Source: Psychrobacter sp.
Lineage (GTDB): Bacteria > Pseudomonadota > Gammaproteobacteria > Pseudomonadales > Moraxellaceae
Length of the DNA stretch: 45,810 nucleotides
NCBI GenBank assembly: GCA_029267175.1
Contig: JARIDJ010000026.1
Span: forward strand, 1 to 45,810
Direction: 5' to 3'
Shown here: piece after piece, positions 1 through 45,810 of the stretch
Position numbering within the stretch: the stretch's first letter is position 1
How the letters are laid out: each line of letters begins with the position of its first letter
Position numbers and translations under genes: made by a program
Notes under the pieces: model-generated
What the model was told of the DNA's origin: nothing
Databases searched by the model: none
Seen by the model: only the letters and a program-made list of their open reading frames with translations

Positions 1-306
1 GTTAGGGTCGGTATAGACCCCTGAGGTATCATAAACATAAAACGGTGGGTTTTGTTCCCAATCGCTCTCGGGCACACCTTGAATAGGCGTGGGATCAAGG
101 GTGATTTCGCGCATCGGTACTTGAATATCAGCTCTTGAGCCTTGGATATAGACTTTTTTGGAAGCAGGCAAGATACGGTGTAAGTCGCGCGCATCTTCTT
201 CAAAGCGATCGTCTTGTTGAGTGCGGTGGGCTGGGGTCTTTAGCGCGTCAGCTTTTTTGTCGGACGGCTTGGTAGTGGTTTTTGGTACTACGGTGGCAGT
301 GCTCAT
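1..306 (-). CDS. thiC: ThiC, phosphomethylpyrimidine synthase (5' part only)
   Basis: ThiC is the radical-SAM enzyme that rearranges aminoimidazole ribotide into the HMP pyrimidine half of thiamine. Only the first 102 residues lie in the window; the gene runs off the left edge. The visible part carries the N-terminal ThiC signature: a [19 protein letters not shown] stretch followed by a [14 protein letters not shown] block, both typical of the ThiC N-terminal domain. The first about 25 residues are a Lys/Thr-rich extension before the conserved start. The ATG at 306 is preceded by an AAGGA ribosome-binding site. A TPP riboswitch lies about 250 bases upstream on the same strand, which independently supports the call. 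The catalytic Fe-S region is outside the window. Confidence 0.95.
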
Positions 307-396
307 GGACTTATCCTTGGGTGTTGGTTTGATAAAATCAACACCGCCAGAAGCTGCGGAGGTAGCAAATATTTAGCTATAAACTTCATTGAGATA

Positions 397-434
397 AAGC
401 GCTTTGCCTACTAAAAGCTAGTAGTGAAGCGCTT
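397..434 (-). promoter_or_regulatory. Leader hairpin between TPP riboswitch and thiC
   Basis: Two copies of the 8-mer AAGCGCTT (397-404 and 427-434) pair with each other, and inside them CTACTA (408-413) pairs with TAGTAG (419-424), leaving a 5-base loop. The structure sits in the transcribed thiC leader, about 90 bases before the start codon. It may belong to the riboswitch expression platform, but no T-run follows it on the thiC strand, so it is not an obvious intrinsic terminator. Its role is inference. Confidence 0.4.
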
Positions 435-555
435 ATAATCAATAAATAGATGCTGCTTTTAATTATAGCTGTTTTTATAGCGAAGCTTATAGCTCTATAA
501 TCAGCATAAAAAAAAGGCATTTCTGCACATCTTTTATAGATAAAGGTTTTGCTTA

Positions 556-654
556 AGACTTCCCTGCGTCGGTACTAACCGCATCAGGTTCAACGGGTGA
601 TTTCTCAGCGAATGTATCGGCTTGTTTGAGCCGAATACACCGCACCCCGAGTCT
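556..654 (-). ncRNA. TPP riboswitch (THI element) controlling thiC
   Basis: Read on the minus strand, the segment has the conserved order of a thiamine-pyrophosphate aptamer: a GACTCGGGGTGC opening strand, a variable hairpin (TTCGGCTCAAACAAGCCGA), the CTGAGA pyrimidine-sensing box, the ACCCGTTGAACCTGAT box, GGTTAGTACCG and the closing GCAGGGAAGTC. It lies in the leader of thiC, the commonest TPP-riboswitch target in proteobacteria. TPP binding would be expected to lower thiC expression. The mechanism is not settled by the sequence. A run of eight T residues on the minus strand (508-515) lies just downstream of a small GCA-gaaa-TGC stem and could be a weak terminator. Confidence 0.96.
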
Positions 655-759
655 GTCAGTGTTGTCTTGTTTTATACTAGCAAGCTCGATACTAGCAAAC
701 TTTTATGAGGATAAGTAGCTATTTGTACCATTTACTTAGCGCCAAATTTAAAATTTGCT

Positions 760-1050
760 CTACTTCTCAGGCGTCCACCCTTGCGCGCGCTCGTAGTCTT
801 CATTATCCAAAAACTTCTCACGCTGCTCAGTTAAGAATTTCTTTGCCTCAGGGTCGAGCATACTTAAATGGTTCTCGTTAATCAGCATGGTTTGCTGCTC
901 AAGCCACTCTTGCCAAGCTTTGTCAGAGACTGTGTCTTGTAGCTCTTGCCCTTTTTTATTAGGAAAAGGTGGATGCGGCATTTTTGGCAGCTCTTGCTTA
1001 TATTTACGGCAAAAAACAGTATTGGCTTTTGGATTAAAAGTCTCAGTCAT
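760..1050 (-). CDS. yggX: YggX, Fe(II)-trafficking / oxidative-protection protein
   Basis: A 96-residue protein of the small YggX family (usually about 90 residues), linked in enterics to iron trafficking and protection of Fe-S clusters from oxidation. The family hallmarks are visible: an NTVFC motif with the conserved cysteine near residue 14, a Pro-rich [10 protein letters not shown] segment, the [17 protein letters not shown] core, and a charged C-terminal part ending in EKFL and a short tail. It starts 38 bases after the argH stop on the same strand and is probably co-transcribed with argH. The ATG at 1050 has a GGGAGCAC-like purine stretch in front. Confidence 0.93.
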
Positions 1051-1088
1051 AAAGTGCTCCCTAGTATTAATGAATTAGTATTGATGAA

Positions 1089-2579
1089 TTAAGCAAATGC
1101 TTTTAGACGCGCGCGACCATTAACGACAGCTTGTTTGACTTGATTGGGCGCAGTGCCGCCAAGATGATCACGCGCAGCAAGCGAGCCCTCTAGCGTTAGA
1201 TAGTCAAAAACATCATCGCCGATAGCATCGCTAAACTGCTGCAACTGCGCTAGCGACAAATCACTTAAATCCACGCCCTCTTTAATCCCTAAAGCCACCG
1301 CATTACCGACCACTTCATGAGCATCACGGAACGCTACACCATGACGCACTAGATAATCGGCTAAGTCGGTGGCAGTGGCATAGCCTTTCATCGTCGCCTC
1401 GCGCATAGCGTCTTTATTTGGGGTAATATTAGGTAGCATATCGGCGAAGGCAAGTAGCGAGCCGGTCAAAGTATCAACGCAGTCAAATAGCGGCTCTTTG
1501 TCTTCTTGGTTGTCTTTGTTATAGGCCAGTGGCTGGTTTTTCATGAGGCTAAGCAAGGTCATGAGTTGTCCATAAACGCGCGCTGTTTTACCGCGTACCA
1601 GCTCTGGCACATCCGGGTTTTTCTTTTGCGGCATAATGGAGGAGCCCGTGCAGAAGCGATCGGGGATTTGTACAAAGTTAAACTGCGCTGACATCCATAG
1701 GATAATCTCCTCGCTCATGCGTGATAGATGCATCATAAGAATGGACGCCGCTGAGGTAAACTCAATAGCGAAATCACGATCAGACACCGCATCCAATGAG
1801 TTTTGGCAAATACCCTCAAAGCCCAATAATTCAGCGGTGATAGTCCGATCGATGGGGAAGGTGGTACCAGCCAGAGCAGCGCTACCAAGTGGCAGCTGAT
1901 TGATACGGCGACGGGCGTCAACTAAGCGCTCGGTATCGCGGTAGAGCATCTCAAACCAAGCCATCACGTGATGACCAAAACTGACCGGCTGCGCGGTTTG
2001 CAGGTGAGTAAAACCTGGCATAATCGTATCAGTATGCTGCTCAGCTAGATTGAGTAATCCGCTTTGCAGACGTACTAGTAATTCAATAACGTTATCAGTC
2101 TCTTCGCGTAGCCATAGACGGATGTCGGTAGCGACTTGATCGTTACGGCTACGACCAGTATGCAGCTTTTTACCAACCGCGCCGATGATATCGGTCAGAC
2201 GCGACTCGACATTCATATGCACATCTTCAAGAGCGACTGACCAGTTAAACTTGCCGGCTTCAATCTCGCTTAACACTTGCTGGAGGCCTTCAATGATCGT
2301 CGCCACCTCATCTTGAGTCAAAATATTACAGCGGCCAAGCATGGTAGCATGAGCAATCGAGCCCTCAATATCGTGGCGAGCAAAGCGCTGATCAAAACCA
2401 ACGGAGGCGGTAAAAGCGGCGACAAAGCTATCGGTCGCTTCACTAAATCTGCCGCCCCACATCTGCTGAGCGGGACTGCTATTAGTAGAGCTTTGCTCGC
2501 TCACATTTGTGCTAGAATCAGCCATCGGCTTAGAATTATCTTTCATAGGATTACTAGAGTTTGAAGAATTGGCGTTCAT
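1089..2579 (-). CDS. argH: Argininosuccinate lyase
   Basis: Cytosolic enzyme of the last arginine-synthesis step, splitting argininosuccinate into arginine and fumarate. The fumarase/aspartase superfamily signature [11 protein letters not shown] is at residues 312-322, and the [13 protein letters not shown] and [10 protein letters not shown] substrate-binding motifs are present. The protein as written has 496 residues. The usual ArgH start (MWGGRF) is Met40, so the first 39 residues are an extra Ser/Asn-rich leader. Internal starts at 2546, 2525 or 2462 are possible. The longest start (2579) overlaps the 5' end of the divergent algZ-like frame by 19 bases, which is suspicious for one of the two. 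The argH/algZ divergent arrangement is also found in Pseudomonas. Confidence 0.97.
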
Positions 2580-3712
2580 ATCGGTATAAGACTAATAATA
2601 AGAATAAGGGCTCAAGTATAGCAAAGGATGAGGTTGCCTTGCTAGCTGAGCGCTTAGAGTTTTTTGTGCCAAAACTGCTGGAGATGATGAGCGTTTGGCA
2701 ATGGCTACAATATATTCTTATTTGGTCTTTATTTATTACTATTGTTGGCCGTTATGAGTTAGCGACCTGGCAGCAGTTTTTGATAGCCTATTTTACTACT
2801 AGTATTCACTATATTTTAGCTATTTTGCCAACGCTATATTTAGTAGATTATCTGCGTCCTATCTTCAAGACTATGGACCCTATAAGAGTAAGCTTCTATA
2901 TCGTTTTGATGTTTATGTTATCTTCTACTGTGTCTATGAGCTTAGTCATGTTAGTGATGATTAACGCTGGCTGGTTAGTTTATGACAAACAAGTCTTTGC
3001 GTTAGAGCTACTATTTAAGATGGTTTTTAGTGCAGGCTTTACTTTAGTGTTTTTACTTTACTTTATGCGTCGTCATCGTGAGCTTATAGCGCTAAAAAAC
3101 TCTTTTGAACATGAGCTTACCGCTCAAAATGACTTAATAAAAGCCCGACTTGCCCCGCACTTTTTCTTTAATACTATTAATAGTCTTTTATCGCTTATCG
3201 AGTCTGACCCTCCCCATGCTGCCAAACTACTGCAGCACGTCTCCGCCTTGTTTCGTGCCAGCTTTAATGGTCCGCGTGAGATTAACTTTGAAGAAGAGGT
3301 AGCACTTTGCGAGCATTATTTAGCTATTGAATCTTACCGCTTAACCGATAAGCTTGTTGTCGATTGGCATCTTCCTGATAACGATATAATGTATGACATG
3401 GTTATCACTGCACTCACCCTGCAAAGTGTCATTGAAAAAATGCTCATCAATGTCGTGGAGATGACAACGGAGACTATTTATATTGATATAGCGGTGAAAT
3501 GGCAAAATCACCGAGTAGTTATCACTGTCACTGTGCAATTACCAAGTAAAACTTTGATGGTTATTCACGACCTTCGTCAGCATGTCGATTTTTATGTGCA
3601 GGCCAAACGTTTACAAACCTACTTTGGCGCAAGCTCCACTATCGTTAGCACAGTCACCAATACTCAAATTATGACGGTCATCGATTATCCTCTACAAGAC
3701 GCTAGCTTATAG
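2561..3712 (+). CDS. algZ: AlgZ/FimS-like membrane sensor histidine kinase
   Basis: Putative sensor of a LytS/AlgZ-type two-component system, partner of the response regulator at 4075. About four membrane helices lie at residues 47-63, 73-97, 111-136 and 149-169, followed by a His_kinase-type H-box with the sequence [18 protein letters not shown] (His200), the usual phospho-acceptor site of this family. The C-terminal part does not show a clear N-box (the expected VENA-like motif reads IEKML) or the glycine-rich ATP boxes, so kinase activity is uncertain. The start is doubtful: 2561 lies inside the argH frame, and the ATGs at 2684 and 2687, just before the first helix, fit the domain layout better. 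Neighbours argH, algR, hemC and hemD match the Pseudomonas algZ context. Confidence 0.85.
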
Positions 3713-3757
3713 CCTCAAATCTTTATTTAGCCCTATCCTTTATACCTTGACCTCTCA

Positions 3758-3997
3758 ATGAGTATCATTAAATTTAATCCTTTTATAATGGCATGGTTAT
3801 TGCAGACTTATGTACATAGTATAGGGTTATTATTTTTGTCACCTATTGATATTTATTATATTGACTACCGAGCATTGGCTTACTTAGCTGAACTTGAATG
3901 TGGCTATTTTTATGAGTCTAAGGCTTGCATCAATAGGCAGCAAGCAAATTATTTACAATGGTTTTATGCGACTATTGCTGAGCAAATGTTGTATTAA
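3758..3997 (+). CDS. Possible small membrane-associated hypothetical protein
   Basis: A 79-codon open frame fills most of the 362-base spacer between the sensor and regulator genes. It encodes a hydrophobic stretch (about residues 9-34, ending in LSPIDIYYI) followed by a soluble part with two cysteines. I recognise no family, see no strong ribosome-binding site before the ATG at 3758, and the segment is AT-rich, so it may be a chance frame. It is listed because algZ and algR are usually close together and this spacer is otherwise unexplained. Confidence 0.25.
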   Translation: MSIIKFNPFIMAWLLQTYVHSIGLLFLSPIDIYYIDYRALAYLAELECGYFYESKACINRQQANYLQWFYATIAEQMLY

Positions 3998-4000
3998 TTG

Positions 4001-4006
4001 TATAAT
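4001..4006 (+). promoter_or_regulatory. Possible -10 element before algR
   Basis: A perfect TATAAT lies 69 bases before the algR start codon. The best -35-like hexamer, TTGCTG at 3975-3980, gives a 20-base spacer, which is long, so this is only a candidate. If real, it would let algR be transcribed separately from the sensor gene. Confidence 0.3.
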
Positions 4007-4074
4007 GTCTTGGTAGATAAAAAAGATAATAACGCTAGCAAATCGAGTGAATAAAAAGTGAAAGAGAGGTTTTT

Positions 4075-4812
4075 ATGCGGATTGTAGTTTGTGATGATGA
4101 GCCACTTGCACGCGAGCGTCTAGTTAGAATTGTTAAGGAATCAGGTCATGAAGTGGTAGCACAAGTCGCTACTGGCGCTGAAGCTATTACCGCTGTAAAG
4201 ATTCATCAGCCTGAGCTGATACTACTTGATATACGAATGCCTGAGATGGATGGGGTACGCTGCGCACAGATATTGAACGAGCTTGAGCATCCGCCAGCCG
4301 TTATATTTGTAACCGCTTACGATCATTATGCTATCGCCGCTTTTAAGGCCAATGCTATCGGTTATCTGCTAAAACCCGCCAATAAAAACGAGCTACTTGA
4401 AGCTTTAGGGAAAGCGAGTAACCTAAATGCCGCGCAGCTTGATGGGATTCGTAAGCTTGAAGATCCTAGCGCAAGACCGGCGCGTGAGCATATTGCTGCG
4501 CGTACGCACCGCGGCGTTGAGCTTATCAAGATAAAAGATATTTACTACTTTACCGCCGATCAAAAATACGTTAAAGTTCGTCACAAAGACGGCATAGTAC
4601 TGATTGATGAGACCCTAAAAGAGCTAGAAGAAGAGTTTGATGATCGCCTGTTTCGCGTGCATCGTAATGCCATTATTAATTTAGATTATTTAGATTACTT
4701 AGAGACCATCGATAGTAGCCGTTATCAGGTACGTTTTAAAGGCACAGATGAGGCGTTATTAGTTAGTCGGCGTCATCTGCCAGCTTTACGTGAAAAAATC
4801 CAAAGCATGTAA
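4075..4812 (+). CDS. algR: AlgR-like LytTR response regulator
   Basis: A 245-residue DNA-binding regulator with an N-terminal receiver domain (acidic pair CDDEP at residues 6-10, phospho-acceptor Asp52 in LLDIRMPEMDG, a conserved Thr in FVTAYD and Lys in LLKPA) and a C-terminal LytTR domain of about 110 residues starting near the GVELIKIKDIYYF segment. LytTR proteins bind direct-repeat promoter sites. In Pseudomonas, AlgR controls alginate and type IV pilus functions; the targets here cannot be read from sequence. A GAGAGG ribosome-binding site precedes the ATG. The gene lies downstream of its probable sensor and upstream of hemC, as in Pseudomonas, and is followed by an intrinsic terminator. 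Confidence 0.94.
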   Translation: MRIVVCDDEPLARERLVRIVKESGHEVVAQVATGAEAITAVKIHQPELILLDIRMPEMDGVRCAQILNELEHPPAVIFVTAYDHYAIAAFKANAIGYLLKPANKNELLEALGKASNLNAAQLDGIRKLEDPSARPAREHIAARTHRGVELIKIKDIYYFTADQKYVKVRHKDGIVLIDETLKELEEEFDDRLFRVHRNAIINLDYLDYLETIDSSRYQVRFKGTDEALLVSRRHLPALREKIQSM

Positions 4813-4878
4813 AGCAAATATTGAGAGGACTATTTTTAGGGTCTGTTTGATAGTCTAAACAACCACCCATATCATCAA

Positions 4879-4912
4879 ACCCCTATTTATGCTTAAATAG
4901 GGGTATTTTTTT
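4879..4912 (+). terminator. Intrinsic terminator after algR
   Basis: An 11-base perfect stem (ACCCCTATTTA at 4879-4889 with TAAATAGGGGT at 4894-4904) and a 4-base loop are followed by a run of T residues (4906-4912). It separates algR from hemC. Confidence 0.9.
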
Positions 4913-4971
4913 GCGCTATCATTAAACTTATATTTGTATCTACTTTTATATCTATCATTTAGAGGCTATCT

Positions 4972-5994
4972 ATGAGTAATACTCAGTCATCCCCTTTGTC
5001 TACTTTGAACATTGCTACTCGTCAAAGCCCTTTAGCCTTATGGCAAGCTGAGCATATTCGCGATCGATTATCAGCCTTGTATCCTGATTTGACCATTAAC
5101 CTGCTCAAAATTGTCACTAAGGGTGACAAAATTTTGGACACCCCTTTAGCAAAAATAGGCGGCAAAGGGTTATTTGTCAAAGAGCTTGAGCAAGCCCTTT
5201 ATGAAAAGCAGGCTGATATTGCCGTGCATTCGTTAAAGGACGTGCCAATGCAGCTACCTGAGGGTCTAACACTTGGGGTGTATTGTAAACGCGCCTCGCC
5301 CACTGATGCTTTTGTGTCCAATACCTATAATAATATCGATGAGCTGCCTCAAGGCGCGGTAGTAGGGACGGCAAGCTTACGTCGTCAATGTCAGATAAAA
5401 GCTTACCGTCCCGACCTACAGATCAAAACGCTACGTGGTAACGTCGGTACGCGTTTGGGTAAGCTTGATGCTGGCGAATATGACGCCATTATTTTGGCGA
5501 CTAGTGGTTTGCAGCGTATTGAATTGGACGAGCGTATTCGTAGCGAACTTGATATCGATACTTGCTTGCCAGCGGTAGGACAAGGCGCATTGGCTATCGA
5601 ATGTCGTGAAAATGATAACGAGGTACTAGCCCTGTTAGCACCGCTGAATGATGATAAGGCGCGAATTCGCCTAATTGCTGAGCGCGCGCTTAACCGCCAT
5701 TTGCAAGGCGGCTGTCAAGTACCGATTGCCGCTTTTGCTGTTTTACAAATGGCAGATGCAGCCGATATCAATAGTAACCGTAACGATGATAATGGCGATA
5801 CTTTATGGCTACGCGGGCGGGTCGGCGAAGAGGACGGCAGTAAGCTACTAAAAGCAGAAAAGCGCGTGAAGCTCACTGGCAGTCAGAGCGAAAAAGAGCA
5901 GCAAGCCAATCAATTAGGCATTGAAGTAGCTGAGCTGCTCCTCGAAAAAGGCGCTGGTGCTATTTTGGCAGCTATCTATAATCCGCAAGCTTAG
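4972..5994 (+). CDS. hemC: Porphobilinogen deaminase (hydroxymethylbilane synthase)
   Basis: Cytosolic haem-pathway enzyme that joins four porphobilinogens into hydroxymethylbilane. Conserved elements include [13 protein letters not shown] near the N-terminus, the [12 protein letters not shown] and [11 protein letters not shown] segments, the Arg-rich TASLRRQ loop, and the cofactor-attachment cysteine Cys248 in [10 protein letters not shown], which carries the dipyrromethane. The protein has 340 residues, longer than the usual about 310, partly because of an Asn/Asp-rich insert just after the cofactor loop (roughly residues 261-276) and a longer C-terminal region. It is followed 75 bases later by hemD, and the two probably share a transcript with the hemX-like gene. 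Confidence 0.97.
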
Positions 5995-6069
5995 GGTATA
6001 GTCAAGCTGATTTATAGTGATAAATATGAGCTTACAAAATATTAATGAGCTTTATGTCGTGGTATTTTT

Positions 6070-6957
6070 ATGTCTAATTTAGCTTTTGACTCAGTGTCTA
6101 ATAACTTACCACTGGTCATTAATACTCGTCCTACCGAGCGCGCCGCGCCATTGACCGAGCATTTGCAAGCTATCGGTTTTGAGGTAACCGAGCTGCCTAT
6201 GTTAACTTTGCAAATGAGGCAGGTGGTGGACGCGGACATTGATATTATGCGTCAATGGTTGGCCGGTCATTATCAAGCGTTAGTCGTTGTCAGCCCTACC
6301 GCCGCCCAGTCTGGTCTTGCTGTCTGGCAAGCGTTGATAGGTGAGCAACAGTCGCAGTCAGCAGAGCAACGTAAAGCAGTAGAGGTCAGTTATAAGGAGC
6401 CTCCTAGTACTATCGTTGCGGTTGGAGATGCGACGGCTGCGGTATTGCAAGCGGCTGATATACCAGTACTACAACCATTAATCGCTAATAACGAGGGCAT
6501 GTTAGCTATGCCAGAGATATCGCGGCTAAAAGCAGGTGATAGCTTGCTGGTCTGGCGAGGATTAGGCGGGCGGCGATTATTAGTTGATACGCTGCGCGCC
6601 CGCGGTGTACATATCGAGAGTATCGCTTGGTATGAGCGCATGATGCCAGACTCTGCGTCTCGCGATTATGAGCAGTGGTTAAAGAGCTATTTGCAGCAAC
6701 CAAGCTCTGTCAACAAGCATCCCAAACCCATTGTTATTATCAGCAGTGGTACCGCTTTTGAGCATTGGGTGAGCGTCGTTCAGCGAGCCCAAACTAAGCA
6801 TAAAGACGCGCTCAAACTAACTGATTTTTGCTACGTGGTGTTAGGCGTAAGGTTAGCGCAGATGGTTGCCGCACAGCAATTAGCGTACTGGCAGGTAGAA
6901 GATCTAGCTCCTGCGACTATTGCGACAGCTATCAGCACTCCATTGTTGGCTGATTAA
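6070..6957 (+). CDS. hemD: Uroporphyrinogen-III synthase
   Basis: Enzyme that closes and inverts ring D of hydroxymethylbilane to give uroporphyrinogen III, the branch point to haem, sirohaem and cobalamin. HemD sequences are poorly conserved, but the family pattern is visible: LVINTRPTERAAPLTEHLQ at the start, the FEVTELPMLTL strand, the LVVVSPTAAQSGL segment, IVAVGDATAAVL and a late VIISSGTAFEHW block. The two-lobed length (295 residues) is slightly above the usual about 250. Its position directly after hemC supports the call. Confidence 0.92.
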   Translation: MSNLAFDSVSNNLPLVINTRPTERAAPLTEHLQAIGFEVTELPMLTLQMRQVVDADIDIMRQWLAGHYQALVVVSPTAAQSGLAVWQALIGEQQSQSAEQRKAVEVSYKEPPSTIVAVGDATAAVLQAADIPVLQPLIANNEGMLAMPEISRLKAGDSLLVWRGLGGRRLLVDTLRARGVHIESIAWYERMMPDSASRDYEQWLKSYLQQPSSVNKHPKPIVIISSGTAFEHWVSVVQRAQTKHKDALKLTDFCYVVLGVRLAQMVAAQQLAYWQVEDLAPATIATAISTPLLAD

Positions 6958-6998
6958 CATTATAAAATTACTCCTTTTATCACACACGGTGCAGCCTT

Positions 6999-8015
6999 AT
7001 GTCAACTGAACCCAACCCATCCTCTGATTCGCTATCGGTAGGGCAGCAGCGCCGGCAAGCCAATATCTTATTATTGCGGTTGCAGTGGTTGTTTCTTTTA
7101 TTATTAGCCATAGCTTTAGCTTGGCTTTATATTAGTCAGCAGCGCTTTGAAAATCGAATCATAGAGCGTTTACAAAATAACGAGCAAGTCGTCACTCGCC
7201 TAAACGAGATGGACGATCGATTGTTTGCCATCAGTCAACAAACGGTCCCTGTGCCAGTAGCGCCAATCGGCAATCAAGCACAAAACCAGTTGGATTTATT
7301 GCGTATTCAAATGCAAGCGGCCGACAGGTTATTGACAGACAATAACTATAGTGCGGCTATCGACTTGTTAAAAGGTCTACAGTGGCAGCTCTCACAAAGT
7401 AGTAATGAGATTGCACCAGCATTAACTATCGTCATAAAACAAAGCTTGAGTGAAGATATTGAACGCTTGCAAGCGCGTAGTGCTCAGCCGAGTCAATGGC
7501 AATTACAGAACTTAGCTATTCAAGATATCCAAGCATTTTTACACCGTTATGACAGCCATGATAGTATAAATAATAGCAATAACAGCGCTAGTAACAAAGT
7601 TGATAATAACGCTAAGAACAACGATCAGAGCAGTAAGTTAACTGGCATTAATAAAAGCGTCTCATTGACTAGACGGCAGCTTACTATTCATGAAGTCATT
7701 ATGACTCTGAATTTGGCCATACAAGCTAGTAATATGCGTGAGCCTGATCAGCTAAAAAGCTACTTGCGCCAAGCTCGTATGCAGCTACAAACGGTAGCAG
7801 GTCCTGTCAATTCTGATAAAGCCGATAGTACCTCAAATGCTCAATTAGCAAAAAGAGATAAAGCTCAGGATTTGAGTAATACCGATAAGCTAGCTACTAC
7901 CAAAGCGCCAGCTAATATTACTGAGGTTATCGCTTGGCTAGATCAATTGCTAGCTGATACGCCAACTACTATACCGCTATTGACAACACAAGTTTTGGAT
8001 CAGCGCCAAAAATAA
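6999..8015 (+). CDS. hemX: HemX-like membrane-anchored protein
   Basis: A 338-residue protein with a short N-terminal cytoplasmic segment, one strong membrane helix (about residues 23-45) and a long periplasmic, largely helical region. This is the layout of the HemX family found after hemD in proteobacteria. The family's biochemical role is not firmly established; it is often annotated as a uroporphyrinogen-III C-methyltransferase without the methylase domain, and no SAM-binding motif is visible here. A strongly Asn/Ser-rich insert lies around residues 185-215. No hemY follows, unlike in Pseudomonas; the operon ends in a terminator. It starts 41 bases after hemD. Confidence 0.8.
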   Translation: MSTEPNPSSDSLSVGQQRRQANILLLRLQWLFLLLLAIALAWLYISQQRFENRIIERLQNNEQVVTRLNEMDDRLFAISQQTVPVPVAPIGNQAQNQLDLLRIQMQAADRLLTDNNYSAAIDLLKGLQWQLSQSSNEIAPALTIVIKQSLSEDIERLQARSAQPSQWQLQNLAIQDIQAFLHRYDSHDSINNSNNSASNKVDNNAKNNDQSSKLTGINKSVSLTRRQLTIHEVIMTLNLAIQASNMREPDQLKSYLRQARMQLQTVAGPVNSDKADSTSNAQLAKRDKAQDLSNTDKLATTKAPANITEVIAWLDQLLADTPTTIPLLTTQVLDQRQK

Positions 8016-8059
8016 TAGCTAAGATAAAAAAGCAGATTAGTATAAAAAGGCTTAAATTA

Positions 8060-8095
8060 AAAAGGCACGCTAACTTTAATTAGCGTGCCTTTTTT
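8060..8095. terminator. Bidirectional terminator between hemX-like gene and ribB
   Basis: A 14-base stem (AAAAGGCACGCTAA at 8060-8073 with TTAGCGTGCCTTTT at 8080-8093) and a 6-base loop have a T-run on the plus side and an A-run on the other. This fits termination of the convergent hemCDX and ribB transcripts. Confidence 0.92.
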
Positions 8096-8135
8096 AGAAA
8101 GGGGAGAAAGGAGTATTTGATCTTAAAAGCGTCAA

Positions 8136-9248
8136 TTAGTCTTTGCTGGGTGCATTGACAAAATCGACCACGTTCAAATCAAAACCCGACAAAGCATAAA
8201 ACTTCATTGGCGATGAAAGCAAGCGCATATCGCGTACCCCTAAATGACGCAATATCTGCGCGCCAACCCCAATACTGCGATAAGGCTGCTGCGTAATAGT
8301 CGAGAGCGACTCATTGCTAGCGGCTTTATCTAGAGCGTCGCCAAGATCGACAGGCTGATGACTACCAATCCACACCATGACTCCGCGTTCTGAGGCGCTA
8401 ATCTCTTCTAGAGCAGATTGTATGCTCCAGCCGCTACGGCCCGTCGTATCATTCTTAGCAGCAAATAAATCTCGTAGAGGATGGAAACCATGGACGCGTA
8501 CGGTGCTGACGCCCGCACTAACATCGCCTTTGACTAAAGCTAAGTGAGTCTCGTCGGCACCAAACTCGCGAAAACGGTATAAAGTAAAAGTGCCATGTTC
8601 CGTCTCAAAAGGTTGTGAGCCAATCTCTTCAACCGTTTGCTCATTAGCAATACGATAATTAATAAGGTCGGCAATAGTACCAATCTTTAGATTATGCTCT
8701 TTGGCAAAAATCTCTAGATCATCGCGGCGCGCCATCGTGCCATCCGGGTTTATAATCTCAACGATAACTGCGGCAGGCTCAAGCCCTGCCAAACGCGCCA
8801 AATCACAGCCCGCTTCAGTGTGGCCGGCGCGATGTAGCACCCCGCCATTTTGCGCCATAATGGGAAAGATATGCCCAGGCTGAACGATATCTTCAGGTTT
8901 GGCTGAGGAGAATACCGCCGCTTGAATGGTACGCGCACGGTCAGCAGCAGAGATACCAGTAGTCACGCCTTCAGCTGCCTCAATAGAGACAGTAAAGTTG
9001 GTACTGAATTTGGCTTCATTACGATCTGACATCAGCGGTAAGGCTAATTGTTGGCAGCGCGCTTGCGAGAGAGTCAAACAAACTAGGCCGCGAGCATGAG
9101 TGATCATAAAGTTGATATCTTCAGGGCGCACATGAGTTGCTGCCATAATAATATCGCCTTCATTTTCGCGATCTTCATCGTCCATCAAAATGACCATTTT
9201 GCCAGCGCGAATATCTTCGATAATCTCAGGAATTGTATTTAAACTCAT
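8136..9248 (-). CDS. ribB: RibB, 3,4-dihydroxy-2-butanone-4-phosphate synthase with degenerate GTP cyclohydrolase II-like domain
   Basis: The N-terminal about 205 residues are a complete DHBP synthase, which turns ribulose 5-phosphate into the four-carbon precursor of riboflavin. The acidic metal-site loop DDEDRENEGDI and the RAGHTEAGCDLARLAGL segment are present. The C-terminal about 165 residues align with GTP cyclohydrolase II in overall pattern (VSTVRVHG, LRHLGVRDMRLLSSP), but the zinc-binding, three-cysteine GDxxxSxRCDCGxQL-type segment is replaced by a cysteine-free PLRDLFAAKNDTTGRSG stretch. The domain is therefore probably unable to open GTP, and a separate RibA would be needed. Such RibB-plus-degenerate-RibA (RibBX-type) proteins are known in gammaproteobacteria. 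No FMN riboswitch is visible in the short upstream gap. Confidence 0.93.
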   Translation of the reverse strand: MSLNTIPEIIEDIRAGKMVILMDDEDRENEGDIIMAATHVRPEDINFMITHARGLVCLTLSQARCQQLALPLMSDRNEAKFSTNFTVSIEAAEGVTTGISAADRARTIQAAVFSSAKPEDIVQPGHIFPIMAQNGGVLHRAGHTEAGCDLARLAGLEPAAVIVEIINPDGTMARRDDLEIFAKEHNLKIGTIADLINYRIANEQTVEEIGSQPFETEHGTFTLYRFREFGADETHLALVKGDVSAGVSTVRVHGFHPLRDLFAAKNDTTGRSGWSIQSALEEISASERGVMVWIGSHQPVDLGDALDKAASNESLSTITQQPYRSIGVGAQILRHLGVRDMRLLSSPMKFYALSGFDLNVVDFVNAPSKD

Positions 9249-9333
9249 AAAGGTCTCTATATTTTTTATTGGATTAAGGGGTAAAAATACTGTGCGTCAT
9301 TGTAACAGTAGATGCTTATAAGTGCTGTACTGA

Positions 9334-10623
9334 CTAGTAATCATTGCTCGCGGCTTGATCCTTGAGCCACTGCATAAACTGCTTGCTATGCTGCTCGCGC
9401 TGGTTATCAGCATACTCATAAAAGCGAGTCTCCGCTAAATTATCCGGTAAATAACTTTGCGCGTAATAGTGATTAGGATAATTATGCGGATAAGCGTAGC
9501 CTGCGCCGTAGCCTTCGTTGCGCATCAGCTTGGTGACGCCATTGCGCAGATGGAGCGGCACAGGAGAGGCGTCTTTTTCAGCCAAGCTCATTGCCGCATT
9601 GATGGCTTTGTAAGTGCTATTACTCTTAGCACTAGTGGCTAAATAAACCACCACCTGCCCTAGAATAATACGCGCCTCAGGCATACCGATAGACTGTACG
9701 CTACGCAGCGCCGCATCAGCGAGCAATAGCGCATTAGGATTGGCATTACCAATATCTTCGCTCGCCAAAATCACTAAACGCCGCGCGATAAAATCAGCAG
9801 GCTCACCGCCAACGAGCATGCGTGCCATCCAGTACAGAGCTGCGTCAGGATCAGAGCCGCGTACCGACTTTATCATCGCTGAGACGATATCATAGTGCTG
9901 CGCGCCATCTCTATCGTAACGCACCAAAGCGCTTTGCGCTACGCGTCCGACAATCTCATTATCAATGATAATAGGGGACTGCTTCGGATCAGCGGTCTGT
10001 ACCGCAAGCTCTAATAAATTCAGCGCCTTTCTAGCATCACCATGCGCAAGTTCACTGATAAAATCTGATGCTTGCAACTCAATATCTAGCGTTTTTAGTA
10101 ACTGATCTTGGTTAATCGCCCGCTGCAAGACTGCGGTTATTTGCTCGCTATCAAGCGGCTGTAGACGATAAACTTGGCAACGCGAAAGCAAAGCATTATT
10201 GACGCTAAAAGAAGGGTTTTCGGTAGTCGCGCCAATTAAAGTAATATCACCCGCTTCTACCGCCCCTAGCAAGGCATCTTGCTGCGCCTTATTAAAACGA
10301 TGAATCTCATCGATAAACACGACTGGCGACGCAAAGCTTAACGAATCATTAGTTTCTAACACTTCGCGTAGCTGTTTGACGCCCGTATTTAGCGCTGAGA
10401 GTGCATGAAAGGGGCGACCGACTGCCTCAGCTAGTAGCATAGCGATAGTGGTCTTGCCAATGCCTGCTTCTCCGTGCAATATAATAGAGGACAGATGGTT
10501 TTGCTCAACCAAACGCCGTAGCGGTGCATCCTTTGCCAATAGATGCTCCTGACCGATGATGTCATCTAAACTAGTAGGGCGCATCCGCTGGGCTAGAGGC
10601 GTATCAGCATGAAAGGCAGGCAT
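9334..10623 (-). CDS. rarA: RarA (MgsA), replication-associated recombination ATPase
   Basis: AAA+ ATPase of the clamp-loader/RuvB-like group that acts at stalled replication forks. The Walker A motif GEAGIGKTT is at residues 51-59, Walker [11 protein letters not shown] at 101-110, and sensor 1 [12 protein letters not shown] follows. The C-terminal part carries the family motifs [19 protein letters not shown] and a late HLRN segment plus [13 protein letters not shown] residues. The length (429 residues) is typical. It lies 85 bases upstream of ribB on the same strand. The spacer between them is too short for a structured leader, so read-through into ribB is possible. Confidence 0.96.
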
Positions 10624-10688
10624 AAAACTCCTAACGCTTACTATGGCGTTTGTTCACTTATAGTCTGAAGTAATCTGCTAGTCTTAAG

Positions 10689-10795
10689 CAGTCAGGACAA
10701 AAAGCAATGGCTCAAAAGACGATTATGGTATTAGATATTAGGGCATATTAACCATTCACAAGTGGACTGATTTTAATTTTTCTGTCCTAATGACT
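10689..10795. repeat. Imperfect inverted-repeat pair (possible small MITE remnant)
   Basis: CAGTCAGGACAAAAA at 10689-10703 faces TTTTCTGTCCTAATGACTG at 10777-10795. The arms agree over CAGTCA and GGACA, with a 3-base gap and one extra base. They enclose about 73 bases of AT-rich, gene-free DNA between divergent rarA and the 10853 gene. No target duplication is evident. Confidence 0.3.
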
Positions 10796-10819
10796 GATAC
10801 AAAATATCGATAATATAAT
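10790..10819 (+). promoter_or_regulatory. Candidate sigma-70 promoter for the 10853 gene
   Basis: A perfect -10 hexamer TATAAT (10814-10819) sits 33 bases before the start codon, with an ATGACT -35-like hexamer (10790-10795) and an 18-base spacer. The -35 overlaps the right arm of the inverted repeat. Confidence 0.45.
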
Positions 10820-10852
10820 GGCTTCAAATTCAGCAAAGGTGTTTTTATACTT

Positions 10853-11419
10853 ATGTCTCGCTATTCTCAACAAAAACGGTCTAAGTTGTTATTTAAATTA
10901 AAGCAGACTTTACCACGCTTTGAGCAGCAGTCGCGCGCTTTGACTGAGGGCGAATGTGTGCTGGCACGTTCGGTATTTGGCGATAGTCTTCAATTGCAAG
11001 ATATACGTCTAAAAACGGCGTGGTGGGTGCTAAAAAATTATGCCGTTAGCCCTAATGGTCATATCTATTTTCATCCTAGCAACTGGATAACCGATTTTAG
11101 CCAAGCGCCTTTAGGCAAACAAAGCTGGCTGATCCATGAGCTTACTCATGTTTGGCAATGGCAACAAGGGCTAAAAGTAGTACGCGGCGCGGTCCTAAAT
11201 CGCCGTTATCGCTATCATTTAAAAGCCGATAAAGCCTTTTTTAATTATGGTATCGAGCAACAAGCAAGAATGGTACAAGATTACTTTATTCGGCGTCAGC
11301 TAGGACAACCTTGTCAAGATTTGGCTGCTTGTATTCCTTTTTTGGCGGCTACTCCTAGAGATTTTAGTGCCAACAACAATAGCAACAGCAACAACAGCGA
11401 GAGTGAGTTCAAGCTTTAG
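10853..11419 (+). CDS. Unassigned protein with HELTH zinc-protease-like motif
   Basis: A 188-residue protein with no signal peptide. A HExxH motif (HELTHVWQ, residues 95-102) follows a segment predicted to hold beta strands (HIYFHPSNWITDF) and an SWLIHELTHVWQWQQG helix. This pattern resembles the DUF4157-like / Vgr-associated putative metallopeptidases, in which HExxH supplies two zinc ligands. A clear third ligand is not obvious; Glu135 in YGIEQQARMVQDYF is a candidate because a downstream E-Q-Q-A helix follows HExxH in such proteins. The last about 15 residues are Asn/Ser-rich. It has its own likely promoter and is followed by a separate lipoprotein gene. Substrate and role are unknown, and activity is not established. 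Confidence 0.75.
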   Translation: MSRYSQQKRSKLLFKLKQTLPRFEQQSRALTEGECVLARSVFGDSLQLQDIRLKTAWWVLKNYAVSPNGHIYFHPSNWITDFSQAPLGKQSWLIHELTHVWQWQQGLKVVRGAVLNRRYRYHLKADKAFFNYGIEQQARMVQDYFIRRQLGQPCQDLAACIPFLAATPRDFSANNNSNSNNSESEFKL

Positions 11420-11582
11420 CCTTCAGCTTACGATTGATAATCGCTATGATTAAGACGAATAAGTCTTTTATAATTAAAAATACACTCCGCGCTAACAAGG
11501 AACAAGTTAGTAAAGCAAAATAGTGGTTTTAGACGCTATTTAGCTATGAGATTTGCGCTGTTAATTAAGGATATATTTTCTG

Positions 11583-12611
11583 ATGTTTAATTTATTACTC
11601 TTTAAGTTTAAGGCTAACGCTGATAATAATCATAAATTGCAAACCCACTCTATTGACGATACAAGCAACAAGGCGGCGAGTCGCCCTAAAGCCTATTATC
11701 GTCAGTCGCTTAATGTATCGGCAGCTCTAATATTAGCAACCTCGCTGCTAGCTGGCTGTCAACCCCCATCTTCGGCAGAAAATGAAACGGCTCAAACTGA
11801 AGAGCAACTAGCGCAAGAGGCAGAAACAGTAGTAAAAAGCGATTCAGCCGCCGCGCACATAAAGCAGCTACAACCGGTATATGTAGAGCAGATGCAAAGG
11901 CTACAACGCCGATTGCAAGCAGAGTATGAGTCCTTGCAGGCCGCTGATATGACCACTAACGATAATGATTTGTTACTTAACGATACGAATGGTACTGAGG
12001 CTACCGAAACCATCAATACTACCGGTGCCAATCAGTCGAAAACCGCTATTAGCAGCTCTGAGCCAAACCTTACTAAGACGGACTCTACTAGCAAAGCTAA
12101 TAATGGAGTCGATAATGATAATGCTAAAAGCACTTTAAATGACGTAAGTACTGAAGCGGACTTATCTGCTAGCACAGAAGTTGGCGCACGTAATTTGACG
12201 GTATTGAGACGTATTAGTGCCGAACCGCGAGAAACCACTATCTTGACAGAAAAGCAAATCATCGATAGTTATCAGCGCACTATTGACGCTCTTTATCAGC
12301 CAGCCTCAAAGCCTCTTAATAGTGAAGAGACGGATACTTTAATCAATATCGCCGCGCTAATACCGCAGTTGTTTGAGCATCCCGAGCTTGCCGATAGATT
12401 GAACGCCAAAAGTCCGGCGCTGGCACGCCTTATTGTGCAGCACCAGATTTGGGAGCAGATAGAAGCGCGGCAAGCCAGTTATATGCAAGAGATGAAAATC
12501 GCTCAGCAGCAAGAATTTGAGAGCTTGATGGCCAAATTTAATGAAACCATCAAAGACTACGATGAACAAATAGCAAAATATGAGCAGACGCTAAAAGAGT
12601 TTGAACAATGA
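11583..12611 (+). CDS. Probable lipoprotein with low-complexity linker and C-terminal coiled coil
   Basis: I do not recognise a family. A hydrophobic segment ending in the lipobox LLAGC (Cys59) predicts lipid anchoring after signal peptidase II, but 45 residues precede the hydrophobic core, far more than usual. Either the leader is unusual or translation starts later; no ATG lies between, and a TTG at residue 19 is the only obvious alternative. After Cys59 come an acidic Gln/Glu-rich segment, a helix (about residues 92-120), a Thr/Asn/Ser-rich linker (about 120-205) and a helical C-terminal domain ending in a Gln/Glu/Lys-rich coiled coil (about 295-342). It is followed by a terminator shared with gltA. 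Confidence 0.8.
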   Translation: MFNLLLFKFKANADNNHKLQTHSIDDTSNKAASRPKAYYRQSLNVSAALILATSLLAGCQPPSSAENETAQTEEQLAQEAETVVKSDSAAAHIKQLQPVYVEQMQRLQRRLQAEYESLQAADMTTNDNDLLLNDTNGTEATETINTTGANQSKTAISSSEPNLTKTDSTSKANNGVDNDNAKSTLNDVSTEADLSASTEVGARNLTVLRRISAEPRETTILTEKQIIDSYQRTIDALYQPASKPLNSEETDTLINIAALIPQLFEHPELADRLNAKSPALARLIVQHQIWEQIEARQASYMQEMKIAQQQEFESLMAKFNETIKDYDEQIAKYEQTLKEFEQ

Positions 12612-12647
12612 GCAGTCATTAGCTTTATTTGATAAACGCTTGAGCAT

Positions 12648-12677
12648 AAAAAATCCTGCACATTGGCAGGATTTTTT
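12648..12677. terminator. Bidirectional terminator between lipoprotein gene and gltA
   Basis: AAAAAATCCTGC (12648-12659) pairs with GCAGGATTTTTT (12666-12677) across a 6-base loop. With A and T tracts on both sides it can serve the two convergent genes. Confidence 0.9.
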
Positions 12678-12698
12678 GAAACTTATAACGACTGCTGC

Positions 12699-13994
12699 TT
12701 ATTTGCGGTCTTCAACTTTGATAAAATCGCGATGCGTAGGGCCTGTGTATAACTGACGTGGGCGACCGATTTTGAACGGTGCGCTATGCATCTCGATCCA
12801 ATGACTGATCCAACCAGAGGTACGAGCCAATGAGAAGATAACCGTAAACATTGACGTTGGAATACCGATAGCTTTTAGGATAATGCCAGAGTAGAAGTCA
12901 ACGTTTGGATACAGATTACGCTCGATGAAGAACGGATCTTCTAAAGCGATTCTTTCAAGCTCCATAGCCAGCTCAAGCTTAGGATCATCGATACCTAGCG
13001 CCTCTAACACTTCATCGCATGCTTTTTTGAGGACTTGAGCACGTGGATCGAAGTTTTTGTAGACACGGTGACCAAAGCCCATTAGTTTGACTTCACGGCT
13101 TTTCACTTTTTCCATGAACTCTGGAACATTCTCAACTGAACCGATCTCATCTAGCATCTCAAGTACTGCTTCGTTAGCGCCGCCATGAGATGGACCCCAA
13201 AGGGCGGCGATACCAGCAGCGATACAAGCGTAAGGGTTTGCGCCAGTAGAGCCGGCTAGGCGTACTGTAGAGGTCGAAGCGTTTTGTTCGTGATCGGCAT
13301 GCAAAGTAAAGATTTTGTCCATGGCATCAGCAAGGATTGGGTTTACTTTGTAATCGACATCAGCAGGAGTGGCAAACATCATGTATAAGAAGTTCTCAGC
13401 GTAGCTAAAGTCGTTACGCGGATACATGAACGGTTCGCCCTGTGAGTACTTATAGCTCATAGCCGCAAGCGTTGGCATTTTTGCGATCAGACGAATAGCG
13501 GTGATCTCGCGATGATCTTCATCGCTAACGTCTAGTTTATCGTGGTAAAAAGCCGATAACGCACCAACCACACCGACCATAATAGCCATCGGATGCGCGT
13601 CGCGGCGGAAACCTTCAAAGAATTTACGTAACTGATCATGAACGCCGGTATGCTTACGAATCTTATCAAAGAAATCCGCTTTTTGTTCACTGTTTGGTAG
13701 CTCGCCATGAATAAGCGCGTATGCGACTTCTAAGTATTCAGCGTTGTTGGCTAACTGATCGATAGGGTAGCCGCGGTATAGTAGCTCGCCTTTACCGCCA
13801 TCGATAAAGGTAATTTTTGACTCAACAGGGGCTGTTACTTTAAAGCCAGGATCATAAGACCAAAAACCTGAATCTTGTAATTCGGCAATATCTATAACAG
13901 GACGACCCAAAGTGCCCTGAATAATAGGAAGTTGGTATTCCTTACCATTTGCGGTTAGTTTGGCTTCATTATTTGACTTAATGTTGTCAGCCAT
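12699..13994 (-). CDS. gltA: Citrate synthase
   Basis: Condenses acetyl-CoA and oxaloacetate to citrate, the entry step of the TCA cycle. At 431 residues it is a type-I (large, typically hexameric) bacterial enzyme. The catalytic regions are present: the His in [15 protein letters not shown], the second His in [14 protein letters not shown], and the Asp in [21 protein letters not shown] strong AGAGGA ribosome-binding site precedes the ATG at 13994. It is transcribed away from the sdh-suc block, from which it is separated by 1 kb without genes. The same gltA/sdh divergent layout is found in Pseudomonas. Confidence 0.98.
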
Positions 13995-15013
13995 AATTTC
14001 CTCTCCATTGTATTAGCTTGTTAATGTGAAATTGACGCCAGTGATGACATCATAACGTTTTGAATCGTTCCTGACCAAAAACTTGCCGTCATAGCAAAAA
14101 ATACAAAGCAAACCCTCAGTCTAAACGAGTTGACCAAAAAGACGTTTCTAAAATTAACTACTGCATTATTTGAGCTATATTAGCAGTAATTTAGTAAGAG
14201 TTGAAAAGACTTTTATCAGCAAGCGCCCATTTTATAGGCATTTAAGACAGCTGCAAGGATTATAAGTTGTATCAAAATATGTCCAATCTGTAATTTGAGG
14301 TAAATTTAGCGTTTTGCTAAGACTAGAATAATGCAGACTAACTACAAAAAAACGCCATTAAGAGATAAGTAACATCATAAAACAGTTAGGTTATTGAGCC
14401 TCGTAACAAAGATAGATAAACGGGCAAAAACATACCCTCTATAGCGGTAGACTAAAAGGCTAAATTTATTTTACAGAGTACAGCCTATCAGTATCGACAT
14501 TTATTTAAGCCTTATGATATTGCTATGAGTTAGGTTTTTGTGAAAATAACAACAATAGTCACTATTTAGGGGATAAATTTGTAATTAGTCGTCAGGCATT
14601 TTATAATTGGCACAATTTAACTGGCATAAGCTTTGTTAATGTTGGTGCACGCTTATCGAGATTAGCTATCCGTAATAAGGTTTACTAATGTTTTGTTACG
14701 ATTAAGACGCTAATTTAAAGGTTTAAAAGCGTTTAAGACTTGAATGTTATTGTTATTTATTCTATTTTTAGAATGGTGATCGTGAAGTTGTTCTTAATAA
14801 AGATGACCTTAAGTGTTATCTTTTTTTACGTTTTTAAATAATCGTAAGAGCAGCTCAACCATAATCAGACTATTATGTTTAACAATCACAATGTAACGTG
14901 CATTTAGCAAAGTCAGCTAGCTCTTCCTTATTTTATTCGTTCTACGTAGTGTTAAGTGCGTTTGTTAGACGATTAGCAAACCATAAGCAGCTACTAGATA
15001 TAACCGTAAAAGG
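13995..15013. other. Gene-free divergent spacer between gltA and sdhC (about 1 kb)
   Basis: No convincing coding frame, tRNA or repeat is visible. The segment is AT-rich and must contain the divergent control regions of gltA and the sdh operon. One sigma-70-like pair towards sdhC is TTGAAT (14740-14745) and TATTTT (14763-14768) with a 17-base spacer, but such matches are expected by chance at this base composition. It is unusually long for a spacer in this otherwise compact window. Confidence 0.6.
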
Positions 15014-15403
15014 ATGCCCGCTGTGAAAAGCAACCGACCTATTGATCTGCCTTTAAGCCAAGTGATTACCATAAATGCTAAGTCACCGATTGCAATTGCT
15101 TCGATTATGCATCGTATCTCTGGCATTGTGCTGTTTTTACTTATCCCTGTCATGCTTTGGTTATTACAGACCTCTTTGGCTTCGCCTGAGAGCTTTGCAA
15201 CCGTGTTTGATAATGTGTTAGTGCGTTTTGTAGCATGGATCTTTGTAGCTGCCATCTCTTATCACTTCGTAATGGGTGTAAAGCATCTACTTGCTGATGT
15301 AGGAATGCACGAAGAGCTAAAATCAGGTCGCACTGCGGCAGTGGTTAGCTTTGTGATTGCAGCGATTCTAATTGTCGCGTCATTTGTATGGGTGATGTTC
15401 TAA
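15014..15403 (+). CDS. sdhC: Succinate dehydrogenase cytochrome b556 subunit
   Basis: Membrane anchor subunit of complex II, binding haem b and ubiquinone together with SdhD. Three membrane helices are visible (roughly residues 30-55, 68-90 and 108-128). The IASIMHRISGIVLF segment is the SdhC signature, and the His in SYHFVMGVKHLLAD is the likely haem ligand. The ATG at 15014 follows AAAAGG with almost no spacing, while the in-frame GTG at 15023 (giving VKSNRPIDLP) has a proper 9-base spacing and may be the true start. The stop codon overlaps the sdhD start. Confidence 0.95.
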   Translation: MPAVKSNRPIDLPLSQVITINAKSPIAIASIMHRISGIVLFLLIPVMLWLLQTSLASPESFATVFDNVLVRFVAWIFVAAISYHFVMGVKHLLADVGMHEELKSGRTAAVVSFVIAAILIVASFVWVMF

Positions 15404-15789
15404 TGATAAAAAATAATTCAGGAGTAAAAAGCGCTACTGGTCTTACCGGTTCAGGCTCACGCGATTGGGTAGTACAGCGCTTTGGTGCCGTAGTACTAGC
15501 TACTTATAGCTTAGTATTACTAGGATATTTTTTGACTCATAGCGGTGTAGGCTATGTGGAATGGTCGGCCTTTATTACTAGCTTACCTATGCGTTTATTC
15601 AGTTTAGTCGCCATTATTGCGCTAGCAGGACATGCTTGGGTAGGTATTTGGACGGTTTTGACCGACTATGTCAAATCAAGCGGACTGCGTTTATTATTAC
15701 AAGCCTTGATGGTAGCCGCTATTTTGGTTTACGTATTTTGGGGCATCATGATATTTTGGGGCAATGGCTTCGGAGTTATCGCCGTATAA
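15403..15789 (+). CDS. sdhD: Succinate dehydrogenase membrane anchor subunit
   Basis: Second membrane anchor of complex II. The ATG at 15403 overlaps the sdhC stop in a TAATG arrangement, which indicates translational coupling; an upstream in-frame ATG at 15388 lies within sdhC and is less likely. The protein (128 residues from 15403) has three membrane helices and the SdhD-type segment AGHAWVGIWTVLTDYVKSSG, whose His is the probable haem ligand. It is followed by 280 bases without a gene before sdhA, a longer gap than is typical inside an sdh operon, with no evident terminator. Confidence 0.95.
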   Translation: MIKNNSGVKSATGLTGSGSRDWVVQRFGAVVLATYSLVLLGYFLTHSGVGYVEWSAFITSLPMRLFSLVAIIALAGHAWVGIWTVLTDYVKSSGLRLLLQALMVAAILVYVFWGIMIFWGNGFGVIAV

Positions 15790-16069
15790 TTTTTTGGGCA
15801 ACTTTTAAACAAAGTGGTGGGTCAGCTGGATAGTTTTAAGGTTTTTGATACTTTGCTAAGTAACTTAGTTATGACAGCAGCGCCCACGCTCTAAAAACCG
15901 TTTGGTCAGATTTAATGCTTTAAAAACCGTAGGTTAATAACCATATAACTGACACGGATACTTATATTTTAATCTTATAACAGATAGTAGATAGCCCTTG
16001 TAGTTACTTCGCTGGCATCCTGTATAGATAAAACAGGCGCGAGCATAAACCGGCATTAGGAAAATCATA

Positions 16070-17920
16070 ATGGCAACAAGACAAGATAATACTATTAGCA
16101 ACATCAAAACCCTTAATTACGATGCGGTTATCGTTGGCGGTGGTGGTTCAGGTATGCGTGCCTCTTTGCAATTAGCTGAAGCAGGTATGAATGTTGCGGT
16201 CATCACTAAAGTATTCCCAACACGCTCTCATACTGTTGCCGCTCAGGGCGGTATTGGCGCAAGCCTTGGTAATATGAGTAACGATAACTGGCATTTCCAC
16301 TTTTATGACACTGTAAAAGGCTCAGACTGGTTAGGCGATCAAGACGCTATTGAATATATGTGCCGCGAAGCGCCAAAAGTCGTTTATGAGCTTGAGCACA
16401 TGGGTATGCCTTTTGACCGTAACGAAGACGGTACTATTTATCAGCGTCCGTTTGGTGGTCATACTTCAAACTACGGCGAAAAAGCAGTACAACGTGCTTG
16501 TGCGGCGGCTGATAGAACCGGTCACGCGTTATTGCATACTTTATATCAAAAAAACTTAGAGCAAGGAACTCAGTTCTTTATTGAGTGGATTGCGCTAGAT
16601 TTGATTAAAGACGAAGACGGTAATATCAATGGTGTTGTCGCTCTTGAACAAGAAACAGGCACGGTAGCTGTTTTTCAGTCGCCGATTACAGTACTAGCTA
16701 CTGGCGGCGCGGGTCGTATCTTTGCAGCTTCCACTAATGCTTATATCAATACTGGTGACGGTATCGGTATGGCAGTGCGTGCAGGTGTCCCATTACAAGA
16801 TATGGAGTTTTGGCAATTTCACCCAACCGGTGTCGCCGGAGCTGGCGTACTATTGACCGAAGGGTGCCGCGGTGAAGGTGCTATCTTGCGTAATAAAGAT
16901 GGCGAAGCCTTTATGGAGCGTTACGCCCCAACGGTTAAAGATTTGGCACCGCGTGATTTGGTTTCTCGCTCAATGGACCAAGAGATCAAAGAAGGTCGCG
17001 GCTGTGGACCAAATGGCGATTATATCGTTATGGATATGACCCATTTGGGTGTTGATACCATTATGAAGCGTTTGCCATCGGTATTTGAGATCGGTAAAAA
17101 CTTTGCTAACGTCGATATCACCAAAGAGCCTATCCCAGTTATTCCAACCATTCACTATATGATGGGCGGGATTCCGACGACTATTCATGGTCAGGTCATC
17201 ACTCCTAATCTTGAAGCGGGTCCTAATGAAGAGGGCTTATATGCCGAAGGAACCATCGTCAAAGGTTTGTATGCTATCGGTGAGTGTGCTTGCGTTAGTG
17301 TCCACGGTGCTAACCGTTTAGGCACCAACTCGTTACTGGATTTGGTCGTCTTTGGCCGCGCTGCTGGTAAGCATATCGTTGATGAATATCATCATAACGA
17401 TCATAACTACAAGCCACTTGATACTCACGTTCTAGACTTTACCGTTAGCCGTTTGAATAAGCTTCAACAGTCAACAGAAGGTTATAACGCTCAGGATGTG
17501 GCTGATGAGATCCGCGCTATTATGCAAAAGCACGCTAGTGTGTTCCGTACACAAGCGATGATGGACGAAGGCGTTGAGAAGCTTTTGGCTTTAGGTGAGA
17601 AGATTGACAATATTCATCTTGCCGACAAGTCGCAGGTCTTTAACACTGCTCGTATCGAAGCTTTTGAGGTAATCAATTTATACGAAGTAGCCAAAGCAAC
17701 AATGATCTCAGCAGCTGCTCGTCATGAGAGCCGCGGTGCTCATAGTGTAGCGGATTATGACCGTCCTGAAGATGATGATTATGCGCCAAACGGCCGTAAT
17801 GACCATGACTGGATGAAGCATACCATTTGGTACTCTGATGATAACCGTATTATTTATAAGCCAGTACGTAAAGTTCCATTGACCGTTGATTATATCGAAC
17901 CGAAAGTTCGCGTTTACTAA
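16070..17920 (+). CDS. sdhA: Succinate dehydrogenase flavoprotein subunit
   Basis: Catalytic subunit oxidising succinate to fumarate at the cytoplasmic face of the inner membrane. The FAD-binding motif VIVGGGGSGMRASLQLA is near residues 20-36. The covalent-flavin histidine is His54 in TRSHTVAAQGGIGASLGN. The substrate region with FHPTGVAGAG and ACVSVHGANRLGTNSLLDL is intact. The length of 616 residues is close to the usual about 590, with a slightly longer acidic C-terminal region (YDRPEDDDYAP). An AGGAAAA ribosome-binding site lies before the ATG. Confidence 0.98.
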   Translation: MATRQDNTISNIKTLNYDAVIVGGGGSGMRASLQLAEAGMNVAVITKVFPTRSHTVAAQGGIGASLGNMSNDNWHFHFYDTVKGSDWLGDQDAIEYMCREAPKVVYELEHMGMPFDRNEDGTIYQRPFGGHTSNYGEKAVQRACAAADRTGHALLHTLYQKNLEQGTQFFIEWIALDLIKDEDGNINGVVALEQETGTVAVFQSPITVLATGGAGRIFAASTNAYINTGDGIGMAVRAGVPLQDMEFWQFHPTGVAGAGVLLTEGCRGEGAILRNKDGEAFMERYAPTVKDLAPRDLVSRSMDQEIKEGRGCGPNGDYIVMDMTHLGVDTIMKRLPSVFEIGKNFANVDITKEPIPVIPTIHYMMGGIPTTIHGQVITPNLEAGPNEEGLYAEGTIVKGLYAIGECACVSVHGANRLGTNSLLDLVVFGRAAGKHIVDEYHHNDHNYKPLDTHVLDFTVSRLNKLQQSTEGYNAQDVADEIRAIMQKHASVFRTQAMMDEGVEKLLALGEKIDNIHLADKSQVFNTARIEAFEVINLYEVAKATMISAAARHESRGAHSVADYDRPEDDDYAPNGRNDHDWMKHTIWYSDDNRIIYKPVRKVPLTVDYIEPKVRVY

Positions 17921-18095
17921 TTCGTTATTAGTTGAACTTTACTGGCACTAATAGCTATAAGAGCGTTAGTGCCGCAAAATTATATTTTTAGTTGTTTTAT
18001 GCCGATTACTGCCAGCTACAAGTTACTATCAAGGCTTACGCTAAGATAATGAAGTGCTTGTATGCCAGCCATCACTAAGTGTGGAGTTTAGCAAT

Positions 18096-18806
18096 ATGAG
18101 CCGAGGTACTCGCACCATCGAAATCTATCGCTACGATCCTGACAAGGACGCAGCGCCGCGCATGCAAACTTATACGATTGAGCTATTAGAGTCTGATCGT
18201 ATGTTGCTTGACTTACTATTACGTCTAAAGAAAGAAGATGAAACCATCACTTTCCGCCGTTCATGCCGCGAAGGCATTTGTGGCTCTGACGGTATGAATA
18301 TCAATGGTAAAAACGGCTTAGCATGTCTTATTAACATGAATACGCTACCCGAAAAAATCACTATCCGGCCGCTACCTGGCTTGCCTGTGGTACGTGATTT
18401 AGTAGTAGATATGAATCAGTTCTACGAGCAGTACGAAAAAGTACATCCTTATCTGATCAATGATCAGCCAGCGCCGCCAACGGAGCGTTTGCAGTCTCCT
18501 GAGCAGCGTGAGCAGCTAAATGGTCTGTATGAATGTATTCTTTGTGCTTGTTGTTCAACCAGCTGCCCTTCGTTTTGGTGGAACCCTGATAAGTTCTTAG
18601 GTCCATCAGCATTACTACATGCTTATCGCTTTGTAGCCGATAGCCGTGATAATGATACGCAAGCTCGTTTGGCGCGTTTGGACGATCCGTTTAGTTTATT
18701 CCGTTGCCGCGGTATCATGAACTGCGTATCGGTTTGTCCAAAAGGTCTGAACCCAACCAAAGCTATCGGTCATTTACGTAATATGTTGATTGATCAAGCG
18801 GGTTAA
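18096..18806 (+). CDS. sdhB: Succinate dehydrogenase iron-sulfur subunit
   Basis: Electron-transfer subunit of complex II, linking the flavin to the quinone site. Three cluster motifs are visible: SCREGICGSDGMNINGKNGLAC-type spacing for the 2Fe-2S centre (C-x4-C-x2-C), CILCACCSTSCP for the 4Fe-4S centre, and CRGIMNCVSVCPKGLNP for the 3Fe-4S centre. An in-frame ATG at 18054 adds 14 residues, but the ATG at 18096 has a GGAG ribosome-binding site at good spacing and matches the usual SdhB beginning, so it was chosen (236 residues). It is followed by an intrinsic terminator that ends the sdh operon. Confidence 0.97.
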   Translation: MSRGTRTIEIYRYDPDKDAAPRMQTYTIELLESDRMLLDLLLRLKKEDETITFRRSCREGICGSDGMNINGKNGLACLINMNTLPEKITIRPLPGLPVVRDLVVDMNQFYEQYEKVHPYLINDQPAPPTERLQSPEQREQLNGLYECILCACCSTSCPSFWWNPDKFLGPSALLHAYRFVADSRDNDTQARLARLDDPFSLFRCRGIMNCVSVCPKGLNPTKAIGHLRNMLIDQAG

Positions 18807-18840
18807 TTCTAAGCCAATAGCTTTTATAAGTCACAAAAAA

Positions 18841-18869
18841 ACACCGTCTTAGGTTAAGGCGGTGTTTTT
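18841..18869 (+). terminator. Intrinsic terminator after sdhB
   Basis: An 11-base-pair stem (ACACCGTCTTA at 18841-18851 with TAAGGCGGTGT at 18855-18865, one G-T pair) and a 3-base loop are followed by five T residues. It ends the sdhCDAB transcript, so sucA must have its own promoter. Confidence 0.9.
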
Positions 18870-19390
18870 CGTTTACTAGTATTGGATGCAAAGTAGAAAG
18901 ATAATCACAAACTAGCCATAAAAATATGCTGACAAAAATGCTATTATAGGCACTTTATTAATTAGCAGTCGTTTAATCGGTCTATTTGGCCTAGTTAGCG
19001 CTGTTATTAATACTAATGGCTAAGTTGCAAGCGTTAAAGTAGCATAGCTAGTAATAGTGAATATTCATTACCTAAATACCTAGTATTGAACAAACAAACT
19101 ATGGTGAGTAATTTTGCCATGTTACCCTAGATAGCAATGCATGTTGAGAGCAAAAAGTAACACTCGTTGACATCATTTATTAACTTATTAGTATTTTTAC
19201 TGTTATCAAATTTAGTTTTATGACAAGGATGTGGTTATGGCTAAAGTCAGTATATATAAATTGTTGTTATCAAACGACTAAGATAATAATACTGAGTGTT
19301 CACAAATAGTTGATAAACATTTAACTGCCTAAATAATTATAAGTATCACTAGCAAATTCCATTCATTTATCTATGAAATAGACGATTATT
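18870..19390. other. Gene-free spacer before sucA (about 520 bases)
   Basis: AT-rich DNA with no convincing coding frame. Because the sdh terminator lies just upstream, the sucA promoter must be here, but I see no strong -35/-10 pair worth naming. A 14-codon ATG frame starting at 19236 (MAKVSIYKLLLSND) is too short to call. Confidence 0.5.
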
Positions 19391-22267
19391 ATGAATAGTA
19401 CAACCAAAAGAACAGCCGATGTAGGATATACAGAACTTGCCGCTGACAATGCTAATTATATTGAAGCCCTTTATGAGCAATACTTGACTGATCCTGATAG
19501 TGTTGATCAAGATTGGAAGCAATATTTTGAGCAATATCAATCGCCAAACGATGCCAAGCACAATGCTATTCAAGATCAATTCTTGTTATTAGCGCGCAAT
19601 CAAACAGCTAATAAAGGTAGCGCGCTCGCTGCCAATGATAATTTAGCTAATTGTGCTGACCCTAAGCAAATGGGTGTACAGCAGCTGATATCTGCCTATC
19701 GACGTCGCGGTCATCGCCGAGCACAGCTTGATCCCTTGAACTTACATCCGCGTGATGAAGTCGAAGATTTGACGCTGGCTTATCACAATTTATCAGAAGC
19801 AGATTTGGATACCGTATTTCCAACTAATGATCTAAAAATCGGCAAGTCTGAAGCGTCGCTACGTGAGATTATTGAGATCATGGAGCGCGTTTATTGCCGT
19901 TATATTGGTCTTGAATATATGCACGTGACCACTAGCGTTGAAAAGCGCTGGATGGAACAGTATATGGAGAGCAATCTTGGTCATATCGAGTTTGATAGAG
20001 AAAAGCGTCTATCTATCCTTGAGCGCTTAACCGCGGCTGAAGGTCTAGAGAAATATTTAGCCCGTAAATATACTGGTGTTAAACGTTTTGGTCTAGAAGG
20101 TGGCGAGAGCTTTATTCCGGCGGTTAATGAGATCATCCAACGTGCGGGCGGCTATGGCACCAAAGAGATGGTGATCGGCATGGCGCATCGTGGACGCCTA
20201 AATCTATTAGTCAATATTTTGGGTAAAAACCCAGCTGATTTATTTGATGAGTTCGATGGTAAAGTGCAGCCAGAAAAAGGCTCAGGTGATGTCAAATATC
20301 ATAATGGTTATTCTTCAAACGTTATGACTCCAGGCGGAGAGGCGCATTTAGCTTTGGCCTTTAACCCCTCGCATTTAGAGATCGTCGGTCCAGTATTACA
20401 AGGCTCAGTACGTGCCCGTCAAGTACGCCGTAATGACCAGCCAAAAGATAATGGCAAGGATGGTAATTCAGTATTACCAATCGTTGTGCATGGTGATGCC
20501 GCTTTTGCCGCGCAAGGCGTAGTACAAGAGACTTTTCAGATGTCACAAACTCGTGCTTATAGTACAGGTGGCACGGTACATATCGTCATTAATAACCAAG
20601 TGGGCTTTACCACCAGTCGCCAAGAAGATGCGCGTTCGACTGAATACTGTACCGATATTGCAAAAATGGTACATGCACCGATTATTCACGTAAACGGTGA
20701 TGATCCTGAGTCGGTCGTCTTTGCAGCCCAGCTGGCACTAGATTATCGTCACGAATTCGATAAAGATATCGTTATCGATCTATTCTGCTATCGCCGTAAT
20801 GGTCATAACGAAGCGGACGAGCCATCAGCCACTCAGCCATTGATGTACTCGGTGATCAAAAAACTGCCAACCACTCGCACTATTTATACCAATAAGCTTA
20901 TCGAAGCTGGGGTTATCAGTAAAGAAGAAGCGGCTAAGTATGAAGACGAATACCGTGAGTCGTTGGACCGCGGTGAGTATGTTGCCAACTCTTTAGTGAG
21001 TGAGCCTGACGAAGCTTTATTTGTCGATTGGACGCCTTATCTAGGTCATGAGCTTCAAGATGATTGGGATACTGGTGTTGATATCGACATTCTAAAAGGT
21101 TATGGCAAGCGCATGGCTGAGATGCCTGAAGGCTATAAGCTGCAGCGTCAAGTACAAAAAATGGTTGAACAGCGTTTAGAGATGCAAACCGGTAAAGAGC
21201 CTTTGAACTGGGGCGCCGCTGAAACTTTAGCTTATGCAAGCTTAGTGGATCATGACAAAACGCTTGTACGTATTACTGGTGAAGATGTCGGCCGTGGTAC
21301 TTTCTCGCATCGTCATAGTGAGATTTATAATATGACTGATGGCAGCATGTATGTGCCACTCGCTCATATCAGTGAAGATCAAGCTCGCTTTATGACCTTC
21401 AACTCACTGTTATCAGAAGAAGCAGTGCTAGCTTTTGAATATGGTTATGCTACTACTGTTCCAAATGCCTTAGTCGTTTGGGAAGCGCAGTTTGGTGATT
21501 TCGTTAACGGCGCACAGATGGTTATTGACCAGTTTATCGCAAGTGGCGAGACCAAATGGCAGCGCGTCTGTGGTCTGACTATGTTGTTACCGCATGGCTA
21601 TGAAGGTCAAGGTCCTGAGCATTCTTCAGCCCGTCTTGAGCGCTTCTTGCAGCTATGTGCTGAAGACAATATGCAAGTGATTACGCCAACGACTCCAGCT
21701 CAGATATTCCATGCGCTGCGTCGTCAAGCGGTACGTCCTATTCGTAAGCCATTGATTGTAATGTCACCGAAGAGCTTATTACGCCATAAGCTTGCCACAT
21801 CAGATCTAGAAGAGTTATCTACCGGTCATAAGTTTGAGACGGTATTGCCAGAGATTGATGAGCAAAACGCTGATAACATCACCCGTTTAGTGCTTTGTGG
21901 TGGTAAAGTCTATTATGACTTACTCGAGCAGCGCCGTGCCCTTGGTTTAGATCATGTGGCTATCGTGCGTATCGAGCAGCTCTATCCTCTACCTGAGGAG
22001 CGCTTGATTGCTGAGCTGGAGAAATACAGTAATCTAAAAGAGATCGTTTGGACGCAAGAGGAGCCATTGAATCAAGGCGCTTGGTACTACTTAGCACCGC
22101 ATATGTTCCGCATCGTCGTACCGCATCCCACTAAAGCCAAAGTCATGGAGCCGGTCGCGCGTCCAGCAAGTGCTGCGCCCGCTACTGGGTCACCCAAGCT
22201 ACATGCTCAGCAGCAGCAAGCATTAGTCGCAGGTGGTCTTGGTGTTGAGGTTTCACAGCTTAAATAA
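19391..22267 (+). CDS. sucA: 2-oxoglutarate dehydrogenase E1 component
   Basis: Thiamine-diphosphate enzyme that decarboxylates 2-oxoglutarate and passes the succinyl group to the lipoyl arm of SucB. It has 958 residues, typical of the homodimeric E1o family. Features include the N-terminal E2-contact segment (YIEALYEQYLTDPDSVDQDW), the GMAHRGRLNLLVN motif, the ThDP-site HGDAAFAAQGVVQE with INNQVGFTTS, FCYRRNGHNEADEPSATQP, and the transketolase-like C-terminal part with GEDVGRGTFSHRH and the LPHGYEGQGPEHSSARLE loop. It is followed 151 bases later by sucB. Confidence 0.98.
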   Translation: MNSTTKRTADVGYTELAADNANYIEALYEQYLTDPDSVDQDWKQYFEQYQSPNDAKHNAIQDQFLLLARNQTANKGSALAANDNLANCADPKQMGVQQLISAYRRRGHRRAQLDPLNLHPRDEVEDLTLAYHNLSEADLDTVFPTNDLKIGKSEASLREIIEIMERVYCRYIGLEYMHVTTSVEKRWMEQYMESNLGHIEFDREKRLSILERLTAAEGLEKYLARKYTGVKRFGLEGGESFIPAVNEIIQRAGGYGTKEMVIGMAHRGRLNLLVNILGKNPADLFDEFDGKVQPEKGSGDVKYHNGYSSNVMTPGGEAHLALAFNPSHLEIVGPVLQGSVRARQVRRNDQPKDNGKDGNSVLPIVVHGDAAFAAQGVVQETFQMSQTRAYSTGGTVHIVINNQVGFTTSRQEDARSTEYCTDIAKMVHAPIIHVNGDDPESVVFAAQLALDYRHEFDKDIVIDLFCYRRNGHNEADEPSATQPLMYSVIKKLPTTRTIYTNKLIEAGVISKEEAAKYEDEYRESLDRGEYVANSLVSEPDEALFVDWTPYLGHELQDDWDTGVDIDILKGYGKRMAEMPEGYKLQRQVQKMVEQRLEMQTGKEPLNWGAAETLAYASLVDHDKTLVRITGEDVGRGTFSHRHSEIYNMTDGSMYVPLAHISEDQARFMTFNSLLSEEAVLAFEYGYATTVPNALVVWEAQFGDFVNGAQMVIDQFIASGETKWQRVCGLTMLLPHGYEGQGPEHSSARLERFLQLCAEDNMQVITPTTPAQIFHALRRQAVRPIRKPLIVMSPKSLLRHKLATSDLEELSTGHKFETVLPEIDEQNADNITRLVLCGGKVYYDLLEQRRALGLDHVAIVRIEQLYPLPEERLIAELEKYSNLKEIVWTQEEPLNQGAWYYLAPHMFRIVVPHPTKAKVMEPVARPASAAPATGSPKLHAQQQQALVAGGLGVEVSQLK

Positions 22268-22418
22268 CTCGATGTTATAAGCGATTAATCTAAAAAGTAT
22301 GAGCTTTAATTAATTAAATAATCAGGTGATAACCGTTAGTTTGTTATTTATTAAACACTCTAGCGGTTTATCGCAATTCAATAATAAATAGCAGTATCCA
22401 AATCTAAGGAGTATATCG

Positions 22419-23672
22419 ATGGCTGAGATTAAAGCCCCCGTGTTTCCAGAATCGGTTGCCGATGGCACGATTGTTGAATGGCACGTTACCGAAGGTCAGC
22501 AAGTTAACCGTGATGATATTTTGGCAGAGATCGAAACCGACAAAGTGGTATTAGAAGTCGTCGCGCCTGATGATGGCGTTGTGACCAAGATTATCAAACA
22601 AGTTGATGATACGGTTGAATCAGATGACCTGATTGCTGAATTTGAAGCTGGTGCTAGCGGTACCGATAGCGCTGAGAGTGCTAATGATGCTCCTGCAGTA
22701 GATCCCAATCAGCCAGCAGCGCCGGTACAGAAAAAGCAAGCAGCTGATGGCGGCGAGCCGGTACAAGTGACCGATAAAAAAGAAGCGGATCATAAAGATC
22801 AAAGCCCAGCGGTACGTAAAGCGGCAAGAGAGTCTGGCGTTGATCCTAAAAACGTTGAAGGCAGTGGCCGTGATGGCCGCGTGACCAAAGCAGATATGGC
22901 AAGCCCTAAACTCAAAGCCGATAGCAGTATCAAAACTGATAAAGGCACGCCGGTAGCCGAAGCGGTAGGCGAGCGTAGCGAAAAACGCGTACCTATGACT
23001 CGTTTGCGTAAGCGTGTCGCTGAGCGTCTATTGTCAGCTACCCAAGAAACAGCCATGCTCACAACGTTCAACGAAGTGAACATGAAGCCGCTGATGGATA
23101 TGCGCGCTAAGTACAAAGATCAGTTTGAAAAGCGTCATGGCACGCGTCTTGGCTTTATGTCGCTATTTGTCAAAGCAGCTACCGAAGCTCTTAAACGCTT
23201 CCCAGCGGTTAACGCCTCACTTGACGGCGATGATATCGTTTATCATGGTTTTTATGATATCGGTGTAGCGGTATCGTCCGATCGCGGCTTAGTAGTCCCG
23301 GTACTACGTGATACCGATAAGATGAGTATGGCGGATGTCGAAGCAAAAATTCGTGAATACGGCAGCAAAGCGCAAGAAGGCAAGCTTGGTTTAGATGAGA
23401 TGACTGGTGGTACTTTCACTATCTCTAACGGCGGCGTTTTTGGCTCACTCATGTCAACGCCTATCTTAAATCCGCCACAAACCGCTATCTTAGGTATGCA
23501 CGCTATCAATGATCGCCCTATGGCTGTCAATGGTGAAGTCAAGATTCTACCAATGATGTATCTAGCGCTATCATATGATCACCGTATGATTGATGGTAAA
23601 GAAGCAGTACAGTTCTTAGTTACTCTTAAGGATCTTGTTGAAGATCCAACGATGTTACTACTAGATCTGTAA
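22419..23672 (+). CDS. sucB: Dihydrolipoyl succinyltransferase (E2 of 2-oxoglutarate dehydrogenase)
   Basis: Core of the 2-oxoglutarate dehydrogenase complex, transferring succinyl from lipoyl-lysine to CoA. One N-terminal lipoyl domain has its modified lysine at Lys42 in [10 protein letters not shown]. An Ala/Asp-rich linker (about residues 78-125) leads to the peripheral subunit-binding domain ([20 protein letters not shown]). The C-terminal catalytic domain starts near residue 185 and contains the HxxxDG active site, His388 and Asp392, in [12 protein letters not shown]. The length of 417 residues is typical. An AAGGAG ribosome-binding site precedes the start. Confidence 0.98.
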
Positions 23673-23678
23673 GCTTTT

Positions 23679-23713
23679 AAGCTTGTATCGGCAACCGCTG
23701 GTACAAGCTTTTT
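23679..23713 (+). terminator. Terminator-like hairpin after sucB
   Basis: AAGCTTGTA (23679-23687) pairs with TACAAGCTT (23702-23710), enclosing a smaller CGG-caa-CCG hairpin, and is followed by TTT. It could attenuate read-through from sucAB into lpd. Confidence 0.8.
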
Positions 23714-24036
23714 ACTTCTATGCTTAAGCGCGGTTAAATAGTCTGTGATTTTTATTACCATGTCTAAGTATCAGTATTACAACATATTCTCTTAATCATA
23801 AACTCTCATGATAAAAGCCTCTCGCTAGTTTAATTTTTTATAATCAACCTATCAAAATAGTGTATTGACTGTCTCTTTGGTAGCTAGTTAACTCGCTAGG
23901 TGAATCATGAAATCAGTTATGATTTATTTGAGCCTTGATCTAAATCTTAAGCTTACAAGCTAAGAATAGAGTCAAATATAAAACTTAAGCATAAAACCTA
24001 AACCAAAATTATCTCCATTTATAATAGGGAACTACT
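23714..24036. other. Gene-free spacer before lpd
   Basis: About 320 bases without a coding frame between the sucB terminator and lpd. A possible promoter is TTGACT (23865-23870) with TTAACT (23888-23893) and a 17-base spacer; the -10 match is weak. The presence of both a terminator and a spacer suggests lpd can be expressed separately, which would fit its use by several dehydrogenase complexes. Confidence 0.4.
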
Positions 24037-25488
24037 ATGAAAGACAATTATGATCTAGTCGTTATCGGCGGCGGACCTGGTGGCTACGAAGCGGCTATCC
24101 GCGCTGGACAATTGGGTATGAGCGTGGCTTGTATCGAAAAACGCGTTTATAAAGGCGAGCCGGCTCTTGGCGGTACTTGCTTGAACGTTGGCTGTATCCC
24201 ATCAAAAGCTTTACTTGATACTTCACATCGCTATGAGGCGACTAAGCATGATCTTGATGAGCATGGTATCAGCACCGGTGATGTCGAGATCAATGTCGAA
24301 AAAATGATTGAACGTAAAGAAGGCATCGTTAAGCAATTAACCGGCGGTGTTGCGGCGCTACTCAAAGGTAACGGCGTTGACTGGTTACAAGGCTGGGGCA
24401 CGCTAGTTGATGGTAAAGGTAGTGACAAAAAAGTCAAATTTGTGGCGCTAGCAGACGAAGCGGAAACGACTATCACGGCTAAGAATGTTATCTTAGCGTC
24501 AGGTTCAGTACCTATCGATATTCCAGTCGCTAAAGTGGATCATGAGCATATCGTTGATTCTACTGGCGCGCTTGATTTTACCCAAACGCCTGAGCGTCTA
24601 GGGGTTATCGGTGCAGGCGTTATTGGTTTAGAGCTTGGTTCAGTATGGCGTCGTCTAGGGGCAGAAGTGGTCGTTTATGAAGCCCTTCCTGAGTTTTTAG
24701 CAGCGGCGGATAAAGATATTGCCAAAGAAGCGCGTAAGATGTTCAAAAAACAGGGCCTTGATATCCGCGTCGATACTAAAGTGACCAATGCTGAGGTCAA
24801 AGACGGTCAAGTCGTCGTCACTAGCGAAAACAAGGGTGAGGCCTCAGATGAAAGCTTCGATAAACTGATTGTTTGTGTCGGTCGCCGTGCTTATGCCGAA
24901 AAACTGCTGGGTGATGATAGCGGTGTTCAGTTAACCGAACGCGGTCTTATCGACGTTGATGATCAGTGCAAAACCAATCTTGATGGCGTTTATGCTATCG
25001 GTGATTTGGTTCGTGGCCCAATGCTTGCGCATAAAGCTATGGAAGAGGGCATGATGGCGGTTGAGCGCATTCATGGCGAAAAAGCTCAGGTCAATTATGA
25101 CACTATTATCAATGTTATTTATACTCATCCAGAAATCGCTTGGGTCGGTCTGACTGAGCAAGAAGCGACGGATGCAGGCTATGAAGTCAAAACTGGCTCA
25201 TTTAACTTAGCCGCTAACGGTCGTGCTTTGGCGCAGAGTGAAGCGCAAGGTTCAATCAAAGTGGTTGCCGATGCTAAGACCGATCGCCTATTAGGTATGC
25301 ATGCTATCTCTGCTGGCGCAGGCGATATCGTTCACCAAGGCATGATCGCCATGGAGTTTGTCTCTAGTATCGAAGATTTACAGTTGATGACTTTCGCGCA
25401 TCCAACTATCTCAGAAGCAGTACATGAAGCGGCGTTATCAGCTGATGGCCGTGCTATTCATGCCATTCAACGCAAAAAGCGCAAATAG
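24037..25488 (+). CDS. lpd: Dihydrolipoamide dehydrogenase (E3)
   Basis: Flavoprotein that reoxidises dihydrolipoyl arms with NAD+ and serves the 2-oxoglutarate dehydrogenase and related complexes. The FAD-binding [17 protein letters not shown] motif is at the start, and the redox cysteine pair is Cys48 and Cys53 in [13 protein letters not shown]. The NAD-binding [20 protein letters not shown] lies mid-protein, and the C-terminal catalytic [11 protein letters not shown] motif is intact. The length is 483 residues. Its position between sucAB and sucCD is the same as in Pseudomonas. The 257-base gap to sucC contains no clear terminator. Confidence 0.98.
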
Positions 25489-25745
25489 TAGCAATAGCTT
25501 TAGCTCTAGTCAGTCATAACTTACCGCAAGAACTTGGCAACTCAGAGCTAAATAGCAGCTACTATCATTCAATAAATGGTAACTTCAAATTATAGCAGTG
25601 TTTATTATAATAAATGCTGCTACTAAGTCTATTACCACGCTACAGACAGTTAATAGTGTGCCTATCTTACTATTTATTAATAACCACTTATTAACCATTA
25701 CTGGTTAACCATTATTATTAATGACAAAAATAAAGGATACAATCA

Positions 25746-26924
25746 ATGAATTTACATGAGTATCAAGCCAAAGAGCTGTTAAAAAGTTATGGATTACCTA
25801 TCCAAGAAGGTATCGTGGCGCATAGCGGTGCTGAAGCGGCCGCCGCTTTTGATAAAACCCCAACCGATATCGCCGTTATCAAAGCGCAGGTTCATGCTGG
25901 TGGCCGCGGTAAAGCGGGCGGTGTAAAGCTTGTTAAGACTCGCGAAGAAGCTAAGCAAGTCGCTGATGAGCTTATCGGTACTAACCTAGTCACCTTTCAG
26001 ACAGATGCTGATGGTCAGCCGGTAAACTTCGTCTTAGTGGCAGAAGATATGTATCCGGTACAAACTGAGCTATATCTAGGCGCCGTCGTTGATCGCTCTA
26101 CGCGCCGCGTAACTTTTATGGCCTCAACCGAAGGCGGCGTTGATATTGAAGAGGTCGCTAACGAGACACCAGAGAAAATCTTCAAAGTCAGCGTTGATCC
26201 GCTAGTAGGACTTATGCCTTACCAAGCGCGTGATGTAGCATTTAAGTTAGGCTTGGAAGGCAAACAAATCAATCAATTTGTAAAAATCATGTCAGGTGCC
26301 TATAAAGCATTTGTAGAGAATGATTTTGCGCTGTTAGAGGTAAACCCACTAGCAGTACGCGAAAACGGCGAGATCGTCTGTGTCGATGGCAAAATAGGTA
26401 TCGATTCAAACGCTTTATTTCGTTTGCCAAAAATTGCCGCGCTACAGGACAAAACCCAAGAAAACGAGCGTGAGCTAAAAGCGGCTGAATTTGATCTAAA
26501 CTATGTCGCTCTAGAAGGTAACATCGGCTGTATGGTTAACGGTGCCGGCCTGGCTATGGCAACGATGGACATCATCAAACTCTATGGCGGCAAGCCAGCT
26601 AACTTCCTAGACGTTGGCGGCGGCGCAACCAAAGATCGCGTAGTAGAAGCGTTCAAAATTATCCTAGAAGACAGCAGTGTTGAGGGTGTATTGATCAACA
26701 TCTTCGGCGGTATCGTACGCTGTGACATGATCGCTGAAGCTATCATCGCTGCGGTAAAAGAAGTTGATGTTAAAGTACCAGTTGTCGTACGCCTAGAGGG
26801 TAATAACGCTGAGCTGGGTCTAAAACTATTAGCAGAGTCTGGTCTAACATTGACACCTGCTCAAGGCCTTGCTGATGCTGCGCAGAAGATCGTCTCTGCC
26901 GTTACCACTGGTATAGTTAACTAA
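25746..26924 (+). CDS. sucC: Succinyl-CoA synthetase beta subunit
   Basis: ADP-forming ligase subunit that, with SucD, makes succinate and a nucleoside triphosphate from succinyl-CoA. It begins with [18 protein letters not shown] and has an N-terminal ATP-grasp domain with the [17 protein letters not shown] loop and the [13 protein letters not shown] metal-site segment, followed by a CoA-ligase domain with [13 protein letters not shown] and [14 protein letters not shown]. The length of 392 residues is typical. It precedes sucD by 26 bases with an AGGAAAA ribosome-binding site for the latter, so the two are co-translated. Confidence 0.98.
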
Positions 26925-26950
26925 TAAATACTGATAAGTAGGAAAAAATA

Positions 26951-27829
26951 ATGAGTGTATTAATTGATAAAGACACTAAAGTATTAGTGCAAGGGTTCAC
27001 TGGTAAAAACGGTACCTTCCATTCTGAACAAGCTATCGCTTATGGTACCAAAATTGTCGGCGGTGTAACGCCAGGTAAAGGCGGTCAAACGCATTTAGGC
27101 TTGCCAGTATTTGATACGATGAGCGAGGCGATGGCGCAAACTCATGCTGATGCTTCTGTGATTTATGTGCCAGCTCCATTTGTTTTAGACTCCATTGTTG
27201 AAGCGGTAGATGCAGGCGTCAAGCTCATCATCGTTATCACCGAAGGCGTACCAACTATCGATATGCTAAAAGCCAAACGCTATATCGAAGAGGCGGATGG
27301 GGTACGTATGGTTGGCCCTAACTGTCCAGGTGTTATCACTCCAGGCGAGTGCAAAATCGGTATCATGCCAGGTCATATCCATATGCCAGGTAAAGTAGGT
27401 ATCATCTCACGCTCTGGTACGCTAACTTATGAAGCGGTCGCCCAAACCACCAAGCTTGGCTTTGGTCAATCAACTTGTATCGGTATCGGTGGCGATCCTA
27501 TCCCTGGTATGAATCAGATCGATGCGCTTAAACTATTCCAAGACGATCCACAAACCGAAGCTATTGTCTTGATCGGCGAGATCGGTGGTACCGCTGAAGA
27601 AGAAGCAGCTGCTTATATCAAAGATCATGTCACCAAGCCAGTGGTTGGCTATATCGCTGGCGTGACTGCTCCTGCTGGTAAGCGCATGGGTCATGCTGGT
27701 GCTATTATCTCTGGTGGTCAAGGTACTGCTGAAGAGAAATTCAAAGCGTTTGAAGATGCAGGAATCGCTTATACCCGTGATCCTTCTAAGATTGGTGAAA
27801 AGTTAAAAGAAATCACGGGTTGGGAATAA
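26951..27829 (+). CDS. sucD: Succinyl-CoA synthetase alpha subunit
   Basis: Partner of SucC; it binds CoA and carries the phosphohistidine intermediate. The CoA-binding Rossmann segment ([18 protein letters not shown]) opens the protein. Conserved [20 protein letters not shown] and [11 protein letters not shown] segments follow, and the phospho-acceptor is His248 in [17 protein letters not shown]. The length is 292 residues. It is the last gene of the TCA block, followed by a clear intrinsic terminator. Confidence 0.98.
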
Positions 27830-27891
27830 TTTATAGCTAAAAACAACATAAGTTTAGCTTATAGCTACTAAAGTCATATTGATAAAACACT

Positions 27892-27921
27892 AAGACACTC
27901 CTACAATGGAGTGTCTTTTTT
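27892..27921 (+). terminator. Intrinsic terminator after sucD
   Basis: AAGACACTCC (27892-27901) pairs with GGAGTGTCTT (27908-27917) across a 6-base loop and leads into a T-run. It separates the TCA block from galU, which begins only 17 bases after the T-run. Confidence 0.93.
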
Positions 27922-27937
27922 ATTGCCTAAAACTATT

Positions 27938-28813
27938 ATGAAAAAAATAACCCATGCTGTTATCCCCGTAGCCGGTTTTGGTACGCGCATGCTACCGTTA
28001 TCGAAGTCAGTTCCCAAAGAGTTACTGCCTTTAGGGAATCGTCCGGCTATTCATTATGTCGTCGAAGAAGCAATTGCCGCTGGTATCAAGCACATTGTTC
28101 TAGTAGGTCATAGCCAAAAAAGTGCAATTGAGAATTACTTTGATATTAATGCTGAGCTTGATAATCAGCTTCGTCAAAAAGGCAAAGATGAGCTTGCCGA
28201 TAGCCTAAATTGGCTACCTGAAGATGTTAGCGTGTCGATGATACGCCAAGGTAAGGCTTTAGGGTTAGGTCATGCAGTTTTAGCCGCGCGCCCTATCATC
28301 GGTGACAATGACTTTGCAGTATTGCTACCGGATGTGGTATTAGATCCTTTCAAGACTGATTTGCAGCGTGATAACTTAGCTTTTATGATTAATGCATTTG
28401 CTAAGGAGGGTCACTCACAAATATTGGTAGAACAAGTGGCTGATAGTGAGGTGCATAAATACGGTATCGCGAAGCTAAGCAATGATGACGATAGTGGATA
28501 TAAAGAAGACGCTAATGGCAACCAAAGCTTTAGAGTAGCAGGCTTCGTTGAAAAACCTAAGCTCAGTCAAGCGCCTTCACGCTTAGCAGTGGTAGGACGT
28601 TATGTTTTTAGTAACAAAATATTTGCTTATCTAGCCAATACTACCGCCTCAGTCGGTGGCGAGATTCAGTTGACTGATGCTATTGATGCACTTATTAGCG
28701 AATATGGCGTCAATGTGACTAAGATGCGCGGCGCTAGCTATGATGCAGGAGACATGCGCTCTTATATGCAGGCCTTTATTTATTTCGCTCAGCAACAGCT
28801 TACTGATGAGTAA
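27938..28813 (+). CDS. galU: UTP-glucose-1-phosphate uridylyltransferase
   Basis: Makes UDP-glucose for surface polysaccharides. The nucleotidyltransferase signature AVIPVAGFGTRMLPLSKSV, with the following PKELLPL, is at the N-terminus, and the GLGHAVLAARP, LLPDVVLD and AGFVEKP motifs follow. The ATG at 27938 gives 291 residues and the usual MKKITHAVIPVAG beginning; an upstream in-frame GTG at 27911 lies inside the sucD terminator and was rejected. An Asp/Asn-rich insert (about residues 186-203) is longer than in enteric GalU. It opens a sugar-precursor module with pgi, a ugd-like gene and pgm. Confidence 0.97.
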   Translation: MKKITHAVIPVAGFGTRMLPLSKSVPKELLPLGNRPAIHYVVEEAIAAGIKHIVLVGHSQKSAIENYFDINAELDNQLRQKGKDELADSLNWLPEDVSVSMIRQGKALGLGHAVLAARPIIGDNDFAVLLPDVVLDPFKTDLQRDNLAFMINAFAKEGHSQILVEQVADSEVHKYGIAKLSNDDDSGYKEDANGNQSFRVAGFVEKPKLSQAPSRLAVVGRYVFSNKIFAYLANTTASVGGEIQLTDAIDALISEYGVNVTKMRGASYDAGDMRSYMQAFIYFAQQQLTDE

Positions 28814-28828
28814 TCAATTATTTAATTA

Positions 28829-29093
28829 GGGTCTGTTGAACATTCGATCATGGCACTGACAGTGACTATTTTTTAGGCGATTCTAGATTAAAACTATCTA
28901 GTTTAGTCACTCTAAGCGGATCTTTTTAATGACTAATCGGCAAAAAAGAGTCCTGTCCTTATAGGCTGATGCTAAAATTGCTCTATTCGTTGTAAAAATC
29001 TAGCCAATGCAATGAGCATTACCTGCAATTTTTACTTAGACTAGAACCATTTTAGCTATCAGCAGTGCTCATTTATAAATGTTCAACAGACCC
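28829..29093. mobile_element. MITE-like element between galU and pgi
   Basis: A 265-base gene-free segment is bounded by a perfect 16-base terminal inverted repeat: GGGTCTGTTGAACATT at 28829-28844 and its complement at 29078-29093. The symmetry continues imperfectly inward (a CACTG core about 9 bases further in on both sides). There is no transposase frame, consistent with a non-autonomous element mobilised in trans. The bases just outside (A/T, giving AGGGT and ACCCT ends) do not form an obvious target duplication. I cannot name the parent insertion sequence with confidence. Confidence 0.8.
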
Positions 29094-29120
29094 TGATCCG
29101 CCACATAAAAACCCCTGTCG

Positions 29121-30788
29121 ATGAGTCGTATTATGGCAAATAATCCCTATCCTAGTGCTCGCAAATCCTCGTATTGGACGCAGTTACAGCAGCTCGCTGA
29201 GCAGCCGTGGTCGATTGTGCACTTATTCGCTCACGATGATAAGCGCGCTCAGCGCTTCTATGTAGAAGCCAATGCTATTTATATGGATTATAGCAAGCAG
29301 TGTATCGATGAGACGGTATTAACGGGGCTATTGAATTTGGCGCAGAGCTGCGAGTTATCAGCGCGCATTAAAGATTTGATGCAAGGTGCTATGGTCAATA
29401 CTAGCGAGCAACGTGCTGCGCTGCACACCGCTCTTCGTTTGCCTGAGAGTGCCGAGTTAGTCGTCGCTGAGCAAAATGTAGTCAAAGATGTACATCATAG
29501 TCTAACGCAAGTTGAGCGCTTATCGGCCCGTATTCGTAATGGCACTTGGCGCGGGTTTTCAGGAAAAGCCATTACTGATGTGGTCAATATCGGCGTCGGT
29601 GGCTCTGATTTAGGGCCTCTGATGGCAACGGCTGCGCTCGATGAGTGGGCGGATACCGACATCGTAGTGCATTTTGTCTCCAATATGGATGGCACGCAGC
29701 TGGATAATTTGCTCAAGCGCCTCAATGCTGAGACTACGTTATTTATTATCTCCTCTAAGTCTTTTGGTACTGTTGATACTTTATCGAATGCTAAGACGGC
29801 TTTGTCGTGGTTATTAGAAACCGCTGTGCTTAATTCAGGCTCACAAAAAAGTGTCTTGCGTCGACATTTCATCGGTATCTCAGCCAATAGAAGCAAAATG
29901 AGTGCTTGGGGTATCCATCCTGAGCATCAATTGCAGCTTTGGGATTGGGTTGGTGGGCGCTTTTCTTTATGGTCAGCTATCGGTTTGGCTATCGCTATTC
30001 GTATTGGTATGTCACAGTTTCGTGAGCTACTTGCCGGTGCAAATGCTATGGATGAGCATTTTGCTACTGCAGATTTTAAAGAAAATTTACCCGTACTATT
30101 AGGGCTGCTTGCGGTGTGGAATAGCACCTTTTTGCAGATACATGCGCATACGGTATTGCCTTATGATGGACGTTTGGCTTATTTGCCAAGTTATCTAACT
30201 CAGCTTGAGATGGAGAGTAATGGCAAGTCAGTGACTCATGATGGTAGCCATATTGATTACAATACCTGTCCGATACTTTGGGGCGAGATTGGCTCAAACG
30301 CGCAGCACGCTTTTTATCAATTACTGCATCAAGGCACGCAGCATGTTTCTTGTGATTTTATCGCTTGCGTCCGTCATTATGACGATAATGAACAAAACAC
30401 TTCATTACAGCATCAGCATGAGTTATCGCTATCGAACTGCTTAGCACAGAGCCGAGTGTTGGCTTTTGGAAATGCTGCTATCGCCGATGTAAATGCTACG
30501 GCTTGTGAAGCGGATAAATATAAGCATTATCGCGGTAATCAGCCTTCCACCACTTTGCTTATCGATGAGTTGACACCGCATAGTTTGGGTGAACTGATTG
30601 CTTTATATGAGCACAAAGTCTATGTCATGGCAAGCATTTGGGATGTGAATCCTTTTGATCAGTGGGGCGTTGAGATGGGTAAGCAAATGGCAGAAACCGT
30701 TTATCAAGCTATGCAGCAAAATACTTCTGCTCCTTTTGATACTTCTACCAATCAGCTACTAGAGCATATCAAGCAGCTAGCTGAATAA
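29121..30788 (+). CDS. pgi: Glucose-6-phosphate isomerase
   Basis: Interconverts glucose 6-phosphate and fructose 6-phosphate. Family signatures are VVNIGVGGSDLGPLMATAAL, the IISSKSFGTVDTL phosphate loop, GGRFSLWSAIGLAIA, the active-site His in WGEIGSNAQHAFYQLLHQGT and the Lys in YVMASIWDVNPFDQWGVEMGK. The length of 555 residues is typical. An alternative ATG at 29133 removes four residues; neither start has a strong ribosome-binding site. The MITE-like element lies immediately upstream, so it may separate pgi from galU transcription or supply regulatory sequence. Confidence 0.97.
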   Translation: MSRIMANNPYPSARKSSYWTQLQQLAEQPWSIVHLFAHDDKRAQRFYVEANAIYMDYSKQCIDETVLTGLLNLAQSCELSARIKDLMQGAMVNTSEQRAALHTALRLPESAELVVAEQNVVKDVHHSLTQVERLSARIRNGTWRGFSGKAITDVVNIGVGGSDLGPLMATAALDEWADTDIVVHFVSNMDGTQLDNLLKRLNAETTLFIISSKSFGTVDTLSNAKTALSWLLETAVLNSGSQKSVLRRHFIGISANRSKMSAWGIHPEHQLQLWDWVGGRFSLWSAIGLAIAIRIGMSQFRELLAGANAMDEHFATADFKENLPVLLGLLAVWNSTFLQIHAHTVLPYDGRLAYLPSYLTQLEMESNGKSVTHDGSHIDYNTCPILWGEIGSNAQHAFYQLLHQGTQHVSCDFIACVRHYDDNEQNTSLQHQHELSLSNCLAQSRVLAFGNAAIADVNATACEADKYKHYRGNQPSTTLLIDELTPHSLGELIALYEHKVYVMASIWDVNPFDQWGVEMGKQMAETVYQAMQQNTSAPFDTSTNQLLEHIKQLAE

Positions 30789-30824
30789 TACGGTCTTTAA
30801 TAAAACTATAATTAAGGTAGCGCT

Positions 30825-32216
30825 ATGAGCTCTAACGCCGCAGTCAGTACCAGTACGCTTAGCACTAAGTCCTCTAAGGTTTGTATCATTATTGGTCACA
30901 GTATAGAAGCCATCACTAGTAGCGTTGTGCTAGCAAGCTTAGATCATACGGTGCATCTATACGCCGATTTAGCGGTATTAGAACAGCAGGTTGAGCAATA
31001 TGGCTTTGAGCATCACCTGCAGGCTTTATGGCAGATGTATTGTCAGCAGCAGCAAATAATATGCTCAGCGTTACCAGATAGTGCCGATAAGCTAATTAAT
31101 CATTACGAGAGTACAGCTGAATCAAGCCTTTCTCAAACTCAAGATAAAAATCTCAATAAAAATAAGCGTGTCGATATCAGTTGTTATTGGCTATTTTTGG
31201 ATAGTATTAGCAAAGTTTGGGCGGATGATAATTGGATTGTGGCTTTTAATCACAGTCATCAACAAACGATTCCAATAGTCATGAGCGGGATTGAAAAGCT
31301 AGGACGCGTGACAAAATTAGCAGAGGGTTTACAACGCGCTTGGGTTTATTACGTGCCGTTTGTGTTTTTGCAAGACGGTGAAGCTTATAGCTCGATGCTA
31401 AAGCCATCATTGTGGTTATTGGGCGAAAAAACCCCTGATAGCAGTCATCATTTAGCGGTACTACAACCATTAATACAACAGGCTCGTGCTTATCATCATG
31501 CCGATATTGCTACTATCGAGTTTGCGCGTAGTAGTATTATGGCGATGCTGGCCACGCGTGTTAGCTTTATGAATGAGCTATCTAGACTTGCTGATAGTCA
31601 GCAGGTAGATATCGGTGAAGTCAGCCGTATTATGGGACTTGATGCCAGAGTAGGAAGTAGTTATTTGCAGGCGGGTTGGGGGTTTGGCGGTAATACTTTG
31701 CCCACTGAGCTGAATAAATTACAGCAATCTGGGCAAGAAAATAGTGTCAATATGCCTTTACTACAGTCGGTATTGCACATCAATAACGATCAAAAAGAGC
31801 TGATCTTCCGTAAATTTTGGCAGCACTTTGATGGCTTTATCGATAATAAAACGGTAACCATTTGGGGCGGGAGTTATAAATCAGGCTCTGGACGCACCAC
31901 AGGTTCTGCTATTCATCCGCTGTTAGCGTTATTGTGGTCTTATAATATTAAGACACTGGTTTATAGCGATAAAGCCAAAAACTCACTAGCCAAGCACTAT
32001 AGTGAGCAGCCGTTATTACAACTGCTCGATAGTCCTTATGAGCAGCTTGATGACGCGCAAGCACTATTTATCATTAGTTTATCACCGCAGCATCAGTTGG
32101 ATATAGCACAGCTCAACCAGCAAGCTATGCCTATCTTTGATGCGCAAAATGCGTTATCCCGTGCTCAAATTAAGGCGTTAGTCGGAAGTTATGTAGGGAT
32201 TGGCCGCGCTAAATAG
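30825..32216 (+). CDS. UDP-glucose/GDP-mannose dehydrogenase-family protein, probably catalytically inactive
   Basis: The 463-residue protein follows the fold order of UDP-glucose 6-dehydrogenase: an N-terminal Rossmann-like segment (VCIIIGHSIEAITSSV), a central helix and dimerisation segment (LATRVSFMNELSRLAD, GEVSRIMGLDARVGSSYLQA) and a C-terminal UDP-binding Rossmann part starting near VTIWGGSYKSGSGRTTGS. The catalytic features look lost. The cysteine of the usual GGxCxPKD motif is Thr291 in GFGGNTLPTE, the catalytic Lys position reads Arg235 and the Asn position Met239, and the first Rossmann motif lacks GxGxxG. A Ser/Asn-rich insert lies near residues 95-116. It sits between pgi and pgm, where Acinetobacter loci hold an active ugd in the same module. 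Confidence 0.8.
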   Translation: MSSNAAVSTSTLSTKSSKVCIIIGHSIEAITSSVVLASLDHTVHLYADLAVLEQQVEQYGFEHHLQALWQMYCQQQQIICSALPDSADKLINHYESTAESSLSQTQDKNLNKNKRVDISCYWLFLDSISKVWADDNWIVAFNHSHQQTIPIVMSGIEKLGRVTKLAEGLQRAWVYYVPFVFLQDGEAYSSMLKPSLWLLGEKTPDSSHHLAVLQPLIQQARAYHHADIATIEFARSSIMAMLATRVSFMNELSRLADSQQVDIGEVSRIMGLDARVGSSYLQAGWGFGGNTLPTELNKLQQSGQENSVNMPLLQSVLHINNDQKELIFRKFWQHFDGFIDNKTVTIWGGSYKSGSGRTTGSAIHPLLALLWSYNIKTLVYSDKAKNSLAKHYSEQPLLQLLDSPYEQLDDAQALFIISLSPQHQLDIAQLNQQAMPIFDAQNALSRAQIKALVGSYVGIGRAK

Positions 32217-32249
32217 TCGTTAGAGTGACAAGCATAATACCTTCTAAGC

Positions 32250-33731
32250 TTAAGCAGGAACCGCGCCTTGAGTCGCAAGCCAGTCTTTAATTTCTATGGT
32301 TTTACTCTGCAATAACTGTTTATCTCCGCGACTCTCAATATTGAGTCGAATTAGGGGTTCAGTATTAGAAGCGCGCAGATTAAATCGCCACTCGCCAAAA
32401 TCGAGACTGAGACCATCAAGCATAGATTTGCTCGGTTGTTCGTCAGCGAATTTACTTTCTATATCATTAATGATAGTCGTTGCATCACTACTAGTTAAAC
32501 GAAAATTGAGCTCACCTGAGCTCGGATAAGCGCTGATATAACCATTAACTAGCTCTGATAAGCGGTTGCCAGTAATGGATACTAATTCAATGGTCAAAAG
32601 CCACGGAATCATGCCGCTATCACAATAAAAGAAATCGCGGAAATAATGATGCGCTGACATCTCGCCACCATAAACCGCGCCTGATTCGCGCATCACTTGC
32701 TTGATAAAAGAGTGTCCTGACTTACTAATAACCGCTTTGCCACCATGCTCATCGATGACCGCTTCGGTGTTATAGATGACACGAGGATCGTAGACAATGG
32801 ATTCGCTTGGATACTTATTAAGAAACGCTTGCGCGAGCATACCGACAATATAACTGCCATCAACAAACTCGCCCGTTTCATCAAATAAAAAACAGCGATC
32901 AAAATCACCATCAAAGGCAATACCTAAATCAGCTTGATTATCTAGCACCGCTTGCCGCGTTGACGCCCGGTTTGCTAAAATCATTGGATTAGGAATACCG
33001 TTAGGAAAGCTACCATCAGGGTCATGATGCAGACGAATGACTTCAATGGGCGCGTTAGCTTGTACTAGTTTATCGATTAGTAAATCAACCACGGGACCGG
33101 CGCTACCATTACCAGAATTAATGACAATAGTTAAAGGTTTGAGCTTTTTTATATCAATAAAATCGATAATATGGTTGATGTAAGCGCTCTTATCAGCTAA
33201 TGATCGTAGCTCGCCTTTTTGCTCAGCATCAGCGAAGTCTCCTGACTCAGCTAATGCTCGAATCTCAGCCAAACCGTCATCTGCGCTTATCGGCTTTGAG
33301 TGCTCTTTGACCAGCTTTAAGCCGTTATAATTGATTGGGTTATGACTAGCAGTGACCTCAATGCCGCCTAATACTTGATAGTGGCTAGTGGCAAAATATA
33401 CCTCTTCGGTGCCAGTCATGCCCAAATCAATAACATTAACGCCAGCATCTAAAATACCTGCCATCGCCGCTTGTTTGAGCTGCTCGCTTGAATGACGAAT
33501 GTCGCAACCAATGGCAATAGCCGATTTTAGTTTTTTCAAATCGCTAGAGTCAGCGGCGGCGTGGTATCTTTTATAAAGAATCTCAGCAAAGGCGCGACCA
33601 ATTCGGTAAGCTATCGCTTCATCTAAATTAACCCCAAGCTCACCGCGAATATCGTAGGCTTTAAAGGAGTTTATAGTGATAGGGCTGAACGAATCGGCAG
33701 GCTGATAGCTGGTATTATTCACAATAGACAT
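32250..33731 (-). CDS. pgm: Phosphomannomutase/phosphoglucomutase
   Basis: Alpha-D-phosphohexomutase that supplies glucose 1-phosphate or mannose 1-phosphate. Domain order is visible: the N-terminal KAYDIRGELG, the active-site phosphoserine Ser129 in VTASHNPINYNG, the metal loop AFDGDFDRCFLFDE, the sugar-specificity loop GGEMSAHHYF and the C-terminal phosphate-binding LRASNTEPLIRLNIES. GEMSAHHYF resembles AlgC-type dual-specificity enzymes rather than strict phosphoglucomutases. The ATG at 33731 (493 residues) is chosen over an upstream one at 33788 because it matches the family's start. The gene is convergent with the galU-pgi-ugd-like group, an arrangement also seen at the end of Acinetobacter capsule loci. 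Confidence 0.95.
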   Translation of the reverse strand: MSIVNNTSYQPADSFSPITINSFKAYDIRGELGVNLDEAIAYRIGRAFAEILYKRYHAAADSSDLKKLKSAIAIGCDIRHSSEQLKQAAMAGILDAGVNVIDLGMTGTEEVYFATSHYQVLGGIEVTASHNPINYNGLKLVKEHSKPISADDGLAEIRALAESGDFADAEQKGELRSLADKSAYINHIIDFIDIKKLKPLTIVINSGNGSAGPVVDLLIDKLVQANAPIEVIRLHHDPDGSFPNGIPNPMILANRASTRQAVLDNQADLGIAFDGDFDRCFLFDETGEFVDGSYIVGMLAQAFLNKYPSESIVYDPRVIYNTEAVIDEHGGKAVISKSGHSFIKQVMRESGAVYGGEMSAHHYFRDFFYCDSGMIPWLLTIELVSITGNRLSELVNGYISAYPSSGELNFRLTSSDATTIINDIESKFADEQPSKSMLDGLSLDFGEWRFNLRASNTEPLIRLNIESRGDKQLLQSKTIEIKDWLATQGAVPA

Positions 33732-33858
33732 AAAATAGATATTCCTAAGCTTAAAGGTAGAGAGCATTATTATTAAATAACTATTCAATGATACACTAAC
33801 TCATAAACGGCTATCAGCTATTAGCGCTAAATGAGCAAAAATAAGAGTAACTATTTTT

Positions 33859-34743
33859 ATGACTACCGACGATAATAATTTACAAGATCGAACCCAAGTT
33901 TTGCCACCTGAGCCGGTATCAGGTACACCTAAAGCCACTGGCGAATTAAGCGATTTATTAGCACTAATGGCGCGCCTGCGGGCGGACTGTCCTTGGGATC
34001 AAAAGCAGAGCAATCATAGCTTAATTCCTTATGCTATCGAAGAAGCTTATGAGTTAGCGGAAGCGGTACAGACGGATGATGAGGAGGATATCAAAGGCGA
34101 GCTTGGCGATGTATTATTGCAAGTGATTTTTCATTGTCAGCTCTACGCTGAGCAAGGGCGTTTTGATCTGAGCGATGTGATAACTACGTTGCAACAAAAG
34201 CTGATTCGTCGCCATCCGCATGTATTCGAAACTGAACATCTCAAAGATGAGGCGTCGGTAAAAGCGCGCTGGGATGAGATAAAGGCTGAGGAGCGTCAAG
34301 CCGATGAGGCTCGCGGCAAACCGCGTCGTCGCTTGGACGCATGCAGGGCCGGTAGCGCGCTGATGCAAGCGCAGTCGGTACAAAAGCAAGCCTCAAAATT
34401 AGGTTTTGATTGGCAAGGCGTAGCAGGCGCTTTTGAGAAGTTAGAAGAGGAGATTGAGGAGTTAAAAACTGAGATTGTCGATAAATCAAAAGCTGAGATA
34501 AAGGCTAATATCAGCGATATTGAAAAGGAGCTTGGCGATTGCTTATTTGCTTTAGTTAATGTCGCGCGTAAGCTCAATCTTGATGCCGAAACAGTAGCGC
34601 TAACTTGTGTACACAAATTTAAATCGCGTTTTGCTTATATTGAAGATCAACTGCAAGCTATTGGCAAGCCATTAGAGGATAGTGATATTGCCCAAATGGA
34701 CGCATTGTGGGAGGCCGCCAAACTGCATGAGCGCTCCTTATAA
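33859..34743 (+). CDS. mazG: MazG, nucleoside triphosphate pyrophosphohydrolase
   Basis: House-cleaning enzyme hydrolysing NTPs to NMP and pyrophosphate. Two MazG-type domains are arranged in tandem. The first contains LRADCPWDQKQSNHSL and the metal-binding EEAYELAEAV followed by KGELGDVLLQVIFHC; the second contains EKLEEEIEELK and EKELGDCLFALVNVARKL. The 294-residue length is slightly above the E. coli enzyme (263), with a longer N-terminal part of about 25 residues. The end of the gene overlaps the comEA-like start by 17 bases, so the two are probably translationally linked. Confidence 0.96.
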   Translation: MTTDDNNLQDRTQVLPPEPVSGTPKATGELSDLLALMARLRADCPWDQKQSNHSLIPYAIEEAYELAEAVQTDDEEDIKGELGDVLLQVIFHCQLYAEQGRFDLSDVITTLQQKLIRRHPHVFETEHLKDEASVKARWDEIKAEERQADEARGKPRRRLDACRAGSALMQAQSVQKQASKLGFDWQGVAGAFEKLEEEIEELKTEIVDKSKAEIKANISDIEKELGDCLFALVNVARKLNLDAETVALTCVHKFKSRFAYIEDQLQAIGKPLEDSDIAQMDALWEAAKLHERSL

Positions 34744-35122
34744 CTTTATTAATCATTATCGTGGGTTACTTGCTAAGAAACACTTAGGGCTTTTATCATG
34801 CCTAATTGTTTTTATATCCGTTATAGCGTCCAGCGCGCAAGCTGCGCCTTGTTTTGATAATCCAAAAAGTGCTTATAAATACCTATTAGCACAAGAAAAA
34901 TCCGAGACCCAAGCGCGCGTGCAGGCCACGGTAAATATCAATCGCGCCACTGAGGGCGAGCTGGTATCACTAAATGGCATTGGCAGTAGTAAAGCGCAAG
35001 AGATTATTCTTTACCGTGAAATGTTTGGCGACTTTAAAAGTGTTGATGAATTAGTAAAAGTAAAGGGTATCGGCGCAAAAACTATTGAGAAAAATAGAGC
35101 AAGAATGCGAGTAGGGAATTGA
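34727..35122 (+). CDS. comEA: ComEA-like helix-hairpin-helix DNA-binding protein
   Basis: A 131-residue exported protein. A signal peptide (hydrophobic core LGLLSCLIVFISVIAS, cleavage likely after SSAQA) is followed by a short linker and a double helix-hairpin-helix domain with VNINRATEGELVSLNGIGSS and VKVKGIGAKTIEKNRARM, the pattern of ComEA, the periplasmic double-stranded-DNA receptor of natural transformation. The ATG at 34727 gives a normal signal peptide; an earlier in-frame ATG at 34682, inside mazG, would put 15 extra residues in front. A competence role is inferred from the family. No other competence genes are in the window. Confidence 0.9.
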   Translation: MSAPYNFINHYRGLLAKKHLGLLSCLIVFISVIASSAQAAPCFDNPKSAYKYLLAQEKSETQARVQATVNINRATEGELVSLNGIGSSKAQEIILYREMFGDFKSVDELVKVKGIGAKTIEKNRARMRVGN

Positions 35123-35313
35123 GTTTTTACTTCAACCTAAAATAGCTTGTTTATTGCATTTATTATCGGTTATAGGTTTTTTAACAAATAGCAGGTAAGT
35201 AGATGTCATAATACAGCAATCAGGCTCAAAATTTGTTAAACTAGCCGATACATCCGCCTGAAAAACGCTGTGTTTATCAGGGGTGGTTAAGAATACCGGC
35301 GAGGAGTAGATGC

Positions 35314-37491
35314 ATGGCCGAGCGTGCCGCCAAGCAGTTAGAGTTAAATAAATCCGAATTACCCAATTCCATTACTGAAGTTATTGCCACCTTATCCCGA
35401 GCTGGGTTTGATGCCTATATCGTTGGTGGCGGGGTGCGTGATACTTTATTGGGTTTGCAGCCCAAAGACTTCGATGCGGTCACTGATGCCAAGCCGCATG
35501 AGATTAAGGATGTATTTGGTAAGCGCTGCCGTATTATCGGTCGCCGTTTTCAATTGGCGCATGTCTACTCTGGTCGTGAACTTATCGAAGTCGCTACTTT
35601 TCGTGGCCCGCCTAACAATAATGCCAGTACTAATCAGGACGGGATGATCCTGCGCGACAACGTTTGGGGCGATATCAAACAAGACTTTGTGCGTCGTGAT
35701 TTTTCTATCAATGCCCTTTATTATCAGCCGCTCAAAGGAATAGTGCATGACTTTTGTGGCGCTTTGGAGGACATCCGCAATAAGACCATTCGTCTGTTAG
35801 GCAATGCGCCTGTGCGTATCGAAGAAGATCCGGTACGTCTGCTGCGAGCCCTGCGCTTTAAGGCTAAGCTTGGCTTTGAGTTTGATGCAGAGCTCTCAGA
35901 ACAGTTTCATGATGATAATTGGGCGCTACTGGATCAAATATCACCGCATCGCTTGTATGATGAGACGCAAAAGATGTTCACTGGCGGTTATTTAGTACCG
36001 CTATTGCCCTTACTTTTTGAGTCTGGCGCTATCGATAGTCTAATGATTTATCCCCCTTCTGAGCCTAGTCCTTTAGTGCAGCAAGTGGCTATCAATACCG
36101 ATAAGCGTATCGCGGCGGGCAAGAGTATTAATCCTGCCTTTTTCTACGCGGCACTCTTGTGGGAGAACTATCTGCATCAGCTAGAAAAGGCCAAAAATCG
36201 TAATATGCCTTTTGCTGAGGCGCAGTTACATGCCGCGAGCAAAGTGATTGATCGCCAACGTATCAAGACCGCTATTCCTAAGTTTGCCGAGCAGTTTATT
36301 CGAGATATTTGGATTTTGCAGCCCAAACTATCCGCGCCGCGTAATAAGCAGATTGAGCAATTGGCTGAGCATCCGCGTTTTCGTGCAGGCTTTGACTTTT
36401 TATTACTGCGCGAGCAATGCGGTGATAGTGATCATCCATTATCAGAATCAACCAATGGTATGGGCGAATGGTGGCAGACCTATCAGACTTTATCTGAGAG
36501 TCAGCAGCAGCAAGCGATAGCTGATTTTGATGAAAATATTCGCCGCGGCGCTTATAAGCAAGGTCAGCGTGGTCGTGGTCGTAACCGTCAAAAAAACCAG
36601 ACTAATAATACTCAGCCAAAAGACCAGAAACAAACTAGTCAACCTGACCAAGTTAAGGTGAGTCAAAGTAGTACCAATCAAGCGGTTAATGACGCGACTA
36701 ATATCCCTTCACGTCGCCGCCGTCGTAACTCTGATAAGGCCGCTAGCTCGTCTAGTCATCAACAAACGACTAGTACTGAGCAATCGCTACAGGATAGTCA
36801 GGAGCTTGAGCAATTACAGCAGTTATCTTTAGCGGCTATTAAGCACTCGCATAAAAAACCAGCCGCGCCAAAGCCCTTATTTGTTATTGAGCATGAAAAA
36901 GTAGTGCCACCGCTCAAAAGACAGCTAGATGGCGATACTGGTCAAGCCACTACTGATAAAACTACTACCAATAAAACCACTGCTGATAAAGTGACTGTTA
37001 ATAAAGTGACTGCTGATAAAGTGATTAAGTCAAATGGTCGTAAGGTTTCGGCTAATAACAAAGCAGCTATTGATCATCAAGCAGCAACTAAACCAGAAAA
37101 TAAAGACAGCGCTGATACTAACGTGCAACAGCCAACAAAACAGTCAAAGAGGACTAAGACAGAAGTTACTACTTCAGTAGCGCAGACACCCAAAATGGTG
37201 ACGCTCAATAACGAGCCGATTCCTAGTAAACGTCGTCGTAAACTGCCAAGTAGCTCTACTTCAGCTGTTTTAGTAACAGCGCCATTAATCGAAGATAAGC
37301 CAGTTAGTCAGGCTAAGTCTGAGACGTATGAGAAAAAAGCACCAAAATCTGTATCACCGCAAGCTAATAGCGCTGCTAAGATGACAGCCACTAAGTCGCC
37401 AAAGCTAGCGAATGCTATGGCTAATAAAGGCGCGATACCTGCCAAACGTCGTCGCCGTCAGCCTAGCACGGACAATGCTCAAGGTGAATAG
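35314..37491 (+). CDS. pcnB: Poly(A) polymerase I with long basic C-terminal tail
   Basis: The N-terminal about 410 residues are a class-II nucleotidyltransferase core that adds 3' poly(A) tails to RNA and so promotes decay: GGGVRDTLLG (residues 38-47), the metal-binding DFD pair (52-54), GRRFQLAHV, RRDFSINALYYQP, an EDPVRLLRALRFKAKLGF segment and the WWQTYQTL region. Poly(A) polymerase activity, rather than CCA addition, is inferred from the PcnB-like length and the neighbouring folK, a common pcnB partner. The remaining about 310 residues are a low-complexity, Lys/Arg/Ser/Thr/Asn-rich tail with three copies of an IP(S/A)(K/R)RRR motif (residues 464, 636, 708) and a run of TTADK/TVNK-like units near 545-570. 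The core is normal; the tail is unusually long. Confidence 0.93.
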   Translation: MAERAAKQLELNKSELPNSITEVIATLSRAGFDAYIVGGGVRDTLLGLQPKDFDAVTDAKPHEIKDVFGKRCRIIGRRFQLAHVYSGRELIEVATFRGPPNNNASTNQDGMILRDNVWGDIKQDFVRRDFSINALYYQPLKGIVHDFCGALEDIRNKTIRLLGNAPVRIEEDPVRLLRALRFKAKLGFEFDAELSEQFHDDNWALLDQISPHRLYDETQKMFTGGYLVPLLPLLFESGAIDSLMIYPPSEPSPLVQQVAINTDKRIAAGKSINPAFFYAALLWENYLHQLEKAKNRNMPFAEAQLHAASKVIDRQRIKTAIPKFAEQFIRDIWILQPKLSAPRNKQIEQLAEHPRFRAGFDFLLLREQCGDSDHPLSESTNGMGEWWQTYQTLSESQQQQAIADFDENIRRGAYKQGQRGRGRNRQKNQTNNTQPKDQKQTSQPDQVKVSQSSTNQAVNDATNIPSRRRRRNSDKAASSSSHQQTTSTEQSLQDSQELEQLQQLSLAAIKHSHKKPAAPKPLFVIEHEKVVPPLKRQLDGDTGQATTDKTTTNKTTADKVTVNKVTADKVIKSNGRKVSANNKAAIDHQAATKPENKDSADTNVQQPTKQSKRTKTEVTTSVAQTPKMVTLNNEPIPSKRRRKLPSSSTSAVLVTAPLIEDKPVSQAKSETYEKKAPKSVSPQANSAAKMTATKSPKLANAMANKGAIPAKRRRRQPSTDNAQGE

Positions 37492-37530
37492 TAGTCGTTT
37501 AACACTAGCACTGATTGAGTTAGGTGCCGT

Positions 37531-38034
37531 ATGAATACTGAGGTTTGGGTCACTTGTTATCTGGGTTTAGGTAGTAACTTAGCCAATGAGCTTGGCTCGC
37601 CTATGGAGCATTTGCAGCAAGCTATTACTAGTTTGACTCAGCATGAAGCTATTCGCCAAGTACAAGTATCGTCATACTACGCTTCTGCGCCAATGGGGCC
37701 GCAAGATCAGCCAGATTTTGTTAATGCGGTGGTGGCTATCGAAACGATTTTGTCGCCTTTACAGTTACTAGCTGTTTGCCAGCAGTTAGAGACGCAGGCG
37801 CAGCGCGCGCGGTTACGCCGATGGGGCGAGCGCAGTCTCGATGTCGATATTTTATTATATGGTCAGTTACAAATTAACGAGCCTACCTTGACGGTACCGC
37901 ATGTCGGCTTGACCCAGCGTAATTTTGTCTTAGTGCCACTAAGAGAACTGGCGCCTAATATTGTAATTAATGCGCAGCCGATTAGCGCTTATCAGCAAAG
38001 CGAAGATTGGACTGGTCTTAGAGTGTTAAAATAA
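37531..38034 (+). CDS. folK: HPPK, 2-amino-4-hydroxy-6-hydroxymethyldihydropteridine pyrophosphokinase
   Basis: Folate-pathway enzyme that pyrophosphorylates 6-hydroxymethyl-7,8-dihydropterin before its condensation with p-aminobenzoate. Visible motifs are CYLGLGSNLANELGSP, YYASAPMGPQDQPDFVNAVVAIET and RLRRWGERSLDVDILLYG, in which the DVD pair binds Mg-ATP, followed by VPHVGLTQRNFVLVPLREL. The length is 167 residues, typical of the family. It starts 39 bases after pcnB and precedes panB and panC, an order common in gammaproteobacteria. Confidence 0.97.
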   Translation: MNTEVWVTCYLGLGSNLANELGSPMEHLQQAITSLTQHEAIRQVQVSSYYASAPMGPQDQPDFVNAVVAIETILSPLQLLAVCQQLETQAQRARLRRWGERSLDVDILLYGQLQINEPTLTVPHVGLTQRNFVLVPLRELAPNIVINAQPISAYQQSEDWTGLRVLK

Positions 38035-38103
38035 TCAAAGCTTGTGCTCATTATCTGCAATTACTCCTATAAAAATACCTTTTACTAAGTCATTGAGGGC
38101 TAT

Positions 38104-38904
38104 ATGACGACTTTATCTACGCTTAAAAAATTCAAAAAAGACGGCACCAAGTTCAGTTGTTTGACTTGTTATGATGCTATGTTTGCGCGAATGATGGAAA
38201 AAGCGCAGATAGATACTATATTGATTGGCGACAGCTTAGGCATGGTGGTACAAGGTCATGATTCGACTTTACCTGTCACGGTAAATGATATGGCATATCA
38301 TACCGCCAATGTCGCGCGTAGTAATAAGCAGGCATTAATTCTCGCTGACTTGCCCTTTATGAGCTATGCCATCCATTCTGAAGCGATTGCTAATAGTCGT
38401 CAGCTCATGCAAGCTGGGGCTCATGTGATTAAGATAGAAGGCGGTAGTGAGCTTTGTGAGCTAGTGACTATGTTAGCGCAAGCTGGTACACCAACTTGCG
38501 TACATCTAGGTCTAACGCCGCAATCGGTCAACGTCTTTGGCGGTTATAAAATCCAAGGCCGTAGCGATGAAGCGGCGGATAAATTATTGGCTGATGCCAC
38601 CACGGTCGTCGAGGCGGGCGCAGCATTATTAGTATTAGAATGTGTCCCAGCTGAGCTTGCCAAAGCAGTGACCCAAGCGGTTGAAGTGCCCGTCATCGGT
38701 ATTGGAGCAGGGGCCGATACGGACGGTCAAGTATTAGTGATGCATGACATGTTAGGTATGGTTCATGGCCGCGCTCCGCGGTTTGTACATGACTTCTTAA
38801 CTGATGAGCGCAATAAGGAGCATAGTATCGAAGGCGCATTTGCCCTTTATCAGCAGTCAGTACGTGAGGGCAGCTTTCCTCAGGCGCAGCATCAATTTGA
38901 TTAG
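38104..38904 (+). CDS. panB: Ketopantoate hydroxymethyltransferase
   Basis: First committed enzyme of pantothenate synthesis, adding a hydroxymethyl group from methylenetetrahydrofolate to 2-oxoisovalerate. Conserved pieces are LTCYDAMFARMMEKA, the metal-binding IGDSLGMVVQGHDSTLPVT, KIEGGSEL, HLGLTPQSVNVFGGYKIQG and VIGIGAGADTDGQVLVMHDMLG. The length of 266 residues is typical. panC follows 53 bases later with a good ribosome-binding site (AAAGAGAT), so both are likely one transcript. Confidence 0.98.
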   Translation: MTTLSTLKKFKKDGTKFSCLTCYDAMFARMMEKAQIDTILIGDSLGMVVQGHDSTLPVTVNDMAYHTANVARSNKQALILADLPFMSYAIHSEAIANSRQLMQAGAHVIKIEGGSELCELVTMLAQAGTPTCVHLGLTPQSVNVFGGYKIQGRSDEAADKLLADATTVVEAGAALLVLECVPAELAKAVTQAVEVPVIGIGAGADTDGQVLVMHDMLGMVHGRAPRFVHDFLTDERNKEHSIEGAFALYQQSVREGSFPQAQHQFD

Positions 38905-38957
38905 CGTCATGATTTGACTACTCCATACTATTTAATATAAAGATAAAAGAGATTTCG

Positions 38958-39845
38958 ATGCCTAATATTCATCATCGTATTGCTACTTTACAAGACGCCT
39001 TAACCCCACTGCGTAGTCAGCAACGTCTTGCCTTAGTGCCGACTATGGGTAATCTACATGCTGGCCACTTAGAGTTAATCAAAATCGCTAAACAGCATGC
39101 TGATATCGTTGTGGTTAGCATCTTTGTCAATCCAACTCAGTTCGGCATTGGCGAGGACTTTGAGAGCTACCCGCGCACCCTTGATGCCGATGTTGCCAAA
39201 TTAGCTGGCGTTGATGCCGATTATGTGTTCGCACCTAGTGTTGATGAGATGTATCCGCTATTGCCGCCACCGACTAAAGTCATCGCCGGCGCGATAGCCA
39301 TGCAATTATGCGGTCAATCGCGTCCAACGCATTTTGATGGGGTTGGAATTGTGGTGTCCAAACTATTTAATATTGTGCAGCCTAATATCGCTATATTTGG
39401 ACAAAAAGACTATCAGCAATTGGCTATTATCAAACAATTGGTCAGAGATCTAAGCTATCCGGTGGAGATTATCGGCGCGCCTATTGTCCGTGCTAATGAT
39501 GGTTTGGCTTTATCATCGCGTAATCAGTATCTAACGGATAATGAACGACAAATAGCGCCTGTATTACATCAAGTATTGCAGGATTTGGCAGAGCAATTAG
39601 CGCAAAAACTAAAAGAGCATAATCTAACTAAATTAGCATTGGACTCACTACTAGAGCACTCTTATCAGCGTATTACTGATGCTGGTTTTGAGATAGATTA
39701 CTTAGCAGTAAAGACCACTGATCTACAGCCTATAGACTACACAGCGCAGACTATTAAAGGCGCGTCACAAGAGTTAATTATTTTAGTAGCAGCAAAACTA
39801 GGCAAAGCAAGATTATTAGATAATCAATCAGTAATAGTCAAATAA
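38958..39845 (+). CDS. panC: Pantothenate synthetase
   Basis: Ligates pantoate and beta-alanine through an adenylate to make pantothenate, the CoA precursor. The nucleotidyltransferase motifs PTMGNLHAGHLELI, VSIFVNPTQFG and FGQKDYQQLAIIKQLVRDL are present, with the SSRNQYL motif towards the C-terminal half. The 295-residue length is a little above the usual about 283, with the extra residues near the QLAQKLKEHNLTKLAL helix. No panD is nearby. It is followed by rapZ 106 bases later. Confidence 0.98.
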   Translation: MPNIHHRIATLQDALTPLRSQQRLALVPTMGNLHAGHLELIKIAKQHADIVVVSIFVNPTQFGIGEDFESYPRTLDADVAKLAGVDADYVFAPSVDEMYPLLPPPTKVIAGAIAMQLCGQSRPTHFDGVGIVVSKLFNIVQPNIAIFGQKDYQQLAIIKQLVRDLSYPVEIIGAPIVRANDGLALSSRNQYLTDNERQIAPVLHQVLQDLAEQLAQKLKEHNLTKLALDSLLEHSYQRITDAGFEIDYLAVKTTDLQPIDYTAQTIKGASQELIILVAAKLGKARLLDNQSVIVK

Positions 39846-39951
39846 CAGCATAGGTTTTAAACAAATAGCGTAGTATATAAAGAGTTAGAGTTTGGCAATT
39901 TAGAGCAGCGTAAGCGGTTTAATCAATAAGGTAATAGATTAGGGTAGTATC

Positions 39952-40899
39952 ATGGACATAGATAAGGTCGATATCAATTCTAAACCTCTAATCTCAGATG
40001 ATGACAAGCTGAGTGTGCTCATTGTTTCTGGACGTTCGGGCTCAGGCAAAACCTCAGTGCTCAATACCTTAGAGGATTTGGGTTACTATTCGATTGATAA
40101 TCTGCCGCTGGCGCTAGTGCCTGAAGCGGCGCATAAGCTGGTTAATGAGAGTAATATCAAGCGCGTAGCTTTGGGCGTTGATATTCGCTCACCGCGTGCT
40201 GACTTATCCAATTTTGCGGCGATTCAAAAACAGCTACATGAGAGATATGGTGAGCTAAAGGTACAGGTTATTTATGTTACCGCGCAAGAAGATACCTTAG
40301 TTGCCCGCTTTAATGCTACCCGCCGCGTGCATCCGCTAATGGCTCAAGACGCTGAAGGTATTAATAACACTAGATATAACCTGCCTGCGGCGATAAAAAG
40401 AGAAATCGAATTATTAGAGCCTATAGCTAGCTGTGCTGATATTACTATTGATACTAGTAAGCTCAATATTCACCAGCTAAAAGAGCGTTTGCGCGATCAA
40501 GTAGGAGCTGATAATAAGATTGTGATTAATTTATTATCGTTTGGTTTTAAGTATGGCAGTCCTATTGATGCTGACTTTGTATTTGATGTCAGAATCCTGC
40601 CAAATCCGCATTGGAATGCAGATTTGCGTAGTGCCACAGGATTAGATAGCGAGGTGGAGGAGTTTTTTGCTGATTATCCAGAAGTTAGGGAGATGAGCAA
40701 TGATATTGCTACCTTTTTGACGCGCTGGTTACCAGATTTTTTGCATAATAATCGCCATACGGTTACCGTGGCTATTGGCTGTACCGGTGGCAAGCATCGC
40801 TCGGTTTTTATTACTGAAAAACTGCAACAGCATCTTACTGAGCACTTGCCAGAAGCCTTAACCGTGGTAGCTAAACACCGTGAAAAAAGTCGGTGGTAG
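39952..40899 (+). CDS. rapZ: RapZ-type RNase adapter/nucleotide-binding protein
   Basis: Member of the RapZ (YvcJ/YhbJ) family. In E. coli, RapZ delivers GlmZ sRNA to RNase E and so tunes glucosamine-6-phosphate synthase. The N-terminal Walker A motif GRSGSGKTS is at residues 27-35, the DNLP segment (YSIDNLPLALVP) follows, and the C-terminal domain has FKYGSPIDADFVFDVR, LPNPHW and IGCTGGKHRSV. The length is 315 residues, about 30 more than in E. coli, with an N-terminal extension of about 20. Whether a GlmZ-like RNA exists in this organism is not shown. The usual ptsN/hpf/rpoN neighbours are absent here. Confidence 0.93.
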   Translation: MDIDKVDINSKPLISDDDKLSVLIVSGRSGSGKTSVLNTLEDLGYYSIDNLPLALVPEAAHKLVNESNIKRVALGVDIRSPRADLSNFAAIQKQLHERYGELKVQVIYVTAQEDTLVARFNATRRVHPLMAQDAEGINNTRYNLPAAIKREIELLEPIASCADITIDTSKLNIHQLKERLRDQVGADNKIVINLLSFGFKYGSPIDADFVFDVRILPNPHWNADLRSATGLDSEVEEFFADYPEVREMSNDIATFLTRWLPDFLHNNRHTVTVAIGCTGGKHRSVFITEKLQQHLTEHLPEALTVVAKHREKSRW

Positions 40900-41021
40900 T
40901 TAGCAGCTGGCAGTGAAAAATAGCGGCTGACTTACCATTTTATAAAAATACTTTTGAGTTATTATTACTCTATTAGTCGCCCTATTATTTATTTTATTAT
41001 CCCTATTATCAGAGAGTTTTT

Positions 41022-41531
41022 ATGATTGATTGGTCAGAACAAGACATGCGCGTCTCGCGTACCGAACTCAAAAAATCTCATGAGCGCTTGCAAGCTTTAT
41101 CGATACCGCTGGCGAACTTATCCAAAAAACAGTTAAAGAAGCTGCCAGCTAGTGACTATTTTATGGCAGAATTAATGGCTTTGGCAGATATTACTAGCGC
41201 TAATGCGCGTAATCGTCAGACCAAACGTGTAGGTAAGCTGATCAGTGAAGAGAACCGTCACGAGTTGGTCAAAGCGCTATTTGAAGCTTTTTTCCCTAAA
41301 GAGCAAGTCTCCAAAATCGAGAGCTGGCGCGGTAGACTCAATATCAATGACGAAGGCACAATGAAGCAGTTTGTAAAGCAATATAAAGCTGCTGAACATA
41401 ATAGCTTATATCAGTTATTGCTTTGGATTGAATATGCCAAACACACTCAAGACGATGAGCTAATGATGGAGTCAGAGCAAGACTTAGCGAGCTATATTCG
41501 TGAAGTGGCTATTTTGACGCAGCTAAAGTAG
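41022..41531 (+). CDS. darP: DarP/YjgA ribosome-associated protein
   Basis: A 169-residue, highly charged helical protein of the DUF615 (YjgA) family; E. coli DarP assists maturation of the 50S ribosomal subunit. Family features visible here are WSEQDMRVSRTELKKSHERLQAL, the LPASDYFMAEL segment, a DITSANARNRQTKRVGKLI helix and a C-terminal half with LYQLLLWIEYAK. Usual length is about 180 residues. The ATG follows GAGAG at good spacing. It is flanked by rapZ and uvrC and has its own terminator. Confidence 0.9.
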   Translation: MIDWSEQDMRVSRTELKKSHERLQALSIPLANLSKKQLKKLPASDYFMAELMALADITSANARNRQTKRVGKLISEENRHELVKALFEAFFPKEQVSKIESWRGRLNINDEGTMKQFVKQYKAAEHNSLYQLLLWIEYAKHTQDDELMMESEQDLASYIREVAILTQLK

Positions 41532-41563
41532 CTTAATTCGGACAAAAAATATAGACCTTGTAG

Positions 41564-41587
41564 AGTCAGCCCTGAGCTGGCTTTTTT
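41564..41587 (+). terminator. Intrinsic terminator after darP
   Basis: AGTCAGC (41564-41570) pairs with GCTGGCT (41576-41582), including one G-T pair, across a 5-base loop and runs into TTTTTT. Confidence 0.8.
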
Positions 41588-41666
41588 GTGGCTATTCATC
41601 TTGCAATACTGTCAGCGTCTCCCCATAAATAATGGTATTCCATTACCTTTATGAGTTTTAGTTGTT

Positions 41667-43541
41667 ATGGTTAAAGTTTCAGCAGCGAGCGCTAATGATA
41701 ATAGTGAAAATAAGATTGAGGATAAAGACGACAGAAAAATTCGTCTTAAGCACCTGATTAAACGCCTGCCCAATTTGCCAGGGGTCTATAAGATGCTTGG
41801 CAAAAACGGCGATATTCTCTATGTGGGTAAGGCCAAATCATTAAAAAGCCGAGTCAATAGCTACTTTGCCAAGACTATCGATCATCCAAAAACTCGCGCT
41901 TTAGTCGCGCGTATCCATAACATCGAGACCATTATTACTCGTAGCGAAACCGAAGCGCTGCTGCTCGAACAAAACCTTATCAAAGAATATCGTCCGCCTT
42001 ATAACGTGCTACTACGCGATGATAAATCTTATCTTTATGTGTTTATCTCAGCGGACAAACCTTATCCGCGTTTGGCTTATGGGCGCGGCAAAGGCAATCA
42101 TCAAAAGGGACGCTTTTTTGGACCTTTCCCCTCAGCGCATGCGGCCAAAGAAACCTTGGTGCTGATGCAAAAAATGTTTCAAATGCGTCAATGCACCAAT
42201 ACCTTTTTTAAACAGCGTAAGCGTCCTTGTTTGGAGTATCAGATTAAGCGCTGCCGTGCGCCTTGCGTGGGACTAATAACGCCGGAAGAGTATAATGAGG
42301 ATGTGAATAATACCATTCGCTTTTTAAAGGGCGACTCAGGCGATATTCATAACGCTTTGATTGAGAAGATGGAAGGCGCGGCCGAAGAGCTGGATTTTGA
42401 AAAAGCAGTGTTTTACCGCGATCAGTTATCGATGCTACGCGAAGTGCAAGCGCGGCAAGCAGTTTATACCGTGCAAGGTGAAGCTGATGTCATCGCTATC
42501 TCTAGTCAAGCGGGTATGAGCGCGGTCAATGTGCTCACGGTGCGCGGCGGTCGTGTGCTTGGCGGCAAAAACTACTTTCCTGATGTCGATAGTAGCGAGC
42601 CTATCGCTGATAATCTCTCCGCCTTTATTATGTCGTTTTATTTTCAAGTAACTGATGACTTACCAAGTGAGATTATCCTCAGTCACGAGCTACCTGATCA
42701 GCAAGCGGTCGCAGAAGCACTTGCGACCCATTTCGGTAGTAAAGTCACTATAAAAACTAATGTGCGTGAGCACCGCGCTGAATGGTTGGACTTGGCCAAT
42801 CTTAACGCTAGTAATGCGTTAAAAACTAAGCTTGGCGATTATCTTGAGCTACATGCGCGCTTTAATGCACTCAAAGAGGTGCTGGCGGATGTCACCGATC
42901 GTACTATTGATCGTATCGAGTGTTTCGATATCTCGCACACAATGGGCGAGGCAACGATAGGCAGCTGCGTGGTCTTCGATCAAGGCGGTTCGCGCCGGCG
43001 CGACTATCGTCAGTATGCTATTCATGATATTGTCGGCGGTGACGATTATGCAGCGATGAAGCAAGTACTGACGCGGCGCTACAAAAAGCAGCCATTGCCG
43101 GATTTATTGCTGATAGATGGCGGTAAAGGGCAGATGAGTATGGCCAAAGAGGTACTGACAGAATTGAGTATTTTGAACGATACGTTATTGATTGGGGTGG
43201 CAAAAGGCGAGGGACGTAAAGCCGGGTTAGAGGTGCTGCATTTCTTAGATCACGAGCCGCTTGATTTACCGATGGATAGCAAGGCTTTGCATTTACTGAT
43301 GCATATTCGCGACGAGGCGCACCGTTTTGCCATTACCGCCCATCGTAAAAAGCGTGATAAGCGTCGTTCATCTTCGGTGCTAGAGGTGATACCAGGGCTT
43401 GGCGAGAAGCGTCGCCGTGACTTGCTCAATCATTTTGGTGGTATGCAGCAGTTATTAGGGGCTTCTCAACAGGAGTTGGCAGGGGTAACCGGTATTGGGC
43501 CAGTGCTTGCCAAGACTATTTATAAGGTTTTGCATGAGTAA
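41667..43541 (+). CDS. uvrC: Excinuclease ABC subunit C
   Basis: Makes both incisions around DNA damage in nucleotide-excision repair. The domain order is complete: an N-terminal GIY-YIG nuclease ([20 protein letters not shown] with [11 protein letters not shown]), the cysteine-rich [17 protein letters not shown] segment, a UvrB-interacting UVR motif ([20 protein letters not shown]), an RNase H-like endonuclease part with [21 protein letters not shown] and [10 protein letters not shown], and C-terminal HhH motifs ([19 protein letters not shown] and [14 protein letters not shown]). The length is 624 residues, typical. A 25-residue acidic N-terminal extension precedes the usual start. Confidence 0.98.
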
Positions 43542-43587
43542 GGTTTTTCTAAACTTATAACTATCTGAATAGTTTACTTTAATAATT

Positions 43588-43617
43588 AAAGGCTGTGCTT
43601 TTAACACAGCCTTTTTT
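43588..43617. terminator. Bidirectional terminator between uvrC and folA
   Basis: AAAGGCTGTG (43588-43597) pairs with CACAGCCTTT (43605-43614) across a 7-base loop, with a T-run to 43617. It serves uvrC and, in reverse, can end folA transcription. Confidence 0.92.
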
Positions 43618-43622
43618 GCTAA

Positions 43623-44189
43623 CTAGCCTTCTCTACGATAACTGACAAACTCAAAGTCTAAGCCGCTTTTTTCATCGTGTTTCTTCTCGGATGTTTCTGT
43701 CGCCACAAAGTCGCTTGGCAACTCTGGGAAAAAAGCATCGCCATCGCTAATCTCAGTATCGACATGGGTCAGCTCAATACGATCGGTGTACATCATCGCA
43801 TCTTTAAACACCTTTTCACCGCCGATGATCCAGATAGTCTCTAAATGTGCACCGTGCGCGAGGCTTGCCGCTTGTGTCAGCGCATCATCTAAGTTATGCA
43901 TGACATGGGCATTGTCTTTGCCTACAAGCCCTTTTTGCTCTGCGTAGTCTAATTGGCTAGTAATGATAAAGCTGACGCGCTTCGGTAGCGGCTTGCTACC
44001 CATCGACTCAAAAGTCTTACGACCCATAATGACAATGCCTTTTATAGCGCTATCATTGGCGGCGGTGGTCATACTCTTAAAATGTTGTAAATCCTCCGAG
44101 ATATGCCACGGTAGCTTATTGTCTTTACCGATACAACGATTGCTACTGATCGCGGCGATTTGGGCCACTTCGGTGTGGGCATAACTCAT
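43623..44189 (-). CDS. folA: Dihydrofolate reductase
   Basis: NADPH-dependent reduction of dihydrofolate to tetrahydrofolate; the target of trimethoprim. The sequence shows AQIAAISSNRCIGKDNKLPWHISEDLQHF with the catalytic acidic residue in the SEDL segment, IVIMGRKTFESMGSKPLP for cofactor binding, and IWIIGGEKVFKDAMMYTD. At 188 residues it is longer than the E. coli enzyme (159), with an acidic C-terminal segment (TSEKKHDEKSG). It is convergent with uvrC and its start lies 97 bases from the likely edge of the IS110 element, so the insertion may affect its promoter region. Confidence 0.97.
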   Translation of the reverse strand: MSYAHTEVAQIAAISSNRCIGKDNKLPWHISEDLQHFKSMTTAANDSAIKGIVIMGRKTFESMGSKPLPKRVSFIITSQLDYAEQKGLVGKDNAHVMHNLDDALTQAASLAHGAHLETIWIIGGEKVFKDAMMYTDRIELTHVDTEISDGDAFFPELPSDFVATETSEKKHDEKSGLDFEFVSYRREG

Positions 44190-44309
44190 AATTTATCCTT
44201 TTTACTTATTGGAAGAGTACAGTAAAAAAAGCTTATACCTAACTCAAAAATACAATTAGTGGTGTTTGATTCGTTTGGCTTTTGTAGATACCATCTTGCC
44301 GAACCAGAA

Positions 44310-45302
44310 TCAAGCAGCAATTTTTGCGGTTTGAGACTGATAAGGCATTTGATGTTTTAGAACACCAAAGCAGATATGTACCAGTTTACGCATAGCCGCA
44401 CAGATCGCCTGCATTTTGCATTTACCATTAGCTAGCAGACGTTCGTACTGTGCTTTAATATCAGGGTTGTGTCTGGTTGAGACCACCGCTGCCATGTAGA
44501 GCTTAGCTCTGATATGACTAGAACCGTTCTTAGCTAAGCGAGTCTTGCCTCTAAACTGTCCAGACTGTACTTGTTTGGGTATCAGTCCTAAGAAAGCAGC
44601 CGCTTGTGAGGCTTGGGTAAAGCTTTTATTGTGCATAAGCGTTAGCATCTGTCTTGAAGTGGCAGGACCGACGCCTTTAATACTCTTAAGTAGCTCTTGG
44701 TCTTGCTTAAGGTTCGGATGATTATTGATATGATCGTCAATATCACCGTTTAGCTTAGCAATGGCTTCTTGTAGAGCAGCTATCATCTGCTCAATGGAGG
44801 CAGTAACGATGGGCGCAGTGTCGGTCGACTCAGCTTTTTCTTGGCGATTCTGCTCTCGCTGTAAGTCATGTTGCAGAGCATCTAAGCGCGACAGCAATGA
44901 CTTTAGATGACGCGCCTCAGCGGGCGGCGGTGTCCATAAGTCCGGTTTCGTAGTCGCGGTATAGCAAGCTAATAGTATGCTGTCTTTCTTGTCGGTCTTA
45001 TGACGCGAGCCTAAGCTGTCCGCATAGCTTCTCACAAATGCAGGATTGACGATACTCACCCTAAGACCTTGGTCATGCAGGTAGTAGGCAAGGTTTTCGT
45101 GATAAACGCCAGTAGCTTCAACCGTAATGTGAAGGTCGCTTAAGTCTTCAGTTACGTTCGCTTTGAGCCAATTAATAAGGTTGGGATAGTCAGCGTGTTC
45201 ATTTTTAAACACTTTGGTTTTAACTTTGTTCTTGTCGATGTCTTTAAGCCAAGCTAAATCCAGTTTGGCTTTACTAACATCAATACCAATATAATGAGTC
45301 AT
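44310..45302 (-). CDS. IS110-family transposase (bridge-RNA-guided recombinase type)
   Basis: A 330-residue IS110 transposase. The N-terminal RuvC-like DEDD domain carries Asp8 in YIGIDVSKAKLDLAW, Glu62 in TVEATGVYHEN and the acidic pair Asp104/Asp107 in HKTDKKDSILL. A helical, charged coiled-coil linker spans about residues 125-195. The C-terminal Transposase_20 domain has the HhH-like IKGVGPATSRQMLTL and the GLIPKQVQSGQFRG segment with the probable catalytic serine Ser247, followed by KNGSSHIRAKLYMAA. The reading frame is intact. Members of this family use a structured non-coding RNA from the element to pair with both donor and target DNA. Confidence 0.95.
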   Translation of the reverse strand: MTHYIGIDVSKAKLDLAWLKDIDKNKVKTKVFKNEHADYPNLINWLKANVTEDLSDLHITVEATGVYHENLAYYLHDQGLRVSIVNPAFVRSYADSLGSRHKTDKKDSILLACYTATTKPDLWTPPPAEARHLKSLLSRLDALQHDLQREQNRQEKAESTDTAPIVTASIEQMIAALQEAIAKLNGDIDDHINNHPNLKQDQELLKSIKGVGPATSRQMLTLMHNKSFTQASQAAAFLGLIPKQVQSGQFRGKTRLAKNGSSHIRAKLYMAAVVSTRHNPDIKAQYERLLANGKCKMQAICAAMRKLVHICFGVLKHQMPYQSQTAKIAA

Positions 45303-45480
45303 CTTATTATCTTCCCTTGTTCATGCAGTGTCACTCATATTGAGGCACTTGGATACCATTCAGAGTATGAAGATGAAAGGATGAGCATTGGGCGTAATCT
45401 ACGTCACAGTGTCTAGGCACTAAGGGTGCGCTCACGCTCACAATGCTCGGATTAGATGATAAAGTATATCAAGAGTTGAT
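45303..45480 (-). ncRNA. Candidate IS110 bridge-RNA leader
   Basis: The 5' non-coding part of the element, read on the minus strand towards the transposase start, contains a large stem-loop: GAGCATTG (45441-45448 in complement) pairs with CAATGCTC (45383-45390) around a 50-base loop holding a smaller AGTG/CACT hairpin (45408-45421). A second hairpin follows just before the start codon, with AGTG (45327-45330) pairing with CACT (45346-45349) and CTCA with TGAG inside. Two successive large loops are what a bridge RNA needs for its target- and donor-binding loops. The RNA itself, its ends and guide bases are inferred. Confidence 0.45.
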
Positions 45481-45509
45481 GTGTTTTAGCATCTAGTCAA
45501 GATACAAGG

Positions 45510-45547
45510 GCGCGCTATAAATTATCTCTTTTATAGCGCGCTTTTTT
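45510..45547 (+). terminator. Orphan plus-strand intrinsic terminator
   Basis: A perfect 12-base stem (GCGCGCTATAAA at 45510-45521 with TTTATAGCGCGC at 45530-45541) and an 8-base loop are followed by TTTTTT (45542-45547). The T-run is on the plus strand only, yet no plus-strand gene is visible upstream after the uvrC terminator. For the minus-strand gene ending at 45599 it could still act as a 3' stabilising hairpin. Confidence 0.8.
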
Positions 45548-45598
45548 GGATTTTGAATTTTAGATAAATAGATGCATTTTAGGTAAATAAACCTTTAA

Positions 45599-45810
45599 TT
45601 AAGGCAACACCACATCGACGATTTGCCAATTGATAAATCCTTGACGCTGCATCTCAATCGTTAAGGGATAGCCTTTGACTTGACCGCTAATAGTAAAGCA
45701 GTTGATACCGCAGTAGCGAAGCTCTGGCTTGTCGCTATCTACTCCTTGCGTAGCTTGCTGCTCAAGCTCGCTTGCTTGTTTTTGTATTACTAGCTGCATC
45801 TGATTTTTGA
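45599..45810 (-). CDS. 3' end of an unidentified gene (partial)
   Basis: An open minus-strand frame runs from the right window edge to a stop at 45599, giving about 70 C-terminal residues; its true start is probably outside. The end reads GFINWQIVDVVLP, preceded by an alternating strand pattern (INCFTISGQVKGYPLTIEMQ). The close resembles the C-termini of DUF2939-type small secreted proteins, which end in a WKLTDIILP-like motif, but this is a weak impression and no function is assigned. Confidence 0.55.
   Translation of the reverse strand, partial: KNQMQLVIQKQASELEQQATQGVDSDKPELRYCGINCFTISGQVKGYPLTIEMQRQGFINWQIVDVVLP

Follow-up and report, generated by a model that had tools for sequence, protein, structure and literature searches.

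The window, by which we mean the whole 45,810-nucleotide stretch analyzed, has the gene order sucC-sucD-galU-pgi-X-(pgm, opposite strand)-mazG. X is a reading frame at 30825..32216 (+ strand) for a Cys-less protein of 463 aa with the fold of UDP-glucose dehydrogenases (UGDs), identified by ORF call, domain search, alignment and fold. As an initial annotation of this DNA had stated, the frame is long and intact. It has an ATG start and zero internal stops; the opposite strand is stop-rich. Located 36 bases upstream on the same strand is pgi (29121..30788, +), encoding glucose-6-phosphate isomerase, preceded by galU for UTP-glucose-1-phosphate uridylyltransferase (27911..28813, +; domain match at 27947-28774, start codon uncertain). 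The phosphohexomutase gene pgm (32250..33788, −; start codon uncertain) converges with X and, like sucC, sucD and mazG, was named by likeness alone, without a family search. A comEA-like frame (34682-35122) overlaps the end of mazG, and its GTG start probably lies too far upstream. Scans of 27700-34000 for promoters (16 versus a mean of 14.2) and terminators (8 versus 5.1) gave counts near chance and were left unused.

PF00984, the central UGD domain, matched X at 77 bits (cut-off 25.4) and was the only Pfam family above its cut-off, so that X showed no homology to GalU. The C-terminal domain PF03720 remained below threshold (23.4 bits, cut-off 30), the NAD-binding domain PF03721 gave no Pfam match on X, and TIGR03026 scored 124.5 bits, under its cut-off of 189.8. 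In a sequence search the closest solved relative was 3gg2 (E 4.6e-29), and the fold of X is that of a full three-domain UGD. These similarities place it in the UDP-glucose/GDP-mannose dehydrogenase family.

Landmark residues were read from an alignment of X with eight canonical TuaD-type UGDs and from 121 representatives of the X clade described below, with column contents taken from the four commonest letters per group. In Streptococcus numbering, Cys260 aligns with T291, Lys204 with R235, Asn208 with M239, Glu141 with V180, Thr118 with I156 and Glu145 with D184, and Asp264 is the Asp of PKD; the C-domain Lys (Lys320/Lys339 of canonical UGDs) aligns with K352. In X, T291 (31695..31697, +) replaces the catalytic Cys, R235 and M239 (codons within 31527..31541, +; also in the alignment to 3gg2) replace the catalytic Lys and Asn, V180 occupies the first Glu column and I156 the Thr118 column. 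The second Glu and the PKD Asp have changed conservatively, to D184 and E295. Of the putative UDP-sugar contacts, R275, K352, D439 and N442 are unchanged, and the DGRN Arg is replaced by Q441.

The four substitutions at Cys, Lys, Asn and Glu had been read identically in the initial annotation (Thr291, Arg235, Met239 and Val), and all of them agree with the eight-UGD alignment. Two broader statements held in part. The GxGxxG motif, described as absent, is broken rather than wholly missing (30894..30911, +): G24 survives as the first Gly, and the other two Gly positions are occupied by S26 and A29. The loss of every catalytic landmark applies to Cys, Lys, Asn and the first Glu but not to the conservative D184 and E295, and the list of landmarks was incomplete, as it passed over the four kept residues. 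Given the three-domain UGD fold, and with no Cys, Lys or intact GxGxxG in register with X in the alignments, the proposal of a UGD-family pseudoenzyme in a galU-pgi-pgm module was well founded.

R275 of DxRxG (31647..31649, +), the counterpart of the UDP-sugar-contacting Arg260 of human UGDH (PMC3184952), is kept in 121/121 representatives, the K352 column (31878..31880, +) is basic in all 121, and W332 (31818..31820, +) of an FRKxW motif (F328, R329, K330 and W332 in the window) marks the clade, being present in 121/121 X proteins and 0/8 canonical enzymes. The human study assigns roles to Cys276, Asp280, Lys220, Asn224 and Arg260, the last of which extends into the sugar site of the adjacent subunit; the C276A variant does not complete the reaction when it starts with UDP-glucose, and the D280N change is harmful (PMC3184952). 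X has in common with TuaD-type UGDs, such as 3gg2 of Porphyromonas gingivalis and BceC (2y0c-e), the three-domain fold, the DxRIG Arg, the C-domain Lys and the D and N of DGRN. It differs from them in the missing catalytic Cys, the broken NAD motif and the location beside galU/pgi, and in the window's branch also in the loss of Lys and Asn.

X was found in 105/105 Psychrobacter genomes. A genus-wide alignment, which the initial annotation had suggested, gave the same five letters in 24/24 representatives: T in the Cys column, R for Lys, M for Asn, V for Glu141 and E for Asp. Together with the dN/dS values below, this shows that the pattern is not due to chance. The DGRN Arg was Gln in 22/24, which may mean that UDP binding has been lost in this genus. 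Nineteen pairs were used to estimate dN/dS; of the five without a value, one consisted of identical sequences and in four dS was saturated. In the other 14 (14/19), dN/dS of X was 0.05-0.14, although the estimates are rough for six of these, where dS is >1; the remaining eight, all with dS <1, gave 0.06-0.14. These values, far below 1, bear out the earlier suggestion of retained selection. X exceeded pgi in 10/14 pairs, which indicates that X is under genuine constraint, but less tightly than pgi. In one pair (L034/L035), synonymous divergence of X (0.07) was well under that of pgi (0.24) and pgm (0.46), a possible sign that the locus has recombined. A decaying pseudogene would explain the missing active site and the two of 105 Psychrobacter copies that are split into two frames (G051, G076). 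Both split copies come from assemblies that are 85-86% complete, however, and the presence of X in every Psychrobacter genome and its dN/dS of 0.05-0.14 wherever measurable argue against decay, to which we attach almost no probability.

The constant neighbors of X are GalU and Pgi. Out of 242 X frames, 239 had galU and/or pgi within 600 bases on the same strand, arranged as galU-X-pgi (134), pgi-X (91), galU-X (13) or, once, with pgi after X and a short flank; three had neither gene, two of them with short flanks. Among 29 canonical UGD frames, 2 lay beside galU, 23 beside neither gene, and 4 were short-flanked with neither. Both counts omit WecC-type frames, L024 and frames <370 aa, and include some genomes twice.

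The 348 Moraxellaceae genomes comprise 333 in nine genera with X and 15 in seven genera without it. Within the nine X-bearing genera, 318 genomes had X and Pgi, 13 had neither, one had X alone (G166) and one Pgi alone (G342, 59% complete); presence of X was judged by match strength, with part of the copies read, and the 13 double absences include a 65% complete genome (G233) and one with an X-like fragment at a contig start (G347). Five X-less Acinetobacter genomes that are 98-100% complete also lacked Pgi and GalU. Because the genes are linked, this joint absence shows that X is not shed alone while pgi stays, yet it is no proof of contact and may only reflect a single deletion of the locus. 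Pgi does not need X in general, since the genera labeled g5, g9, g10, g12 and g13 encode Pgi but no X; in three of them (g10, g12 and g13) a canonical UGD is present in its stead. In G300 (loci L300 and L286), a broken pgi remnant is followed by a remnant of the X C-terminus, and an intact pgi lies elsewhere in the genome; as the sequence reads, the remnants are a decayed copy of the locus.

Linkage and joint absence with Pgi would also fit a structural scaffold, in which X holds Pgi, GalU or polysaccharide enzymes without binding a sugar nucleotide, at least in Psychrobacter. The loss of the DGRN Arg in 22/24 Psychrobacter representatives points the same way, and the new Trp of FRKxW (121/121) could mark a new interface. 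A pure scaffold has no obvious need, however, for the fixed R275, K352, D439 and N442, and we consider it unlikely.

Another role for X would be that of an inactive regulatory subunit in a hexamer with canonical UGD. The retained UGD fold would allow such a hetero-oligomer, and both kinds of gene occur together at loci L018, L139, L195, L237 and L246. A canonical NDP-sugar dehydrogenase NAD domain (PF03721) over cut-off was missing, however, from 14/105 Psychrobacter genomes, all with X; the scan scored 28 first-look candidates in most genomes, and at least 12 of the 14 genomes are at least 99% complete. X therefore needs no canonical UGD partner there, and we rejected such a partner as its general role; a mixed hexamer is very improbable. 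The search for a second, canonical ugd proposed in the initial annotation had a divided outcome: the window's own assembly (77.5% complete) had zero PF03721 matches over cut-off, and a genome of the same species had one. Thirteen divergent Psychrobacter loci (L017-L023, L025, L026, L029-L032) carry a canonical short-type ugd (GGYCLPKD) beyond pgm as seen from X, and each hold one dead and one apparently live UGD.

The slot is occupied in other Moraxellaceae as well, as galU-pgi-X in genera g8 and g14 and as galU-X-pgi in Acinetobacter, where 50/50 loci read GGENFS[HQR]D with the Lys kept and Asn changed to Ser. Among named loci from the species collection, Cys-less X was present in 68/69, the canonical exception being L201 (Lysobacterales); the 68 include A. 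nosocomialis, pittii, seifertii, calcoaceticus and baylyi, Alcanivorax, Alloalcanivorax, Halopseudomonas yangmingensis and three Alcaligenaceae records. An order-wide family alignment search of 293 genomes detected X-type genes in families f36, f37 and f26, and in f43, where they cluster with Alcanivorax. Fifty loci were read from its hits; 46 had Cys-less X, and four, chosen just under the score gap (at most 402 bits), were canonical. Confinement of the Cys loss to Psychrobacter was thus ruled out, as Cys-less X occurs in Acinetobacter, Alcanivorax, Halopseudomonas and further Pseudomonadales families. The picture in the initial annotation was too narrow in two respects: the Cys loss predates Psychrobacter, and a canonical UGD partner is unlikely as a general role.

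Several individual records stood out. Three loci from another order (L153, L154 and L166; Advenella and an Alcaligenaceae MAG) have an Acinetobacter-type X beside pgi, with galU also beside X in L153 and L166, and may represent horizontal transfer or contamination. The X of L171, a record titled A. baumannii ACIN00150, shares just 65% identity with its A. nosocomialis counterpart, and its start resembles that of A. guillouiae (L164); this record may be misnamed. A. pittii ANC 4050 (L139) carries a canonical short-type ugd with GGYCLPKD immediately before galU-X-pgi, the position that an added capsule ugd would be expected to show; L122 is arranged in the same way.

A tree of 148 representatives placed all 121 Cys-less proteins on one side of a single branch (SH-aLRT 100, length 1.13), with TuaD-type UGDs as nearest neighbors. 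A 61-row tree gave 100/100 support, and the same split appeared in 100% of 200 bootstrap trees. Set aside beforehand were the first-fetched loci L001-L003, L080 (which repeats the L017 genome), L024 and frames <370 aa. Acinetobacter and genus g4 group with Alcanivorax, and Psychrobacter, g6, g8 and g14 with g3, g15 and g16 (g6 as placed in the 148-representative tree only). Moraxellaceae X thus occupies two places, and the topology does not follow families, so its history is not one of simple descent; inter-lineage transfer is possible, as is a misplaced long branch. The Psychrobacter/g6/g8/g14 branch is indeed long (2.29 in the 148-row tree and 2.13 in the 61-row tree).

Mapped onto this tree, the losses look ordered, with the Cys and most NAD contacts probably going first and the Lys and DGRN Arg later in one branch. 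The Cys is absent from all 121 representatives (its column holds N, S, T, G, H or A), and most NAD contacts are lost across the whole clade. All 121 share the DxRIG Arg and the D and N of DGRN, and all have a basic residue in the column of the C-domain Lys. Outside the Psychrobacter/g6/g8/g14 branch, representatives keep the Lys in 76/78, the DGRN Arg in 78/78, Glu145 in 69/78 and Asp264 in 61/78, with the Acinetobacter group keeping Lys and Asp in 41/41 and Glu145 in 40/41. Inside this branch the Lys column is Arg in 43/43, the Asp column Glu in 43/43, and the DGRN Arg mostly Lys or Gln; Psychrobacter and its nearest genera thereby show a second round of losses. Since the Acinetobacter group keeps Lys, Asp and Glu145, some other chemistry is possible, and X could carry out a changed, non-oxidizing reaction on a UDP-sugar. 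The Lys, Glu145 and Asp264 counts outside the branch speak for this, but the uniform Arg and Glu in the window's branch and the variable Cys column speak against it, making it a distinctly unlikely general function.

The findings extend to A. baumannii. Among the matches listed for one Acinetobacter X, 120/120 relatives were without the Cys (GG[ED]NFS[HY]D). The best 120 of 2,586 relatives of the A. nosocomialis X, which sits in galU-X-pgi (L134), read GGENFSHD in 120/120, including 43/43 rows named A. baumannii; this A. baumannii sample leaves out the rarer ugd group of PMC9676051. The A. baumannii proteins are 95-100% identical to the A. nosocomialis X. From this identity and the published gene order, we infer that they are the putative products of the K-locus ugd (galU-ugd-gpi-pgm), and we therefore treat this Ugd as a member of the X clade, not as an outside relative. 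Unlike X of the window, it retains the Lys, Glu145, the Asp and the Arg of DGRN, and the order is galU-X-pgi in Acinetobacter versus galU-pgi-X in the window.

The published product of the K-locus Ugd is UDP-GlcA (PMC9676051, PMC3628348, PMC7200062). One paper describes galU, ugd, gpi and pgm as constant features of A. baumannii K loci, of which its set holds 237 (PMC9676051); another treats galU, ugd, pgi and pgm as needed for components of all structures and notes ugd at two loci within gene clusters (PMC3726653). Ugd2-Ugd5 are named UDP-glucose dehydrogenases that are extra to the common ugd (PMC9676051, PMC11619341); compared by description only, they accompany glucuronic acid in the capsule, unlike X. 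D-GlcA is set against ugd2-ugd5 with the number 24, taken here as loci (PMC9676051). KL71, 21 of whose 22 genes are common to KL74, has the galU-pgm module plus ugd4 for UDP-GlcA, and its sugars and ugd4-rmlBDAC module recur in K55, K85, K86, K144 and K239 (PMC11619341). For one locus with the common ugd, GlcA is merely a possible sugar (PMC12111749). In phage-resistant A. baumannii, an IS element was located at position 1,137 of ugd, and others in gpi and pgm (PMC10904470), consistent either with X acting in capsule formation or with a polar effect on gpi. Our searches found no literature on a pseudoenzyme UDP-glucose dehydrogenase or on Acinetobacter Ugd as a pseudoenzyme, and in the portions of text searched the common A. 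baumannii Ugd was not called inactive.

These reports bear on whether X still functions as a UDP-glucose dehydrogenase by means of a different residue. Its fold is intact, source names, where given, are mostly of the UGD kind, and the near-identical A. baumannii proteins carry a working-enzyme annotation. Against this, the Cys and the NAD contacts have gone together, along with the Asn in most lineages, human UGDH is defective as C276A or D280N (PMC3184952), and the described glucuronic-acid capsule loci have an additional ugd (PMC9676051, PMC11619341). We regard activity of this kind as highly improbable, even more so than a mixed hexamer.

We favor, with a probability of about 0.6, the reading of X as a non-oxidizing pseudo-dehydrogenase of TuaD-type UGD origin that has been kept in several Pseudomonadales families. 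One ancestral UGD line would have gained linkage to galU and/or pgi and lost its catalytic Cys and NAD grip, and X would then have spread over the families by descent, inter-lineage transfer or both. For its function, we tentatively propose, at somewhat under even odds, that X partners the Pgi-GalU pathway and responds to UDP-sugars; both the UDP-sugar binding and the partnership with Pgi/GalU are putative roles drawn from sequence. At the UGD dimer interface X would bind the GalU product, UDP-glucose, or a related UDP-sugar; the sugar-sensing loop of UGDs would alter its contact with Pgi and/or GalU, such that the flow of glucose-6-phosphate into UDP-glucose is matched to demand. The second changes in Psychrobacter and its nearest genera (Lys to Arg, DGRN Arg to Gln or Lys) suggest that ligand or partner contact may have been retuned there. 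GalF of Escherichia coli, a paralogue of doubtful catalysis tied to UDP-glucose supply (PMC4643126), is at most a functional parallel, as it is a GalU homologue and X a UGD homologue.

In its widest form, which we hold a shade more cautiously still, a previously unrecognized UDP-sugar-sensing regulator of several Pseudomonadales families, built on a dead UGD, would couple Pgi, GalU and surface-polysaccharide supply; it would include the ever-present 'Ugd' of the A. baumannii capsule locus, which would then make no UDP-GlcA. If true, the gene tabled as the UDP-GlcA source in A. baumannii capsule loci (PMC9676051, PMC3628348 and PMC7200062) would encode a non-enzyme, which would explain the extra ugd in glucuronic-acid capsule loci, and both capsule-type prediction and pathway annotation would change. 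X would also exemplify a pseudoenzyme maintained in several families, with losses that can be placed in order, and would make it possible to test directly if dead sugar-nucleotide enzymes sense UDP-glucose supply.
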